DNA from: Candidatus Gastranaerophilales bacterium | GTDB taxonomy: Bacteria; Cyanobacteriota; Vampirovibrionia; Gastranaerophilales; Gastranaerophilaceae | DNA: 64,000 bases | Assembly (NCBI GenBank): GCA_944323155.1 | Contig: CALURL010000009.1 | Coordinates: forward strand, 1-64,000 | Direction of reading: 5' to 3' | Shown: one piece after another, positions 1 to 64,000 of the stretch | Position numbering within the stretch: position 1 is the first letter of the stretch | How the letters are laid out: each line of letters begins with the position of its first letter | The notes under the pieces: generated by a model | Seen by the model: only the letters and a program-made list of their open reading frames with translations | Told to the model about the DNA's origin: nothing | Database searches by the model: none | Translations under genes and position numbers: made by a program

Positions 1-77
1 GATTTGAAACCATATTCAGGTAAAATTTTATTCAATTTTGCTTGACGTCTATCTTGTCCTTCAAATTTTACTGTCAT
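1..77 (-). CDS. GGGtGRT protein, N-terminal part (runs off left edge)
   Basis: The minus strand has an ATG at 77-75 preceded by an AGAGGA ribosome binding site. It opens a frame reading MTVKFEGQDRRQAKLNKILP and stays open to the window edge. The start resembles the GGGtGRT family, small proteins of unknown function usually encoded next to a NifU-like scaffold in anaerobes. The upstream gene here is such a scaffold, which supports the call. Only 25 residues are visible, so the defining glycine-rich motif cannot be seen. Confidence 0.6.
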   Translation of the reverse strand, partial: MTVKFEGQDRRQAKLNKILPEYGFK

Positions 78-237
78 ATTATTTTCCTCTTAATTTTAAT
101 TTACTTAATTTCCGCCTGTGCAATCAAAGATTGCTTTGCTCCATAACTACCGTTTCTGTAGCAACGGCGGCATTTTTATGTTCCGCCCTGACTTTACACC
201 TTTGCAAAGCCAATACCGGCGTCACACCGGCTCATGC

Positions 238-942
238 CTACTCAATTCTCGGGTCGATTGTTTTAACAGCTTCGGCAAATCTTCCGTAAGTTCCGGTGAA
301 TTTTTCCAAAGCTTCTTTAGGATCAACACCTTTTTTAACAGCTTCCATAAATTTGCCCATATTAACAAATTTATAACCTATAATTTCGTTATTTTTGTCC
401 AATCCTAATTCTAAAACGTAACCTTCAGCAACTTCAAGGTATCTAGGACCTTTTTGTTTAGTTGAGAAGATAGTACCAACTTGAGAACGAAGGCCTTTAC
501 CTAAATCTTCAAGTCCTGCACCAACAGGAAGTCCGTTATCAGAAAAAGCAGTTTGAGTTCTGCCGTAAACGATTTGCAAGAATAATTCTCTCATTGCAAC
601 GTTAATAGCATCACAAACCAAGTCAGTATTAAGAGCTTCCAAAATAGTTTTACCAGGAAGGATTTCACCAGCCATAGCAGCAGAGTGAGTCATGCCTGAG
701 CAGCCTAAAGTTTCAACTAAAGCTTCTTGAATGATACCGTCTTTAACATTAAGAGTTAATTTACAAGTACCTTGTTGAGGTGCACAGCATCCACAGCCGT
801 GAGTAAGACCTGAAATGTCTTTAATTTCTTTTACCTTTGTCCAATCACCTTCTTGAGGAATCGGAGCAGGTTCACCTTTAACACCGCGTTTTACGCAGCA
901 CATTTGTTCTACTTCGTGTGTAATTTGTATACGATCCATCAT
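238..942 (-). CDS. NifU-like iron-sulfur cluster scaffold protein
   Basis: A 234-residue soluble protein resembling the NifU/IscU N-terminal scaffold fold as found in anaerobic bacteria. Cysteines that could hold a cluster are visible as CC at residues 15-16, a CGCC cluster near residue 50, and a conserved-looking GCSGMTHSAAMAGE stretch near residue 80. It would assemble and hand on Fe-S clusters. A GGGAG ribosome site precedes the ATG. It is followed 160 bases later by the GGGtGRT gene, its usual partner. The N-terminal cysteine-rich extension differs from standard IscU. The family is fairly sure; its exact client is unknown. Confidence 0.7.
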   Translation of the reverse strand: MMDRIQITHEVEQMCCVKRGVKGEPAPIPQEGDWTKVKEIKDISGLTHGCGCCAPQQGTCKLTLNVKDGIIQEALVETLGCSGMTHSAAMAGEILPGKTILEALNTDLVCDAINVAMRELFLQIVYGRTQTAFSDNGLPVGAGLEDLGKGLRSQVGTIFSTKQKGPRYLEVAEGYVLELGLDKNNEIIGYKFVNMGKFMEAVKKGVDPKEALEKFTGTYGRFAEAVKTIDPRIE

Positions 943-1027
943 TTTTCTACTCCCTTCAGGTTATATACAAGATTATTGTACGTGCTAAAGGGGTATAGTC
1001 AAGATATAAAATTTTATAACAAACACT

Positions 1028-1061
1028 AAAAAATACCGGCATTTATATTATACCGGTATTT
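1028..1061 (-). terminator. Rho-independent terminator after the pentapeptide-repeat gene
   Basis: A 9-bp stem (AAATACCGG paired with CCGGTATTT, 1031-1039 with 1053-1061) is followed on the minus strand by a run of T. It lies just past the stop of the pentapeptide-repeat gene and closes the signalling operon. Confidence 0.75.
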
Positions 1062-1084
1062 ACAAAAACAGATTGGAATTTGTC

Positions 1085-1615
1085 TTAATAATCTGAAACC
1101 ATGCTGTCATCTTCATCCTGAAGCGCAGACAAATCTCTATGTCCGGTACTGTCAAAATCTTGCGGAAGCATATCATCTTCAGGCCAGATTGTATCTTCAT
1201 CAAAACGGCTTGAACTTAAATTTTCGCTTGCTGACAAATCTGAATTACTCAAATTTGTTTCAGACAAAATACATCCAGCCATATCGCAATCAGTAAAATT
1301 ACAATAAGTCATTTCTGCATAGCTGCAATCTGCACCAGTTAATAAGCTTTCAGTAAAATCACATTCCAAAACTCTAGCTCTTGTAAAGTCAACTGATGTC
1401 AAATCTGCTCCGGTAAAATTAACCAAAGACAAACTGCAATCTGCAAAAGAACTTGAATTTAAATCTACATCAGAAAAATCTATCTCAGAAAAATTTATTC
1501 CCGAAAAGTCAACTTCAGACAAATCAACTTCTTCCTGTTCTAACTTCCATTCATTAAATCTCTCGGGATGTCTGCTTAATAATTCGACTAATTCTTCTTT
1601 AGTATAATCTATCAT
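1085..1615 (-). CDS. Pentapeptide-repeat protein
   Basis: A 176-residue acidic protein. Residues about 30-135 are made of tandem pentapeptides of the A(D/N)LXX type, such as VDFSG, INFSE, IDFSD, ADLTS, VDFTR and TNLSN, which form a right-handed quadrilateral beta helix in known structures. The N-terminal 25 residues look helical and the C-terminal 40 residues are acidic and disordered. There is no signal peptide. It is the last gene of the HD-GYP/TPR/response-regulator operon, 24 bases after the second regulator. The family is certain; the function is unknown and may be protein-protein interaction within the signalling module. Confidence 0.85.
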   Translation of the reverse strand: MIDYTKEELVELLSRHPERFNEWKLEQEEVDLSEVDFSGINFSEIDFSDVDLNSSSFADCSLSLVNFTGADLTSVDFTRARVLECDFTESLLTGADCSYAEMTYCNFTDCDMAGCILSETNLSNSDLSASENLSSSRFDEDTIWPEDDMLPQDFDSTGHRDLSALQDEDDSMVSDY

Positions 1616-1639
1616 TACTTTTCTTCTCCTTATTATAAA

Positions 1640-2275
1640 TTATTTTTCATTATCTATCAAATTCATCTGTAATGCCAAAAGCGTTGCTTGTGTTCTATTT
1701 TGAACTTTCAGCTTTTTAAAAATACTATTCAGGTGAGTTTTCACTGTAACTTCTTTTACAAAAAGTTTCTCTGCTATATGTTTATTACTTACCCCTTTTG
1801 CAGCCATTTGTAACACTTCTAATTCACGTGAAGTTAAAGCTTTAATTAACTCAGTTTTATCAGGTTGTTCAGGGGTATTATTTTTAGAATTCGAATTCCA
1901 TTTTGAACGTCTTAGCACTGCTTCCATACGGGCTAAAAGGTTCGGAAGGATAAACGGTTTTACAATATAATCATCAGCTCCAATTTTCAAGCCGGAAACC
2001 ATTTTCTGTTCTTCATTAACGGCAGTAAGCATAATTACAGGCAAATATTTTGTTTTTTCGTTTTTTCTAATTGCCTTAAGCGTTTCCCAGCCATTCATGT
2101 TCGGCATCATAACATCAAGAAGAACAAGATCAAATTTTATATCACTTTTTGCCAAAATTTTCAACGCCTGAACCCCGTCATGCGCTACCTGCACATCATA
2201 TCCGTAAAACGGCAATGCGTCCTTCAAATATTTGGAATTGTCGTCCACTAATAAGATATTTGCCAATTCTGACAT
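1640..2275 (-). CDS. REC-LuxR response regulator (second of a tandem pair)
   Basis: A 211-residue NarL/FixJ-type regulator. The receiver domain (about 5-120) has the acidic pair D11-D12, the phospho-acceptor D54 in LLDVMMP, and a lysine in the IVKPF motif. A LuxR-type HTH fills about 145-205, with the signature LTSRELEVLQ and the recognition helix in EVTVKTHL. It would bind DNA after phosphorylation. It follows the other regulator by 13 bases. No histidine kinase gene lies nearby, so the phosphodonor is unknown. The target genes are also unknown. Confidence 0.9.
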   Translation of the reverse strand: MSELANILLVDDNSKYLKDALPFYGYDVQVAHDGVQALKILAKSDIKFDLVLLDVMMPNMNGWETLKAIRKNEKTKYLPVIMLTAVNEEQKMVSGLKIGADDYIVKPFILPNLLARMEAVLRRSKWNSNSKNNTPEQPDKTELIKALTSRELEVLQMAAKGVSNKHIAEKLFVKEVTVKTHLNSIFKKLKVQNRTQATLLALQMNLIDNEK

Positions 2276-2288
2276 TTGTAGTATCCTT

Positions 2289-2936
2289 TTATACTATTTT
2301 GTTTTTTAATGCTTTCAATGCTGCCTGTAATCTGTCATCTACTTCTAATTTTTGCAAAATATTTGCAACATGAGCCTTTGTAGTATTAATACTTATAACA
2401 AGAATTTGTGCAATTTCCATATTGCTGTATCCCTCTGTCATAAGTTTCAATATTTGAGCTTCACGAGTAGTTAAGTCATAATCTTTGCGATTATTATCAT
2501 TATCGAAAGTCGGGGAATTTGCACTTGCTTTTAAAACAATATGTGCAATACTGGGGTCAAACCAGGCCGCACCATCTGCAACAGATTGTACAACCTGAAT
2601 TAATCTTTGAGGATTTATTTCTTTTGAGCAATATGCATTCGCACCCGCTTTCAAGCTGTTCAATACCTCTTTTTCATCATTGTGTGATGTTAAGATTATA
2701 ATTTTCACATCCTTATTAGATGAACGAATTTTTTTAGTAGCTTCAATACCGTTCATCTTTGGAAGACCCAAATCCATGATTATCACATCAATTTTATTAT
2801 TGTTAAAAATATCTATAGCTGTTTCAGCAGAATCAGCTTCATAAATATTGTCAACATATTCTACGCCTTCAAATGTAGTTTTCAGGCCAAAACGTGTTAA
2901 TTCATGATCTTCTACGATAAGGATATTTATCTTCAT
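2289..2936 (-). CDS. NarL-family response regulator (first of the pair)
   Basis: A 215-residue regulator with a receiver domain (E9-D10, phospho-acceptor D55 in IIMDLGLP, and a switch threonine in ILTSH) and a C-terminal LuxR HTH (LTTREAQILKLM, then INTTKAHVANIL). Its ATG overlaps the stop of the upstream TPR gene by four bases, which implies translational coupling. It is clearly related to, but diverged from, the regulator downstream, so the two may form a cascade or a heterodimer (inference). Confidence 0.9.
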   Translation of the reverse strand: MKINILIVEDHELTRFGLKTTFEGVEYVDNIYEADSAETAIDIFNNNKIDVIIMDLGLPKMNGIEATKKIRSSNKDVKIIILTSHNDEKEVLNSLKAGANAYCSKEINPQRLIQVVQSVADGAAWFDPSIAHIVLKASANSPTFDNDNNRKDYDLTTREAQILKLMTEGYSNMEIAQILVISINTTKAHVANILQKLEVDDRLQAALKALKNKIV

Positions 2937-4492
2937 ATACTCAATTCCTCTTTTGCAGGCTGAAAGTCCGGATTTAAAAGCAGACTTTTCTTAAAATTAT
3001 TAACTGCTTCTGATTTCAACCCCTGATTTTTACAAACCAGTCCTTGATAATAATAATATCTAAAATTATTTTCGTCAATATAGTTTGCAACAGCTAAATA
3101 TTTTTTTGCTTCATTAAAGTTGTGACGTTCAAGTTCTACACGTCCAAGATCTATCCATGCGTCAGTAAAATTCATATTTATGGCTAACGCTTTTTTTAAA
3201 TATATCATTTCTTTTGTTTTATCGCTCAAGGCAACCTTGTAATAAGCCAAATAAGCATCTGAATAAGTTCTTAAAACTTTCTCATAAATTTCCATAGCTT
3301 TTTTAGCTTTGTCTAATTTTTCATAAGTTTGTGCAACTCTAATTGCCGGCAAAGAATTGTTACGTGATTTTGATTCAGCACCTTTGTAATATTTTAAGGC
3401 CTCTTTATAATCGCCGCTTCTATAGCTCAAATCCCCCAAAACAAGTAAAACCGTAGGATTTCCGCCGTCTAATCTGTCAGCTTTTAAGGCAGTATCATAG
3501 GCTTTTTCAAAATCATTATTATCATAGTATACCCGTGCTAAAAGAGCATAAACATCTTTATTAGTACTCTTTTTGGTGCTTATGGCACTTTGAAGAGTTC
3601 TTATTGATTTTCCGAGTTCTTTTTCATAGTAGTAGTAGTAACCTAAATGATAAAGTTTTTTTATTTCGTTTTTTTGTGACTTGTATAAAATATACTGCTC
3701 AAGCGAATTCCCTTTGTTGGAAAAATCAACAGAGTACAAGTGCTGCTGTTTTATATATTCAGCAATTTTTAAGGCATCTTTTGTTTTTTTGCTTTGAACA
3801 AGAATATCTGCTTTCAGTTTTTTATAATTCAAATTCTGTTCATTCATAGAAATTGCCGTATCAATATAAGTTCTAGCATTAACAAAATCGTTTGAACGAA
3901 GATAACCTAGTGCCGCAATATAATTTGCGTAATCCGATTCAGCAAGTAAATTTGTATTTTTCACAAGTTCTGCTGTCGCCTCTTTACTCTGGTCATTGTA
4001 TACAATATTAGAAAAAACTTCACCCAGATAAACTTCATCTTCTCTAGACAGCTTTTTTGACGGGTAATAAAAACGTTTTGTATCGTCAATTAATAATGAA
4101 GAAATATTTTTGTCATCAATTTTTGAAATTGCAATATCCGCGAGATTAAACAAACCAATATCAGCGAGTTTTTCGGCAACAATCATATAGCCGTAATCAC
4201 TTGGCATCATTGATTCTATAAGAACTGCAAAATCCATATATGCAGACTTTACATTACTTTGTGCAAATTTGTTAAATGCAATTGAATACTGATTCTGCAA
4301 ATCAGTATGCGTAAGTGTAGCTTTCTTTGCAGGTGTTTTAATCGTAATTACAGACTGTTGAAAACCAAACGGGCTGGCTGTCGGGATATAATCATATAAT
4401 CCGTCAGCATTCGCAGGCAATGTTATTGCCATTAGCGCTGATATTAAAGTTAATTGTTTATATATACGCATTAACCTATTATACACCCTCAT
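2933..4492 (-). CDS. Exported TPR-repeat protein
   Basis: A 519-residue protein with a signal peptide (hydrophobic segment LTLISALMAITLPANA ending near residue 29). From about residue 190 it has tandem tetratricopeptide repeats, for example the units around VYALLARVYYDNNDFEKAYD and the following GDLSYRSGDYKEALKYYKGA. It probably works in the periplasm as a scaffold. It overlaps the upstream HD-GYP gene by 14 bases. A second ATG at 4471 would shorten the n-region and is also possible. Its place between a cytoplasmic phosphodiesterase-type sensor and two regulators suggests an envelope component of the same system. Confidence 0.8.
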   Translation of the reverse strand: MRVYNRLMRIYKQLTLISALMAITLPANADGLYDYIPTASPFGFQQSVITIKTPAKKATLTHTDLQNQYSIAFNKFAQSNVKSAYMDFAVLIESMMPSDYGYMIVAEKLADIGLFNLADIAISKIDDKNISSLLIDDTKRFYYPSKKLSREDEVYLGEVFSNIVYNDQSKEATAELVKNTNLLAESDYANYIAALGYLRSNDFVNARTYIDTAISMNEQNLNYKKLKADILVQSKKTKDALKIAEYIKQQHLYSVDFSNKGNSLEQYILYKSQKNEIKKLYHLGYYYYYEKELGKSIRTLQSAISTKKSTNKDVYALLARVYYDNNDFEKAYDTALKADRLDGGNPTVLLVLGDLSYRSGDYKEALKYYKGAESKSRNNSLPAIRVAQTYEKLDKAKKAMEIYEKVLRTYSDAYLAYYKVALSDKTKEMIYLKKALAINMNFTDAWIDLGRVELERHNFNEAKKYLAVANYIDENNFRYYYYQGLVCKNQGLKSEAVNNFKKSLLLNPDFQPAKEELSI

Positions 4493-6224
4493 TATTTATT
4501 ACATTCCCTGAATAATAAAAATTAAACAGATTTACTATATTTTTTTGTTCATCATTTGCATTTTCATCATTGATAAAATTATATATATCACGTAAATTAT
4601 AATGACTCAATACCTGAGCGTCATCATCTTTCAGAGAATGATGATTTTCAGTCAAAAACACTCTCACTATTTTATCAGTACTTATTCTCAAGAAAGCATC
4701 GACTATATTTTTATCAAAATGAGTTCCTGAGTCTTTGATAAGAATATTAATAACATTTCCTATAGGCATTTTATCACGATAGTGACGGCGTGATGTAATT
4801 GCATCGAATACGTCTGATACTGCAAGAATTCTTCCGCCGTATGGGATTTCTTCCCCTTTAAGATGCCTGTAATAACCTGAACCGTCATATTTTTCATGAT
4901 GAGAACATGCAATTTCTGTTATCATTTTGAAGTCTTCTGACATGTGAATTTTTTCCAAAATATTATGAGTAATCTGAACATGTTCTTGAATATGACTGTA
5001 TTCTTCAGGCGTAAGTTTTCCTTCTTTTTGCAGTACAGAATCTCTTATTCCAATTTTTCCAATGTCATGAAGTGTTGCGGCTTTTGCGATAATTTCTTTA
5101 AACTTTTCATCACAGCCGAGTTCGTCAACAATAAGCATAGAATAAAGTTTCACCCTGCTTGAATGCCCTGCAGTAATTTTATCACGCGCATCAATTGATG
5201 TTGCAAGAGTATCAATAAAACTTTCAAATAAAGCCTTTTGTTCTTTATAAAGTTCCTTTTGCTGTTCAAAAAGCTGAGCATTTTCAATTGCAATACTTGC
5301 GCTTCCACCGATAGCAACAAGTAAATCCTCATCACCTTTTGTAAAAACACCGTTTAGTTTGTTTAAAACCTGAAAAGCTCCGATAATTTCCTGATTATTA
5401 TTCTTTATCGGCATACAAAGAATTGATTTTGTTTTGTATCCTGTTTTAGAATCAACATCAGGGTTAAAACGACTATCGCTGTAAGCATCAGGAATATTCA
5501 AAGATTCACCTGTTTGAATAACATAACCTACAAGGCCTTTATCAGCAGGGACTCTAATTTCCTGATTTTCCATACCTAGTGCAACTTTTGACCAAATTTC
5601 ATTTTTTTCTTTATCTAAAAGAAAAACCGTACATCTGTCGGCTTGAATTGCAATTTTTGTTTCTTCAGCAATTACTCTGAGCAAAACATTAATATCAGTT
5701 TGAGCGGTAATTGAACGCCCAATTTTTACAAGAGATACAAGAGGGTCACTTTTTACAGGTAATGTAAATTCTGAGCCTTCGTTAATCTGCTTAATACGCG
5801 TCAAAATATAACCAATAATTGAAAATTCATCACCGTTATCAACTGCAATATTTTTTGCATTTTCAAAATGAAGCAATGCGGATTTGTTATCGCATTCTCC
5901 AAAATTTATAGTTCCAAGCGCAAATTCATAAAATAAATACGCTGTTTTTGATTTTGAATATTTTGCCAGATATTCCCCATCTTTAATATATTTCAGAGCA
6001 ATATCATAATTTGCCTTATCTATAAGATATTCCAACAGGCCGATTATGCTGTAGCATATTGATAAATAAGAATCCGCATTAAGATTTTGCAAAGTATTCT
6101 GCGCCGATAATATAGAATCTTTGGCACCGCAATAATCGTTATCCGTAAGCTTTGCAAGAGCCGTGCGGATTAAGTCTTTTCCTTCATTAACCTTTTCTAA
6201 TAACTCTTTTTCTAAATTTTCCAT
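4479..6224 (-). CDS. GAF and HD-GYP domain signalling protein
   Basis: A 581-residue cytoplasmic protein. Residues 1-150 are helical and TPR-like. A GAF domain (about 163-317) follows, then an HD-GYP domain (about 335-525) with H386-D387 in LHDIGKIGI and H442-H443 in HHEKYDGSG. HD-GYP enzymes typically hydrolyse cyclic di-GMP or related dinucleotides. The name-giving GYP is GYY here (G450-Y451-Y452), which may change specificity or activity. It is first in an operon with a TPR protein, two response regulators and a pentapeptide protein. A good promoter lies 44-72 bases upstream. Confidence 0.88.
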   Translation of the reverse strand: MENLEKELLEKVNEGKDLIRTALAKLTDNDYCGAKDSILSAQNTLQNLNADSYLSICYSIIGLLEYLIDKANYDIALKYIKDGEYLAKYSKSKTAYLFYEFALGTINFGECDNKSALLHFENAKNIAVDNGDEFSIIGYILTRIKQINEGSEFTLPVKSDPLVSLVKIGRSITAQTDINVLLRVIAEETKIAIQADRCTVFLLDKEKNEIWSKVALGMENQEIRVPADKGLVGYVIQTGESLNIPDAYSDSRFNPDVDSKTGYKTKSILCMPIKNNNQEIIGAFQVLNKLNGVFTKGDEDLLVAIGGSASIAIENAQLFEQQKELYKEQKALFESFIDTLATSIDARDKITAGHSSRVKLYSMLIVDELGCDEKFKEIIAKAATLHDIGKIGIRDSVLQKEGKLTPEEYSHIQEHVQITHNILEKIHMSEDFKMITEIACSHHEKYDGSGYYRHLKGEEIPYGGRILAVSDVFDAITSRRHYRDKMPIGNVINILIKDSGTHFDKNIVDAFLRISTDKIVRVFLTENHHSLKDDDAQVLSHYNLRDIYNFINDENANDEQKNIVNLFNFYYSGNVINNEGV

Positions 6225-6267
6225 ACTTTTTTCACTATACTTTACTATTTTACAACTATTTGTTTTT

Positions 6268-6296
6268 ATTGTACAATACTTTTACAAATATGACAA
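6268..6296 (-). promoter_or_regulatory. Sigma-70 type promoter for the HD-GYP operon
   Basis: On the minus strand a TTGTCA box (6296-6291) is followed after exactly 17 bases by TACAAT (6273-6268), 44 bases before the ATG at 6224. Both boxes are close to consensus. The region is divergent with the glycosyltransferase gene. Confidence 0.65.
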
Positions 6297-6345
6297 AGTA
6301 TAAATAATGTAGATATTATTTTTTAAGGGAGCTTATAAGAGGATA

Positions 6346-7032
6346 ATGAACAAAATTACAATTTTAATACCGGTATACAATGAATTAAACACTTTAGAAC
6401 AAATTCTACAGAAAGTGGAAAAAGCGAATTTTTGCGGTCTTGAAAAAGAAATAATCCTAATTGATGATTATTCTACCGACGGAACAAGAGATTTATACTC
6501 TAAGTTGCCTTATAAAGTTCTCTACCACGATTATAATCAAGGCAAAGGGGCTGCATTAAGAACTGGTTTTAAAGAAGCAACAGGAGATATTATAGTAATT
6601 CAGGATGCAGATCTTGAATACGATCCTGTAGATTATGAACCATTAGTAAAACTTATTTTAGACGGCAAAGCAGATGTTTGTTACGGTTCAAGGCTGTCCG
6701 GCGGAAAACCGACACGTTCATTTATGTTTCACCACTTATTAGGAAATAAATTTTTGTCTTTTTTAACAAATCTTCTATATGGTGCAACACTAACTGACAT
6801 GGAAACATGTTATAAAGCATTCAAAGCTGATTTTATAAAAGGAATTGAAATAAAGTCAAACAGATTTGATTTCGAGCCTGAAATTACAGCAAAAGTTCTT
6901 AAACGCGGTGCAAGATTGTATGAAGTACCAATTTCATATTACGGAAGAGAATTTTCTGAAGGGAAAAAAATTACCTGGAGAGATGGAATTCATGCTGTTA
7001 TTGCATTAATAAAATACAAATTTACTGATTAA
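6346..7032 (+). CDS. Family 2 glycosyltransferase, dolichyl/polyprenyl-phosphate sugar synthase-like
   Basis: A 228-residue GT-A fold enzyme. The N-terminal ILIPVYNE strand, the nucleotide-sugar DD motif in IDDYSTDGT, and the metal-binding QDADLEYDP are all present, and the length suits DPM1-like enzymes. There is no C-terminal membrane anchor, so it is a soluble or peripheral enzyme that would transfer a hexose to a polyprenyl phosphate or similar acceptor. It is followed 23 bases later by the zinc ribbon gene. Family is sure; donor and acceptor are not. Confidence 0.82.
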   Translation: MNKITILIPVYNELNTLEQILQKVEKANFCGLEKEIILIDDYSTDGTRDLYSKLPYKVLYHDYNQGKGAALRTGFKEATGDIIVIQDADLEYDPVDYEPLVKLILDGKADVCYGSRLSGGKPTRSFMFHHLLGNKFLSFLTNLLYGATLTDMETCYKAFKADFIKGIEIKSNRFDFEPEITAKVLKRGARLYEVPISYYGREFSEGKKITWRDGIHAVIALIKYKFTD

Positions 7033-7055
7033 AAATAAAAAGGGGTTTATACACA

Positions 7056-7610
7056 ATGGAGTATATAGATACACTAAAGAATTTAACCTGTCCAGCCTGC
7101 GGGTGTGAAATGACAAAGGTTTTTATTCCGGACAAAGGTATAAATATAGATGTATGTGCAAATGGCTGCGGAGGAATTTTCCTTGATAATCAGGAAATAC
7201 AAGAGTTCAGCACTGAAACTGATAATATTGAGGATATAAAAGAAATTCTGGCCGGAAAAAACTTCATGCCTGTAGATGAAACGCAGCAGCGCATTTGTCC
7301 TTCCTGTAACACCCCTATGGTTAAAACAAGTGCATTTGGAGTTCAGATAGATAGCTGTTACAAATGTGGCGGAATTTTTCTTGATAACGGAGAATTTGAA
7401 CAAATAAGAACAAAATTTAAAAAACGCCCGCCAAAACCTGTTAACCACATAACACAAAACACTTCCGGCGAACTTGATGTTCGCGAGTTCTATAAAGAAG
7501 CTCAAAGAGAAAAACTCGTTGATGATTTTACATCAGGCATGATTTCTGCACTACTTCCGAGAAGACGAAGAGGCGGGCTGATTGATGTTCTCTGGTATCT
7601 TCTCAGATAA
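7056..7610 (+). CDS. Protein with two TFIIB-type zinc ribbons
   Basis: A 184-residue protein with two copies of the small zinc-ribbon module seen in bacterial zf-TFIIB proteins. Copy one has CPACGCEM then CANGCGGIFLDNQE; copy two has CPSCNTPM then CYKCGGIFLDNGEFE. Each gives four cysteines for one zinc. The C-terminus is basic (PRRRRGG) followed by a short hydrophobic tail. An AAGGGG ribosome site precedes the start. Its last 8 bases overlap the convergent phosphohexomutase gene. Function unknown. Confidence 0.8.
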   Translation: MEYIDTLKNLTCPACGCEMTKVFIPDKGINIDVCANGCGGIFLDNQEIQEFSTETDNIEDIKEILAGKNFMPVDETQQRICPSCNTPMVKTSAFGVQIDSCYKCGGIFLDNGEFEQIRTKFKKRPPKPVNHITQNTSGELDVREFYKEAQREKLVDDFTSGMISALLPRRRRGGLIDVLWYLLR

Positions 7611-8976
7611 CTAAAGCCTTTAGTTTTTCAATTTTATCCAAACTATCGCTTTCAAAATAAATTCTCAAAAGCGGCTCTGTACCGCTTGGACGGATTAATA
7701 TCCAGCTTGTATTATCATCAAAATATAATTTAACACCGTCTTTTGTGTCAATATTTTTCACTTTGAAATCTCCAATTGACGTTTGTAATTTATATTGCTC
7801 CAGAATTGGTTTAATTTCATCGACATTATCAAGCTTTTTATCCACTCTGTCATTATAGAATTTGCAGCCAACAAAGTTATATAAATCTTTTTGAAGTTGA
7901 ATTAGAGATTTTTTTTCATAAGCCATAGCTTCTAAGATAAGAAGATTAGCAAGAATTCCGTCTTTTTCCGGAATATGTCCCTGAATACTTAAGCCTCCGG
8001 ATTCTTCCCCGCCAATTATCGGATTAAACTTTCTCATTGCCTCTCCAACATGTTTAAAGCCTACTGCAGTTTCAATAACTTCAACCCCGAGTTTTTCCGC
8101 TGTTTTATTAAGCAAAAGACTTGCACCAACTGTTTTAACAAGTCCGCCATTATAATTTTTATGTTTTTTCAAGTGAATCAAAAGGATTGCAATGATTTCA
8201 TTAGGAGAAACATATTCGCCGTTTTCATTTATCACTCCAAACCTGTCAGAATCCCCGTCATTTGCAAAACCTACTGAATTTTTATTTTGCTTAACTTTTT
8301 CAATAAGTTCTTTTAAAAATTTAGGTTTAGGCTCTGGCATACCGCCGCCAAAATTCACATCATGATACATATGCAAACTTTCAAAATCAATACCTTCGCT
8401 TTCTAAAAGTTTATCAAAATACCCTATACTTGCGGCATAAAGACCGTCAAAAATAATATTATCATGCCATTCTTTAATCTTTTTAAAATCTATTAATTTT
8501 TTTATATGAGCAAAGTAATCAGGTTTAAAATTGTAAACTGATAGTTTTCCGTTTGCCATTTGATTAAAAGGCAGATTTAAATTATAAACAATTTCATCAG
8601 TAATATCAGAAGTCGCAGGCCCTGCATAATCGGGAATAAACTTAATTCCAAGATATTCCGGCGGGTTATGTGAGGCCGTAAACATTACAGCACAAGCGTT
8701 TAGAATGTTTGCATTATACGCAAGCACAGGAGTCGGAATAACACTATCGCTTAATAGAACTTCAAAACCGTATTCACAAAGCTGTTCGGCAGACTTTTTA
8801 GCGAATTCCGACGCCATATTTCTCGGATCATATCCGACTATTATTTTTTTTGACAATCCGAAATTATCAAAAACATATTTGCCGACAGCCTTTATAACTG
8901 TTTCAACATTTTCTTTATTAAAATCTTTACCAACAACAGCTCTCCAGCCATCTGTTCCAAACTTAATATTTGCCAT
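7603..8976 (-). CDS. Phosphoglucomutase/phosphomannomutase family enzyme
   Basis: A 457-residue alpha-D-phosphohexomutase. Seen: the catalytic serine S102 in TASHNP, the metal loop DGDSDR, the sugar-binding GGEESGG, and the C-terminal phosphate-binding RPSGTEP. It interconverts hexose 1- and 6-phosphates for envelope sugar synthesis. The spacing looks more like PGM/PMM than GlmM, but substrate cannot be fixed by reading alone. A GAGGG site lies before the ATG. It is divergent from pheA, sharing a 66-base promoter region. Confidence 0.88.
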   Translation of the reverse strand: MANIKFGTDGWRAVVGKDFNKENVETVIKAVGKYVFDNFGLSKKIIVGYDPRNMASEFAKKSAEQLCEYGFEVLLSDSVIPTPVLAYNANILNACAVMFTASHNPPEYLGIKFIPDYAGPATSDITDEIVYNLNLPFNQMANGKLSVYNFKPDYFAHIKKLIDFKKIKEWHDNIIFDGLYAASIGYFDKLLESEGIDFESLHMYHDVNFGGGMPEPKPKFLKELIEKVKQNKNSVGFANDGDSDRFGVINENGEYVSPNEIIAILLIHLKKHKNYNGGLVKTVGASLLLNKTAEKLGVEVIETAVGFKHVGEAMRKFNPIIGGEESGGLSIQGHIPEKDGILANLLILEAMAYEKKSLIQLQKDLYNFVGCKFYNDRVDKKLDNVDEIKPILEQYKLQTSIGDFKVKNIDTKDGVKLYFDDNTSWILIRPSGTEPLLRIYFESDSLDKIEKLKALVI

Positions 8977-8983
8977 TTTACAT

Positions 8984-9013
8984 TTGCCCTCAAAATATCT
9001 TTTCTTGTATAAT
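8984..9013 (+). promoter_or_regulatory. Promoter of pheA
   Basis: TTGCCC at 8984-8989 and a perfect TATAAT at 9008-9013 are separated by 18 bases, 30 bases before the pheA ATG. The -10 box is strong and the -35 box moderate. Confidence 0.55.
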
Positions 9014-9042
9014 CATAATAAAAATACGAGGTAAGGGCAATA

Positions 9043-9912
9043 ATGAATTTTGAAAACATTACAACAATTGCATACTTAGGGCCGCAGGCATCTTTCAGTG
9101 AAATGGCAAAGGATGAATTCTGCAAACAATACAATCTCAACGTTTCTTCAAATCCTATGCCGACAATCAGACAGGTTATAGAATACGTAGATGAAAATGA
9201 GAATGCACTCGGCGTTGTTCCGGTAGAAAATTCCATAGAAGGTTCTGTTAGAGAAGCCATGGATAATCTTATGATTACCAGAAATCCTGATGTAACTATT
9301 TTATCAGAATATATAATGCCGATTCGCCACTGCCTTTTATCCAGAACAACAGAATTCTACAGTATAACAGGCATAATCTCTCATCCACAGGCGCTTGCAC
9401 AATGCCAGAATTTTATACATGATGAAATGCCGTTTAATGTAAACATTATAGAGGCCACAAGTACAGCAGAAGCTGCAAGAAGTCTTCAAAATTACAATCT
9501 TACATACGCCGCTATAGGAAGCAAAAAAACAGCAGAAGTTTATAATTTAAATATTCTGAAAGAAAACATAAACGACGACAAAACCAATCAAACACGCTTT
9601 GTGCTAATTGGGAAGTTCCACACAGAAAAAACAGGTCATGATAAAACATCAATTGCTTTCTCAACAGAAAACAAACCCGGCGCGCTTTTGAATGTTCTGG
9701 AAATTTTTATGAAAAACAATATTAATTTATCCTATATATCATCACGCCCGTCAAAAACAAAATTCGGTGATTACATTTTTATAGTAAATTTTGACGGTCA
9801 CATTGAAGATTTAGGAATTAAAAATACCATTGATGAAATCCAAAAACAAACAACATTTATGCGATTTTTAGGTTCTTATCCGAAGGGAAAGACTATTGAA
9901 TCTCCTCAATAG
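9043..9912 (+). CDS. pheA: Prephenate dehydratase
   Basis: A 289-residue stand-alone enzyme that turns prephenate into phenylpyruvate for phenylalanine synthesis. Residues 1-185 form the PDT domain, with YLGPQASFSE, VPVENSIEGSV and the catalytic TRF motif (NQTRFVLIG). A C-terminal ACT domain (about 200-275) carries the phenylalanine-binding GALLNVLEIF and the ESRP-type segment (SSRPSK), so feedback inhibition is likely. No chorismate mutase domain is fused. Its 3' end overlaps the convergent acpS gene by 20 bases. Confidence 0.92.
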   Translation: MNFENITTIAYLGPQASFSEMAKDEFCKQYNLNVSSNPMPTIRQVIEYVDENENALGVVPVENSIEGSVREAMDNLMITRNPDVTILSEYIMPIRHCLLSRTTEFYSITGIISHPQALAQCQNFIHDEMPFNVNIIEATSTAEAARSLQNYNLTYAAIGSKKTAEVYNLNILKENINDDKTNQTRFVLIGKFHTEKTGHDKTSIAFSTENKPGALLNVLEIFMKNNINLSYISSRPSKTKFGDYIFIVNFDGHIEDLGIKNTIDEIQKQTTFMRFLGSYPKGKTIESPQ

Positions 9913-10243
9913 TTACAAAAGCAATTGCCTTAGATTTTTCATGAGAAATACTGAGATTAACAGTAAAATTCTTCGGGAGTTTTTTGAGAATTTTTATACA
10001 AGGGCATCCATTTTCGTCATGAAAAACTTCAATTTCTCTATATCTAACATCTTTAACTCCAAATCCGCTTAATGCTTTAACAACAGCTTCTTTTGCACAA
10101 AACCTTGCACAAAAACGGCTTTGCGGCTGCCTGAATGATTTGCAGTATTTCTGTTCGTTTTCAGTAAAAATCCTATCAAGAAACTCCTGAGATTTTCCTC
10201 TAAATCGTTCTATATCTTCAATATCAACACCGATTTTCAGCAT
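9893..10243 (-). CDS. acpS: Holo-[acyl-carrier-protein] synthase
   Basis: A 116-residue enzyme of usual AcpS length. It transfers 4'-phosphopantetheine from CoA to acyl carrier protein. The N-terminal GVDIEDIERF motif carries the magnesium-binding aspartate, and ARFCAKEAVVKALSG carries the second metal ligand and CoA-binding residues. The tail overlaps pheA on the other strand. Two extra cysteines in FCARFCAKEA are unremarkable. Confidence 0.92.
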   Translation of the reverse strand: MLKIGVDIEDIERFRGKSQEFLDRIFTENEQKYCKSFRQPQSRFCARFCAKEAVVKALSGFGVKDVRYREIEVFHDENGCPCIKILKKLPKNFTVNLSISHEKSKAIAFVTIEEIQ

Positions 10244-10372
10244 AAAATTATTATTCCAAAAATCGCTTTAAAATTCAAGTTTGTTGACAGAATTCGCAAC
10301 TATACGATATAATTGAATTATTACACTACGCTTTAATCACTTTTTCATTAAATTTGTCAGAAAGGCAAATTT

Positions 10373-11350
10373 ATGGCAAATTCAACAATACCTTATTCTT
10401 TTGTCCCGGGAACAAAGGCAAAGGCAAGTGAAGTCAATGCAAACTTTCTTGCACTTGCAAACTCAGTTGACGATGTAAAAGAATTTACGCAAACCCAAAT
10501 TTCCAACCTTGAAACGTCATTGACAGAAGATATTACAGATATTACAGATTCTCTTGTAAAAACAGATTTAAGTAATACTAACTTTTTAACAAATTGTATT
10601 TTAGAAGCGCCAAACGGGGTTGCGGATTATCTGAATACACAAATAACAATACAAGAAGGTCTTAAGGTTTTAATATCTGATGGAAGAAATTCCAATGGAA
10701 CTCTTAAAACAGTAGAATATACAGTTTCTGCGGACATAAACTATACCCCGACTATGACAAGTGAAACAAGAGAATTATTTCTAAGTTCAGACGGTACAGT
10801 AAGCTCTTACAATTATCTGGCAGTTTTCATAACAACAATACAGCCGGCAACTGCAATAACAGACTGTGCCTGGTTTAATCCAATCACAAACATCTGGAAA
10901 ACAACATCAAATACCGGCAACACATGGACTGAAGCAAAAATAATTAACATTGGCAGATTTTCAACCGACACAAGCACAATTACTGAAATGACAACGGAAA
11001 ATCCTATAAACTTCATTAAACAAAGTGATAAACAACAAATTATAAATTGGACAATGCCTGATTATGATTCCATGTATTCCATAACAATGAATACTTTAAC
11101 CCAGTCGCCAACTGACGGTATAATAATCGCAATGGGCGGCAGAAATGCTATGAACGTAGAAGTTTGTAATATATTTGTAGGTCCTGACTCAGAAACTCTA
11201 ACACAGATTACAAATACAAGAATAGGTGCAGGCGCAAACGACAGATTTACAGTAACAGTTCCAATAGCAAAGGGATACTGGTACAAAGTAGAAGGAGATG
11301 GTTCAACTCTTCCAAAATTTATCCCATTGAAAGGAGTTACAAATGCTTAA
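10373..11350 (+). CDS. Phage tail-fibre-like protein
   Basis: A 325-residue protein with no signal peptide. The N-terminus (IPYSFVPGTKAKASEVNANF) is of the kind found at the start of phage and prophage tail fibre or receptor-binding proteins, followed by a short coiled coil (about 35-65) and a beta-rich, Thr/Asn-rich body. Its stop overlaps the start of the next gene by 8 bases, and that gene also looks phage-derived. No other phage gene surrounds the pair. It could be a domesticated tail remnant or a cargo of an incomplete prophage. Function is inferred only from style and context. Confidence 0.55.
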   Translation: MANSTIPYSFVPGTKAKASEVNANFLALANSVDDVKEFTQTQISNLETSLTEDITDITDSLVKTDLSNTNFLTNCILEAPNGVADYLNTQITIQEGLKVLISDGRNSNGTLKTVEYTVSADINYTPTMTSETRELFLSSDGTVSSYNYLAVFITTIQPATAITDCAWFNPITNIWKTTSNTGNTWTEAKIINIGRFSTDTSTITEMTTENPINFIKQSDKQQIINWTMPDYDSMYSITMNTLTQSPTDGIIIAMGGRNAMNVEVCNIFVGPDSETLTQITNTRIGAGANDRFTVTVPIAKGYWYKVEGDGSTLPKFIPLKGVTNA

Positions 11351-11708
11351 ATATGCAAAAATCATAAATACAGAAACCGGACTTTGTGAAGTAGGCTTAG
11401 GTACAAATGAAACATTCTACAAGTCACTCGGTATGCAAAAACTAGATGTTACGCAATCCGAAATCGATGAACAATGGTACCTCTCAGAAAAATTAAATAC
11501 AGAAGCTTACTCTCTAAAAAAACAGGAATATGAAAAAGAAACCCGAAAATTTGAAATTCAAAATGAATTAAATACACTGGATTTGAAACGCATACGCGCA
11601 ATTTGCGAACCGGAACTTAAAAATCCTGAAACAGGTGAAACATGGCTTGAATATTACAATAACCAAATTCTTACACTGAGAGATGAATTAACTGATTTAA
11701 CTTCATAA
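11343..11708 (+). CDS. Phage-type tail accessory protein
   Basis: A 121-residue protein starting with a segment (KIINTETGLCEVGLGTN) typical, from memory, of small proteins encoded right after tail fibres in prophages of gut bacteria. The C-terminal half is a charged helix with a NPETGETWLEYY stretch. It overlaps the tail-fibre-like gene by 8 bases and is followed by a strong terminator, so the two form one transcription unit. A chaperone or tail assembly role is a guess. Confidence 0.5.
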   Translation: MLKYAKIINTETGLCEVGLGTNETFYKSLGMQKLDVTQSEIDEQWYLSEKLNTEAYSLKKQEYEKETRKFEIQNELNTLDLKRIRAICEPELKNPETGETWLEYYNNQILTLRDELTDLTS

Positions 11709-11716
11709 ATCCACCT

Positions 11717-11745
11717 GAGCCGAAAAATATTTCGGCTCTTTTTTA
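11717..11745 (+). terminator. Rho-independent terminator after the phage-like pair
   Basis: A perfect 9-bp stem (GAGCCGAAA with TTTCGGCTC) around an AATA loop, followed by six T. It isolates the phage-like pair from tyrS. Confidence 0.88.
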
Positions 11746-11798
11746 TTTGTTTCTGATATAATTACATTAATTGAATAACAGAAATTTGGAGAGAATTT

Positions 11799-13022
11799 AT
11801 GGCTGAAATAAGACAAGAATTTATAGAACAGGCAAAACATTTAACACGTAATGCAGAAGTATTACCTGGCGGAATAGAAGAATTAGCCGCAAAATTGCAG
11901 TATTCACATGATACAAATACTCCGCTTCGTGTAAAATTAGGCATGGATCCAACACGCCCTGATTTACACCTAGGACATACTGTTGTTATGAGAAAGTTAA
12001 AAGAATTCCAGAGTCTCGGACATAAAATTGTTCTTATAGTCGGCGGTGCAACTGCAATGGTCGGAGATCCGTCAGGAAAATCTGAAACAAGACCGGCGCT
12101 TACAAAAGAACAAGTAGAAGAAAACGCAAAATCATATTTTGATCAAATGTCAAAAGTTCTTGATGTATCAGATGCCGAAGTTGTTAATAATGCTGATTGG
12201 CTTCATAAAATGAGTTTTACAGACCTATTAAAACTTTCAGCACAGGTAACAGTTGCCCAAATGATGACACGCGATGATTTTGCAAAACGTTATGCAGAAG
12301 GCCGTCCTATTTCTATCCATGAATTTTTCTATCCATTAATGCAGGCATACGATTCTGTAGAAGTTGATTCAGATATAGAACTCGGCGGAACTGATCAAAG
12401 ATTTAATACACTTTTAGGAAGAGATATTCAAGCGGCTTACGGGAAAAAATATCCTCAGCTTGTAATGCTTTTGCCGCTTCTTGAAGGCACAGACGGCGTT
12501 GTAAAAATGTCTAAAACTTATCCGGAACACTGTATTTCTTTAACAGACAGCGATGTTGATATGTTCGGCAAATTAATGAGTATTCCTGATAATATGATTT
12601 CAAGATACTTCAGCCTTTTAACAGATGCCACAAAAGAAGAACTTGAAGCAATAGACAAACAAATTGCAGACGGTTCTGTTAACCCTCGTGATATAAAAAT
12701 GAAACTTGCTTATACAATTACAAAAGAATACCACGGAGAAGAAGGCGCAAAACATGGCCAAGAAGCTTTTATAAATGTTGTTTCAAACAAAGGTATTCCA
12801 GATGATATACAAGAAATTTCCTCAATGAACGGAAAAGGGATATTAGATGTCCTTGTAGAACTCAAGTTTGTACAAAGCAAAGGCGAAGCCAAAAGACTTA
12901 TCCAGGGCGGCGGTGTAAAAGTTGACGGAGAAAAGATTACCGATATGGCTTATACATTTGACATAAAAGAAAGCGTAATATTACAGGCAGGCAAAAGAAA
13001 ATTCGCAAAACTGCTAAAATAA
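11799..13022 (+). CDS. tyrS: Tyrosyl-tRNA synthetase
   Basis: A 407-residue class I synthetase that charges tRNA-Tyr. The HIGH-type motif is DLHLGHT, and the second signature is KMSKT (in VVKMSKTYPE) rather than the usual KMSKS. The C-terminal S4 RNA-binding domain (about 340-405) has the AKRLIQGGGVKVDG motif. A GGAGAG ribosome site precedes the ATG. It is followed 54 bases later by cysE. Confidence 0.95.
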   Translation: MAEIRQEFIEQAKHLTRNAEVLPGGIEELAAKLQYSHDTNTPLRVKLGMDPTRPDLHLGHTVVMRKLKEFQSLGHKIVLIVGGATAMVGDPSGKSETRPALTKEQVEENAKSYFDQMSKVLDVSDAEVVNNADWLHKMSFTDLLKLSAQVTVAQMMTRDDFAKRYAEGRPISIHEFFYPLMQAYDSVEVDSDIELGGTDQRFNTLLGRDIQAAYGKKYPQLVMLLPLLEGTDGVVKMSKTYPEHCISLTDSDVDMFGKLMSIPDNMISRYFSLLTDATKEELEAIDKQIADGSVNPRDIKMKLAYTITKEYHGEEGAKHGQEAFINVVSNKGIPDDIQEISSMNGKGILDVLVELKFVQSKGEAKRLIQGGGVKVDGEKITDMAYTFDIKESVILQAGKRKFAKLLK

Positions 13023-13076
13023 TTACAAAATAATAATACTTAAACAAACTAAAACGCCACAAAGGCAGGTGTAAAA

Positions 13077-13733
13077 ATGTTTAAAATTCTAAAACGCGGA
13101 ATTACAAAAGTAAAAGAAGATATTCAAGTTATTTACGACAAAGATCCTGCCGCAAACAATCTTTTAGAGGTAATTTTGTGCTATCCCGGCTTGCATGCCT
13201 TAATAGCATACCGTTTTGCTCATAGACTCTATAAATGGCACATTCCATTGATACCACGTGTAATTTCTTATATAACACGCATAATTACAGGTATAGAAAT
13301 TCATCCCGCGGCAAAAATCGGCAGACGATTTTTTATAGACCACGGTGAAGGAGTTGTAATCGGTGCAACAACTGTAATTGGAGATGATGTTCTTATTTAT
13401 CAGCAGGTAACCCTCGGCGGAACAGGAAAAGAACACGGGAAACGCCATCCGACATTAGAAAACGGTGTTATAGTAGGTGCAGGCGCAAAAGTTTTAGGGA
13501 ATATTACACTCGGGCAGCATGTAAGAGTTGGTGCAGGTTCGGTTGTAATAGATAATGTTCCTGAATACTCAACAGTTGTCGGAGTTCCGGGAAGAATAGT
13601 TCATCAAAAAATCAGGGACGAAAATGGCGTTCTTATGCATAACAGAATTCCAGATCCTGTAAAATGTGAATTAAACAGATTAAAATATGAAGTTTTGGAA
13701 TTAAAAGAAAAAATCAACAAAATTGAAAAATAA
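13077..13733 (+). CDS. cysE: Serine O-acetyltransferase
   Basis: A 218-residue left-handed beta-helix acetyltransferase making O-acetylserine for cysteine synthesis. It has the family N-terminal helices, the catalytic FIDHGEGVVIG segment, and hexapeptide repeats such as VTLGGTGKEHGKRHP and VIVGAGAKVLGN. The C-terminus ends in a charged helix. No cysK lies in the window. A short gene follows after 13 bases with its own AAAGGAGG site, so the two are probably co-transcribed. Confidence 0.93.
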   Translation: MFKILKRGITKVKEDIQVIYDKDPAANNLLEVILCYPGLHALIAYRFAHRLYKWHIPLIPRVISYITRIITGIEIHPAAKIGRRFFIDHGEGVVIGATTVIGDDVLIYQQVTLGGTGKEHGKRHPTLENGVIVGAGAKVLGNITLGQHVRVGAGSVVIDNVPEYSTVVGVPGRIVHQKIRDENGVLMHNRIPDPVKCELNRLKYEVLELKEKINKIEK

Positions 13734-13746
13734 AGGAGGTTAAAAC

Positions 13747-13947
13747 ATGTATCACGTTTACACAGAAAGAAACCATTCAGAATTTTCAAGAACATTAATT
13801 TGCGAAACAAAAGACTACGAAATCGCAATGGAAAAAGCAGAACAGGCAATTGCAAAAGATCCTGAATTGAATTACATTGTTGAACAAACAGACGGTTCAA
13901 TGAACAGTTACGGAGATTTAATCGCTACAGTAGTTGCAAAAAGTTAA
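13747..13947 (+). CDS. Small conserved-looking protein after cysE
   Basis: A 66-residue cytoplasmic protein with a strong AAAGGAGG ribosome site 7 bases before the ATG and a terminator directly after the stop. The sequence (MYHVYTERNHSEFSRT, then a helix with AMEKAEQAIAKDPELNYI) gives no family I recognise. Spacing suggests co-transcription with cysE; a role in sulfur metabolism would be speculation. Confidence 0.75.
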   Translation: MYHVYTERNHSEFSRTLICETKDYEIAMEKAEQAIAKDPELNYIVEQTDGSMNSYGDLIATVVAKS

Positions 13948-13948
13948 C

Positions 13949-13974
13949 AAACGGTCATAACGACCGTTTTTTTT
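13949..13974 (+). terminator. Terminator of the tyrS-cysE region
   Basis: ACGGTC and GACCGT form a stem around an ATAAC loop, extended by AA/TT pairs and followed by eight T. It starts right after the stop of the 66-residue gene. Confidence 0.9.
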
Positions 13975-13990
13975 ATTAATGCTGACAAAT

Positions 13991-14018
13991 TTTACATTTT
14001 GCAATATGAATTTATGAT
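13991..14018 (+). promoter_or_regulatory. Promoter of the zinc alcohol dehydrogenase gene
   Basis: TTTACA (13991-13996), 16 bases, then TATGAT (14013-14018), 23 bases before the ATG. A strong GAGGAGG ribosome site lies in between. Confidence 0.55.
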
Positions 14019-14041
14019 AAACTCATTTGAGGAGGTAAAAT

Positions 14042-15007
14042 ATGAAAGCAGTAGTATTTGACGAAGGATTAAAATTAGTAAACGATTATAAAAAGCCGGT
14101 TCCGCAAAAAGGAGAAGCATTAGTGCGCGTAACTCTTGCAGGGATTTGCAATACTGATTACGAAATCACTAAAGGCTATATGGGCTATAAAGGGATTTTG
14201 GGACACGAAGCCGTAGGCGTTGTAGAAGAAATTAACGACAAAGACCAATCTCTTTTAGGGAAACGTGTTGTTGCGGAAATAAGTTACGGATGCAAAAAGC
14301 CGGAGTGTCCTTATTGCGCAGAAAAATTATACCGCCACTGCCCTGAACGTCACACTTTAGGAATTTGGAAAAAAGACGGAGTATTTGCAGAGTACTTCAC
14401 TATGCCCCTAGAAGTTCTTTTTGAAGTTCCGGATAATGTTCCTGATGAACAGGCCGTTTTTGTAGAACCGCTCGCCGCAGCTTGCGAAATCACCGAGCAA
14501 TTACACATAAAACCGTTTCAAAAAGTAATCGTATTAGGTGATGGGAAACTAGGACTTATCACAGCTTTAACACTTAACGCTCAAAACTTTGATGTAACTT
14601 TAGTCGGAAAACACCAAAACAAGCTTGACATTGCAAAAGCTCAGGGCGTTAAAACAATGCTTTTGCAGGATTTAAAAATAGAAAAAATTTATGATGTGGT
14701 AGTTGAAGCAACAGGATCTGTTTCAGGATTTGAAACATCACTTGCACTTACAAAACCTCGCGGAGTGCTTGTTTTAAAAAGCACAGTTGCAGCTACAAAA
14801 GAATTCAATCTCGCACCTATCGTAATTGATGAAATTACAGTTTTAGGGTCACGCTGCGGACAATTTGGCCCGGCTTTGAGATTATTAAAGTCTAAAAAAA
14901 TTGATTTTTCTCCGCTAATTTCTGCAACATACAATGCAGATGATGCTATTGAGGCTTTTGAAAAAAATAAGGAAAAAGAAACTTTAAAAGTACTTATAAA
15001 ATTCTAA
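14042..15007 (+). CDS. Zinc-dependent medium-chain alcohol dehydrogenase
   Basis: A 321-residue MDR-family oxidoreductase. The catalytic zinc site is visible as C36 and H55-E56 (GILGHEAVG), and the structural zinc loop as C84, C89, C92 and C100. The NAD(P)-binding Rossmann motif appears as VLGDGKLGLITAL. It is shorter than typical 340-350-residue members such as threonine or sorbitol dehydrogenases. It stands alone between two terminators. Class is sure; the alcohol substrate cannot be told. Confidence 0.87.
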   Translation: MKAVVFDEGLKLVNDYKKPVPQKGEALVRVTLAGICNTDYEITKGYMGYKGILGHEAVGVVEEINDKDQSLLGKRVVAEISYGCKKPECPYCAEKLYRHCPERHTLGIWKKDGVFAEYFTMPLEVLFEVPDNVPDEQAVFVEPLAAACEITEQLHIKPFQKVIVLGDGKLGLITALTLNAQNFDVTLVGKHQNKLDIAKAQGVKTMLLQDLKIEKIYDVVVEATGSVSGFETSLALTKPRGVLVLKSTVAATKEFNLAPIVIDEITVLGSRCGQFGPALRLLKSKKIDFSPLISATYNADDAIEAFEKNKEKETLKVLIKF

Positions 15008-15023
15008 ATTCATAAACTTGTAA

Positions 15024-15062
15024 AAAATACCTGTCTTATTAAATAAGACAGGTATTTTTATT
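15024..15062. terminator. Bidirectional terminator
   Basis: A 15-bp perfect stem (AAATACCTGTCTTAT with ATAAGACAGGTATTT) with T runs on both sides. It serves the dehydrogenase gene on plus and the foldase gene on minus. Confidence 0.9.
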
Positions 15063-15076
15063 TTGTTTTATAAAAA

Positions 15077-16231
15077 CTATTTTTGTTTTTTATCAGCCGC
15101 TCTTTGTTCTTCTATTTCTTTAACCTTTTTAGCGCCTTCTGTTATAGATTTTTGAACAGCTTGTTTCATGTTCTCCGGAGAATATTCAGGATTAATATAC
15201 TCGATTTTTGCATTTTTCTTCAAAGATTCAGTAAGTTTATCGAGCAACTCAAGTTGTTTCTGATTTTCCAGATAACCTTTAATATCACCTTTAACTTTTT
15301 CATAAGGTTCAGTCATAGCAGCAGCTCTGTCAGTAACCATAATGATATGATAACCAAATTGAGTCTTAACAACTTTATCAGAAATTGTATTAGGTTTCAT
15401 AGAAAATGCAGCTTTAGAAAATTCCGGAACCATTTCTTTTTCAGAGAAGAATCCTAAATCACCGCCTTTTACAGCAGTTATAGTATCTTCTGAATTATCT
15501 TTAGCTAATTTACCGAAACCTGCAGGATTTTTCTTAGCGTCAGCAAGAATCTGGTTTGCTTTAGCTTCTTTAGCTTTCATTTCTTCAGCGACTTTTGCCT
15601 TGATATCAGCTTCTGACAAAGATTTATTTTTTTCATCAGCCTTAATACCTTCTTCAATAGTTTTCGGGTCAGCCGCAATTAAAATATGAGAAGCTCTTAC
15701 TCTGTCAGGATGTTTGAATTTTGCTAAATTTTCTTTGTAGAATTTTTTAGCCTCAGCATCAGAAACTGAACTGTTTCCTAATTCTTTAGCCAGTTTTTTC
15801 ATTTTAACTTCTTCTTTCAAATCATCTCTGAATTGAGCGGAAGTCATGCCGTTTTGTTTCAAAATAGCGTCTAACTGTTCTTTAGAACCGACTTTGCTTA
15901 TAATATCTTTAACTGCATTATCTACATCTTCATCAGTTACTTTAATTCCGCGTTTAGCCATTTCCTGTTCAAGCAAAGCTTTTACAATCAATTCATTTGT
16001 AACTCTTTCCTTGATTAGAAGATACAAAAATCCATTTTTATCTTTTTTAACATCAATACCAAGCTGCGTCATCATACCGCCGCCTGATTGCTTGTCAAAA
16101 GCTTTATCAAATTGGGCTTGAGTAATAGGCTGGTCATTGACCTTAATAATAGCTTGTTGAGATTTTAAGCCGCAGCCGGAACAAAGAATTACTGAGGCAG
16201 CCAGTGTTACTAATAATTTTTTCCCCTTCAT
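15077..16231 (-). CDS. PrsA/SurA-type peptidyl-prolyl isomerase lipoprotein
   Basis: A 384-residue foldase. A lipoprotein signal peptide with lipobox LCSGC puts the lipidated cysteine near residue 20. A SurA-like N-terminal helical domain (about 25-170) follows, then a parvulin rotamase domain (about 175-300) with ASHILI, GDLGFF and FGYHIIMV motifs. It would help fold exported proteins at the membrane. The start lies 18 bases after the mfd stop, so mfd and this gene form an operon. PrsA versus SurA cannot be settled; the lipid anchor favours PrsA-like. Confidence 0.88.
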   Translation of the reverse strand: MKGKKLLVTLAASVILCSGCGLKSQQAIIKVNDQPITQAQFDKAFDKQSGGGMMTQLGIDVKKDKNGFLYLLIKERVTNELIVKALLEQEMAKRGIKVTDEDVDNAVKDIISKVGSKEQLDAILKQNGMTSAQFRDDLKEEVKMKKLAKELGNSSVSDAEAKKFYKENLAKFKHPDRVRASHILIAADPKTIEEGIKADEKNKSLSEADIKAKVAEEMKAKEAKANQILADAKKNPAGFGKLAKDNSEDTITAVKGGDLGFFSEKEMVPEFSKAAFSMKPNTISDKVVKTQFGYHIIMVTDRAAAMTEPYEKVKGDIKGYLENQKQLELLDKLTESLKKNAKIEYINPEYSPENMKQAVQKSITEGAKKVKEIEEQRAADKKQK

Positions 16232-16249
16232 AATGTCTCTCTTTCTTTT

Positions 16250-19200
16250 TTAACAATTAAATTCGTGACTAACTTTATACATATAATAAAACAAATCCGT
16301 CAAAATGTTAAATACTTCATTAAAATTCATATATGAATGATTCAAAAGCAAAATGGAATTGCCTTCTTCGCAAGCCTTTGGAGCAATTGTAAATTTTATA
16401 CGTTTAAGAATTTCAGAAGGCAGTTCTTTTTGAATAATTCTCCACTCCGGCTGATTAAAAGGCATGTAAATACGAATATTATCAGGTGTTTCTCTGATAA
16501 GAGAAATCTTAACCTCGGTAGCTGCAAGCCTGATTTTTATAAGTTTAATCAAGTTTTCAACACTCTCAGGCGGTTTTGCAAACCTATCTTTCCATTCTTC
16601 AACAATGCTGTCGAGTTCAATTTCGGAATTAACATCAGCAAGGCGTTTATATTCAATCATTTTTTGTTCGGAAGAACCAACCCATTCATCAGGAATAAAT
16701 GCGGTTACGTTAATATCAACGATTGTCGGCTGAACTTTTTCTGTATAATTGCCTTGAAGCTCCTGAACAGTTTCTTCAAGAAGCTGGCAATATGTATCAA
16801 AACCGACATTAATCATATGTCCATGCTGTTTTGTCCCTAAGATATTTCCAACACCGCGAATTTCAACGTCACGCATAGCAATTTGATACCCGCTTCCAAG
16901 TGTTGTGAACTCTTTTATCGCCTTCAAACGTTGAACAGCATCCGTTGTAATTTCTTTTGATTTTGTATAGAAACAATAACAATAAGCCTGACGCTGAGAA
17001 CGTCCGACACGCCCGCGAAGCTGATAAAGCTGTGCTAGACCAAATTTATCTGCATTATGAATTATCATTGTATTAGCATTTGGAATATCAATACCATTTT
17101 CGATAATTGTTGTAGCAAGAAGAATATCATATTCCTGATTTGCAAAATCCACAATTACTTTTTCAAGAGTTTTCTCATCCATCTGCCCGTGTCCTATTGC
17201 AATTCTTGCGTTAGGAACAAGTTTTTGCAATTGAAGTCTGAATTCATCTATTGTCTCAACTCTGTTATACAGATAAAATACCTGTCCTTCTCTATCAAGC
17301 TCATGAACAATGGCATTTTTTACCATATTTTCATTCCACTCGCCGACATAAGTTTTAATCGGAAGTCTGTTTTTAGGCGGAGTGTTAATCACAGACATAT
17401 CTTTTATGCCGGAAAGCGACATATAGAGAGTTCTTGGAATAGGTGTTGCTGACATCGTAATAATATCAATATTTTCACGAAGCTGCTTTAATTTTTCTTT
17501 ATGTCTGACGCCAAAGCGGTGTTCCTCATCAATTACAAGCAGGCCTAAATCCTTAAAAACTATTCCGTCCTGCAAAAGTCTATGAGTTCCGATAACAACA
17601 TCACATTTGCCTGTCGCAAGGAGTTTTATAGTTTCTTTTTGCTCTTTTGAAGTTCTAAAACGCGACATCAATTCAACATCAACGCCGAAAGGTTTAAACC
17701 TTTCAGAAATAGTCTGAAAATGCTGCAATGCAAGAATTGTTGTCGGCACAACGACTGCAACCTGTTTACCTGAAGTTACTGCTTTAAAAATTGCACGCAT
17801 GGCAACTTCTGTTTTGCCAAAACCAACATCACCGCAAATTAATCTATCCATAGGTTTATCGCTTTCCATATCAGCTTTGACATCATTAATTGCTTTCATC
17901 TGATCAGGGGTTTCTGTATATTCAAATGCCTCTTCCATTTCAACCTGCCATGTTGTATCAGGCAGGAATTGAATTCCTTTTTGCATTTTACGTCTTGCAT
18001 ACAACCTTAATAAATCATATGCAACCTGTTCAACTTCCTTTTTAACACGGGATTTAGTATTTTCCCAATCCTTGCCGCCCATTCTGGAAAGCTTTGGCTT
18101 TATAGAACCTGAACCTCTGTATCTTACAAGAAGATTAATCTGTTCGGCAGGAATATGAAGTTTATCTTTGTTGGCGTATTCAATTGTCAAATAATCTTTC
18201 AACTGCCCGTCAATTTCCTGCTGAGAAAGCCCCTTATAAATCCCAACCCCATGGATGCTATGTACAACATATTCACCTTCTTTTATGTCGTTAATACTTT
18301 CGATATATTCAGGTTTCTCTTTGTAATAAGAACGTTTTGAGGCCGTAACTTCTTTTGTTCTTTTATTAAAAAGTTCTCTATCTGTCAGAATAATTGTTTT
18401 GAAATCTTCTAAAATCGCACCGGGAGAAGAAAGATTTTCATTCAATTCAAAATCAAAAATCTCGCGTTCTGAAAGGATTTCTTTTACACGTTCTGGATAA
18501 TCAGTCGCAATAATAATTCTATAATCACGTTTTGAATTTATATAGGCTGCAATATCATCAAGGTGAGCGCCAAAATTTTGCACCGGCTGAGAATCAAATT
18601 CGATTATCTCATCCATTTCGCTGTCAATAAAATTATTCAGACCAATTTTGACAAAGCCGGCAATTTTCTGTACAAAATCCTCGTATGGAATATGATTTTT
18701 GCCATTTAAGCCAATATTCAATTCCAATTTCAAATTTTCAGCTGCCTGCTTTTCAAAATTTTCATCAACAAACTCATATTTTGCATAAATTTCAGAAGTC
18801 TCATCAAACACAAGAATATAGTCTTTAAAATAGTCAAGAATTCCTACCATATCAGAGTTAAAATAATTTTGATAAACATCAATTCCTTCAAAATATCCTT
18901 CCTCATTCAACTGCTCATTTAGCTCAGGAGAATTCTTAAAAATATCAGAAGGTATTTCAGGCAAAATAAATTTATACATTGGCATGATATTTACTGATTT
19001 AAGTTTTTCTATAGATTTCTGGGTTTCATTATCAAAATATCTAATATCAACGATTTCATCTCCCCACAGTTCAATTCGAACAGCATTCTTATCAAGAGAA
19101 AAAACATCAATAATATCGCCTCTTACGCTGAATTCTCCGATATCACTCACCATAGTTGAGCGCTTGTAACCAAGATTTACAAGTTTCTGCGAAAAATCTT

Positions 19201-19630
19201 TAGTATCAACTTCATCACCAACATTCAGATGAATAGTATTTTTTTCAAAAAATGTTTGATTCGGAAATTTTTCAAGAAGAGTTTTTACAGGACAAATAAC
19301 AACCTCTGGTTTTTCTAACAAAATTCTGACCTGATCAGCGTAATCATATCTATTGGGCTGAACAGTTTCGTACATAGAAATGTTTTGAAAAGGTATTAAA
19401 CTCGCCTGAACACCAAAAGCTTTATATAAATCATTTTGATATCTCAAGGCATTCTGCTCGGTTGATGTAACAAATAAAACCTTTTTATCAGAAATCTTTC
19501 TAATTTTTTGTACAAGAAGCAGCCGCAATAAAGTAGTTAGACCGGTAACAGCAAAAGATACGGACTTTTTTACATACCGTTCAAATAAAAAATAATTTTC
19601 ATTATTTTCAGGACTGCCTATCTTAAACAT
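16250..19630 (-). CDS. mfd: Transcription-repair coupling factor Mfd
   Basis: A 1126-residue ATP-dependent translocase that removes stalled RNA polymerase and recruits UvrA. Domains in order: UvrB-like N-terminal part, CarD-like RNA polymerase interaction domain (about 430-520, [15 protein letters not shown]), superfamily 2 helicase with Walker [12 protein letters not shown] and DEEH box (VIDEEHRFG), the SATPIPRTL motif, the second helicase lobe ending in QLRGRVGRS, and the C-terminal TRCF domain. Length is normal. The start has only a weak ribosome site. Confidence 0.97.
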
Positions 19631-19709
19631 AATACAAGTTTATCCCAGATGTAACAAAATGTAAATTGCTGTCAAAAAAAAATTTTATGCATTTATATAT
19701 TTTTACACT

Positions 19710-19736
19710 GTAGGTTGGGCATACCTGCCCAACAAA
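19710..19736 (+). repeat. Dispersed hairpin repeat, copy 1
   Basis: GTAGGTTGGGCATACCTGCC followed by CAACAAA. The stem TTGGGCA/TGCCCAA encloses a 4-base loop. The same 27-base unit recurs at 34724, 34813, 34877, 50150, 50180, 50373, 50404 and 60130. This copy sits in the divergent region between mfd and a small gene, so it is not simply a terminator. Confidence 0.9.
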
Positions 19737-19766
19737 TGAAACATTAACAAATAAGGAGTTTATGTT

Positions 19767-20105
19767 ATGGTGAAAGTTCAAAAAATTAATACACCAATAC
19801 AGCAGACAAAACAAAGTTATATGTCAGAAGAACGATTCTGGCTAAATTATGATAACAAATTAATGTATGAACTTAGCAATGCTCTTATGAACAAACGTGA
19901 TCGTTTGACTGAATTTGCGCAGAACAATGACAAATTCTATCAGACAATTGACGGAAACTTAAAAGTTAAACCCGGGAAATCGCTGGGTCTCAATGACTTA
20001 AACGAGGAAATACTACAAGATATATGTATACATAAACAATTACAGAAGCAGATAAAGAATGTTGCAAAATTAATAAGAAATGATTTATTAAATTTCAAAA
20101 AATAA
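19767..20105 (+). CDS. Hypothetical protein, helical, 112 residues
   Basis: A soluble, mostly helical, charged protein with no recognisable domain. A TAAGGAG ribosome site lies 11 bases before the ATG. The frame is followed immediately by a strong bidirectional terminator, which supports it being real. Its neighbours are mfd (divergent) and a small gene coupled to murA (convergent). Confidence 0.65.
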   Translation: MVKVQKINTPIQQTKQSYMSEERFWLNYDNKLMYELSNALMNKRDRLTEFAQNNDKFYQTIDGNLKVKPGKSLGLNDLNEEILQDICIHKQLQKQIKNVAKLIRNDLLNFKK

Positions 20106-20134
20106 AAACTTCCGAGAATTCGGAAGTTTTTATT
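20105..20134. terminator. Bidirectional terminator
   Basis: An 11-bp stem (AAAACTTCCGA with TCGGAAGTTTT) around GAAT, with T runs either side. It serves the 112-residue gene on plus and the murA transcript on minus. Confidence 0.9.
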
Positions 20135-20474
20135 TAACATCTGTTTTATTCGGGCTTTCGTACTCAATACCCATTTCTTTAAGCGTTCTGATAAAATTCT
20201 GAGCGCAGATTTTTTGAGCTTCCGGCGGTACAATCCTCAAAATTTCAACTGTTTTTGAAATTACAGGATCTTTATCATACCAGCGGTTATTTGCATTAAC
20301 AGGTTTTACCATAGCGTAGAACTTGTCTATTGTTTCTTTTGAAACCTTTTCTTCAATTTTTTGCAAAAAGATTTCAGCCTGAGCTCTCAATTCTGTTTGA
20401 TAATTCCTCAAAAGCTCAATTACTTCAAGCAACAATGGATCATGGTCATACCAACGCTTATAGGTAGGATTCAT
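20130..20474 (-). CDS. Hypothetical protein with two internal repeats, coupled to murA
   Basis: A 114-residue protein built from two similar halves: RWYDHDP at residues 7-13 and RWYDKDP at 64-70, each followed by a hydrophobic helix of the pattern (L/V)IELLR / VEILR and a second helix. The repeat period is 57 residues. Its ATG overlaps the murA stop by four bases, so it is translated with murA. I do not recognise the family. A role linked to peptidoglycan precursor synthesis is suggested only by this coupling. Confidence 0.7.
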   Translation of the reverse strand: MNPTYKRWYDHDPLLLEVIELLRNYQTELRAQAEIFLQKIEEKVSKETIDKFYAMVKPVNANNRWYDKDPVISKTVEILRIVPPEAQKICAQNFIRTLKEMGIEYESPNKTDVK

Positions 20475-21799
20475 TTACGTACACCCTCCGTTAGGTTTAC
20501 ATTTTGTGTTGTAATTGGAGAAATGATATCATCATCTCTTCTCTCAATTTTTCCTCCTAACAATCTTAGCTTACTTTCAAAATTTTCGTATCCTCTATCT
20601 ATATGATGTAAGTTTTCGATAGTGGAATTTCCGTCAGCCATAAGCGCAGCCACAACAAGTGAGGCACCTGCACGCAGGTCACTTGCAGCTAATGTAGCTC
20701 CTGTAAGTTTTTTCACGCCTTTAATAATCGCATGATTTCTATCCTGATGAATATCAGCGCCCATTCTTCTAAGTTCAGGCACCTGCATGAATCTGTTTTC
20801 ATATAAACTTTCAGTAATGATTCCAACTCCGTTTGCAGTTGTTAAAAGAGTCATGGCCATAGACTGTAAATCTGTCGGAAATCCAGGATAAGGTTGTGTT
20901 ATAAAGTTTATTGAATTCAATCTGTTTTTACAGGAAACTTCCAGAGAATTAGGTTCAATAAGCTTGATATTTGCCCCCATTTTCAACAACTTATCAGTAA
21001 AGAAAGTCAAATGAGCAGGGCAGACATTTTTGATAATAGCTTTACCTTTTGTTGCAATAACAGCAGTCATAAAAGTACCGGCTTCAATTCTGTCAGGAAT
21101 TGTAGTGAATTCAATCGGGTGTAAATCATCTTGTTTAACGCCGTTTATAACAATTTCAGAAGTACCTGCACCGTTAACATCAGCACCCATTGTATTTAAA
21201 AAGTTTGCAAGATCAACAATTTCAGGTTCTTGAGCAGCGTTTTGAATTCTTGTAGAACCTTCAGCCAGAATACCTGCAAGCATTAAGTTTTCTGTAGCAC
21301 CAACTGACGGAATATCAAGGTAAATATCAGTACCGACTAATTTGGACGCTTTAGCATGAACATAACCGTTTTCGATTTTTATCTTAGCGCCTAATGCTTC
21401 TAAACCTTTGATGTGAAAATCAACTCTTCTTTCGCCGATAGCACATCCGCCTGGCAAGGCAACTACTGCTTCTTTACATCTTGTAACAAGCGCACCCAAA
21501 ACAATAAATGAAGCACGCATTTTACTTACCAGTTCATACTTTGCAGTAACACTTGTCAAATCTGCAGCATCAATTGTAACTGATTTTTCAACTTTGTTAT
21601 ATGTAGTTTTTGCACCCAATTGGGCAATAACATTAAGCATAATTTCAACGTCTGTCAAATCAGGAACGTTATAAATTTTTGTTTCGCCTTTAGCCAACAG
21701 TGCAGCAGCCATAAGTTTTAAAACCGAATTTTTTGCGCCGCCTATTGAAACCTCACCTCTTAACGGGGTACCGCCTTTTATATAATACTTTTCAGTCAA
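20471..21799 (-). CDS. murA: UDP-N-acetylglucosamine 1-carboxyvinyltransferase
   Basis: A 442-residue enzyme for the first committed step of peptidoglycan synthesis, adding enolpyruvate to UDP-GlcNAc. The N-terminal GGAKNSVLKLM motif and the loop with the active cysteine (LPGGCAIGERRVD) are visible, so the enzyme should be fosfomycin-type sensitive in principle. Length is normal (about 420-440). It is first in a two-gene operon. Confidence 0.96.
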   Translation of the reverse strand: MTEKYYIKGGTPLRGEVSIGGAKNSVLKLMAAALLAKGETKIYNVPDLTDVEIMLNVIAQLGAKTTYNKVEKSVTIDAADLTSVTAKYELVSKMRASFIVLGALVTRCKEAVVALPGGCAIGERRVDFHIKGLEALGAKIKIENGYVHAKASKLVGTDIYLDIPSVGATENLMLAGILAEGSTRIQNAAQEPEIVDLANFLNTMGADVNGAGTSEIVINGVKQDDLHPIEFTTIPDRIEAGTFMTAVIATKGKAIIKNVCPAHLTFFTDKLLKMGANIKLIEPNSLEVSCKNRLNSINFITQPYPGFPTDLQSMAMTLLTTANGVGIITESLYENRFMQVPELRRMGADIHQDRNHAIIKGVKKLTGATLAASDLRAGASLVVAALMADGNSTIENLHHIDRGYENFESKLRLLGGKIERRDDDIISPITTQNVNLTEGVRK

Positions 21800-21975
21800 T
21801 TTCTCTTACCTTTTATTTAATAATTTTATTTTTAATTACTCTTACATAAATAATAATACAACCAGATTAATCCGATGTAAATAAGTTAAATTATGTAAAG
21901 AAATTCCTCAAAAGTAATAAAAAAATGTTCAAAAAAAAATTTGTCGCTATTTAATAAAAAAGGGAGTGTAAAATT

Positions 21976-22665
21976 ATGATAAAACCAATTAGTTTCACTG
22001 GAATAAAAAATATAGCATCTGCTTATGTGACAAAATCCACCTATTTGCCGGAATCTCGTAATGATAAAATTAACAGCCGTTTATGTATGAATATGGAATT
22101 AACAGATGATGACAAAAACAAAGATTTGACTGAGTACAGAAAAATATTGCGGGCTCATCCGAATCTGAAAAATGAAATAAATGACAGTAATTTGAATATT
22201 GAATATTCTACTGAAAGAGATGGGCAGTTTATGCTTGGAATGCTAAAATTGAATGGAATTATTGTTCGCTCGCTGCCTGATAATGCAGATTTGTTAAATT
22301 TTGCGAAGAATTTAGTACAAAGAGTTGCTAATTTTAAAGAAAAAGATTTTCATAATGATCCTGACCAACACTTGATGAATGAAACTAGAGAAGGTTTAAT
22401 ATATAAAGAAAATATTGGCAAGTATCTGGACGGCACCAGTGGAAGACTTGATATTTTGGAAGGTACAAACTTAACAGAAGAGTTTGATCTATACTTTAAT
22501 GATAAAAATATAGATTTAGATGAAGATGATGAAGAAAAAGTTTTTAACGCCGCAGATGAAATTACAGCCATACTCCATGAGCCAGCTTATGTACATAATA
22601 AAGCTATTCATCTTAACGCTTTAATAAAAGACTATGTTGAAACATGCAAAAATATGTATTCTTAA
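21976..22665 (+). CDS. Hypothetical protein with N-terminal F-T-G motif
   Basis: A 229-residue acidic protein beginning MIKPISFTGIKN. A strong AAGGGAG ribosome site lies 9 bases before the ATG. The rest is charged and helical (acidic stretch IDLDEDDEEKVF near 177-188) with no domain I recognise and no membrane segment. The short hydrophobic start ending in F-x-G recurs in several other unknown proteins of this window (30738, 55202, 55638), which suggests a shared N-terminal signal (inference). Confidence 0.65.
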   Translation: MIKPISFTGIKNIASAYVTKSTYLPESRNDKINSRLCMNMELTDDDKNKDLTEYRKILRAHPNLKNEINDSNLNIEYSTERDGQFMLGMLKLNGIIVRSLPDNADLLNFAKNLVQRVANFKEKDFHNDPDQHLMNETREGLIYKENIGKYLDGTSGRLDILEGTNLTEEFDLYFNDKNIDLDEDDEEKVFNAADEITAILHEPAYVHNKAIHLNALIKDYVETCKNMYS

Positions 22666-22689
22666 TTATTAAAAAATAATAAATTTTCC

Positions 22690-22717
22690 TTGTTAATTTA
22701 CCTTGATAAATTATAAT
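22690..22717 (+). promoter_or_regulatory. Promoter of grpE
   Basis: TTGTTA (22690-22695), 16 bases, then a perfect TATAAT (22712-22717), 31 bases before the grpE ATG. No CIRCE-type inverted repeat is seen. Confidence 0.6.
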
Positions 22718-22748
22718 ATAGTTATATTTTATTTTAAGAGGTAGAGAA

Positions 22749-23324
22749 ATGACACATAAACATCATCACGGTAATAATCCGTTCAAAAACGAAGATATAG
22801 TCGACGGCAAAAAAGATGAAAATTTAGAAAATTCTACAGAAGAAAAACAAGAAGATTCAAAAGAAACTGATGAAGTAAAAAATGAACTTCAAGAAAAATA
22901 CGACACTCTTAATCAACAGTATCTTAGACTTGCGGCTGATTTTGACAACTACCGCAAAAGACAGGCTCAAGAAAGAGAAGACTTGTTAAAATACGGTGCA
23001 GAAAATGCCCTAAAAAAACTTATAGAAGTTCTTGATAACTTTGAACGCGGAGAAAAGGCACTTGCAAATGTCGAAGACTGCCAGCAAGTTAAAGACAGCT
23101 TTAACCTTATTCACAAGCAGGTTATTGAAACATTAACAAAGCTTGGTCTGGAAGCTATTAATACAGAAGGTCAAACATTTGATCCAAACTTCCACGAAGC
23201 TGTTATGCAAACTCCAACTAAGGAATATCCTGAACATACAATTATAAATGAATTACAAAAAGGCTACAAGTTAGGTGATAAAGTCCTGAGACCGGCACTT
23301 GTAAATGTGGCAACAGAAGGTTAA
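22749..23324 (+). CDS. grpE: Nucleotide exchange factor GrpE
   Basis: A 191-residue co-chaperone that releases ADP from DnaK. The N-terminal 45 residues are charged and disordered with a His-rich start (THKHHHGN). A long coiled coil follows, with the family stretch LRLAADFDNYRKR, and the C-terminal beta domain has FDPNFHEAV and GYKLGDKVLRPA. dnaJ follows, but dnaK is not in the window. Confidence 0.95.
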   Translation: MTHKHHHGNNPFKNEDIVDGKKDENLENSTEEKQEDSKETDEVKNELQEKYDTLNQQYLRLAADFDNYRKRQAQEREDLLKYGAENALKKLIEVLDNFERGEKALANVEDCQQVKDSFNLIHKQVIETLTKLGLEAINTEGQTFDPNFHEAVMQTPTKEYPEHTIINELQKGYKLGDKVLRPALVNVATEG

Positions 23325-23331
23325 TTAAATA

Positions 23332-23372
23332 ACTAAAAGCTCTCCAAATTCAAAAAGGAGAGCTTTTAGTGC
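23332..23372 (+). terminator. Hairpin between grpE and dnaJ
   Basis: A perfect 14-bp stem (ACTAAAAGCTCTCC with GGAGAGCTTTTAGT) with an 11-base loop. The downstream arm carries only a short T stretch, so it may act as a partial terminator, an RNA-stability element or a processing site that lowers dnaJ relative to grpE. Confidence 0.7.
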
Positions 23373-23400
23373 AAAAAGAATAGGGAAGAACTGACAAAAA

Positions 23401-24528
23401 ATGACTGATTATTATGAAATATTAGAAGTTTCAAGGGAGGCTTCAAAAGAAGAAATAAAATCGGCTTTCAGAAAGAAAGCACGTACATTGCACCCCGATG
23501 TGAATAAAGCTCCCGATGCAGAGGAAAAATTTAAAGAACTCGGAAAAGCATACGAAACCTTAATGGATGATAACAAACGTGCCACATACGATAGATACGG
23601 AGAAGACGGTCTAAAAAATGCCGGCTTTGATACAGGCGGCCCGTTTGCAGGCGGTTTTGGCGACTTGAACGATATCTTCAATTCATTTTTCGGAGGATTT
23701 AGCGGCTTTGGATTTGGCGGAGGCCGAATGGATCCTAATGCACCGGTTGAAGGCGATGACTTAAGACTTGATATAGAAATAGATTTCGAAGAAGCTGTCT
23801 TTGGTACAAACAAAGAAATAAAATTTGACCACCTTGAAAACTGTCCAGAATGCAACGGCACAGGTGCAGAAAAAGGAACTCAGCCCGTAACCTGTCCAAC
23901 CTGCCACGGTACAGGCCAGGTTCAGCAGGTAACAAGAACACCGCTCGGGTCAATCGCTCAAATTGTAACCTGTCCGGATTGCCATGGAACAGGTAAAAAA
24001 ATAACTTCTTCTTGCAAAGCATGCAAAGGCGCCGGAAAAGTTACAAGAGAAAAGAAAATCGAAATAAAAATTCCGGCAGGAGTTGATAACTTATCTAAAA
24101 TAAGAGTATCAGGCGAAGGCGATGCTGGAACAAACGGCGGCCGTGCAGGAGATTTGTTTGTAGTGCTTCATGTTAAACCTTCCAAATACTTTAAACGTGA
24201 CGGAAATGAAGTATATTCAAAACTTGATATATCCCCTGCTCAGGCAGTATTAGGAGATGAAGTTATTATAAAAACTCTTGACGGCGAACAAAAAATTCAA
24301 ATAGCACCGGGAGTTCAAAGCGGAAACACGGTTAAAATCAAAAACGCAGGAGTTCCGTATCTTTCAAGACCGTCTCAAAGAGGCGATCATATCGTGATAA
24401 TCTCAGTTAAAACACCAACAGGAATTTCTGAAGAGGAAAAACAACTGTATAAAAAATTATATGAACTTCAAAAAAATAAAAAACCTCAATCATCAATAAT
24501 GGATAAGGTAAAGGGAGTTTTCCAATAA
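23401..24528 (+). CDS. dnaJ: Chaperone DnaJ
   Basis: A 375-residue type I Hsp40. The J domain (1-70) has the HPD motif in TLHPDVNK. A Gly/Phe-rich linker follows, then a zinc domain with [24 protein letters not shown] and CKACKGAG, and the C-terminal substrate domains. The stop overlaps the next ATG by one base. Confidence 0.97.
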
Positions 24529-25961
24529 TGAAAAAATTGTTAATTTGTTTAGGCATAATGATGATTACAGCAGTATCAGCAAATGCTGCAAAAATTCCTG
24601 ACAATATACAAACCTATGTTAACAAGGATTTTCCGCAAACGAATTTCCGATTTGACGGCGTAATCATCTTGCCTGACAATACAATTTACCTGCCGCTTTT
24701 TCCTGCAAAAATAATAAACCCTGAAACACTTCAGATAAAAACAACTTACCCGGCAGGAAAAACACTTGCAGACAAACCAAATGTTGTTATATTCAATAAT
24801 GATTTTGTACTGCTAAAAGTTTTGACCGATACAAAAGGAAACAAAACCGTTTACAGATTTGCAAATCCTCCAATGGAAATAAGAACCGGCCTTTTACCAC
24901 AAGATATGCTTGTACCCAAAGGCTTGCAGATTCCTGACAATATGAAAGGGATTATCGGAAATCTTGAAATAAAAACAGCTACAGATCCGGGAATAAAAGT
25001 TCAGGTAACCCCTAAAAACACAAATTCTGGCGGATTAAAAACATTAACAACACTTCCGCAGTTAAAGAATAAAACTTTCTATGTAGCTTCACCATACTCA
25101 AAAAACATTCAGGTGTTTAATCAGGCGACTAAAACTCCTGATTACGCGCTTGCACAGAAAAATGTACCCATATCAATGAAAGCTTACGACAACAAGTTTT
25201 TGCTTGTAACCTCTTACGACAAACCTTCAATTGACGTAATCTCGCTTGCAGACGACCAGATTATCAAACAAATTTATATAAAAACACAGCCTGATGAAAT
25301 AGTCATTGATAAGAATAAAAAAATAGCCTATGTCTCAAGCGCAGAAGATTCAAGCATATATATGGTAAATCTTGAAACAATGACCTTATTCAGGCAGATA
25401 AAAATCACTGGAATGTGCGAAAAATTAACACTGTCAGAAGATGGTTCAAAACTTTTCTACTATGACAAAAAAACACGTGACATCTGGGCAATAGAATTAG
25501 ATAACGATTATCTGTTAAAGGAAATAGGAAAATTTCCAAATGTTTCCAAAATCGCATTTATTAATGACAAAATTTATATTACAAGCAGAACAAAAAATCA
25601 TTTAGCAATAATAGATTACAAAACAATAGGCCTCATTGCAGAGACCGAAACCAGCGACAAACCTGTTGATATGCTGGTATTCCATGACAAATTATATATT
25701 CTATGCGCAACAGATAACATAATCGAAATTCTCGATACTACAACAGATGCTATTACTGATAAAATATATTTGAGCACATACGGATTTTCGACAAAAATTT
25801 ATCACATAGACGGGACAAACATTGCGTTGATTACTGACACAAAAGCTTCAACCTACACAATCTTTGATCTCGGAGCCAAAAAAGTTATTGCAACTAACCC
25901 GATAGATATTCCGGTAAGCTCAATCGTTGTAACAGACAAGATTAAGAAGATAAACAAATGA
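24528..25961 (+). CDS. Exported beta-propeller (YVTN-like) protein
   Basis: A 477-residue protein with a signal peptide ([20 protein letters not shown]). From about residue 170 it shows repeated blades of the YVTN/NHL type, for example IDKNKKIAYVSSAEDSSIYM, followed by LSEDGSKLFYYD and later units of about 40 residues. The N-terminal 150 residues form a separate beta-rich region. It is translationally coupled to dnaJ and the following methyltransferase. Likely periplasmic or surface binding protein; ligand unknown. Confidence 0.8.
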   Translation: MKKLLICLGIMMITAVSANAAKIPDNIQTYVNKDFPQTNFRFDGVIILPDNTIYLPLFPAKIINPETLQIKTTYPAGKTLADKPNVVIFNNDFVLLKVLTDTKGNKTVYRFANPPMEIRTGLLPQDMLVPKGLQIPDNMKGIIGNLEIKTATDPGIKVQVTPKNTNSGGLKTLTTLPQLKNKTFYVASPYSKNIQVFNQATKTPDYALAQKNVPISMKAYDNKFLLVTSYDKPSIDVISLADDQIIKQIYIKTQPDEIVIDKNKKIAYVSSAEDSSIYMVNLETMTLFRQIKITGMCEKLTLSEDGSKLFYYDKKTRDIWAIELDNDYLLKEIGKFPNVSKIAFINDKIYITSRTKNHLAIIDYKTIGLIAETETSDKPVDMLVFHDKLYILCATDNIIEILDTTTDAITDKIYLSTYGFSTKIYHIDGTNIALITDTKASTYTIFDLGAKKVIATNPIDIPVSSIVVTDKIKKINK

Positions 25962-26527
25962 TAGAACAATTTGACCCGACAACTCAGGAAGTATTAAAAG
26001 ATTTAGAGAAAACACAAAAGCAATTCTGGAACATAGCACGCGTTACAGCGGAATTCTTAACCATATTGATAAAAGAAGAAAAAGCTCAAAATGTTTTGGA
26101 AATAGGCACCTCAAACGGATATTCCGGCATCTGGCTTGCAAAAGCGCTTAAACAAACAGGCGGCCGCTTAACAACAATAGAATTTTATGACAAGAGACTT
26201 GATGTTGCAAAAGAAAATTTCAAAAAATGCGGAGTTTCAGATATAATTACGCCTATAAAAGGTTCAGCCTGCACGATTTTGGAATACCTTCCGGATGATT
26301 ATATTATAGACTTTGCCTTTGTTGACGCAAACAAATCAGAATACATCAAATATTTTAAATTCATAGATAAACACCTTAAAGTTGGCGGAATTATTGCCTG
26401 TGACAATGTTTTATCACACGAAGCAAAGTGTAAACCGTTTATTGACGCAATAAACTCCAATCCTAATTATGAAAATGTTGTATTAAAATTACCAGCAGGC
26501 CTGTCAGTCGGAAGAAAAATCAGATAA
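25958..26527 (+). CDS. SAM-dependent O-methyltransferase
   Basis: A 189-residue class I methyltransferase of the catechol/caffeoyl-CoA O-methyltransferase type. The SAM motif is VLEIGTSNGYSGIWLA, and the metal-site region reads FAFVDANKSEYIKYF and GGIIACDNVL. The start overlaps the beta-propeller stop by four bases. Substrate unknown; small phenolic substrates are usual for the family. Confidence 0.85.
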   Translation: MIEQFDPTTQEVLKDLEKTQKQFWNIARVTAEFLTILIKEEKAQNVLEIGTSNGYSGIWLAKALKQTGGRLTTIEFYDKRLDVAKENFKKCGVSDIITPIKGSACTILEYLPDDYIIDFAFVDANKSEYIKYFKFIDKHLKVGGIIACDNVLSHEAKCKPFIDAINSNPNYENVVLKLPAGLSVGRKIR

Positions 26528-26564
26528 GATAAAATCAATTATTTAATGAAATTTAACATGAGCC

Positions 26565-26592
26565 TTGATTTATAGAATTTTTAATATATTAT
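26565..26592 (+). promoter_or_regulatory. Promoter of rpmB
   Basis: TTGATT (26565-26570), 16 bases, TATTAT (26587-26592), 35 bases before the ATG of the L28 gene. An AAAAGGA ribosome site lies between. Confidence 0.5.
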
Positions 26593-26627
26593 GGTAATAT
26601 ACAACTAGCTAGAAAAGGAATAAAACT

Positions 26628-26819
26628 ATGTCAAAAAAATGTGAAATTTGTGGTAAAACACCTATTAAAGCAGCAAAATTAACTTTCTCACATAAACAAA
26701 TCGTTAAAACTCAAGAACCTAACTTGCAAAAAGTTAAAGCAGTAGTAAATGGCGCAACAAAAAGAATTAACGTTTGTACATCATGCTTAAAAGCAGGAAA
26801 AGTTCAAAAAGCTGTTTAA
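26628..26819 (+). CDS. rpmB: 50S ribosomal protein L28
   Basis: A 63-residue L28. It has the family N-terminus (CEICGKTP) and a C-terminal CTSCLKAGKV, giving two CxxC pairs that would hold a zinc ion (the zinc-binding form of L28). It stands as a single gene with its own promoter and a bidirectional terminator. Confidence 0.95.
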   Translation: MSKKCEICGKTPIKAAKLTFSHKQIVKTQEPNLQKVKAVVNGATKRINVCTSCLKAGKVQKAV

Positions 26820-26841
26820 TTGAAAAAATTTAAATCAAGAT

Positions 26842-26876
26842 AAAAAGAGAGTCTATATGACTCTCTTTTTATTTTT
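26842..26876. terminator. Bidirectional terminator
   Basis: A perfect 12-bp stem (AAAAAGAGAGTC with GACTCTCTTTTT) around TATAT, with T runs on both strands. It serves rpmB and the convergent large gene. Confidence 0.92.
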
Positions 26877-26899
26877 TAGAAAAATGCCTAAATTTTTGT

Positions 26900-28777
26900 T
26901 TACGCGCTGTAACGCTTAAAGCCCTTTTCAATATTTTTAGAAATAACATTTTTAACAGTATCGTATTCTGTTGTAAGAGAACTGATTTCGGTATCAAGAT
27001 TTTTCATTTTCAAATCCAATTTTTGTTCTTTCATGTTTAGTTTTTCTTTGTTAGCTCTGTAATCGGCTTCGGCTTTAGCAATTTCGGATTCATCAGAAAC
27101 CTCTTTTACATATGAGAATGTCTCGTAATTTCTCTGGTAATAAAAGCCGTCATCACTCATGTTAGTTATAAACATCATACCGTTTTGAATCATTTCCTGT
27201 AAGTATTCAGGATCTTGAACTTCGTTATTTTCAGCCCAGCCGTCGTTTGCTATCTGGTTTAATAATGTATCATAGAAAGCTACAACTCGAGAATTTGAAC
27301 CATCCATTTCAACAAGAGTTGTTACATCAAATGAGAAATTTTCATCATCAGTAGCTAGTTTACTGCCTTCAATTGGACCTTTTTCAATTTCATATGTTTT
27401 GCCGTTTTCAAGCCCTTTCATAGAGTTTGCAAATTCAGTAAAGAAAGCTTTTACCACGTTATTAATATTTATACCTGCATAACGTTTTTCAGCACCATCA
27501 TCATTGCAGCCTTCTTTGTCTGTTGCATAGAACATAAATCCCATATAGTTAGTACCGCCAAATGCTTCTTCATCTTTTGGTTTACGATCCCGAAAAGAGC
27601 CAGAGGTTCCCCAAGGTGCATCAGTGCCCATATATGTACCGATAGCGTCAACATATACCTTAACATCAGGATATTCAGTAGTTTCATCTGCATCATCGCC
27701 ATGAGCAATATCAGGTCCAAAGCCAGCGTCTGACACCTTACCATCATCATAATGTATCATCAATGGACTTGGATTACCCTGTCCGCCAGTCAAAAGCCCT
27801 TCTACTTCCTGTCTTGCAAAATTGATTGCTGCAAGACATTTATCATTAAAACCAACGGCATTTATAAATTCTTCAGTTATCCAATCAAGAATACCTCCCT
27901 GATCAAGCAATAGATGTTGCATAGCTCCCATAGATGTAACAGGTGTAAGATCACCGCGAAGAGCTGATGTCGTCAAATAATACTGTTCATCATGACCATC
28001 CATATTTAACAATTGATATATAGATGCATTCATCAAAGGCGAACTACCACTTTTTAAAGGGTCAGCAGAACCCCTTGTGACCTCACCGCCAACTTCGCAG
28101 GCGTATGATTTTAATATAATAGTGTCAGGATCTTTAGGAGTACTAAAAGTTTTTTCAAAATAAGTTGTTCCATCAGACTGAGTGAATGAGTTTATACCGC
28201 TTCCCATCTTATAAGCATCACGTTCAAGAAACAATTCCTTAATATTATCCATATTATAAGTTACAGTATTTTCAAAAGATGTACCGTCTGAACCGAGACC
28301 TGCTAACTGGTTATAAGGAGTACTGATTATTGAATTATAAACACTGGCATCAATTACTCCGGCATTCATCAGCCCTTCTGCAAATTTATTTCGAACATCA
28401 CTTGAAGGAGAACAGCCCAAACCTTCCTGAGGAATACCGGCTTCACGGGCAGCACTAGCTAATCTGCTGTCTAAAATGACACGGTTTAAGCTATTTGTCA
28501 TGGTTATAGGACGAAAATCGTTTAATGATGAAGGAGACATCAATGTATTATAATTCATCTGCTCCATAGAGGTGCCTGTACCATAATAATCATACATTAA
28601 TTTTGTCTGATTCAAACTCGCTTGATACTGATTTGATAAAAGCGCTAAGTCACGAGAAATAGACAATTTTTCATGTGACAATTGCATAGATTGAAATTCG
28701 CAATCAGATTTGCGCGCAGTTATACTTAATAATCTTGCCTGAGATGCTGAAAGCCCCATTTGTGAAAATCCTTTCAC
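26900..28777 (-). CDS. Large protein with helical termini and variable centre, lineage-specific type
   Basis: A 625-residue protein without a signal peptide. Residues 1-75 form a helix with the start MGLSASQARLLSITARKSD, and residues about 550-620 form a heptad-rich coiled coil (KEQKLDLKMKNLDTEISSL). The middle 470 residues are acidic, Gly/Asp/Ser-rich and probably beta. This plan, conserved helical ends with a variable centre, recalls flagellin or other filament subunits. From memory, the N-terminal stretch recurs in Gastranaerophilales proteins of unknown role. No secretion signal or known domain is seen. Confidence 0.7.
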   Translation of the reverse strand: MKGFSQMGLSASQARLLSITARKSDCEFQSMQLSHEKLSISRDLALLSNQYQASLNQTKLMYDYYGTGTSMEQMNYNTLMSPSSLNDFRPITMTNSLNRVILDSRLASAAREAGIPQEGLGCSPSSDVRNKFAEGLMNAGVIDASVYNSIISTPYNQLAGLGSDGTSFENTVTYNMDNIKELFLERDAYKMGSGINSFTQSDGTTYFEKTFSTPKDPDTIILKSYACEVGGEVTRGSADPLKSGSSPLMNASIYQLLNMDGHDEQYYLTTSALRGDLTPVTSMGAMQHLLLDQGGILDWITEEFINAVGFNDKCLAAINFARQEVEGLLTGGQGNPSPLMIHYDDGKVSDAGFGPDIAHGDDADETTEYPDVKVYVDAIGTYMGTDAPWGTSGSFRDRKPKDEEAFGGTNYMGFMFYATDKEGCNDDGAEKRYAGININNVVKAFFTEFANSMKGLENGKTYEIEKGPIEGSKLATDDENFSFDVTTLVEMDGSNSRVVAFYDTLLNQIANDGWAENNEVQDPEYLQEMIQNGMMFITNMSDDGFYYQRNYETFSYVKEVSDESEIAKAEADYRANKEKLNMKEQKLDLKMKNLDTEISSLTTEYDTVKNVISKNIEKGFKRYSA

Positions 28778-28959
28778 TTCGTACCAATACTTTTAATATC
28801 GGAATAAATTTTGGTTAGCTTTAGTCAAATTTTACCTATCCTATCCTATGAGGCATTATATCTGGTTTTTAGGCATTTTTAAGCTCAAATTTACATTTCG
28901 TTACAAAATAGCCGCACGACTATTTTATGTTAAGTCTTGTTACAAGATTTCATTTTTAT

Positions 28960-28988
28960 TTGTCTTTTTATGCTGGATAAAATACAAT
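28960..28988 (+). promoter_or_regulatory. Promoter of the HTH-recA operon
   Basis: TTGTCT (28960-28965), 17 bases, TACAAT (28983-28988), 32 bases before the first ATG. Just upstream, TCTTGT-T-ACAAGA (28935-28947) is a short perfect inverted repeat that could be an operator. Confidence 0.6.
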
Positions 28989-29020
28989 ATAAGTGGGGAA
29001 ATTTTGAGGGCTAGAAAATT

Positions 29021-29530
29021 ATGATTGAACAACAATTAAAGGGAAAAACTTTATCACCACAAGAAGTAAGAAATATCTTAAAAGCCGATAACAAAGAAAT
29101 AGTTGAACTTTGTAAACGCGCATCAATTTTGCCTAAAAGAGATAATAGAGGACAAACTTATTTTTCTTATGAAGAAGTTAGAAATTTGAGAAGAGTTCAG
29201 GCGCAAAAAGGCGCTACAAACCCTATCGCAAAAGTTAAAGCTCCAGTGCAAGCCGCTGCAAAACAGCCTTCACCCGTAATGAATATCCTGACTTCTTTGA
29301 AAGAAATGGAAACCAAATTGAGCGATAAAATCGCAAAAATTATCGATGAAAAACTCGAAGGCATGGACGAAGTTGTTGTTGAATTAATCAGATGCAAAAC
29401 TGACAACGAAACTTTAAAACAAAAAATTATTGAATTAAACAAAGAAATTTATCAGTTGAAAAATGATCTACATTCCTACAAACCTGTAGGTCTTGGTTTC
29501 TATAAGAAATCAGAAAAACAACTCTGGTAA
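29021..29530 (+). CDS. MerR-like HTH protein with coiled coil, upstream of recA
   Basis: A 169-residue protein. Residues about 10-55 look like a MerR/excisionase-type winged helix ([20 protein letters not shown], then [12 protein letters not shown]). A Pro/Ala linker and a long coiled coil (about 88-150) follow. It is a likely DNA-binding protein that dimerises through the coil. Only 28 bases separate it from recA, so the two are co-transcribed; it could regulate or assist DNA repair or segregation (inference). Confidence 0.7.
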
Positions 29531-29558
29531 AAATATTAATAACAAAGGAACATTAATA

Positions 29559-30584
29559 ATGGCTGTAAAAGAAAAAGATACAGAAATTTCATCAAACACC
29601 GATGAAAGAAGTAAAGCACTAAAACTTGCTATAGAAAAAATTGAAAAAGACTTTGGAAAAGGTTCTATTATGAAGCTCGGGGACAAAGCATCTGTTAATG
29701 TGGAAGCTATCCCGACAGGCTCGTTAGCCCTTGATGTAGCTTTAGGTATAGGCGGAGTTCCAAGAGGCCGTATTATAGAAATCTACGGGCCAGAAAGTTC
29801 CGGAAAAACAACTCTTGCACAACATATCGTTGCAGAATGCCAAAAAAGAGGCGGAATTGCAGCTTTTGTTGATGCTGAACACGCGCTTGATCCGGAATAT
29901 GCAAGAAATTTAGGCGTTCAAGTAGATGATCTTTTGATATCACAGCCGGATACAGGTGAACAGGCACTTGATATTACTGAAGAATTAGTTCGCTCAGGAG
30001 CTGTCGATGTTGTAGTTGTGGATTCAGTAGCAGCACTTGTTCCTAAAGCTGAAATTGAAGGCTCTATGGAAGACCAGCAAATGGGGCTTCAAGCACGATT
30101 GATGAGTAAAGCCCTTAGAAAATTAACAGGTGTTATCGGAAAAACCAATACAACCGTAATTTTCATTAACCAGTTAAGAATGAAAATCGGCGTTATGTAC
30201 GGAAACCCTGAAACAACAACAGGCGGTAATGCCCTAAAATATTACGCATCAGTTCGTATGGAAATTAAACGTACAGAAGGTGTTAAAGGTGAAGACGGCG
30301 ATGTAGGAAACCACGTAAGAGTCAGAGTTCTAAAAAATAAAGTCGCTCCACCTTTCAGAACTGCCGAATTTGATATTATTTTCGGAAAAGGTATCTGTAA
30401 AATCGGTAATATCCTTGATGTTGCAGTAAATCTTGATATCGTAAAAAAAGCAGGTTCCTGGTTTAGCTTTAACGAAGAAAAACTCGGACAAGGACGTGAC
30501 AAGGCTAAAGAATTTTTGTCAGAAAATCCTGATATTCTAAACCAAATTGAAACTCTTGTCAGAGAAAAACTTGCTCAACAATAA
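29559..30584 (+). CDS. recA: Recombinase RecA
   Basis: A 341-residue RecA. I place the start at the ATG at 29559, which has an AAAGGAA ribosome site; the frame is open further upstream (ATG at 29493) but that would overlap the previous gene. Walker A is GPESSGKTT. The family stretches [24 protein letters not shown] and [17 protein letters not shown] are present. It drives homologous strand exchange and the SOS response. Confidence 0.97.
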
Positions 30585-30646
30585 TATTAAGAATTGTAAA
30601 ATAGAGAATATAATAAAAAAATCAATAATATCAATAGTTTTCAAAG

Positions 30647-30700
30647 ATAAACATGTTTTTAGTGTAATTTAGCTAGCAATTAAAAACATGTTTATTCTTT
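30647..30700 (+). terminator. Inverted repeat after recA, probable terminator
   Basis: A perfect 15-bp inverted repeat (ATAAACATGTTTTTA at 30647-30661 with its complement at 30681-30695) has a 19-base loop and a T-rich tail (TTTATTCTTT). The arms themselves contain the palindrome AAACATGTTT, so a protein-binding role is also possible. Confidence 0.55.
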
Positions 30701-30737
30701 ATAATAATACTAAAAGTGTAAAATCGGAGGTTAGCTC

Positions 30738-31847
30738 ATGCAAATTAATGCAATAAATACCCTAAATTTTGAAAGTAACAAGAACAAACATGTAAAAAAA
30801 CGTACAGGTTATACGCCTGTAAACACCAACCCGCACAGACCACGCAGAAAACCTGTAAACTTAGATAACCAACCATACTACAGACCACTAAATTTAAGTA
30901 ATGTAGATCCACAATTAAGAAAATATTATAACAATGACGAAGGTACATTCCAAATTCATCCTGAATCCCGCGCTAAAAGAGGTTTAAGACATGCAGCCAC
31001 AGCAGCAATGCTTACCGGAGCACTTGCAGGCGGCGGAATGGCTATGCAAAGCTGTGAACCGGATACAACTATATACGAAATACCGGATTTGCCTCCAGTT
31101 ATACATAACCACTTCATTAAATTCTATGTAGTTTGCCCGAAACCAGATACAATTGTAATAAGAGATACTATTACAAATGAAATAATAGACACTGTATTTG
31201 TAGAAAAAAATGATACAATTTTCTTAAAACAAGGTTTAAATCCTCCAGTAGGAGATTCTATCAGAAATCATTTAGATTCATTAGGAACAGACATCAATGG
31301 AGAAGGCAACGTACCTCTTTCAATAATGATGTATGATGAATACATGCAAACAGCACATAAAATGCTTCTCGACGGTGACGCATCAACAGATGAACAAATT
31401 GTTATGATTGACCAGAGAAGTGATTATTCAGAAACAGATGCTGAAAATCCTGATCCTGAAATATCTTATGTTCGTGCAAAATTCTCAGTAGCAGAAGGAA
31501 AAGGCGTTTATGTACAATACGAAAAACTCCGTCCTGGTGTAGATCCTAACAAAAAACACTTTGAACCAGCAGATTGGGTTTATTCAGGAGAAGCAGTACA
31601 AACATTACACGGTAACAAGGTAACAATTCAAATGTTTGACGAAAATGGCGAACTTAAAAAAGCCGGAGAATACTTAAAAGGAGATAAAAATTCTTCAATA
31701 TTCTACGATATGATTTTAGGTAACACAGATCCAGTTCAAACAGTAAGACGCCGTTATACTCAAATATCTTCTCAATGGACAACAGGCGATGAATATGCAA
31801 ACCGCAATAATCCAGTGGTAGAAAAACCAGTAGAAATAGAAGAATAA
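30738..31847 (+). CDS. Hypothetical membrane-anchored protein with late hydrophobic segment
   Basis: A 369-residue protein with a GGAGG ribosome site. It begins MQINAINTLNFESNKN, then has a basic, Pro/Asn-rich stretch to residue 84, a hydrophobic segment (about 86-104) and a cysteine at 106 in MQSCEPD, which looks like a lipobox placed far inside the protein. The rest is hydrophilic, with DTI-rich repeats (PDTIVIRDTI, FVEKNDTIF) and a beta-rich C-terminal half. It may be anchored in a membrane with the C-terminal part outside. Family not recognised. Confidence 0.65.
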   Translation: MQINAINTLNFESNKNKHVKKRTGYTPVNTNPHRPRRKPVNLDNQPYYRPLNLSNVDPQLRKYYNNDEGTFQIHPESRAKRGLRHAATAAMLTGALAGGGMAMQSCEPDTTIYEIPDLPPVIHNHFIKFYVVCPKPDTIVIRDTITNEIIDTVFVEKNDTIFLKQGLNPPVGDSIRNHLDSLGTDINGEGNVPLSIMMYDEYMQTAHKMLLDGDASTDEQIVMIDQRSDYSETDAENPDPEISYVRAKFSVAEGKGVYVQYEKLRPGVDPNKKHFEPADWVYSGEAVQTLHGNKVTIQMFDENGELKKAGEYLKGDKNSSIFYDMILGNTDPVQTVRRRYTQISSQWTTGDEYANRNNPVVEKPVEIEE

Positions 31848-31869
31848 GAAGTTTTCAAAATAAATTAAT

Positions 31870-31905
31870 AAAAAGTCCTTAAAAAAATTAAGGGCTTTTT
31901 ATTTT
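31870..31905 (+). terminator. Rho-independent terminator
   Basis: AAAAAGTCCTTAA pairs with TTAAGGGCTTTTT (one G-U pair) around a short A-rich loop, followed by T-rich sequence. It ends the 369-residue gene's transcript and lies just upstream of the next gene's -10 box. Confidence 0.85.
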
Positions 31906-31926
31906 TATACTATAATAACAATTACT

Positions 31927-32331
31927 ATGAAAACATTAGCACAATTTATTCAACAAAAACGCGATAATTTAGGACTTTCAGCCAAAGGTCTTGCAATGCA
32001 AAGTAATCTGCCTTTAGAAACGATTGAAGAAATAGAAGCAGGTAAAGACTTATTCTTATCAGTAACAACCCGTCAGGCACTGGCAAAAGTTCTACGCTGT
32101 AACCCTGATGAAATAAAAGCACTGGAAAAAGATTTCACAACAGATTTTGTATCACCTCAAGTAATAGAAAGTCTAAAAGAGCTGATCTTAAACGGTGCAG
32201 GCGGTCTAAAATGTCCTAAATGCGGAGCGCCTCTGGTTACAAGAATTGCAAAATTATATGATTTGGAAGATAATTTAATGCTTCATGCTAAAGCACACTG
32301 TTCAAAATGTGCTTTCCATATAACAGAATAA
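31927..32331 (+). CDS. XRE-type HTH regulator with C-terminal zinc ribbon
   Basis: A 134-residue protein. Residues 5-60 form an XRE HTH (LAQFIQQKRDNLGLSAKGLA, then LPLETIEEIEAGK). A zinc ribbon with CPKCGAPL (near residue 97) and CSKCAFHI (near 125) ends the protein. A TATAAT at 31911-31916 lies only 10 bases before the ATG and no ribosome site fits, so the mRNA may be leaderless. It is directly upstream of ssrA. Confidence 0.8.
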   Translation: MKTLAQFIQQKRDNLGLSAKGLAMQSNLPLETIEEIEAGKDLFLSVTTRQALAKVLRCNPDEIKALEKDFTTDFVSPQVIESLKELILNGAGGLKCPKCGAPLVTRIAKLYDLEDNLMLHAKAHCSKCAFHITE

Positions 32332-32342
32332 ATTCTAAGCAC

Positions 32343-32370
32343 TTGAAAAGAAATAAAAACGGGTTATAAT
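32343..32370 (+). promoter_or_regulatory. Promoter of ssrA
   Basis: TTGAAA (32343-32348), 16 bases, perfect TATAAT (32365-32370), 31 bases before the mature tmRNA 5' end, leaving a short leader for RNase P removal. Confidence 0.7.
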
Positions 32371-32401
32371 ATATATATATAGGACTTTGAAAACATAATA
32401 T

Positions 32402-32793
32402 GGGGACGTTTTGGATTTGACAGGATGTTCGGTTGAGATAAATTGCGAGTGCGGGCGCTGTTCCCGCTTATCAACGAGCACACTAAATTAAATGCTAACA
32501 ATGTTGTAAAAGCAGACTTCTCTAGAGCATATGCTTTAGCAGCTTAGTCTCAATTTAGCTACTCATAAAGTCCAGCTTGCCGATTTTATGGGTCCATTAT
32601 GCAAGCGGCAGTACGTTGATGACGGTAGACGTATCAAGTTAACCGTTAAGGGTTAGTGTTTCCATAAAAAAACACTTTGGATTATATATAAAGGTTTTGA
32701 TATTCCCTGCATAATCCGAGAGAATTAATATCTACACTCGTAGAAGTTTGTCAAGATCCGTTTTGGACAGGGGTTCGACTCCCCTCGTCTCCA
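32402..32793 (+). ncRNA. ssrA: Transfer-messenger RNA
   Basis: The 5' end GGGGACGTTTTGGATTTGAC and the 3' end with a TTCGACTCCCC T-arm and CGTCTCCA match tmRNA; GGGGACG pairs with CGTCTCC to form the acceptor stem. The CCA is encoded at 32791-32793. The tag frame starts with a GCT resume codon at 32494 and reads ANNVVKADFSRAYALAA before TAG at 32545-32547, ending in the protease-recognised ALAA. It rescues stalled ribosomes together with SmpB. It is single-piece, about 392 bases. Confidence 0.97.
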
Positions 32794-32799
32794 GTTTTT

Positions 32800-32920
32800 A
32801 CCATTTAATTGGACATCAGTCCAAAGTTAAATGGTCATAAGGCTGAAAATCGGAGGAGAACCACCAAACTTCAGCTTGGTTAAGGTTTGAACGTGAGAGA
32901 GCTGAGGCTGAAGCGTTTTT
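32800..32920 (+). other. Structured intergenic segment after ssrA, possible small RNA
   Basis: A hairpin at 32800-32835 pairs ACCATTTAA with TTAAATGGT and, inside, TTGGAC with GTCCAA. After it, a TTCAGC segment near 32870 can pair either with an upstream GGCTGAA (near 32841) or a downstream GGCTGAAG (near 32906), followed by TTTTTG at 32916. Alternative pairings plus a T run resemble an attenuator or small RNA. I do not recognise a known RNA family. Confidence 0.35.
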
Positions 32921-33069
32921 GTTTAAAAAGATGTAATTTCCTAACTCATTCCGCCAATCAAACCAATAACTTTCATATATACCCACCTTTCTAAAAGATA
33001 TTATAAAAAAAACAAAAAAAATGGAAATATTATTAATATTTTATTCTAGTTATATTTTATAATATAAAT

Positions 33070-33318
33070 ATGAATATAATTTATAAAATAGCAAATATAA
33101 TATTTTCAATATTTTTCACTTTAATTATTACTTCAATAATATCTAATGCTGAATCTTTTATGATTAATGATACCACATTCTTTAGAACTTTATCAATAAT
33201 AACATTAATAAGTTTATGGTTGCCGTTTTTTATAAGAACCAATATTTTTATAATATCAATTTGCATTTTTATATTTATTATTTATTTTGTTCTTTATATT
33301 TCCCATCCACTATTATAG
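33070..33318 (+). CDS. Possible small membrane protein
   Basis: An 82-residue, Ile/Phe-rich frame with three likely membrane helices (about 8-26, 40-54 and 56-76). TATAAT at 33058-33063 lies 6 bases before the ATG and there is no ribosome site, so it would be leaderless. The region is very AT-rich, which makes chance hydrophobic frames more likely. No family recognised. Confidence 0.4.
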   Translation: MNIIYKIANIIFSIFFTLIITSIISNAESFMINDTTFFRTLSIITLISLWLPFFIRTNIFIISICIFIFIIYFVLYISHPLL

Positions 33319-33324
33319 AACTTA

Positions 33325-34446
33325 TTATTTTTTATAATCAGGCAATAAATCATTCATCAATATTGAACAATCACAGTAAGGATACTTGCGGCCTCTTTCT
33401 CGTCCTAACCTGTTTGCGACTTGATCTCTTTCTGAATCAGCAATAGCTTCTTCAACAGTTGCTTTGTGAGTATAAACATATGTATATTGGTCATATTTCT
33501 CTTTTAAATTACTCAATAATGTTGCAGATTGTTCACCAATAATACCCATTTCTTGTGTAGCTTCACAATTAGCTTTTGAGTGGTAATATTTATCCATTTC
33601 ATGTTCATTCAAACGATACGCATGATATAAAAGTTCTACATAATTTGATATAAAAATTCTAAGTGTATTTAAAAATGCAACAATAGGATTTACCAAACCT
33701 AAAACATCACGCAATAACATTTGCCATTCTGCTCTTTTTGCATACATATATGCATAATCACTATCAACATTATTTTTACAATTCGGTAAATGTTTTCCAT
33801 ATTCTTCACTTAAATTTTTCAGAGTATTGTTTGCATCTTGTATTAAATTCTGTACTCTAAATGCATCATTCTCTAAATCTTGTACATCAATTTCAACTTT
33901 AGATAAAAGATTTTTTGCTTTTTTTATATTCTCTTCCATATCACTAATCATAGTTTCAATTTCATCTATTGTATCACATGGCTTTTCATAATCATTAGAT
34001 GTTTGTGGTTTTGATTCATTCTCCTCAACGACCTCAACTGTACATTTGCAATTCGGGTGAGGGCGTTCTGGAACTTCATCGTAAAAGTCAAATTCTTTGC
34101 CATCTAAAGATTTGCAAACATCACATGTATTTTCACTATTTTCAGAGTGCCAAATATATTTATTATAACTAATTCCACCTTTTAATACTATATTTTCTAT
34201 ATCTGTCCTTTCAGAATCAGATTCCAGATTATTCTCATTTAAGGAATTATAGCGATACAAAGATTTACCGATATTTTGTAAGTTTGTATATTGTTTCAGT
34301 ATTTTATTTTTATCTTTATTGTTGAATACTGGATTTGAATGATTTCTTAATAAATTTTTCTGACTTTTTGATAAATCATTTAAAATTGTTTCTAAATTTT
34401 TGCCATTTTGCAAAGCTTGTAAAAGTTTGTTTTTTAAATTTGCCAT
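33325..34446 (-). CDS. Protein with phage MuF/gp7-like motif and coiled coil
   Basis: A 373-residue protein. Residues about 98-140 carry a stretch (ICWHS-type start YIWHSENSENTCDVCKSLDG, then PERPHPNCKC) that matches the zinc-binding C-terminal motif of phage minor head proteins of the Mu gpF/SPP1 gp7 type. Then comes a coiled coil (about 155-215), a mixed helical region, and a C-terminal tail GRERGRKYPYCDC. It lacks the rest of a capsid protein. It stands alone downstream of ssrA, on the other strand. It could be a mobile-element remnant or a MuF-related effector; the function is unknown. Confidence 0.6.
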   Translation of the reverse strand: MANLKNKLLQALQNGKNLETILNDLSKSQKNLLRNHSNPVFNNKDKNKILKQYTNLQNIGKSLYRYNSLNENNLESDSERTDIENIVLKGGISYNKYIWHSENSENTCDVCKSLDGKEFDFYDEVPERPHPNCKCTVEVVEENESKPQTSNDYEKPCDTIDEIETMISDMEENIKKAKNLLSKVEIDVQDLENDAFRVQNLIQDANNTLKNLSEEYGKHLPNCKNNVDSDYAYMYAKRAEWQMLLRDVLGLVNPIVAFLNTLRIFISNYVELLYHAYRLNEHEMDKYYHSKANCEATQEMGIIGEQSATLLSNLKEKYDQYTYVYTHKATVEEAIADSERDQVANRLGRERGRKYPYCDCSILMNDLLPDYKK

Positions 34447-34477
34447 TTACATTTCTCCTTTAATTCTTATTTTCGTA

Positions 34478-34552
34478 AATCTGATAAAGAAAAAGAGTAA
34501 GGCAGAAATTTAATCCTTGAATTATCTTACCTTACTCTTTTTTATCAGATTT
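34478..34552 (-). promoter_or_regulatory. Long inverted repeat in the leader of the MuF-like gene
   Basis: Arms at 34478-34502 and 34530-34552 are complementary over about 23 positions (core AAGAGTAAGG with CCTTACTCTT, outer AATCTGATAAA with TTTATCAGATT), with a two-base length difference and a 27-base loop. On the minus strand the second arm reads CTCTTTTTCTTT. It lies 32-106 bases upstream of the MuF-like start, so it may be a terminator-like attenuator, or the ends of a small mobile element. Confidence 0.5.
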
Positions 34553-34723
34553 AATTGTATATTATAATTATATCATTTGTATCTGAAATCCGTCAATATT
34601 AAATCAAAGTTTTAATAGCGAGGCTTGTTACTAAATAATATTTTTAATATTATTGTAAAATTAGTCTTAGTTTACTAATATAAAAAATTTAAAGTCTAGA
34701 TAATAAACAATTACATAAAATTT

Positions 34724-34751
34724 GTTGTTGGGCAAGTATGCCCAACCTACA
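34724..34751 (-). repeat. Dispersed hairpin repeat, copy 2
   Basis: Inverted orientation: GTTGTTGGGCAAGTATGCCC then AACCTACA. Stem TTGGGCA/TGCCCAA with an AGTA loop. Confidence 0.9.
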
Positions 34752-34812
34752 TACTACTTACTAAAAACTTCCAAAATCAAGAGAATTCCGAAGTCCGATT
34801 AATTTCCTATTT

Positions 34813-34840
34813 TGTTGTTGGACAGGTATGCCAAACCTAC
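34813..34840 (-). repeat. Dispersed hairpin repeat, copy 3 (degenerate)
   Basis: TTGTTGTTGGACAGGTATGC then CAAACCTAC. Two stem positions differ from the main form and one pair is broken, so this copy is decaying. Confidence 0.8.
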
Positions 34841-34876
34841 TTACTGTAATTCATAAAACAATTATATTATAAAATT

Positions 34877-34903
34877 TTTGTCGGATTAGTAAATCCGACC
34901 TAC
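34877..34903 (-). repeat. Dispersed hairpin repeat, copy 4 (stem variant)
   Basis: TTTGTCGGATTAGTAAATCC then GACCTAC. The stem is GTCGGATT/AATCCGAC, different from the TTGGGCA stem, yet the loop-side AGTA and the flanking ACCTAC are kept and all pairs are restored. Confidence 0.8.
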
Positions 34904-35059
34904 GTTACTTAACGCTTGTATGAAACTGCATCTATGTTACCCCAACAATTACAAAACAACAATATGACAGCTTTAAAAGCTATTTAATTAGCATTTCTTG
35001 ACAAAGCTGCTCAGGGGTTTTATACTTTTGAGTAAGCCCTTATTACAGAGGAATATTCT

Positions 35060-35866
35060 ATGAAATCAGTTAAGGAAATTTCTTTAGAAACAAAAATTAT
35101 AAACAGATTACGTAACAATCCATGCTGCCTGCAGTTGGCAGAATATCTTTTTGCAGACGATGAATTACAGGAAATGCAGGATTATGCAAATAACGTTTCT
35201 ATAAAAAGGCTCGGTTACAACGACCACGGGCCTGTGCATATGAGACAGGTTGCAGGAAATGCAATTAAAATGTTGAATATTCTCCAATCCTGCGGGATTA
35301 AAACTTCTCTTGAAGAAGAAGAAATCGGAACGTTTGAAGACAGTATGTGCGCGGTTATACTTGCAGGATTAATGCACGATTTAGGTATGACTATCGGAAG
35401 GCAGGGACATGAAGATATGTCCGCTATACTTGCACAGCCGATTATTGATAGAGCATTAATGCATGTTTTTCCAAATGATCTGCACAGACGTGTTGTTATT
35501 AAATCTCTGGCTACAGAAGCAATTATCGGTCATATGTCCACAACCAAAATTCATTCGATTGAAGCCGGTATAATTTTAATTGCTGACGGTTGTGATATGA
35601 CAAAAGGGCGTGCAAGAATTCCAATGTCAATACACACAGCACCGCGTGTCGGAGATATTCATAAATATTCTGCAAACGCAATTAACAGAATAGGAATTCA
35701 TCACGGAGAAAGAAAACCTATTAGAATTGATATTGAGATGTCTGGTGATGTTGGATTTTTCCAGATTGAAGAAGTTTTATTGACAAAAATAGATTCAAGT
35801 CCTGCAAAACAGTTTGTAGAACTCTACGCAGGCGTTGCAGGACAAGAAAGAAAATGTTATTTGTAA
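35060..35866 (+). CDS. HD-domain metal-dependent phosphohydrolase
   Basis: A 268-residue soluble protein. The metal site shows as the early histidine in NDHGPVHM (near residue 55), the HD pair in GLMHDLGM (near 105), and the aspartate in LIADGCDMTKGRAR (near 175). A C-terminal beta region follows. HD enzymes hydrolyse nucleotides or phosphate esters; the substrate is unknown. Gene ends 16 bases before the convergent MBL-fold gene. Confidence 0.8.
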   Translation: MKSVKEISLETKIINRLRNNPCCLQLAEYLFADDELQEMQDYANNVSIKRLGYNDHGPVHMRQVAGNAIKMLNILQSCGIKTSLEEEEIGTFEDSMCAVILAGLMHDLGMTIGRQGHEDMSAILAQPIIDRALMHVFPNDLHRRVVIKSLATEAIIGHMSTTKIHSIEAGIILIADGCDMTKGRARIPMSIHTAPRVGDIHKYSANAINRIGIHHGERKPIRIDIEMSGDVGFFQIEEVLLTKIDSSPAKQFVELYAGVAGQERKCYL

Positions 35867-35882
35867 TTCCAATTTAGCTTTT

Positions 35883-36650
35883 TTAAAAATTCAAAATTTC
35901 ATTATTTTCAGGAATTACTACATTGTCTAATTGTAATTTCTTTATGTCATCTCTTGTTACTGTAAGGTGACTAACTGTATCCAGATGACTTGCAACAATT
36001 GTTGAAGATTTTGTATAAGCAGAAATTGCCTTTAAGTCTTCTGTATCCATAATCAATCGTTCATTATTTAAAAGCCTTGCACCACAAGCATTGACTATAA
36101 TTATCTCCGGTTTAAAATTATCAATCGCACTTTGAACTTCATTACACCAGATAGTATCTCCGGCAAGATATAAAGTTTTTTCATTATTCACGTTAAACAC
36201 AACCCCCATAGCATCATATGGTATTCCCATAGATTCACAGGCAGGTTTCACAACTTCTCTTCTGCCATGCTGGCATTGTGTTTTATAGAAAGTAATGTTT
36301 TCATAAATTGTACCGTTTTCAGATATCACACTTACATTTTTAAAGCCTAATGATTTAATAATATTCAAATCATTATCTGATTGTACAAAAAATTGAATAT
36401 TTTTATCCAGAGCCTCCGCAGCATAATTATCCCAATGATCGGGATGATAATGAGTAAGTATAACTGCATCAACATTAACAATATCAGTAATATCTACCGG
36501 TAAATCAATTCTAGGCTGTCTGATATCAGAATTATATGCACCCTCAAAACCGGGCATATAATCTTTTGGTCCAAGCCACGGGTCAATTAAAAACCTCTTA
36601 TTTCCATAAGTAATAATTAATGTTGCGTTTCTGATTTGATTAATTTGCAT
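35883..36650 (-). CDS. MBL-fold metal-dependent hydrolase (UlaG-like)
   Basis: A 255-residue metallo-beta-lactamase-fold enzyme. The metal motif is THYHPDHWD (near residue 87), with later ligands in CQHGRRE, AGDTIW and SHLDTVSHL. The opening strands (ATLIITYGNKRFLIDPWLG) are typical for UlaG-like hydrolases acting on small molecules. It follows adenine deaminase by 9 bases, so the two share an operon and it may act on a purine-related or sugar compound (inference). Confidence 0.82.
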   Translation of the reverse strand: MQINQIRNATLIITYGNKRFLIDPWLGPKDYMPGFEGAYNSDIRQPRIDLPVDITDIVNVDAVILTHYHPDHWDNYAAEALDKNIQFFVQSDNDLNIIKSLGFKNVSVISENGTIYENITFYKTQCQHGRREVVKPACESMGIPYDAMGVVFNVNNEKTLYLAGDTIWCNEVQSAIDNFKPEIIIVNACGARLLNNERLIMDTEDLKAISAYTKSSTIVASHLDTVSHLTVTRDDIKKLQLDNVVIPENNEILNF

Positions 36651-36659
36651 AAAAACCTC

Positions 36660-38378
36660 CTATAAAAACAAATCTGTAACTTCTAATTTTTTAACATCAA
36701 TAAGTCCTTTATCAGTAATTTTTATCTCAGGAATTACAGATAATGAAAGAAATGCCATACTCATAAAGGGATCTGCAATTTGACAGCCGATTTTTTGAGA
36801 CGCTGTTTCCAGTTCTGCAATTTTTTGTTTTACTTCTTCAAAAGGCTTGTCAGACATTAAGCCTGCAATTGGCAAAGGTAGATGAGCTAATGTTTTTCCA
36901 TTTTCTACAATAATCTTGCCACCTTGAGATTTGACAAGTTCAACAGCAGCATAATACATATCTGCATCATTTGTTCCGATAACTATCATATTGTGGCTGT
37001 CATGTGCGACAGTTGAGGCAATTGCTCCGGATTTTAAACCAAAACCTTTGACAAAACCAAGTCCGATATTTCCTGTGGCTTTATGTCTTTCGATTACTGC
37101 AATTTTCAAAATATCATTGTCGATATCTGAAACTGCCTGATTATCTTTAATTTTTGGAATCTCAACAGAAAGCTTTGTTATCAACTGTTTTGGTATAACA
37201 TTTATTACTTTGATTTTATTTTTGCTTTGAGGAAGTTTTATCTGCAAATCTTCAAGGTTAAGATATTTGATATTAACAGACCCTCTAAGCGCAGGAAGTT
37301 TAAACGCATTCATATCAACAATTGTTTTACCATTTTGCGCAACAAGCTGACCGTTTTTAAAAACCATGGCAGGTTCAAAAGTTTCAAGATTTTCAAAAAC
37401 TGCAATATCCGCTTTATACCCAGGTGCAATTGCGCCAAGATTTGGGAGTTTAAAATATTCTGCTGTGTTAATGCTTGCCATTTGAATAGCTTTAATCGGA
37501 TTTACACCGTTTTTCACAGCTTTTTTAACCATTCTTGAAATATGTTTTGTAAGATGCTTAGGATGCCTGTCATCTGTTACAAACACACATTTTCTGGTAT
37601 TATACTGCTTCATTACAGGGATTAACGGTTCCAAATCTCTTGCGCCTGTGGCTTCTCTAATCATCAAATACATTCCAAGCCGCAGTTTTTCAATTGCTTC
37701 TTCAGAAGTTGTGCATTCGTGATCGGAGGCAATACCTGAGGCGACATAAGCATTTAAATCTTTTCCGCCCAAATGCGGTGCATGCCCGTCAATTCTTTTG
37801 TTCTTATCAAGCCCTAATTGAATTTTGCTCAATACGCTGTTATCACAAGAAATTACACCAGGGAAATTCATCATCTCTGCAATACCTAAAACCCATGGAG
37901 CATCAATTAATAGTGCCAGATCATAACTGTTAAGTTCAACGCCTGAAGTTTCCAAATCAGTCGCAGGAACACAAGACGGAAGCATCATATAAACATCAAG
38001 CGGAAGATTTTTTGTCGCCTCTCTCATAAAACTAATTCCCTGTAATCCCATAACATTTGCAATTTCATGCGGATCAGCTATTACAGTTGTTGTACCGGAT
38101 GCAAGAACAAGCTTTGCAAACTCAGAAGGCATTAACATAGAACTTTCCAGATGCACATGCCCGTCTATAAATGACGGGGTTACATAAGCACCATTAACAT
38201 CAATTTCTTTTTTACCTTTATATCCTTTATCAATACCTGCAATTGTATCGCCGATTATTGCAATATCAGTTTCATAAATCTCTTCTGATAAAACATTTAC
38301 TAACTTTGCATTTTTTATAACTAAATCGGCTAATTCATCGCCTTTGCTAACCTTTATAATTTCTTCCAAATTTTTCAT
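36660..38378 (-). CDS. ade: Adenine deaminase
   Basis: A roughly 570-residue amidohydrolase turning adenine into hypoxanthine for purine salvage. Metal-binding motifs are DGHVHLESSM, DGHAPHL and SDHECT, and the C-terminal adenine deaminase domain has AHDSHNMIVIG. Three starts are possible: GTG at 38393, ATG at 38387 and ATG at 38378. The AAGGTGAG ribosome site fits best with 38378, which is used here. It heads an operon with the MBL-fold hydrolase. Confidence 0.93.
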   Translation of the reverse strand: MKNLEEIIKVSKGDELADLVIKNAKLVNVLSEEIYETDIAIIGDTIAGIDKGYKGKKEIDVNGAYVTPSFIDGHVHLESSMLMPSEFAKLVLASGTTTVIADPHEIANVMGLQGISFMREATKNLPLDVYMMLPSCVPATDLETSGVELNSYDLALLIDAPWVLGIAEMMNFPGVISCDNSVLSKIQLGLDKNKRIDGHAPHLGGKDLNAYVASGIASDHECTTSEEAIEKLRLGMYLMIREATGARDLEPLIPVMKQYNTRKCVFVTDDRHPKHLTKHISRMVKKAVKNGVNPIKAIQMASINTAEYFKLPNLGAIAPGYKADIAVFENLETFEPAMVFKNGQLVAQNGKTIVDMNAFKLPALRGSVNIKYLNLEDLQIKLPQSKNKIKVINVIPKQLITKLSVEIPKIKDNQAVSDIDNDILKIAVIERHKATGNIGLGFVKGFGLKSGAIASTVAHDSHNMIVIGTNDADMYYAAVELVKSQGGKIIVENGKTLAHLPLPIAGLMSDKPFEEVKQKIAELETASQKIGCQIADPFMSMAFLSLSVIPEIKITDKGLIDVKKLEVTDLFL

Positions 38379-38466
38379 ATTTCTCATTCTCACCTTTTTA
38401 CCATAATAGCATGAGGAAAATTTTTATAATATAGATTAATTTAAAATTTTAGATTATAATAGAATT

Positions 38467-39126
38467 ATGGATTTTGATATAGAAATTTGGTTACAAGAAC
38501 TTACAAAACGCTTATTTGATACGTTCAATGAGCGGATAAAATTCTTCGGACTCCAAGGAAGCTATAAGCGCGGCGAAGCTAACGAGAATAGCGATGTTGA
38601 TCTGGTTGTTATTTTTGATAAATTAAATTTTGAAGATTTGCAAAGATACAGAAATGTTATTCAATCAATGCCGTTTTCTGAAAAAGCCTGCGGCTTTGCT
38701 GCTGATGAAAAACAAATTAGAAATTGGCCTAAATATGACCTGTTTCAACTATCAAATGACACAGTTTCTTTGTATGGAAATCTTGAAGATTTTATCCCTG
38801 AGATTACCAAAACAGACGTTGAAGAGTTTGTAAAAATTAATCTGGCAAATCTATTCCATATGCTAAACCATGCATTTATCTTTGAAAATAAAAGCATTGA
38901 TGTTTTAAAATCTGCATACAAAACAGCTTTTTTCATACTACAAGGGAAATATTATATTCAAAGTTCAAAATATATTCCGACTAAACAGGAATTGGCTGAC
39001 AAAATTCAAGGAATAGAAAAACAAATTTTATTAACCAATATCAACTGGGAATCACTTGAAATTGGAAACAACAAAAACTTTTACTATGAAACAATTCTAA
39101 ATTGGATTGCTGAAAATATTACTTGA
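38467..39126 (+). CDS. Nucleotidyltransferase-domain protein
   Basis: A 219-residue protein. Residues 20-60 hold the minimal nucleotidyltransferase signature: GSYKRGEANENSDVDLVV, that is G-S then D-x-D. The C-terminal 100 residues are helical, like the HEPN-type or KNTase C-terminal partner domains. It may modify a small molecule, RNA or protein with AMP. TATAAT at 38455-38460 sits 6 bases before the ATG and no ribosome site is seen, so the mRNA is probably leaderless. It overlaps the convergent MurF-like gene by 8 bases. Confidence 0.75.
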   Translation: MDFDIEIWLQELTKRLFDTFNERIKFFGLQGSYKRGEANENSDVDLVVIFDKLNFEDLQRYRNVIQSMPFSEKACGFAADEKQIRNWPKYDLFQLSNDTVSLYGNLEDFIPEITKTDVEEFVKINLANLFHMLNHAFIFENKSIDVLKSAYKTAFFILQGKYYIQSSKYIPTKQELADKIQGIEKQILLTNINWESLEIGNNKNFYYETILNWIAENIT

Positions 39127-40504
39127 TAGCATTTTTCAAAAGAGTAATGGTTTTATATAAACCTATTGAATGTGATGATTTTACAAAAATATAATCCCCA
39201 TCCTTAATCCAGTTCATAATATCTTTGTTTAATTCATCAACATTTTCGTAATACTCTCCGGCATAATCAAATTTAATTACATCCCATAGGGGTTTCATCT
39301 CTTGAGAGCACAAAATCACACGTGCAGGATTTATTCTTTTTATTGTTTCAGCAAGTTCAAGATGATATTTTTCAGAGTCTTTTCCACACTCTGTCATCCC
39401 GCCGAGAATTAACAAACGCGATTTGTCATCACCTGCAAACATTTTATAAAAACCTTCAAGAGAAGCCTTCATTGAAACAGGGTTCGCATTATAAGACTCG
39501 TCCATAACCGTAATATTTCTATCAGGCGGAATTTTTCCGCTAAAAATTTCTCCGCGGCCGGATAAAGATTTAAAATTGTATAATTTTTCTATTGCCTCAT
39601 CAGGCGAAATCCCGCATTCCATAGCAGCAGCAACAGACATTCCAATATCAAGAAGAATATGTTTTGGCAAAGGTTCATCAGAAACCTTATAACTTTTACC
39701 TTCTATAACAAGGCTGTCTGAATCTTCGCTAACTACCCTTATATTACTGTCCAAACTTTCACCGACTGTCACAAGCTTTAACTTTCTTTCTGCAATCATA
39801 TCTTCAAAAATATCGAAATAAGGAATTTCACGGTATAAAATTGCTGCCCCCCCCCCTGACATTGAAGAAAATATTCTGCTTTTTCTAAAAGCAACATCAC
39901 GTAAGGTTTCGTTACCTGTCAAATGAACAGGGGCTATCGTTGTTATTATTGCAATATCCGGAACTGTCAAAGATGAATTTCTCAACATCCCGCCGCCAAC
40001 AGATGTTTCAATAATCCAATAAGGATCTTCCACAGAAAAAGTTGTCATATTCCAGCCTATTCCCCAGGAAGTATTTGTTTTATTAAGGTTTGAACTTGCG
40101 CCGTAATCTTTTAGGATATCATAAACCATACTAGTTGTGGTTGATTTACCTGAACTTCCTGTTATTGCAATAACTTTACCTTTGTAATGACTTCTTATAT
40201 ACCTTGCATAAGCAAATATAGCTTCGCTTGTATCATCAACCTCAATTACCGGTTTGTTATACTGAAATAATTCTTGAGCATGCCCTTTTGAACACATCAA
40301 GGCAGAAGCTTTGTCCATAATAAGGCTTCTGTGCTGCGGCATAATCCCTCTTTTTTCATCATCAAAACGAATTAATGCAATATGATCTTGTTTAAAACCG
40401 TCATACCAGATTTTTAAACCACTTGCACTCCAGCCAGCAGGCATATTGTAAAATCTGCAATAAGGATAACTTTCTATAAGTTTTTCTTTTGTCCAAAAAT
40501 TCAT
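39119..40504 (-). CDS. MurF-like UDP-MurNAc-tripeptide D-Ala-D-Ala ligase
   Basis: A roughly 461-residue Mur ligase family ATPase. The ATP loop is ITGSSGKSTTT, the central domain has the NKTNTSWG and ETSVGGG stretches, and a later YNANPVSM motif is typical of MurF. The start at 40504 avoids the overlap with the gene upstream; the frame itself is open to 40546. A run of ten G (coding strand) encodes the GGG of MSGGGAAIL at 39847-39856; slippage there would frameshift the gene. It may be the main MurF or a second Mur-type ligase. Confidence 0.82.
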   Translation of the reverse strand: MNFWTKEKLIESYPYCRFYNMPAGWSASGLKIWYDGFKQDHIALIRFDDEKRGIMPQHRSLIMDKASALMCSKGHAQELFQYNKPVIEVDDTSEAIFAYARYIRSHYKGKVIAITGSSGKSTTTSMVYDILKDYGASSNLNKTNTSWGIGWNMTTFSVEDPYWIIETSVGGGMLRNSSLTVPDIAIITTIAPVHLTGNETLRDVAFRKSRIFSSMSGGGAAILYREIPYFDIFEDMIAERKLKLVTVGESLDSNIRVVSEDSDSLVIEGKSYKVSDEPLPKHILLDIGMSVAAAMECGISPDEAIEKLYNFKSLSGRGEIFSGKIPPDRNITVMDESYNANPVSMKASLEGFYKMFAGDDKSRLLILGGMTECGKDSEKYHLELAETIKRINPARVILCSQEMKPLWDVIKFDYAGEYYENVDELNKDIMNWIKDGDYIFVKSSHSIGLYKTITLLKNAIK

Positions 40505-40508
40505 CTGA

Positions 40509-40886
40509 CTAAAAACCCATTGGCGCAAACATTCCGCCCATTCCACCCTGCATCATTAACATGCTGTTTGAGCTGTCATAGTTTTGAGGGAAATTGCTAT
40601 AATTCATTGGTGCACGTCTTACAGCATCAGGATCCTGATTAACTATTTGTCTTGCAGAAACAGGACGGTGTGAAAAATTAATTTCTCCCTCATCATCCAT
40701 TTCCACCATTCCTTCTTCATACTGCAAATCAGAGGCAGACAATGGCGGAACTTTAAAATTTGATTTATTAGTCATTCCAGAAAACTTGTTTGCAGGAGTC
40801 ATATTAACATTCACTTCATCTGCCATTGCAGGAAGAGTCAAAATTGTCAAAAAAGATAATAGAAGTAATTTTTTTATCATATTCAC
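40509..40886 (-). CDS. Small exported protein, Met/Gly-rich C-terminus
   Basis: A 125-residue protein with a clear signal peptide (KKLLLLSFLTILTLPAMA, cleavage near residue 22). The mature part is polar and ends in a Met/Gly-rich tail (MLMMQGGMGGMFAPMGF). It ends 4 bases before the MurF-like start, so the two are co-transcribed. No family recognised. Confidence 0.7.
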   Translation of the reverse strand: MNMIKKLLLLSFLTILTLPAMADEVNVNMTPANKFSGMTNKSNFKVPPLSASDLQYEEGMVEMDDEGEINFSHRPVSARQIVNQDPDAVRRAPMNYSNFPQNYDSSNSMLMMQGGMGGMFAPMGF

Positions 40887-40936
40887 CTCAAATTTTTAAT
40901 TACATTATATCAGAAATTAATAAAATAAAAAAACTT

Positions 40937-41683
40937 TTAACAATTTTTTATTAACTTCAATACTGCACTGTGCCTGTTTGTTGTGGCGTTTTCTTTTCTA
41001 TAGGAAAAGAACATATCATTATCACATACAGTACAATAAGGACAAACATCAATTTCTTCAACGCCTGCTTCCAGCAATTGCTGTTTATTAATGTTTTTCA
41101 AATCAACAAAAATTTCACCGTTTCGTATTTCAAAAAGCCCTGAAAAATCATTTACCGTGGCTTTTAATTTTTCCAAAACTTCTTGTCCTACATTATAGCA
41201 GCACATAGAAATTGCAGGCCCTATAACGGCTTGAATATCTTCAGGATTTGAGCCAAAATCCTTAACCATTTTTTCCACAGTAACTACAGCGATTTTACCT
41301 GCTGTACCGCGCCAGCCGGCATGAGATACTGCTCCGATATTTAGTTTTTTATCATAAAGAATTACAGGAGTGCAGTCAGCAAAGTTCAAAAAAATTGCGT
41401 TCTCAAAATTATCCAAAATCAATCCGTCAGTATCAGGATAATTTTTCTTGTCAGGGTTAACTTTTTCAACATTATTTGTATGCGTCTGCGATGGTGTTAT
41501 AAGCTTGTTTTCACTAATTTTCAGGTAATCACAGATAATCTTTTTATTTTCATTGACTGCTGTTTCATATTCAGCCTCTTTGGTTTTTATAAAGCTTTCC
41601 CGTGTTGTGAAAAAATGTTCAACTCCGCTTAATATATCACTTCTTAAAACTTTTTTACCGTTAATTTCATCAAAATAAAACAT
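40937..41683 (-). CDS. YfiH/laccase-domain purine nucleosidase-type protein
   Basis: A 248-residue protein of the Cu-oxidase_4/YfiH family. It shows SQTHTNNV (near residue 66), the cysteine in NFADCTPVI, and HAGWRGTAGKIA, which together bind a metal. Recent work assigns the family purine nucleoside phosphorylase and deaminase activity; older annotations say polyphenol oxidase or peptidoglycan editing. A TATAAT lies 6 bases before the ATG with no ribosome site, so it may be leaderless despite following another gene by 19 bases. Confidence 0.88.
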   Translation of the reverse strand: MFYFDEINGKKVLRSDILSGVEHFFTTRESFIKTKEAEYETAVNENKKIICDYLKISENKLITPSQTHTNNVEKVNPDKKNYPDTDGLILDNFENAIFLNFADCTPVILYDKKLNIGAVSHAGWRGTAGKIAVVTVEKMVKDFGSNPEDIQAVIGPAISMCCYNVGQEVLEKLKATVNDFSGLFEIRNGEIFVDLKNINKQQLLEAGVEEIDVCPYCTVCDNDMFFSYRKENATTNRHSAVLKLIKNC

Positions 41684-41702
41684 AAAAATATTATATCATA
41701 AA

Positions 41703-43685
41703 TTAACTTTTAATAATATCATTTTTAAGCAGGTCTTTGTTAACATGGTTTAATACATCATACTTGTATGTCTCATAACCCTTAATTTTTCCTTCATCAG
41801 AAAGTGCTTGAACTGTGTTTAAATTTTTAACAAGATTATGTTTCATCATTCTATGGTGTTTTATAAAATAAGAGAAAGAATCGCCGCCTTTTTCTTTATT
41901 ACATTCTTTGCACATAACAACAAGATTTTTCTTATTATCACTTCCGCCAAGAATAGATGCCTCTAGATGATCTTTCGTTGCAACAGAACCGCTGAATATA
42001 TTCATAAATATAACTTTCATTTTGTCATCAGCCGGATAGGAAGACATATCTTTATACAATAAACGCTGAGCTCTATACTTTTTATTTATATTAGCACGCA
42101 TTTTATAAAATAAATCATCTTTACCAAGTCCTTCCATCTTGCCTATAGTTTGAGATAAAAGCGCAACATAATCATTCATCGGAAACGCATTTTTACTATT
42201 TAATTTTATAAATCGCTCAGACTGTTTTATATATTCCTTAAAACAGTTTCTTGTCTGCTTGTGGTATTTGCCAAGTAATTTCGGAGAACTTAATTTGTTG
42301 TTATATGCTTCCAGAGTAACTTTAATGGACTTATTAAAATATGATTTAAGCGCCTTTAACATATCTTCCTGTGAAATCTTTGGATTTTCTTGAAGAAGTC
42401 TCTGGAATTCTTCAACTAAAGGTTTGTAAATATTTCTTACATATTCCATATGAGAGTTTACAAAATCATTCAATTCATGCATATCTTTTGTTTTAAAAAT
42501 CTCATCTTCGAGTGCAAGCCGCTGTTTATGAGTAATAGTTTTTTGACCGCAGCAGGCGCATGGAATATCTTCAACATTCACAAGCTCAAAATCAAAATTT
42601 TTAACTTCATCTACAAACATTTTACATTTCAGTTTAAATAAAGCGCCTTCTTCCCTAAATTTTCCCTGCTTTGCGAGATTTTTCACAAGACGATTAACCT
42701 CAACAGGATAATTAAGATTATTATAAAATTTACCTTCCAAAGCGGCATTGCTTATATCTTCAATATAATTATCAAAATTATTGATAATACTTTGATCCTG
42801 AAGGATTTCTGTAGGAAGATTTATACAATTTTCTTTACACTGGCGGCATTCTAAAATTTTATTATAATTTGCAGTATTACCTTCTTTAAGATTTTTTGAA
42901 ACATGATTAATCATTCCCTCTGATTGTCCGAAAAGATTTCTCAAAACAATTTCAAGACGCGACATATTATTACCTTTTGCAACATTGCTGTTTGTAAACA
43001 CAAAACAATACGAATTTGCATCACGAATTTTATTTTTTAATTTCTGATAAATTTCCCATTTATCTTTTGCTTCTAGATTATAAAGAGTTTCTGCCAGCAT
43101 ATACTTATATGATTTATAATTTGTGTCACCACGTTCAACCAATTTAAATAATTCAGACTTATATTTATAACAAATCTCTTTATCATGTTCAGAAAGCTTT
43201 TGTGACTTCATATATTCATTAATATCACTATTAGTTCTTTTCAAAACACCAAGATATCTCTTAATAGAACCTGCACTCAAAACATTCAAAAGATGTTCCA
43301 ATTTCAAACCAGGAACTTTCTGTAAAAAATCTTCGCTGTATTTTATAGCCGGTTTAAAAATTGGATTAATATTTTCTTCATGCTTTTTCAAAAAATTTAT
43401 AAAATCAGCAGGAGTTTTTATATTGTTTTTACCCTCTTCAACCAATTCCTCGAAATTTTCTTTATTAAGCATAATAGTGTTGCACATTGGACAGTGTATA
43501 CCACGGAGCGACATAAGCTGTTCTGTAAGATAATTATCCTGCATGCCTCTAAAATTTAAAGGGAAATATGATAAGCATGGCAACATAGTAGAATTTTGAG
43601 TCTGCTCAGGCTTTTCATGTTTAACCAAATTATTATGATAATTACTATTTATATTAAATGAGGGTAATATTTTTATGACTTGCAT
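41703..43685 (-). CDS. Tandemly duplicated split HNH-like protein
   Basis: A 660-residue protein built from two similar halves. Half A has CPMC (65-68), helical filler, H261, N275 and CRQC (280-283). Half B has CACC (376-379), D572-H573, N587 and CKEC (592-595). Both halves share a KP pair (111-112 and 421-422) and nearly equal CxxC spacing (215 and 216). The C-terminal unit (KDHLEAS, then NLVVMCKECNKEKGG) reads like an HNH/endonuclease VII type site. Half B keeps D-H and looks active; half A has N-H and may not be. An upstream LNFRG motif is at 43-47. Nuclease activity is an inference. Confidence 0.7.
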   Translation of the reverse strand: MQVIKILPSFNINSNYHNNLVKHEKPEQTQNSTMLPCLSYFPLNFRGMQDNYLTEQLMSLRGIHCPMCNTIMLNKENFEELVEEGKNNIKTPADFINFLKKHEENINPIFKPAIKYSEDFLQKVPGLKLEHLLNVLSAGSIKRYLGVLKRTNSDINEYMKSQKLSEHDKEICYKYKSELFKLVERGDTNYKSYKYMLAETLYNLEAKDKWEIYQKLKNKIRDANSYCFVFTNSNVAKGNNMSRLEIVLRNLFGQSEGMINHVSKNLKEGNTANYNKILECRQCKENCINLPTEILQDQSIINNFDNYIEDISNAALEGKFYNNLNYPVEVNRLVKNLAKQGKFREEGALFKLKCKMFVDEVKNFDFELVNVEDIPCACCGQKTITHKQRLALEDEIFKTKDMHELNDFVNSHMEYVRNIYKPLVEEFQRLLQENPKISQEDMLKALKSYFNKSIKVTLEAYNNKLSSPKLLGKYHKQTRNCFKEYIKQSERFIKLNSKNAFPMNDYVALLSQTIGKMEGLGKDDLFYKMRANINKKYRAQRLLYKDMSSYPADDKMKVIFMNIFSGSVATKDHLEASILGGSDNKKNLVVMCKECNKEKGGDSFSYFIKHHRMMKHNLVKNLNTVQALSDEGKIKGYETYKYDVLNHVNKDLLKNDIIKS

Positions 43686-43809
43686 ATAATGAGTAAAGTT
43701 CAGACATATAATTTTTTGCTAAAATATGACGATTAGTTAATATAAAAATACAATTGCAAAAAATAAATAAACATGTTAATATTTTTCGGGTTAAACAAAG
43801 GAGACTTAT

Positions 43810-44448
43810 ATGAAAGAAAGTTTACAAAAGTATTTGGTAGAATTTATCGGGACGTTATTTCTGGTATTAACAGCCGGATGTTCTATTTTCGGCAACGGGC
43901 AAACAATTCCTGCCATTGCAATCGGGCTAATATTAATGGTAATGGTTTATGCAGGCGGACAAATTTCAGGCGGACATTACAATCCTGCTGTTTCACTTGC
44001 AGCAGCAATAAGAGGAGCTCTTGGATGGCGTCATATAGCTTTCTACTTTATTGCACAAATTTTAGGCGGACTAATTGCTGTATGTGCGGTTAAATATGCT
44101 GTTGTTGTTCCTCCAATAGAAGCTATGCCTAATTTTAATATCCCTGCATTAATTCTTGGAGAATTTTTATTCACATTTGCACTGTGTTATGTTGTTTTGC
44201 TGACTGCAACATCAAAAGCTGTTGAAGGTAATTCATTCTACGGTCTTGCAATAGGTTCAACTGTTACCGCAGGAATATTTGCAGTAAGTTCTTTTTGCTT
44301 AGCAGCATTCAATCCTGCTGTTGCAACAGCGTTTTTTGCACTCGGTGTTATTAACCTTAAATCATGGTTAATTGTAATAGCAGCAGAACTTGTTGCAGGT
44401 GCACTGGCTGCACTGGTTTATAAATTCTTATCTAACGACAGAACATAG
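43810..44448 (+). CDS. Aquaporin / glycerol facilitator family channel
   Basis: A 212-residue MIP channel with six membrane helices. Both half-helix motifs are present: NPA in GGHYNPAVSLA (near residue 60) and NPA in AFNPAVATAFF (near 173). It would pass water or small solutes across the inner membrane. A GGAGAC ribosome site lies before the ATG. The short loops and no long insert favour the aquaporin branch over GlpF, but this is not certain. Confidence 0.92.
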   Translation: MKESLQKYLVEFIGTLFLVLTAGCSIFGNGQTIPAIAIGLILMVMVYAGGQISGGHYNPAVSLAAAIRGALGWRHIAFYFIAQILGGLIAVCAVKYAVVVPPIEAMPNFNIPALILGEFLFTFALCYVVLLTATSKAVEGNSFYGLAIGSTVTAGIFAVSSFCLAAFNPAVATAFFALGVINLKSWLIVIAAELVAGALAALVYKFLSNDRT

Positions 44449-44467
44449 AAAAAATAAAATTCAAAAA

Positions 44468-44508
44468 ATAAAACATCCTCTTTTATTTTTAAAAAGAGGA
44501 TGTTTTTC
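44468..44508. terminator. Bidirectional terminator
   Basis: AAAACATCCTCTTTT pairs with AAAAGAGGATGTTTT over 15 bases, with T runs both ways. It serves the aquaporin and the convergent Cys-rich gene. Confidence 0.9.
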
Positions 44509-44509
44509 A

Positions 44510-44737
44510 TTAATTACGTCCGGTTTCCGATTTTATATCATCCTTAAAGCACTGACATGACGGGCTGAAAGTTCCATCACAGCATTTAGTTCTTCCGCCG
44601 AAACAACCGCAGACACCGCCATGGTGAGAACAACATCCGCGTCCGGCAAGCAGAATATTCGCATATGCCTGCATTGATAAATTCAGTCCAAATCCTAAAA
44701 CAAAAGCTGCAGCAATTAATGCAAAAAACTTTTTCAT
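44510..44737 (-). CDS. Small exported cysteine-rich protein
   Basis: A 75-residue protein with a signal peptide (cleavage after AYA, near residue 26). The mature part has GCCSHHGGVCGC, KCCDG and SCQC, a pattern seen in short exported proteins of many bacteria. The cysteines probably form disulfides or bind metal. Function unknown. Confidence 0.75.
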   Translation of the reverse strand: MKKFFALIAAAFVLGFGLNLSMQAYANILLAGRGCCSHHGGVCGCFGGRTKCCDGTFSPSCQCFKDDIKSETGRN

Positions 44738-44847
44738 AAAACATTCTCCATATTAATCCACATTATGATAATAATACAGATAAAAATTTTTAGAAACTAG
44801 CCGTCTGGTTAATACCCGTATAGTATAAATTTTTATACAATAACTTA

Positions 44848-45249
44848 ATGCGTTTTGGTATTTTTGTAATATTACTTCTAACAACGATAATGCCTGCCTA
44901 TTCCAGACATTTGTATTTAGAAAAAGACTATCAAAATGTCTGGTGCTCGTCAAATCATGGCACAAGTGAATACAGATTGTATGACGGCACCCGTGTAGAC
45001 TGTGTTACAAACACACATGCAATAGAATTTGACTTTGCAAACAAATGGGCTGAAAGTATAGGGCAATCGCTTTATTACGGCAAAAATCTTTCAAAAAAAG
45101 CCGGTATAGTGCTAATTATGGAAAATCCACAAAAGGATTTAAGATATTTAAAAAGGCTTAAACTAGTCGCAAGCTCATACAACATTACAGTCTGGACAAT
45201 TACCCCTGATGATATGAAGAAATATGTTTTAATAAACAATAAAAAATAA
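44848..45249 (+). CDS. Small exported protein with PD-(D/E)xK-like pattern
   Basis: A 133-residue protein with a signal peptide (MRFGIFVILLLTTIMPAYS). The mature part has EYRLYDGTRVDC, then AIEFDFANKW and IGQSLYYG. The D, E-x-D, K and Q-x-x-Y order recalls the PD-(D/E)xK nuclease fold, but it is only a pattern match. A TACAAT box lies 6 bases before the ATG and no ribosome site fits, suggesting a leaderless mRNA. Confidence 0.65.
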   Translation: MRFGIFVILLLTTIMPAYSRHLYLEKDYQNVWCSSNHGTSEYRLYDGTRVDCVTNTHAIEFDFANKWAESIGQSLYYGKNLSKKAGIVLIMENPQKDLRYLKRLKLVASSYNITVWTITPDDMKKYVLINNKK

Positions 45250-45301
45250 ATTATGCTACTATATAAATATAAAGACTTGGTATTAAGAAGAGCAGGGAAA
45301 A

Positions 45302-46498
45302 ATGTTAAAAAAACTATTAACTTTTGTTGTTTCATTATTACTTATACAAAATATATGTATGGCGCAGCCGGTAAGTTTTGTATACATAAACGGTTCAAAC
45401 AACAACGATGAAAAAATGCGCAACTGGTTTTTGGAAGGCGTTGACAAACTTCATCCGATGTTGAAAAAAAAGTTTGAAGAGAATAAACAAATTAAAGAAG
45501 CATTCCTCGAAAAAAATATTGGCTACACAATTAATGAAACACCTTCAATATTTTTCTGGGGTGACAAAAGCCAGAAAAACCTTGAATTTGTACAAAATCA
45601 ACTTGACTTAAGTAAAGCCCTGAGCCCTACAATTGCATATCAAGTTAGATCAATGCTTGCCTCATTTCTCCATGATGCAATCTGGGTTCAAAAACAACAA
45701 CATATGCTGCCAATTCTTGATGAACTTAACGACAAGATAAAAGATGAAAAATCAAAAGGCAACAATGTAATTCTATTCGGGTATTCAGCAGGAAGTTTTA
45801 TCACTTACGAATACATGTTTAATAAACTTCCTTATATAAACCTTGAAAACCTTTTTAATTCACTGAACGTAAGCGATAATTTTAAACAGTTTGTAAAAGA
45901 AAATCCGCAAAATGATACCTGTATTTCAGCACTTTCAGCCGCAAACATTGGAATTGTTTCTCAAAGCGGAAACTTAGTATTCCAAAAATCTGAGGACACT
46001 TTAAAAGAAAATTATGTAAAACTAAATGAAGTAACAAATCAGGTTTGTGTTCCGGATAACGCTCTTATGGGAATTGTAAATTTTGCAAGTCCGCTTGTTC
46101 TATTCTATTCAGACCTCGCAGATCCTGAGTATGAAATTAACTATTACAACAAATTAATGCTTAAATACATCATAGAAAAAGGATTATTTTTCATAACTGT
46201 TAACTACCGTGAAGATCCTATGGGCTTTCCTTCCACAAAAAATCTTACAATAGATGAGATGGAAAAAATTACCAATATGGAATTTGAAAACCCGAAAGGA
46301 TTTATCTACGATAATTCAAGCGTATGGAGCAAACGTTCATTCCTTTTTGCCCATACATCATACTGGAGTTCAAGAAGGACATTCTCAAATGCGGTTGTAA
46401 AAGCATTTGTTAACGGCTATAAACTTCAATATGACAAAGAATTTCAACAAAAAGTTCTAAAGAATAATAAAGCAAAAATTAAATACGAAATGTTATAA
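45302..46498 (+). CDS. Exported alpha/beta-hydrolase-like protein
   Basis: A 398-residue protein with a signal peptide (cleavage after CMA, near residue 21). The strand-turn-helix NVILFGYSAGSFITYEYM holds a G-x-S-x-G nucleophile elbow (serine near residue 163), as in lipases and esterases, and a final histidine candidate lies in LFAHTSYWSS. AGGGAA before the ATG is a good ribosome site. It leads an operon with a 194-residue protein and a NagZ-type gene. Periplasmic or surface esterase is likely; substrate unknown. Confidence 0.68.
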   Translation: MLKKLLTFVVSLLLIQNICMAQPVSFVYINGSNNNDEKMRNWFLEGVDKLHPMLKKKFEENKQIKEAFLEKNIGYTINETPSIFFWGDKSQKNLEFVQNQLDLSKALSPTIAYQVRSMLASFLHDAIWVQKQQHMLPILDELNDKIKDEKSKGNNVILFGYSAGSFITYEYMFNKLPYINLENLFNSLNVSDNFKQFVKENPQNDTCISALSAANIGIVSQSGNLVFQKSEDTLKENYVKLNEVTNQVCVPDNALMGIVNFASPLVLFYSDLADPEYEINYYNKLMLKYIIEKGLFFITVNYREDPMGFPSTKNLTIDEMEKITNMEFENPKGFIYDNSSVWSKRSFLFAHTSYWSSRRTFSNAVVKAFVNGYKLQYDKEFQQKVLKNNKAKIKYEML

Positions 46499-46509
46499 AA
46501 GGAGACACT

Positions 46510-47094
46510 ATGAATTTTGAAGAAGGCGCACAATTTGATCCGGGATTTATACCTCATATTCAGGCATTTATACCGAGCATAGAAAATATTTACAGAAACT
46601 TACACAATTTCAAAAATTTCAGCCAGAAAAAAGCTCATTTCAAAATGTTTTACGGCAAAATACAAACTCTGCTGAAAAATTATATAGGTTTTTATCTTGG
46701 CTGCATGCTATGGGCTGTTTATATAAAAAACTTAAGCGGCAAACCAATATTAAACAATCTGTGCATAGGCGGAGAATATAACGAAGAAGATACTTTAGCA
46801 GAAGTTGATTTTATAGAAAAATACATAGAACAGCTAAAAAAAGACGTAAAATATTACATGAACCAGACATTTGAAATTGATGATGAATCAATGAATATAA
46901 TTGCAGCTTACAGAAGTTTTCTAAAGGCAAATAAAGGTTTTATAAATGCAAAAACAACAGATAATATAATAATTCCTGACTCCTTCAAAAAACCTTCCTC
47001 AAGCGAACTTGATACTATTATCAAAAAAATCGAAGAAGTTATAGAAACCGGCAAATTGTCAGATTTGTACCCTCTGGCACCAACAATTCTATAA
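46510..47094 (+). CDS. Hypothetical protein, helical, 194 residues
   Basis: A soluble-looking helical protein with one weakly hydrophobic stretch (IGFYLGCMLWAVYI, near 58-71). A strong AAAGGAG site precedes the ATG, 11 bases after the hydrolase-like gene, and the NagZ-type gene follows after 10 bases. No family recognised. Confidence 0.65.
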   Translation: MNFEEGAQFDPGFIPHIQAFIPSIENIYRNLHNFKNFSQKKAHFKMFYGKIQTLLKNYIGFYLGCMLWAVYIKNLSGKPILNNLCIGGEYNEEDTLAEVDFIEKYIEQLKKDVKYYMNQTFEIDDESMNIIAAYRSFLKANKGFINAKTTDNIIIPDSFKKPSSSELDTIIKKIEEVIETGKLSDLYPLAPTIL

Positions 47095-47104
47095 AAGGTT
47101 AATT

Positions 47105-48076
47105 ATGGATATAAAAGAAAAATTATACCAGATGTTTATTCTCGGAACAGAAGGCGGCGGGCTTGAGTGCGCACTGAAAAATAATCTTGGCGGAATTATA
47201 TTTTTCACAAAAGATATTCAATCTCCAAAACAGTTTCAAGATTTAATTTCTACGCTAAAAATTCAGGCAAAAACTCCTTTATTTCTTTCGATAGATCAGG
47301 AAGGCGGAAGGGTAGAAAGAACTGAAAACATTCACCACGGCAAAAAATACCTTTCTTCCCGATATGCTTATGCCAGAGGCGAAGAATTTTTAAAATCACA
47401 AACTAACGAAATTGCAAAAGAATTAAAAAGTTACGGCATAAATCTAAATTTTGCGCCCTGTATTGATGTTGACACAAATCCTGCTAATCCGATTATTGGA
47501 GAACGTGCATTTTCTAATAATCCTGAAGATGTTATTAAAGCAGAAAAAATTGTATCACAGACATATCGCGAAAACGGAATTATACCTTGCGTAAAACATT
47601 TTCCAGGACACGGCGATGCAAATGCGGACAGTCATCTGACTTTGCCGCAAATCAATCTGCCGCTTCAAGAAATGGAAAAAATTCACATAAAACCTTTCAA
47701 AGCCTGCGCAAAAACTATCGAAATGGTAATGGCTGCGCATCTTCACTGCACATGTTTTGAGAAATATGAAATTCCAACTTCATTAAGCAAAAATGCAATT
47801 TCATACCTGAGAAACAACCTGAACTTTAACGGTGTAATTATTTCCGATGATATGATGATGAAAGGAGTTGCCCAGTTTGGTTTAAAAGAGGCATTTGAAC
47901 GCGGAATTCGCGCAGGACTAAATATGTTTATCTACAGAAATTCCACGCCAGAAGTTATTAATGCGATTGAAAATGTTGCAAAATCAGCCTTACAAGATAA
48001 TGAACTTTTCCAAAATATTGAATTTTCTTATGAAAAAATTACAAATCTAAAACAAAAATTCAAGCTCTTGAACTAA
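47105..48076 (+). CDS. nagZ: Glycoside hydrolase family 3 beta-N-acetylglucosaminidase
   Basis: A 323-residue GH3 enzyme of NagZ size, without a signal peptide. The catalytic loop KHFPGHGDANADSH has the histidine-aspartate pair typical of NagZ, SIDQEGGRVER binds the sugar, and VIISDDMMMKG carries the nucleophile aspartate. It removes GlcNAc from recycled muropeptides in the cytoplasm. It is the third gene of the 45302-48076 operon. Confidence 0.9.
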   Translation: MDIKEKLYQMFILGTEGGGLECALKNNLGGIIFFTKDIQSPKQFQDLISTLKIQAKTPLFLSIDQEGGRVERTENIHHGKKYLSSRYAYARGEEFLKSQTNEIAKELKSYGINLNFAPCIDVDTNPANPIIGERAFSNNPEDVIKAEKIVSQTYRENGIIPCVKHFPGHGDANADSHLTLPQINLPLQEMEKIHIKPFKACAKTIEMVMAAHLHCTCFEKYEIPTSLSKNAISYLRNNLNFNGVIISDDMMMKGVAQFGLKEAFERGIRAGLNMFIYRNSTPEVINAIENVAKSALQDNELFQNIEFSYEKITNLKQKFKLLN

Positions 48077-48119
48077 CACCTCTGGACTTATCTCAAAAAA
48101 TCAGTATAATTATCATGAT

Positions 48120-49208
48120 ATGGCTGATTTGAATTTGGGACATTTAATAACAAAATTCGTTAATTATCAGGCGCTTAATGCAAACAAAGCACCAAGTCAG
48201 CCTGCAAATCAAGCCGCATTCAATGTTCCGCAAAGCAATACACCGGCACCTGCTGCGCAGTCAACAAATTCATCAGCCCCTCAAATGGGTAATATGGGCG
48301 GCACAGGGCAAGCTGCATATGTTAAAGATTTAATGAAAATGCCACAGAATATGAATGAATTTATTTTTATTTATCAGAATAAAATGTCCTTCACGCAATT
48401 CAACCAGCAGTTTGCCATGCGAATGAATATGTACAGAAACAACCTTTCTCAAACTCAAGCCCAAATTCTTGCGCAACTGCAGGGACTTTCTGTTACAGAA
48501 GCCCAAAATATGCTTCTTAATGGCAGCAAAACAGTATTAAATCAACTGCAGTATTCATTGAAAAATCTTCCGCTTTCGGCTTCCGGAATGATTAATCTCA
48601 GTGATATCGCAGCGTTAATTCAAGCAAACGGCAAAGACGCTATTACCAAACTAATCTCTGCCATGGCAAATTCTGCAAAACTTGGAATAACTGATTTAAC
48701 CCAGCTTAAAGATACTGCAAAGCTCATAAACGCAAGTATAGCAGCAGCTTCACAAAACGATTCCGCGCAAACAATGAAACTCCTGTTACTTTTGTATCTT
48801 CCATGGCTGCCATTACAGGAAGGAACAGGTTTTGACCTTGAAATTGAAGCCAATGACAAAGGTAATGACAGTGACAGTATTTTGATAATTACAATTACTA
48901 CAATAAATTACGGAAAAGTTACGGCAACTCTTATTCTTGAAAGTTCAAATTCAGTGCATGTAAATATCGAATGTTCTTCGGATTTTCCAAAAGACGAGCT
49001 TATGTTACGTATTGAAAATGATGAAAAACACTATTCAATGCAATCTGTTGTATCATTCGAAACAACATCAACAAAACCAAAACTTCAACACAACGACAAA
49101 CCAGAAGCAAAAATCAATATGTCAAACACTAATGAAATAAACCCATATATGCTATTAATGGCTCATACAATAATCAGACATGTTATAGAATTGGATAAAG
49201 AAAAATAA
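48120..49208 (+). CDS. FliK-like protein
   Basis: A 362-residue protein. The N-terminal 70 residues are a Pro/Asn/Gln/Ser-rich linker and residues 75-230 are helical. The C-terminal part (LPWLPLQEGTGFDLEIE, then strands IITITTINYGKVTATLIL) resembles the C-terminal domain of flagellar hook-length protein FliK. No other flagellar gene is in the window, so a role in another export apparatus or filament is possible. A TATAAT at 48105-48110 lies 9 bases before the ATG with no clear ribosome site. Confidence 0.5.
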   Translation: MADLNLGHLITKFVNYQALNANKAPSQPANQAAFNVPQSNTPAPAAQSTNSSAPQMGNMGGTGQAAYVKDLMKMPQNMNEFIFIYQNKMSFTQFNQQFAMRMNMYRNNLSQTQAQILAQLQGLSVTEAQNMLLNGSKTVLNQLQYSLKNLPLSASGMINLSDIAALIQANGKDAITKLISAMANSAKLGITDLTQLKDTAKLINASIAAASQNDSAQTMKLLLLLYLPWLPLQEGTGFDLEIEANDKGNDSDSILIITITTINYGKVTATLILESSNSVHVNIECSSDFPKDELMLRIENDEKHYSMQSVVSFETTSTKPKLQHNDKPEAKINMSNTNEINPYMLLMAHTIIRHVIELDKEK

Positions 49209-49212
49209 AGAA

Positions 49213-49332
49213 TTAACAGATTATTTTTCTGGCATAAGCTTTACAAACAGCGTTAGTACTATTTTTAGCATCCAATTTTTTATAAACATTTCTACAATGA
49301 TTATATAATGTATATTTTGAAATTTTAAGCAT
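49213..49332 (-). pseudogene. LuxR-type HTH C-terminal remnant
   Basis: The minus frame from 49332 reads MLKISKYTLYNHCRNVYKKL, then DAKNSTNAVCKAYARKIIC and a stop. This is the second half of a LuxR HTH domain with no N-terminal part or start context. It abuts, end to end, the XRE remnant on the other strand. Confidence 0.65.
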
Positions 49333-49440
49333 ATTGGTCAAATCGAACGTGGTCTCGCCAATCCGACTCTCGAAAAAATTATTAAACTCGCCGATGTTCT
49401 TGAAGTAGATGTAAAAGATTTATTCGATTTCTCTTTCTAA
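49321..49440 (+). pseudogene. XRE-type HTH C-terminal remnant
   Basis: The plus frame reads HIGQIERGLANPTLEKIIKL, then ADVLEVDVKDLFDFSF and a stop at 49438. This is the back half of an XRE HTH domain (end of the recognition helix, then helices 4-5); a TGA stop lies just upstream at 49318. The higher-GC codon use (cgt, ctc, gcc) differs from the neighbours. Confidence 0.7.
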
Positions 49441-49504
49441 CAATTTTTAACAAATTACCCAGATTTTCATTATGTGCTAAAATAATCCCATAAGGAGGTA
49501 TGCA

Positions 49505-49882
49505 ATGAGATTTGTACATGCAATGATCAGGGTTAAAAACATTGATGAATCAATGAAATTCTACACAGAACTTTTGGGGATGAACCGAACAGGAGAAGTT
49601 AAACTTGATGACTGTACTTTGTACTATTTGAGCGACGAAGACGGTCAAACTCAAATCGAACTTACTTACAACAACGAAACGCCAAAAGACGGTTACAAAA
49701 ATGGAAATGCATTTGGACATTTTGCATTCCAGACTAATTCCATAGAAGAATTTACGGAAAAAATGCATAAGTTCGGCTATAAATATTTCTACGAACCATA
49801 TTTCATGCCGGAAATCGATATGTATGTTGCATTCTTAAAAGATCCTGACGGTAATGAAATTGAGATTATGGGTAAAAAATAA
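49505..49882 (+). CDS. Glyoxalase-family protein (lactoylglutathione lyase-like)
   Basis: A 125-residue VOC-fold protein. It begins MRFVHAMIRVKNIDESMKFY, with the metal-binding histidine at residue 5, glutamate in QIELTYN, histidine in FGHFAF and glutamate in NEIEIMG. These are the ligands expected for glyoxalase I, which detoxifies methylglyoxal. An AAGGAGG site precedes the ATG. Confidence 0.87.
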   Translation: MRFVHAMIRVKNIDESMKFYTELLGMNRTGEVKLDDCTLYYLSDEDGQTQIELTYNNETPKDGYKNGNAFGHFAFQTNSIEEFTEKMHKFGYKYFYEPYFMPEIDMYVAFLKDPDGNEIEIMGKK

Positions 49883-49887
49883 AGTAT

Positions 49888-49915
49888 AAAAAGGCGGGAA
49901 ATCCGCCTTTTTTGT
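49888..49915 (+). terminator. Terminator of the glyoxalase gene
   Basis: AAAAAGGCGG pairs with CCGCCTTTTT around GAAAT, followed by more T. Confidence 0.9.
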
Positions 49916-50024
49916 TGGAATTATAAAAAAGTTTTATTTGTTGGGGTAGAAACTACAATTACTTAAAAGATTTTGTTGTAATTGTTGAAGGTAAGGTATA
50001 CTTGTCCAAAAAATAAAACTTATT

Positions 50025-50066
50025 CCCTCTCCTAATGGGAGAGGGTGCCCGAAGGGCGTGTGAGGG
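50025..50066 (+). repeat. CCCTCTCC repeat unit, copy A
   Basis: A CCCTCTCC/GGAGAGGG stem is followed by a small GCCC-GAA-GGGC hairpin. The same unit recurs at 50320-50359 with minor changes. Such units are known as dispersed palindromes in several bacterial groups. Confidence 0.8.
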
Positions 50067-50119
50067 AACAGGTAAAACATGCTTCTTAGCGATTTAATAT
50101 TTTCATTCCAAAGGGTAAG

Positions 50120-50140
50120 ATTCCGAAACAAGTTCGGAAT
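50120..50140 (+). repeat. ATTCCGAA palindromic repeat
   Basis: ATTCCGAA and TTCGGAAT pair around ACAAG, followed by GACA. Only one copy is seen in the window, but the shape matches widespread bacterial repeat units. Confidence 0.6.
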
Positions 50141-50149
50141 GACATTCTG

Positions 50150-50209
50150 TGTAGGTTGGGGTTTCTACCCCAACAAAAAATGTAGGTTGGGCATACCTGC
50201 CCAACAAAT
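50150..50209 (+). repeat. Hairpin repeat tandem pair, first
   Basis: Unit 1 (50150-50178) has stem TTGGGGT/ACCCCAA with loop TTCT; unit 2 (50180-50209) has stem TTGGGCA/TGCCCAA with loop TACC. Both share the GTAGGTTGGG start and the CCCAACAAA end. Confidence 0.9.
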
Positions 50210-50319
50210 CAAGTGGTGTAACAAATAGCCCCTCTACCTTACTCTCTCACCAAAGGGGCGAGAGGTGCTACGCATGTACGTACCTGTGCAAATCTTCGAA
50301 AAACTTTAGAGTTCTTGTT

Positions 50320-50359
50320 CCCTCTCCTGATGGGAGAGGGTGCCCGAAGGGTGGGTGAG
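50320..50359 (+). repeat. CCCTCTCC repeat unit, copy B
   Basis: CCCTCTCCTGATGGGAGAGG then GTGCCCGAAGGGTGGGTGAG. It matches copy A at nearly every position in the stem and differs in the tail. Confidence 0.8.
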
Positions 50360-50372
50360 TGAACGATTAGAT

Positions 50373-50430
50373 TGTAGGTTGGGGTTTCCACCCCAACAAA
50401 AAATGTAGGTTGGGCATACCTGCCCAACTA
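50373..50430 (+). repeat. Hairpin repeat tandem pair, second
   Basis: The same two-unit arrangement as at 50150: first a TTGGGGT/ACCCCAA unit (loop TTCC), then a TTGGGCA/TGCCCAA unit. The pair plus the CCCTCTCC unit before it look like one larger duplicated block. Confidence 0.9.
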
Positions 50431-50436
50431 CAAAAA

Positions 50437-51963
50437 CTACTGCAGTGTGCTTAATTTGTCATTAATTTCATTCATCAAATTAACGTCATCAGTTTGACGT
50501 GCGTAATTCTGCGCTTTTTGTAAAAGACTCTTTGCTTTTGCAGAATTTCCGTATTCAACCATGATGTCTGCTGCTTTGTTGTAATTCTGTGCGACTTTTA
50601 GGGGCGCTTCTGCATCAGTGTAATGTCTTACGGCTTTTGAATACGATTTCAAAGCTTCTTGCGGCTCGCCAAATTTTTCGTAAGCGCCTGCAATGCTTGA
50701 TGAAATAAAACCTTTAACACGCGAATTGTCAGTCTGTTCAGCTAAATCATTTGCTATTGAATAATAATCCATAGCTTCTTGATCATACATGTCTTTGTAA
50801 ATATTTCCCATTTTGGTCAAAGATGTAGACTGCGCAACAAGGTTATCAGCAGCCCCTGCAAACGCAACTGATGAAAAATAATGATCAAGCGCCGGTTTAA
50901 TCTGGTTTACATCATCATAAATCTGCGCCATTGAATAATGAGCTTTTGTTTTTACGTTGTTGTCAGAAGTATTTTTAACTGCTTGATTGTAGCTTTTTAA
51001 AGCCTGCGCGTAATAGTCGTGATCATCGTAAATTCTGCCGACTTCATAGAAAATTTTTGATTTAGTTTCTGTGTCGCCGATTTCTTCTGCACGAATTAAT
51101 GCTTTTTCAAAATTTTCTATTGCTTTTTTAGGTTCGTTAGCGTAGGCAAGTTTTTTAGATTGAATAAATAGAGATTTCAATTCCTTGTCTTGCGGAACAA
51201 GTGATTTAACCTTAGATTCTGTGGCGATTTCCTGTTCTATTGGCTCTTTGATTGTCTCGTTAACTGTTGTTTTATGTTCAGTTTTTTCCTTTTTTTCGGT
51301 TGAACCTTCGGGGAATTTTACAAGGAATTGCGGGTTAATATCATTTTCGTTGTATTTGAAGTCTATTTGCTGTAAGAACAGTGCATCAACCCAATTTTCA
51401 ACGACTTTAGAATCTTTATTAAGGGTTTTGGAGATAAATCCGTCGAGTATTGTTGAGGCATTTTTAAGATTAGATTTAATTAATTTAGTATTCGGGTTGT
51501 CTTTTTTGACTTGAGTTTCGATTAAAGACAGATATCCGTTAACTTCTTCTTTCAGGTCGTCAGGAGTACCAATTGCGACTGCGGTATTTTTAAAATCTTT
51601 AAGGATTTGGGCGATATTAATTGTTGTATTTTTTTGTAAGGCAGTTTGAACGTTTACCGGAGCGGCCTGTGGGGTTTGGGAAGCATTTCGGGCAGAATAA
51701 TCAGCTTTGTGTGACTGAGCCTGACTTTGAATTTGAGACCGCATTTGTCTCCAGTCAACTTCACCTTGCTGTTGAGCTCTCTGGTAAGCCGGAGTGTAAA
51801 CCGGTTTGTTTTGTTCTGTATATTGAAGCCCTTTACTTCTGGAATTTTGATCAGCCTCTTGTTCACGACGGGTAGAGGAGGTTTGTTCTTCGTCCTGTTT
51901 TTTCTTAACAGGGCCTCTTCCGTCTTTAACTAAATATGGTCGTTGAAATACTCCGTTTAACAA
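50437..51963 (-). CDS. Tetratricopeptide-repeat protein
   Basis: A 508-residue cytoplasmic protein. Residues 1-105 are Gln/Arg/Lys-rich and disordered, 110-215 form a helical domain, and a Glu/Lys linker follows. From about 250 to the end it has TPR units such as AYANEPKKAIENFEKALIRA and the YYAQALKSYNQAVK unit, probably six or more of the longer, 40-residue Rapsyn/LGN type. It is probably a scaffold. It is single, with the repeat island beyond its stop. Confidence 0.82.
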   Translation of the reverse strand: MLNGVFQRPYLVKDGRGPVKKKQDEEQTSSTRREQEADQNSRSKGLQYTEQNKPVYTPAYQRAQQQGEVDWRQMRSQIQSQAQSHKADYSARNASQTPQAAPVNVQTALQKNTTINIAQILKDFKNTAVAIGTPDDLKEEVNGYLSLIETQVKKDNPNTKLIKSNLKNASTILDGFISKTLNKDSKVVENWVDALFLQQIDFKYNENDINPQFLVKFPEGSTEKKEKTEHKTTVNETIKEPIEQEIATESKVKSLVPQDKELKSLFIQSKKLAYANEPKKAIENFEKALIRAEEIGDTETKSKIFYEVGRIYDDHDYYAQALKSYNQAVKNTSDNNVKTKAHYSMAQIYDDVNQIKPALDHYFSSVAFAGAADNLVAQSTSLTKMGNIYKDMYDQEAMDYYSIANDLAEQTDNSRVKGFISSSIAGAYEKFGEPQEALKSYSKAVRHYTDAEAPLKVAQNYNKAADIMVEYGNSAKAKSLLQKAQNYARQTDDVNLMNEINDKLSTLQ

Positions 51964-52066
51964 TTCAGACTTACCTTCTTCTATCTACCCAAGTACTATT
52001 TTGTATTTTAACTATATACTAAAACGCACTTACTTTGTTCATACTTTTGTATGAAATCTATATGAA

Positions 52067-52288
52067 TTATTTAAGGTTTTTTAAATCAAAGTCAAAGATA
52101 TCGAATGCTAATTTATCCAGTTCGTCATAGAGAGTTTCAGAGTCTTGAATAATTTGATGAATAAGGCATCTAGCGTACCCCATTTCTTGAGAAGAGAGAT
52201 TAAATTCCATATAATCATAGAGGATATTAACATATGCGACTATATTACCTAACTTTTCCAAAGTGTTGTAGTATTCGGTTCTGTTCAT
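52067..52288 (-). CDS. Small acidic protein
   Basis: A roughly 73-residue helical, acidic protein. I place the start at the ATG at 52288, which has a GGAG site 8 bases upstream; the frame is open to 52354 but without a ribosome site. It starts MNRTEYYNTLEKLGN and ends FDIFDFDLKNLK. No family recognised. Confidence 0.6.
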   Translation of the reverse strand: MNRTEYYNTLEKLGNIVAYVNILYDYMEFNLSSQEMGYARCLIHQIIQDSETLYDELDKLAFDIFDFDLKNLK

Positions 52289-52405
52289 AAATAACTCCAT
52301 GGCACATCTTATTACAAACTTATTATAAACCTTTTCTAATTGATTTATTAACAAATAAACTGTAAAATTTACATAGGTTTACAAACTTATTATAAGAGAA
52401 TTATC

Positions 52406-52564
52406 ATGGTCATAAAGCAGGATAAACATAGATTTGTTGTTATTATAGAAAAAGATATATTTGAAAAATTTAAAATCGCAGCGGCAGAAGAAAATCGCTC
52501 CGCAAGTAATCTTGCAGCAAAATTGATTAATGATTATGTTAAACAACATAATCATAATGTATAA
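52406..52564 (+). CDS. Ribbon-helix-helix DNA-binding protein
   Basis: A 52-residue protein beginning MVIKQDKHRFVVIIEKDIFE. It fits the RHH fold: a strand (about 8-14), helix 1 (17-29), the turn NRSAS, and helix 2 (33-47) with NLAAKLINDYV. RHH proteins bind DNA as dimers and are often autoregulators or antitoxins. It lies 7 bases before the alpha/beta hydrolase start at 52572, so both are probably on one transcript. Confidence 0.7.
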   Translation: MVIKQDKHRFVVIIEKDIFEKFKIAAAEENRSASNLAAKLINDYVKQHNHNV

Positions 52565-52571
52565 TGTTCTT

Positions 52572-53312
52572 ATGGAAGAACTGGTTTTACGCACATCAGA
52601 TAATACAAAAATCGCGCTTAATCTCTACAAATCCAGCCATAAAGAGGTTATTATTGTTGTGCACGGATGGTTTATGACAAAAGATAGCAAAGCCTTCAGA
52701 TTTTTGGCAGAAAACTTAACTGAAAATTTCGACGTAATTACTATGGATTGCAGGGGACACGGAAAAAGTTCCGGATTTTATACTTTTACTGAAAAAGAAA
52801 TTATTGACGTCAAAACTGTTGTGGATTTCGCAAAAAAAACTTATGAAAAAATTTATCTTATGGGATTTTCACTCGGCGGAGGGCTGGTGTTAATTCATCA
52901 GGCGATTGAAGCCGATGCAGACAAAATTATTGCAGTATCCCCGCACCATAGCTTTGAAAAAATTGAAAATCACATCTGGAAAAAAGAGGCCTGGATTCCA
53001 ACGTTCAAAAAAATGGAACTTAAACGCTGGTTTTCAATCCGGCCTTCTTGCATTTCATGCCTTATCGGCAAAAAAATTAAACCAATTGATATCGTTGAAA
53101 AAATAACTGTTCCGACACTTTTTATCGCAGGCGAAAAAGACCCCACAGTGTATCTCTGGCATACAAAAGCGCTTTTTGACAGGGCAAAATGTGAAAAAAG
53201 ATTTGAAATTTTTAAAAACGGCAAGCATGCAGAAGATTTGTTTCTGGAAGATCCGCAAAGATTTCTTAATCTCTGTGTTGATTTCCTGAAAACTCCTGCG
53301 AAAACTGTTTAA
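52572..53312 (+). CDS. Alpha/beta hydrolase
   Basis: A 246-residue cytoplasmic serine hydrolase. The start at 52572 (MEELVLRTSD) is chosen because earlier ATGs overlap the RHH gene. Seen: VVHGWFMTK oxyanion region, nucleophile elbow GFSLGG, and the late aspartate in FIAGEKDPTVY and histidine in NGKHAEDLF. It resembles the YqkD/Bem46-like lipases. The substrate is unknown. Its end overlaps the U32 gene by 4 bases. Confidence 0.85.
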   Translation: MEELVLRTSDNTKIALNLYKSSHKEVIIVVHGWFMTKDSKAFRFLAENLTENFDVITMDCRGHGKSSGFYTFTEKEIIDVKTVVDFAKKTYEKIYLMGFSLGGGLVLIHQAIEADADKIIAVSPHHSFEKIENHIWKKEAWIPTFKKMELKRWFSIRPSCISCLIGKKIKPIDIVEKITVPTLFIAGEKDPTVYLWHTKALFDRAKCEKRFEIFKNGKHAEDLFLEDPQRFLNLCVDFLKTPAKTV

Positions 53313-55117
53313 TTATGAATTATCATTTCGCAGTTTTTGCAGTCGAATTCAAGCGGATATTTCTTGCCCTTATCATCAATCAGAAATAATTTTTTAGGCG
53401 AACCGCACATATCAAAAGCAAATTTCAAACAGTGTTTTGTCCGCATAAGCTCTATATATTTTTGGGTGCAAGAACTGCATTCTAAAGACATTTCACAAAC
53501 TTCGCACCCGCAGTTTTCGTAAAACTCTTTTGCTGTCTGATTATGAATATTCGCCTTGTAATCAAGTTTTTCTTTAGGGAAAAACGCATGCTGCAAAGTT
53601 TTTTGAACATCACGTTTATAATTTCTCAACCTTTCATCCATAAGTTCATCAAGCAATTTACGGCGGAGTTCGTTAACCACAGAAATCGGAATGAATGGTA
53701 AATCAGAACAAACACGAACTTTACGTGCATAAAAATCACTCTCACCAGTTTTTTCCATCTGTTTAATAAAGTTTTCTTTCATCTTATCGGGATTTTTCGG
53801 ACTTTCTGTAAAATCAACAGAAACATTTGCAGAATTTTTGTTGTCATCAATTGCCGTAATAATCCCGTCACGGTAGATAATTTCTACCCCGATACGGCGT
53901 TTAATCTTAGAATTTGACAACAGCTTTTCAAACGCCACATCCTGATTTCTAAAAATCTCAGTGCCTGTCTTAATTCCGTTCATCTTATTTGGAAAAACTT
54001 TTATAACTGCACCGTTTTTATCTGAACGATTTACAAGACAGCCTTCCAGATGCCCGCCGTTCATAAAACATAATCCGTCCTGATTATTCAGCTGGAGTTT
54101 TGACTTTATTTCAAAAAAATCTTTTCCAACTTTTGTAACTGTTCCGATTTTTTCTCCAATTGCCTTCGGGGTATCAAAGTTAAAACATTTTTCGCGTTTT
54201 TTCAGAAAGTATTCGGTAAAACCACGGTTAAAACTCTTTTTCACATCAGGTTCAAAATCTGCAAAAATCTTTCCTGATGAGGATTTTCTACCGCAATTGT
54301 CAAGAATATTTCTATAATATGCAACGACATTTCTTACATAATTTTCATCCTTTAAGCGACCTTCAATCTTAAATGATTTAACACCTGCTTTCACAAGATT
54401 TTCAATCTGTTTTGAGGCGTTAAAATCCTTTAAGCTCAAAAGGTGTTTGTCTTTTGCAATAATGTTCCCGTTTTCGTCAATAAGTGTATATTTCTTGCGG
54501 CAAGCCTGTGCGCATTCGCCCCTGTTTGCGGAACGTCCGCCGATATACTGGCTCATATAGCATTGACCGCTGTATGAAACACACAACGCTCCATGTATAA
54601 ATGTTTCCACCTCAATTGCATTTTCTTTGTCGTCTATGGAAGAAACAGCAGAACAAATTTTCTGTATCTGCTCAAGCGATAATTCTCTTGCAAGAATTAT
54701 TCTTGAAACCCCGACATTTTGAAAAAATTCCGCTTTCTCCAGAGTCCTAATATCGCACTGAGTGCTTGCATGAATAGGTATTGGAGGAAGTTCACCGCGA
54801 ATTGCAAGTTCAAGAATTCCCATATCCTGAACAATTATTGCGTCTACTCCAATTTCATACAATTTCCAAATCAAATCTTTTGCCTGCAAAAGCTCGTCAT
54901 CTGTCAAAATTGTATTTATTGTCACATGAACTTTGACATAAAACTTATGAGCATACTCAACAACTTCTTTTATATCCTCTAAAAAATTCCCAACAGCCTG
55001 ACGCGCCCCAAATTTTACAGCACCGATATAAACAGCATCACAGCCGCTTTCTATAGCAGCAATTGCAGTTTTTTTATCTCTTGCAGGAGCTAAAAGTTCT
55101 AATTTTCTTGTTACCAT
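53309..55117 (-). CDS. Peptidase U32 family protein
   Basis: A 602-residue protein. The start at 55117 (MVTRKLELLAPARDKK) is preferred over the longer open frame because the family begins ELLAPA. The U32 core has the cysteine motif CYMSQYIGGRSANRGECAQA then CRKKY, which binds a Fe-S cluster in homologues acting as tRNA or rRNA hydroxylases (TrhP/RlhA). A C-terminal region adds more cysteines (CGCEVCEMSLECSSC). RNA hydroxylation is more likely than proteolysis (family knowledge). Confidence 0.85.
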   Translation of the reverse strand: MVTRKLELLAPARDKKTAIAAIESGCDAVYIGAVKFGARQAVGNFLEDIKEVVEYAHKFYVKVHVTINTILTDDELLQAKDLIWKLYEIGVDAIIVQDMGILELAIRGELPPIPIHASTQCDIRTLEKAEFFQNVGVSRIILARELSLEQIQKICSAVSSIDDKENAIEVETFIHGALCVSYSGQCYMSQYIGGRSANRGECAQACRKKYTLIDENGNIIAKDKHLLSLKDFNASKQIENLVKAGVKSFKIEGRLKDENYVRNVVAYYRNILDNCGRKSSSGKIFADFEPDVKKSFNRGFTEYFLKKREKCFNFDTPKAIGEKIGTVTKVGKDFFEIKSKLQLNNQDGLCFMNGGHLEGCLVNRSDKNGAVIKVFPNKMNGIKTGTEIFRNQDVAFEKLLSNSKIKRRIGVEIIYRDGIITAIDDNKNSANVSVDFTESPKNPDKMKENFIKQMEKTGESDFYARKVRVCSDLPFIPISVVNELRRKLLDELMDERLRNYKRDVQKTLQHAFFPKEKLDYKANIHNQTAKEFYENCGCEVCEMSLECSSCTQKYIELMRTKHCLKFAFDMCGSPKKLFLIDDKGKKYPLEFDCKNCEMIIHN

Positions 55118-55201
55118 ATGTAAAATTATAATACAAATCAGGCAATTTTGAATTCTTTTAGGTTTAATATTAACAAATACAAAATAGTGAAAGGGAAAAA
55201 T

Positions 55202-55570
55202 ATGCAAGTAAGTTCGGTCGTATTCAAGGCAAGTTTACCGCAAACTCAAACACAAAATCAAACTCAGCAAACCCAAGCAGCCAAAACAGACAATAAACAA
55301 GTTCAGACAAATTCTGCCTCTAAAAAGACTGAAATTGATAGTAAAAAATCCAATGGCAACATCTTTAAAGAACTCGGAATCTCAGAACCTCCGCCGATTA
55401 CAATAGGAATTACAAGCGCATTTGTATGGACAGGACTCGGAATGCTTATTGATAAGGGCATGTCTAAAATCCTTAAATATCAGTTTAACCCCAAAATGTC
55501 ATTCAAGATGAATGCAATTTTCGGACTTGTTATGGGTGCTTTTGATTTCTATAAAGCGAAAAAGGGTTAA
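55202..55570 (+). CDS. Small membrane protein with N-terminal F-K-A motif (paired gene 1)
   Basis: A 122-residue protein. An AAAGGGA site precedes the ATG at 55202; the frame is open further up without a site. It starts MQVSSVVFKASLPQ, has a Gln/Thr/Lys-rich linker to about residue 60, then two hydrophobic segments (ITIGITSAFVWTGLGMLI and NAIFGLVMGAFDFY). The last 55 residues resemble the next gene's product: G-x-x-x-A-x-x-W-x-G-x-G, D, KY, S, N, GA-x-x-F. No known family. Confidence 0.7.
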   Translation: MQVSSVVFKASLPQTQTQNQTQQTQAAKTDNKQVQTNSASKKTEIDSKKSNGNIFKELGISEPPPITIGITSAFVWTGLGMLIDKGMSKILKYQFNPKMSFKMNAIFGLVMGAFDFYKAKKG

Positions 55571-55637
55571 AATAAAATTTTTTTTGTTGTAAGATAAATT
55601 GCGTTAGCCAAAATACATTTACTTAATACTAAAAACT

Positions 55638-55955
55638 ATGATAAACGCAGTTAATTTTACTTCTACAAATACACAATACAAAACAAAAAAAGACCAAAGC
55701 CCAATGCAAGGCAGCATTAAGCCTGTAAAGCCTCTGGTAAAACCTGTTTCCCCGTTAAAATCAGGACTAAGCACTACAGCAGCCTGGTTCGGATTTGGAG
55801 TTGTGCTTGACAGAGTAACAACTTTTGCAGGGAAATATATTAAAACAAGCCCGCTAAAAACTTCTATTATTACAAATGGAGTTATTGCACTTGGTGCCGG
55901 AGCTTATACTTTTATAAAAGAAAATTCTACAAAGAACAAAAAAGCCTCTGTATAA
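55638..55955 (+). CDS. Small membrane protein with N-terminal F-T-S motif (paired gene 2)
   Basis: A 105-residue protein starting MINAVNFTSTNTQYKTKK, then a basic Pro-rich linker and two hydrophobic segments (LSTTAAWFGFGVVLD and TNGVIALGAGAYTFI). It is a diverged paralogue of the preceding gene, 67 bases upstream. No ribosome site is clear. The stop lies inside a terminator hairpin. Confidence 0.68.
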   Translation: MINAVNFTSTNTQYKTKKDQSPMQGSIKPVKPLVKPVSPLKSGLSTTAAWFGFGVVLDRVTTFAGKYIKTSPLKTSIITNGVIALGAGAYTFIKENSTKNKKASV

Positions 55956-55974
55956 CACAGAGGCTTTTTAATAT
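55939..55974. terminator. Bidirectional terminator
   Basis: AAAAAGCCTCTGT pairs with ACAGAGGCTTTTT around ATAAC, with T runs on both strands. It overlaps the last codons of the 105-residue gene and serves the convergent Fe-ADH. Confidence 0.9.
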
Positions 55975-55989
55975 TTTTATTGTGGAGTT

Positions 55990-57198
55990 TTATAGAGGTC
56001 TCAATGAATCTCTATAAATAGCTTCCACAACATCACGTCCGTTTCCTGACGGTGCAATTGCTAAAAGTCCTGCAAGAGACGGTGTTGTATAAACTAAATC
56101 TACAAGTTTTTCAACATCTTCTTCTTTAAAACCTTCATCTAGAAGTTTTTCAGGAACACCAACTGATTTTAACCATTCTTGAACACCTTTTGCAGCCTTT
56201 TCAGTATCAGAAGCATCAGGTTTCAAGCCTGGAACAATCGGTGAAAGAATTTCAGCCAAAACGTTAGGTCTGTCTTTATAAATTGTTTTAATAACAGCAG
56301 GTAATAAAATTGCTAAGCCTAATCCATGTGACAAATCAGGTTTTACAGCACTCAACGGATGTTCAAGTGCGTGTGTATAATGCAATAAGCCGTTATCAAA
56401 ACTTACACCACCCATCATCGCAGCGTATGCAAGGAAATATCTTGCTTCCAAATCATCAGGATTTTCAAGAGCTTTTGGCAAATATTTTGCAACAAGCTCA
56501 ATAACCTGTTTTGCTAATGTAATTGAATACGGAGAAGCAACAGTTGAAGTTGCAGCTTCTACAACGTGGTTAACAGCATCAATTGAAACATATCTTGTTT
56601 GTTTTGGAGACAATTTTGTCATCAATTGAGGATCGTCAATTGCGTACATCGGATAAATACAATCGTAAGCAATTGCCGGTTTAAAGTTCTTTTCAAGATT
56701 TGTTACAACAGCAAATCTGTTTGTTTCAGTTCCTGTTCCGTGAGTCAAGTTAATTGAAACAATCGGTGCTGCTTTTTCCGGTGAAAATTTAAATTCATAA
56801 ATATCATCCGCATTTTTGTCAGGGTATTCAAGTAAGATAGCAACTGATTTTCCTGCATCGGTTGGTGAACCACCGCCGATTGAAATAACTGCTTTTGCGC
56901 CGAAATCTCTTGCAAGTTTTGTTGCATCATCAACATGGTGAGTTGTCGGATTTGGGGTTACCTGATCGAAGTTAACGTAGCCTATTCCGTTATCTTTCAG
57001 TGCTTTTTCTACATAATCCCATGCACCTGTTGCTTTGTAAGCGTTTCTGCCTGACATTACGATTACTTTGTCAATACCTTTTGATTTTAAATCTTTAGCG
57101 ATGTCATCTATTTTTTTGATAGCGCCTACGCCAAAATAAACTGTTGTACGTGTGCGAATTTCTTTAACGTCGTTAATGTTAATATCTTTTTCCCACAT
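55990..57198 (-). CDS. Iron-containing alcohol dehydrogenase
   Basis: A 402-residue group III alcohol dehydrogenase. The start at 57198 has an AAAGGAGAG site; the frame is open to 57264 without one. The NAD motif is ISIGGGSPTDAGKS. Metal ligands lie in SIDAVNHVVE and in HYTHALEHPLSA with a later SHGLGLA. It oxidises alcohols or reduces aldehydes during fermentation. It stands alone. Confidence 0.92.
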   Translation of the reverse strand: MWEKDININDVKEIRTRTTVYFGVGAIKKIDDIAKDLKSKGIDKVIVMSGRNAYKATGAWDYVEKALKDNGIGYVNFDQVTPNPTTHHVDDATKLARDFGAKAVISIGGGSPTDAGKSVAILLEYPDKNADDIYEFKFSPEKAAPIVSINLTHGTGTETNRFAVVTNLEKNFKPAIAYDCIYPMYAIDDPQLMTKLSPKQTRYVSIDAVNHVVEAATSTVASPYSITLAKQVIELVAKYLPKALENPDDLEARYFLAYAAMMGGVSFDNGLLHYTHALEHPLSAVKPDLSHGLGLAILLPAVIKTIYKDRPNVLAEILSPIVPGLKPDASDTEKAAKGVQEWLKSVGVPEKLLDEGFKEEDVEKLVDLVYTTPSLAGLLAIAPSGNGRDVVEAIYRDSLRPL

Positions 57199-57319
57199 GC
57201 TATGCTCTCCTTTCTTTAAAAACACTGATAACATTATTAAATAAAAAAATTTTGTTTGCAACAAATATTCACAATAACAATACAGGATAAATTTAAGGAG
57301 AGGAGTTAAATCAAATAAT

Positions 57320-57529
57320 TTATCTTACTTTTTTAAATTCTATTTCGTAGCCGAGAACACCTGCAAGAAATTGGACTTCATCGTATTTCATAGAATCTCT
57401 GTTTAATTTTTGTGAAATACTATATTGAGATATTTTTTTATTTGAAGCTTTACTTGCCATGTCTGCAAGCTGCTTAATTGTCTTTTTTTCTTCTAATAAT
57501 AATTTTCGTAAATCTTTATTCGCACCCAT
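57320..57529 (-). CDS. Small HTH-like protein
   Basis: A 69-residue basic protein starting MGANKDLRKLLLEEKKTIKQ. The helix pattern IKQLADMASKASNKKISQYSISQKLNRDS resembles a stretched XRE HTH with an insert between the two DNA helices. It may be a regulator; it is divergent from the next small gene. Confidence 0.62.
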   Translation of the reverse strand: MGANKDLRKLLLEEKKTIKQLADMASKASNKKISQYSISQKLNRDSMKYDEVQFLAGVLGYEIEFKKVR

Positions 57530-57651
57530 AGTATCAATTATATAATTTTTAGATTATTATTGACAAATTAAAATTATTTTAGTATTATTTAAATTGTTTA
57601 TAATCTATTTAAACTAAAAACAATTTACACTTATTAAGAAAGGTTAACTTA

Positions 57652-57825
57652 ATGGACGATAAAGAAAAAATGAGAATTGTTCAAGACAAAACTTTCTATA
57701 TCCAAGCCATTAATAAAGTTCTATATGACGCTATTATGTATGGAGATTTAAGCAGAGACTGTGATTACATATCGCTGCTTGAAATCCAAAATAAATATAT
57801 TAATGCTATTACAGAACTGTTTTAA
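57652..57825 (+). CDS. Small hypothetical protein, 57 residues
   Basis: A short frame starting [16 protein letters not shown] with an AGAAAGG ribosome site 11 bases upstream. It is helical and acidic and ends ITELF. Its 3' end overlaps the convergent UDP-xylose synthase gene by 17 bases. It is divergent from the HTH-like gene at 57320. No family recognised. Confidence 0.55.
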
Positions 57826-58738
57826 AATATTCAATAGTTTTCATCAAACCGTCACGAACATGCACTGTCGGTGAGTATCCTAACTTTTCTTTTGCAAGAG
57901 TCAGATCAGGTCTGCGTTTGCAAGGATCATCCGATGGCAAAGGTTTATATACAATTTTAGATTTTGAATTTGTTAATTCTATAATCATCTCTGCAAGCTG
58001 TTTTACTGTATATTCACCGTCATTGCCAATATTTACAGGGCCGATAAAATCTTTTGTATTCATCATAGCGACCATTCCGCGCACTAAATCATCTACATAG
58101 CAGAATGAACGCGTTTGAGAACCGTCACCGTAAATTGTAATATCTTCACCTTTTAAAGCTTGAACTATAAAATTAGAAACAACACGTCCGTCGTTTTCTG
58201 CCATACGAGGCCCGTATGTGTTGAATATTCGAACAATTTTTATATCAACGTTGTGCTGTCTGTGATAATCCATCATCAAAGTTTCAGCAACTCTTTTCCC
58301 TTCATCGTAACAGCTTCTTATGCCAATAGGGTTAACATTTCCCCAGTAATCTTCTCTTTGCGGATGAACAGCAGGGTCACCGTAAACTTCACTTGTAGAT
58401 GCCTGCAAAATTTTTGCTTTTGCACGTTTTGCAAGCCCGAGCATGTTTGTAACACCAAGAACATTTGTCTTAATCGTTTTTATAGCGTTATATTGATAGT
58501 GAATAGGACTTGCAGGGCAGGCAAGATTATAAATTTCATCTGCCTCTATCAAAATAGGTTCTACAATATCATGTCTTATCAATTCGAATTCTCTATTATC
58601 TAATAGGTGTTCAATATTTTTTCTTGAACCTGTAAAAAAATTATCAAGACAAATAACATGATGACCTTCTGCCAAAAGTTTTTCACAAAGGTGTGACCCG
58701 ATAAAACCTGCACCGCCTGTTACTATAATATTTTTCAT
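57809..58738 (-). CDS. uxs: UDP-glucuronate decarboxylase (UDP-xylose synthase)
   Basis: A 309-residue extended SDR. It shows the NAD motif [10 protein letters not shown], the [10 protein letters not shown] stretch characteristic of UXS, catalytic Y-x-x-x-K in CYDEGKR, and [15 protein letters not shown]. It makes UDP-xylose for glycan synthesis. Length and motifs fit UXS better than UDP-glucose epimerases. It is single, next to pgk. Confidence 0.88.
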
Positions 58739-58779
58739 ATACCCTCTCTTTAAATAATTTATATTGTTATATTAACACA

Positions 58780-58811
58780 AAAAAGCCCGTTTATAAAAAA
58801 CGGACTTTTCT
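58780..58811 (-). terminator. Terminator of pgk
   Basis: On the minus strand AAAAGTCCGTTT pairs with AAACGGGCTTTT (one U-G pair) and is followed by T. On the plus strand the same position would be a mismatch, so it works for pgk only. Confidence 0.8.
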
Positions 58812-58836
58812 GAAATTATATTCGCTCTAAAACAAA

Positions 58837-60039
58837 TTAAGCTTCATCTAAAGCGTCAACACCCGGTAATACTTTACCTTCAATAAATTCTAATGAAGCA
58901 CCGCCGCCTGTTGATACGTGAGTGAAATCATCTGCATTACAGAATTTCTTAGCAGCAGAAACTGAATCACCACCGCCGATAACTGATACAGCACCATTTT
59001 TAGTAGCTTCTACAATTGCATTCAATACAGCTTTTGTACCTTCTGCAAATTTTGGATTTTCGAAAGCACCTACAGGACCGTTCATCAAAATAGTTTTTGA
59101 TTGTTTAATTACTTCCGCAAAAGCTTTTTGAGTTTCAGGGCCTGCATCAACGCCTTCAAATCCGTCAGGAATTGCGTTAACAGGAACAATTTTGTTTGTG
59201 CCGTTTCCTGAGAAATCATCTGTTGCTAATACGTCAGTTGCCATGATAATTTTAACACCTTTATCAGCAGCTTTCTTTTCAATAGCTTTAGCAACATCCA
59301 TTTGATCGTCTTCACAAATAGAGTTACCAATTTTACCGCCGTTTGCTTTTACGAATGTGTAAGCCATGCCGCCGCCGATAATTAGATTGTCTACTTTATC
59401 AATTAAGTTTTCTAAAACACCGATTTTAGAAGAAACTTTAGCACCGCCAACTACTGCTGTAAATGGACGGGTAGGATTATCAAGCGCCTGTGACAAACAT
59501 CTTAATTCTTTTTCCATCAAAAGACCTGATACTGCAGGTTTTAAAATATGAGCAACTTTTGCAGTTGAAGTATGTTTTCTGTGAGCAGCACCGAAAGCGT
59601 CATTTACATAGAAGTCGCCAAGTTTTGCCAACTCTTCAGCAAAAGTCATATCATCATCTTTAGCTTCTTCAGCTTTATAGAAACGAATATTTTCTAATAA
59701 AGCAACCTGACCGTCTTTCAAACCTTCCAATTCTTTATCAGCGCCTTGGCCAACCGGAGATTTTACGAACAATACGTCTTCACCCAAAACTTTTGACATA
59801 TATTTTGCAACAGGTTCAAGGCTGAATTCAAGATTCCATTCACCTTTTGGTCTGCCAAGGTGAGCCATTAAAATAATTTTTGCACCTTTTTCCTGCAATG
59901 CTCTAATTGTTGGAACAATAGCCTGAATTCTTGTATCATCTGTAACATTTTTGTCTGCATCTAAAGGAACATTAACGTCAACTCTGACAAGAGCACGTTT
60001 ACCTCTGATGTCTCCTAAATCTTTGATTGATTTTTTCAT
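58837..60039 (-). CDS. pgk: Phosphoglycerate kinase
   Basis: A 400-residue glycolytic enzyme making ATP from 1,3-bisphosphoglycerate. It has the N-terminal RVDVNVPLD, the LMAHLGRPKG and AAHRKHTST substrate-binding stretches, and the C-terminal ATP site VIGGGDSVSAAKK and STGGGASLEF. Length is normal. AAAGGAGAG is a strong ribosome site. Confidence 0.97.
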   Translation of the reverse strand: MKKSIKDLGDIRGKRALVRVDVNVPLDADKNVTDDTRIQAIVPTIRALQEKGAKIILMAHLGRPKGEWNLEFSLEPVAKYMSKVLGEDVLFVKSPVGQGADKELEGLKDGQVALLENIRFYKAEEAKDDDMTFAEELAKLGDFYVNDAFGAAHRKHTSTAKVAHILKPAVSGLLMEKELRCLSQALDNPTRPFTAVVGGAKVSSKIGVLENLIDKVDNLIIGGGMAYTFVKANGGKIGNSICEDDQMDVAKAIEKKAADKGVKIIMATDVLATDDFSGNGTNKIVPVNAIPDGFEGVDAGPETQKAFAEVIKQSKTILMNGPVGAFENPKFAEGTKAVLNAIVEATKNGAVSVIGGGDSVSAAKKFCNADDFTHVSTGGGASLEFIEGKVLPGVDALDEA

Positions 60040-60075
60040 ATGTGTCTCTCCTTTTTTAAAGTAAAATCTCTCAAA

Positions 60076-60103
60076 TTTATATTACAAAAAACATGATTGT
60101 AAA
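60076..60103 (-). promoter_or_regulatory. Promoter of pgk
   Basis: On the minus strand TTTACA (60103-60098), 16 bases, TATAAA (60081-60076), 37 bases before the pgk ATG. Confidence 0.55.
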
Positions 60104-60129
60104 GCAAAATTTTTTTTAATTTGGGTAAA

Positions 60130-60158
60130 ATTGTTGGGCAGGTATGCCCAACCTACAG
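60130..60158 (-). repeat. Dispersed hairpin repeat, copy 9
   Basis: ATTGTTGGGCAGGTATGCCC then AACCTACA: stem TTGGGCA/TGCCCAA, GGTA loop. It sits between the prepilin-like gene's stop and the pgk promoter. Confidence 0.9.
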
Positions 60159-60210
60159 CTAAATTTAATAGGTATACATAAAACATTAGACAAATTTGTA
60201 GAATAATATT

Positions 60211-61059
60211 TTAATAATCAAAAGTCCAATTATTTTCTATTAATCTTCCTGCACAAGAAGTGCCATCCGAATTAGATAAATCATTATATTTTGAACCTGT
60301 TCCACATTTTCCATTATTTTTCCAGTATGCAGCAGAATTTGCACTGACAAATTCATGCAAACTACTACCCCAGGGAATTAAACGACCAATATTTGAAACT
60401 TCAAAGATAAACATATCCCTACCTAATGTATTCGGATTTTTATCTCCGTTTACATCCACAATTACACGTCCTACATATTGACAATTACTTACATTCATAC
60501 CAGCTCTCCGACAATTATCGTCTTTTGAACTAGCAGTCAATGGATATAGTCTAAATGCAATCATTGAACCATCGGAGATATAGATTTTTTGTGCATCATT
60601 ATCTACGTAAACTTTTTGAGTTTTTCCACTCAATGCTTTCCCGTAAACTCTGTAATCTCCTCCATGATTTGCATAGTCAGAAATTTTTGTCGGAATAGCT
60701 ACAATTTTAAACATTTTTTTTAATTTTGCTTCTGTAGAACTTAACTGATCTGCACTGCCAAACGAATTTCCATATCCTTTACCAGAAGACGAGAATGTCT
60801 GCCATAATTCTGTATTAGATAATTCACTTACACCATTCATGGCAAGTTCAAATTTAAAAGCATTTTCTATGGTATTAACACTCTTTTTCAATTGTGTTGC
60901 ATAAATTTGATTTTTATAATTCCCAATAAGCATAGGTAAGGTCATTGCGGCAACAACACCAATTATTCCAAGAGTTATCAGAACCTCAGCGAGTGTAAAC
61001 GCATTTATTTTAAGAATTTTTATACATTTTTTGTTAAACAAAATGTCACTACCTTTCAT
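60211..61059 (-). CDS. Prepilin-type (type IV pilin/pseudopilin) protein
   Basis: A 282-residue protein. After a short positively charged leader (about 19 residues) it has A-FTLAEVLITLGIIGVVAA, the prepilin peptidase site with the conserved glutamate at +5 and the hydrophobic helix. The rest is a globular, Gly/Asn-rich domain with several cysteines likely in disulfides. It would form pili or a pseudopilus, or act as a minor pilin. No pilus assembly gene is nearby. A perfect palindrome lies upstream (61076-61109). Confidence 0.85.
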   Translation of the reverse strand: MKGSDILFNKKCIKILKINAFTLAEVLITLGIIGVVAAMTLPMLIGNYKNQIYATQLKKSVNTIENAFKFELAMNGVSELSNTELWQTFSSSGKGYGNSFGSADQLSSTEAKLKKMFKIVAIPTKISDYANHGGDYRVYGKALSGKTQKVYVDNDAQKIYISDGSMIAFRLYPLTASSKDDNCRRAGMNVSNCQYVGRVIVDVNGDKNPNTLGRDMFIFEVSNIGRLIPWGSSLHEFVSANSAAYWKNNGKCGTGSKYNDLSNSDGTSCAGRLIENNWTFDY

Positions 61060-61075
61060 ATCAACATCCAGTTTT

Positions 61076-61109
61076 TATAAATTATTAAACTATAGTTTAA
61101 TAATTTATA
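61076..61109. promoter_or_regulatory. Perfect 34-base palindrome, probable operator
   Basis: The half TATAAATTATTAAACTA is followed directly by its exact complement with no spacer. It lies between the divergent prepilin-like gene (start 61059) and a small XRE regulator (start 61155). A related half-site, TATAAATTTAAACTA, overlaps the XRE start at 61141-61155. Confidence 0.75.
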
Positions 61110-61154
61110 TTGTAATTTATTGAAAATATAAAGTCAAGATTATAAATTTAAACT

Positions 61155-61376
61155 ATGGACGAAAAACAGATGTTAAGAACATTCGGGCTCAATATCAAAA
61201 TTGAACGCCTAAAATTAGGATACCCGCAAGAAAAAATAGCCGAAGCATTAAATTTTAGCTCTGTATATGTTTCCAATGTTGAAAAAGGTAAACATAGAAT
61301 TTCACTGGTCAACGCATATAGATTTGCTTTATTTTTTGGGAAATCTCTTGATTATTTGTTAAAAGCAAAAGAGTGA
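61155..61376 (+). CDS. XRE-type HTH regulator
   Basis: A 73-residue single-domain regulator: LGYPQEKIAEALNFSSVYVS, then NVEKGKHRISL and FFGKSLDYLL, a canonical XRE fold. TATAAA at 61141-61146 lies 8 bases before the ATG, with no ribosome site, so the mRNA may be leaderless. The half-site overlapping its start suggests autoregulation. Confidence 0.85.
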   Translation: MDEKQMLRTFGLNIKIERLKLGYPQEKIAEALNFSSVYVSNVEKGKHRISLVNAYRFALFFGKSLDYLLKAKE

Positions 61377-61384
61377 TTATGTGT

Positions 61385-62728
61385 TTATAAATTTGCTCCT
61401 GCGGCTTTGTACAAAGTTATATAATCAATTAATCTTGCAGTTTTACGATTAAGAAGTTCAAGATAGGCACGGTACAAAGTTATTTCAGAATTCAAAACAT
61501 CTATTTTTGAATATGTTCCTTCTTTGAATTTCAAATTTGCCAGCCTGAAATTGTCATGTTCCTTATCATTTTTCTGATAAACAGCCGCAAAAATCTCATT
61601 GTCATCCTTAATCTTACACAAAATAGCGTTTACTTCTTTAATTGCGTTTAAATCAGTTTGTTTATAAGCCTCAAAAAGCTGTTCATACTTAAATTTCTTT
61701 ACTTTTAAATTCGCAACTTTTTTCCCGCCCATAAAAATCCCCTGTGCAGCACCGGCCATTATGCTTGCAAAAGATGATTCCCAGCTAAAGAAATTCCCGA
61801 GTGCGATTGTATTAAAAATCCAGTAGCCTGTTATATTAAATTGCGGGAAAAATTCTTTTTTAGCAATTCTAATATCAATTTTTGCTTTCTCAAGTTGTTT
61901 TTCTGCGACTAATACATCAGGACGCGAAAAAATTATATCAGAAGAAATTGTGGCTGGCGGGGTGTAATTTTCACCAAAATCATCTATTTTAGAACGCTTC
62001 AAATTATTTATACAATCAGGATTTTCGCCGAGCAAAACCGCAAGTTCAAATAATGCATCACGTCTGTTTGTCCTTAGTTCTGTAATATTTGTCCGAGTTG
62101 ACAAAATTTCCTGCCAAGAGTTATTAACATCTTTCTCTGTTGCGATACCGTTTTTATATCTTAATTCAGTTTTAGCTAAAAGTTCTTTCTGATTTTTTAA
62201 AATCTTTTCATTAATCTCAAGCATTTTGTCAAATTTCATTATGTTTATGTAAAGTGCAGCAATATCACTCGCTAAAGTAATATACAAGGCTTTTTCTTTC
62301 AATTTTTGAATTTCGTACTCTTTTTTATCCAATTTAGTTTTATCATGATTTTTAAGCAGCAAATCAGCTTCGTAACTTACCAGAAAAGGGAGTAAAAAAG
62401 CATTTGTACTAAGTTCAAAATTATCCAATTTCGGCACCTGAGCGCCTAAATATGAAGGAGATACAAGTAAAATAGGAAATTCCCGACTGCGGGTTACTTT
62501 AATTTTTTGATTAAATTCTTCTGTTTTATAAGCAGCTTCGCGGACATCATGATTGTTTTTAACACCTTCTGTAATATATCCGCAAAGCATATCATCACCA
62601 AACTTTGACCAAAAATTCATGTTTACATAAGACAATTTTTCTTCGTAATTTATACGAAACTCTTTTGCAAAACTTATTGAGATAAGAAAAAAATAGATTA
62701 TAAAAAATAACAAAATTTTTTTATACAT
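61385..62728 (-). CDS. TolC-like outer membrane efflux protein
   Basis: A 447-residue protein with a signal peptide (cleavage near SFA, residue 21). It is made of long helices with two internally similar OEP repeats, as in TolC/NodT-type outer membrane factors; the family stretch ISSDIIFSRPDVLVAEKQLE is clear. It would form the outer membrane exit duct for an efflux or type I export system. No pump or adaptor gene is adjacent. Confidence 0.85.
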   Translation of the reverse strand: MYKKILLFFIIYFFLISISFAKEFRINYEEKLSYVNMNFWSKFGDDMLCGYITEGVKNNHDVREAAYKTEEFNQKIKVTRSREFPILLVSPSYLGAQVPKLDNFELSTNAFLLPFLVSYEADLLLKNHDKTKLDKKEYEIQKLKEKALYITLASDIAALYINIMKFDKMLEINEKILKNQKELLAKTELRYKNGIATEKDVNNSWQEILSTRTNITELRTNRRDALFELAVLLGENPDCINNLKRSKIDDFGENYTPPATISSDIIFSRPDVLVAEKQLEKAKIDIRIAKKEFFPQFNITGYWIFNTIALGNFFSWESSFASIMAGAAQGIFMGGKKVANLKVKKFKYEQLFEAYKQTDLNAIKEVNAILCKIKDDNEIFAAVYQKNDKEHDNFRLANLKFKEGTYSKIDVLNSEITLYRAYLELLNRKTARLIDYITLYKAAGANL

Positions 62729-62782
62729 GCCAGGAATATATTTTAAAATATAAATTCAAACAATTATCCGTATGTATAATAA

Positions 62783-62825
62783 AAACAATGTGCAAACCAG
62801 ATAGGAAAGCACATTGTTTATTATT
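62783..62825 (-). terminator. Terminator of the 101-residue gene
   Basis: AAACAATGTGC pairs with GCACATTGTTT around a 15-base loop; on the minus strand it is followed by TTTTTATTAT. Confidence 0.8.
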
Positions 62826-62832
62826 AAAATTA

Positions 62833-63138
62833 TTAATTACAAGATGATTTGTCACCCCAAAGATGTTTATATTTTTCGTGATTTTTATTATGATTATTTT
62901 GAGAAGTTCTACGTTCAGTATTTTTTATATCATTATTAATTTGTTTTGCAATTAATAAAAGTTGAGACTTCGCATCATTGCATCCATTTTGTTTGTATTT
63001 CAGACGTTTATTTAATTTTTCCATTCCGTCTTTAAAATGTTTTTTTATTTCTTTATTACCGATAACGGCTAATATCCCTGCGGTAACAATTCCTGTAACG
63101 GCAATAAATTTTAGAACTTTTCTTAATTTATCGTTCAT
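62833..63138 (-). CDS. Small membrane-anchored protein
   Basis: A 101-residue protein with an N-terminal membrane helix (residues 10-27, FIAVTGIVTAGILAVIG) and a basic cytoplasmic or periplasmic tail rich in Lys/Asn ending GDKSSCN. An AAGGAG site precedes the start. No family recognised. Confidence 0.65.
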   Translation of the reverse strand: MNDKLRKVLKFIAVTGIVTAGILAVIGNKEIKKHFKDGMEKLNKRLKYKQNGCNDAKSQLLLIAKQINNDIKNTERRTSQNNHNKNHEKYKHLWGDKSSCN

Positions 63139-63163
63139 AAAAACTCCTTTCCGTGTTTTTAAG

Positions 63164-64000
63164 TTAAAATTCCATCATGTCGATTTTTGACATTTCTTTC
63201 CACTCTTCAACGGGAACTGTATTTGGTGCCTGGGCTTTTTCCTCTGTACCGCGTTCAATAAGTTCAGGTTCTTTTTTTACTAATTTCGGGTCAGCAATTG
63301 CAATATCACGTCCGATTGAAGTTTTTATAAGATGTATAACCTGTTCAGTTGGAGCGCCTTTTATGCCGCCAGGACAATCTGGTATTTCTAGTTTTTTGTT
63401 ATCTTCATAGCCGCCGTTTACTATTGTTTGAGCCTCATAGCTTGCCCAATCATCAGGAAGTTTATCTATTGTTGTATAACCTTCTTTTCCGTCAAGACGT
63501 TTGTCAATCTCATTTTCCAGAATATTAGTTACGTATTCTTTCTGGCTTTCAAAATGACATGGAAGAACAATTTCTTCTCCAATAACTTCTTCAGGGTCGC
63601 GTTTTTCATGCTTTTTAAATAAATCAGCAGCAATTTGAAGATGTCCGAGTTCAAATGCAAGAAATTCTTCCCAGATTTGTTTTAATTTATCATCAACTTC
63701 GTCTTTGTAACAATTGTAGTATGTACAAACTTCCGTAAATTCATGCAAAAGAAGTTTTTCAAACCAGGATTCAGTAGGATCAATCAATGATTCATACATT
63801 GTAACGTGTTCTTCTTCAACGTCACAAATTTCACCAAAAGTTCTTCTTAAATCGTCATTTGGATACATCATACCGTGTTCTGCATAGAAATTATGTGTTT
63901 GCTGTTCACCTGAAACAAGAGTATAAATATTTACTTTAGTCTGCGGAGATGCTTTTGATTTATCATAATGTTTTCTCAAACGAATACCATTGTCATTATG
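63164..64000 (-). CDS. Ferritin-like diiron protein, 5' end cut by window edge
   Basis: At least 278 residues are visible and the frame stays open through the edge (HNDNGIRLRKHYDK precedes any good start), so the start lies outside. Candidate diiron ligands appear as E in SGEQQTHNFY, E-x-x-H in DVEEEHVTMYESL, E in LHEFTEV and E-x-x-H in AFELGHLQIA, the order of a four-helix ferritin-like domain. The C-terminal 130 residues are extra and polar. Probably an oxidative-stress or metal-handling protein. Family not fixed. Confidence 0.72.
   Translation of the reverse strand, partial: HNDNGIRLRKHYDKSKASPQTKVNIYTLVSGEQQTHNFYAEHGMMYPNDDLRRTFGEICDVEEEHVTMYESLIDPTESWFEKLLLHEFTEVCTYYNCYKDEVDDKLKQIWEEFLAFELGHLQIAADLFKKHEKRDPEEVIGEEIVLPCHFESQKEYVTNILENEIDKRLDGKEGYTTIDKLPDDWASYEAQTIVNGGYEDNKKLEIPDCPGGIKGAPTEQVIHLIKTSIGRDIAIADPKLVKKEPELIERGTEEKAQAPNTVPVEEWKEMSKIDMMEF

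What the first reader, a model, noticed from the sequence alone, without database searches (positions are those of the whole stretch)
41703..43685. 660-residue protein made of two copies of a split HNH-like module
Reading the protein shows two parallel halves. C65-x2-C68 and C376-x2-C379 open each half; K111-P112 and K421-P422 lie 43 and 42 residues later; CxxC pairs close each half at 280-283 and 592-595, with opening-to-closing distances of 215 and 216. Before the closing pair, N260-H261 with N275 matches D572-H573 with N587 at the same offsets (19 and 5 residues before the cysteine). That is the D-H...N...CxxC order of HNH sites, but with the zinc half-sites separated by about 215 residues of helical sequence. 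Half A appears to have lost the Asp. The protein also carries a LNFRG motif upstream of half A. I do not know a described family with this build.
Basis: partly seen in the sequence, partly recalled or inferred. Interest (0 to 1): 0.75.

Follow-up and report, generated by a model that had tools for sequence, protein, structure and literature searches.

The report
Gut-bacterial tandem split-HNH nuclease family
This gene encodes a predicted DNA-cutting enzyme made of two copies of an HNH nuclease unit, each with a ~180-residue helical domain wedged into its zinc site, the first copy catalytically dead and the second intact; it belongs to a fast-evolving, apparently undescribed family found in nearly every genome sampled from one family of gut bacteria.

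Summary
The gene lies on the minus strand (41703-43685, 660 aa). Its halves are homologous: profile-profile E=1e-35; blastp within the protein 1.7e-8. Each half is a treble-clef HNH unit whose CPxCG zinc knuckle is separated from the beta-hairpin/CxxC-helix by about 180 helical residues. AlphaFold2 folds half B confidently (pLDDT 93, pTM 0.89); no PDB structure matches the whole, only the HNH core. Half B keeps D/E-H-N-CxxC-N-K/R; half A keeps four Cys and Asn but has lost the catalytic Asp/His across the family. Single-module versions are numerous, including four more family genes in this genome. The full-length module was found only in Gastranaerophilales, in almost every genome of this family. 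The double gene arose once (quick tree) and sits in a conserved place (aquaporin/PgeF) in 16 loci, yet is 26% identical against 61-80% for its neighbours, with dN/dS well below 1. Best reading: a chromosomal, conflict-type HNH nuclease with one pseudo-nuclease half. Substrate and biological role are unproven. New variant of a known kind.

The parts
41703..43685 (-). 660-aa double split-HNH protein (stop included)
43542..43685 (-). residues 1-48, disordered N-terminal tail (pLDDT < 50)
43545..43559 (-). LNFRG (residues 43-47), member of an N-terminal xFxG motif seen in 29 of 38 double proteins (loosened to G/A in the last place)
42651..43523 (-). half A, residues 55-345: pseudo-nuclease module
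43482..43493 (-). C65-P-M-C68, opening zinc knuckle of half A
   Evidence: 38/38 conserved
42927..43463 (-). helical insert of half A (residues 75-253)
   Evidence: AlphaFold2 secondary structure
42903..42908 (-). N260-H261, degenerate active-site position of half A (Asp lost; His in 2/15 half-A sequences)
42837..42848 (-). C280-R-Q-C283, closing zinc half-site of half A
   Evidence: 38/38 conserved
41706..42590 (-). half B, residues 366-660: predicted active module; pLDDT 93.3, pTM 0.89
42549..42560 (-). C376-A-C-C379, opening zinc knuckle of half B
   Evidence: 38/38 conserved
41991..42530 (-). helical insert of half B (residues 386-565), lying in the loop between zinc knuckle and beta-hairpin
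41856..41981 (-). HNH core of half B (residues 569-610): Pfam HNH_5/HNH, IscB-type HNH
41967..41972 (-). D572-H573, predicted catalytic His and its acidic neighbour (H in 30/38 doubles, 63/63 singles)
41901..41912 (-). C592-K-E-C595, closing zinc half-site at the helix start, followed by N596 and K599
40937..41683 (-). PgeF-like (Cu-oxidase_4) gene, 19 bases downstream on the same strand; syntenic partner in 16 loci
43810..44448 (+). aquaporin (MIP) gene, divergent; syntenic partner

Best explanation
A chromosomal HNH (His-Me finger, treble-clef) endonuclease. In each module the CPxCG zinc knuckle comes first, then about 180 residues of helical bundle, then the beta-hairpin that carries the catalytic His and the helix that carries the second Cys pair; one zinc is held by the two distant pairs. 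Half B is the catalytic module: D572-H573 and N587 bind the catalytic metal and activate water to cut or nick nucleic acid. Half A is a fused, catalytically dead copy that keeps its zinc fold, so the protein is an internal pseudo-dimer with one active site, the dead half most likely helping to grip or select the substrate. The family is inherited vertically and evolves fast, which best fits a role in conflict (against invading DNA or as an antagonistic effector) rather than housekeeping. Shown by computation: homology of halves, conserved site, dead half A, confident fold of half B, synteny, lineage restriction. Inferred: nuclease activity, zinc geometry, pseudo-dimer role, conflict role (the last at about 0.5).
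For: Halves homologous, E=1e-35. HNH profiles hit half B at 569-610; the family profile hits AceCas9 HNH at E=8e-8 and the G. metallireducens HNH nickase 4h9d at 1e-6. Catalytic His in 63/63 single modules and 14/15 half B, but 2/15 half A. AlphaFold2 half B pLDDT 93.3, pTM 0.89, strand-strand-helix at 568-599; local HNH superpositions 0.8-1.7 A over 34-40 residues. Knuckle-loop-hairpin-helix is the treble-clef order and HNH nucleases are treble clefs (PMC4999995). Both Cys pairs decay together in one sub-clade. dN/dS of close pairs well below 1, so functional, with dN several-fold that of most syntenic neighbours. A, B and single modules separate on the tree as one fusion predicts.
Against: One clade of double proteins (about 7 of 38) has lost the catalytic residues in half B too, so at least there the function is not cleavage. 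The joint loss of zinc pairs is essentially one lineage, not many independent events. No defence, immunity or secretion gene was recognised beside the double gene, so the conflict role rests on evolutionary rate, copy number and lineage restriction alone.
Confidence: 0.72

Rival explanations
1. The proteins are mainly structural or regulatory nucleic-acid binders that descend from HNH nucleases; catalysis is dispensable and the zinc-helical scaffold is the point.
For: All eight Cys are invariant in 38/38 doubles while a clade of about 7 lost the half-B catalytic residues; half A is dead in most of the family.
Against: Catalytic His is kept in 63/63 single modules and 30/38 half B, stronger than almost any other non-Cys position; even singles that lost zinc keep E-H and N.
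Confidence: 0.15
2. Secreted or injected antibacterial or host-directed nuclease effector, with the disordered N-terminus and xFxG motif as the address label.
For: Shared MKI...xFxG N-terminus in most family members and in some unrelated proteins including Ski2-like helicases; fast evolution; gut lineage.
Against: No immunity gene recognised beside the double gene; tagged helicases and a DHH phosphoesterase look intracellular; the motif's excess over background is modest (21 seen, about 10 expected).
Confidence: 0.2
3. Selfish homing or mobile HNH endonuclease.
For: HNH nucleases are often homing enzymes; single-module copies occur in tandem and in several copies per genome.
Against: Same chromosomal place in 16 loci, other sub-clades each with their own fixed place; relatives in no plasmid, phage or viral contig beyond the generic HNH core.
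Confidence: 0.04
4. Highly decayed IscB/Cas9 relative that lost RuvC and kept HNH.
For: Best profile matches are IscB and Cas9 HNH domains; Foldseek local hits to Cas9 HNH.
Against: Similarity is confined to the HNH core and the following helices, no RuvC or bridge helix match; scores far below NCBIfam cut-offs (30.8 vs 175 bits).
Confidence: 0.04

Closest known systems
Pfam HNH (PF01844) / HNH_5 (PF14279)
   Same: D/E-H ... GG ... N ... CxxCN core with beta-beta-alpha metal fold
   Different: Matches start at about profile position 13, because the first CxxC lies about 195 residues upstream of the catalytic His; for this protein just below the gathering scores (26.7 vs 27.5 and 20.8 vs 21.4 bits), above it for several relatives
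HNH domains of AceCas9 (8d2k), IscB and Cas9d
   Same: Zinc-type HNH core and following helix region over about 85 residues, E=8e-8; AceCas9 has its first CxxC about a dozen residues before its DH
   Different: No RuvC or bridge helix here; no helical insert in the zinc loop of the Cas9 domain
Geobacter metallireducens HNH nickase (4h9d)
   Same: HNH core, profile E=1e-6, 1.7 A over 34 residues
   Different: 112-aa compact single domain without insert or duplication
Treble-clef zinc finger fold group (PMC4999995)
   Same: CPxCG knuckle, loop, beta-hairpin, helix
   Different: Here the knuckle-to-hairpin loop is replaced by an all-helical domain of about 180 residues

Membership tests
HNH (His-Me finger) endonucleases | Catalytic His in beta-hairpin with conserved Asn and acidic neighbour | tested here: met
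   Half B and single modules; half A does not meet it
HNH (His-Me finger) endonucleases | beta-beta-alpha metal fold | tested here: met
   AlphaFold2 and local Foldseek superposition
HNH (His-Me finger) endonucleases | Metal-dependent nucleic-acid cleavage | not testable with these tools
   needs biochemistry
Zinc-type HNH (treble clef) | Two Cys pairs, knuckle CPxCG and helix-start CxxC, holding one zinc | tested here: inconclusive
   All four Cys of each module invariant in 38 doubles; confident single fold pTM 0.89; joint decay in one clade; distances not measured
IscB/Cas9 | RuvC nuclease domain and bridge helix | tested here: not met
   No such match in Pfam or NCBIfam; only the HNH part aligns
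Homing endonucleases | Mobile, variable insertion place | tested here: not met
   Conserved synteny in 16 loci
Known anti-phage defence proteins | Match to a PADLOC model | tested here: not met
   No hit for this protein; only weak partial hits for relatives

The most novel reading that the evidence does not exclude
Gastranaerophilales use a lineage-specific set of nucleic-acid enzymes (split-HNH nucleases, Ski2-like helicases, DHH phosphoesterases) that share a disordered N-terminal MKI...xFxG address and together form an unrecognised nucleic-acid-processing, defence or secretion pathway, of which this double-HNH protein is one member.
Probability: 0.12. Interest if true: 0.8.

Novelty: new variant of a known kind. 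Interest (0 to 1): 0.52.

Why it matters
It indicates that the small HNH/treble-clef zinc site tolerates a helical domain of about 180 residues between its two zinc half-sites and can be duplicated into an active/dead pair, and it reveals a nuclease family present, usually in several copies, in nearly every sampled genome of a poorly cultured gut lineage. Short-motif annotation can miss it: for this protein the Pfam HNH hits fall just below the curated cut-off. Because the gene is kept in place while its protein changes several times faster than its neighbours, it is a good candidate for an arms-race gene in a group whose interactions are little known.

Tried and rejected
Mobile or phage origin: two viral-contig scans, phage and plasmid tblastn gave only the generic HNH core or nothing. 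Known defence system: PADLOC no hit. K-P pairs as a repeat feature: not conserved. Wider taxonomic spread: the 382/386 phylum hits turned out, in the 11 genomes outside the order that I checked, to be the 45-50-residue HNH core, so they are not members. Zinc co-loss as independent statistical proof: Fisher p=9e-5 but the rows that lost both pairs are one clade and two counted rows are gene fragments, so it was downgraded. Global fold match in PDB or the viral library: none with E<=1e-3. A mixed 32-sequence profile was too diverse for collection scans. Literature search for Gastranaerophilales plus HNH endonuclease: no paper in the held library; that library lacks most subscription journals. 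The careful tree did not finish; the tree cited is the quick one.

Full report
What is there. The gene is on the minus strand, 41703-43685, 660 residues, ATG start. Every motif position in the finding is correct. Splitting the protein before each opening CxxC and comparing the halves gives blastp E=1.7e-8 within this protein; comparing 15-sequence profiles of the two halves gives hhalign probability 99.9, E=1e-35 over 290 columns. The duplication is therefore real.

What each half is. Pfam HNH_5 (E=5e-6) and HNH (4e-4), NCBIfam IscB (2e-7, HNH part only) and several PHROG HNH families hit residues 569-610 and a little beyond. In this protein and in relatives the Pfam matches mostly begin at about profile position 13, after the place of the first CxxC. 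A profile of 38 double proteins finds the HNH domains of AceCas9 (E=8e-8) and the G. metallireducens HNH nickase (1e-6) in the PDB. The AceCas9 hit is instructive: its first CxxCG stands about a dozen residues before its DH, while here the same kind of pair stands about 195 residues before. Treble-clef zinc fingers, to which HNH nucleases belong, are ordered CPxCG knuckle, loop, beta-hairpin, helix (PMC4999995). The helical insert thus sits in the knuckle-to-hairpin loop.

Structure. AlphaFold2 on the full protein with 37 homologues: mean pLDDT 84, pTM 0.55, residues 1-48 disordered, both halves helical with strand-strand-helix at 256-285 and 568-599. Half B alone: pLDDT 93.3, pTM 0.89. Foldseek finds no global match in the PDB or the viral library, but HNH cores superpose locally at 0.8-1.7 A over 34-40 residues. 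I could not read coordinates, so the meeting of the two Cys pairs is inferred, not measured. Supporting it, one sub-clade of single modules has lost both pairs, and nearby rows have lost the closing pair only; these are about one or two events on the tree, so the simple Fisher value overstates the case.

Active and dead halves. Across 63 single modules, 15 A halves and 15 B halves, the catalytic His is present in 63, 2 and 14, while the Cys and the Asn are kept in the A halves (Cys 15/15, Asn 14/15). Among 38 double proteins all eight Cys are invariant; the half-B His is present in 30, and one clade of about 7 has lost the half-B catalytic residues. The protein of the window has an intact half B.

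Family and distribution. Single-module versions (about 320-790 aa) exist and are numerous, often in tandem. This genome holds four more family genes: three in tandem after tsaB on contig 7 and one on contig 5. A scan of one genome per 84,980 species with the double-protein profile returned 44 loci, most titled Candidatus Gastranaerophilales and the rest unnamed, Melainabacteria/Cyanobacteria or probably mislabelled assemblies. Of 386 genomes of the phylum, all but one in the window's own family match; outside the order the matches checked shrink to the 45-50-residue HNH core. No relative beyond the generic core was found in viral contigs, phages or plasmids. On a quick tree all single modules form one side and the A halves form one clade, as a single fusion event predicts.

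Evolution. In 16 loci the gene stands beside a PgeF gene, in most of them with an aquaporin gene on the other side and further shared neighbours. Median pairwise identity there is 26% for this protein against 61-80% for the neighbours. For closely related pairs dN/dS is well below 1 (for example dN 0.17, dS 0.87 in L096/L102) but dN is several times that of the neighbours (0.00-0.09 in that pair). Elsewhere one neighbour class (cluster 8) evolves as fast or faster. The gene is therefore functional, vertically inherited and fast evolving.

Function. The best-supported molecular reading is a metal-dependent nuclease with one active and one pseudo-active module. The physiological role is open; rate, lineage restriction and copy number point to conflict, without a recognised partner gene beside the double gene. 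A hint from relatives: single-module genes with long C-terminal extensions stand next to a Ski2-like (DSHCT) helicase in four genomes (G058, G023, G004, G040), and some of those helicases carry the same N-terminal xFxG motif.

Verdict. It remains an HNH nuclease at heart, so it is a new variant of a known kind.

Noticed in passing
L070:329-3034 (G058:C14); also G023:C11, G004:C14, G040:C3: Ski2-like DSHCT helicase (about 900 aa), distinct from the ~770-aa copy in nearly every genome, adjacent to long single-module split-HNH genes in four genomes; some copies carry an N-terminal xFxG motif.
   Followed up: partly
own genome: L118:13365, L124:7681, L125:3149, L128:11345, L132:2348, L164:12010, L167:2434, L170:17941, L170:1754: Unrelated proteins with a polar, probably disordered N-terminus ending in a [ILVTP]-[NSHTQ]-F-x-G motif like LNFRG here; 21 matches in N-termini against about 10 expected. 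Possible lineage-specific address or docking label.
   Followed up: partly
G000:C7 about 53965-57751 (L047:5966-9752): Three tandem single-module split-HNH genes after tsaE/tsaB; the middle one (518 aa) has a longer insert and a C-x2-D closing pair.
   Followed up: partly
L003/L072/L073/L077/L080/L081/L083/L097: A clade of double proteins with all eight Cys but apparently no catalytic residues in either half: a complete pseudo-nuclease.
   Followed up: partly
L066:5238-6521 (G020:C37): DHH/DHHA1 phosphoesterase with an N-terminal VSFGG motif, on the same strand about 1 kb upstream of a single-module split-HNH gene.
   Followed up: no
L104 (titled Clostridiaceae) and L100 (titled Firmicutes): Public assemblies with other titles carry the Gastranaerophilales gene and synteny; probably mislabelled.
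   Followed up: no
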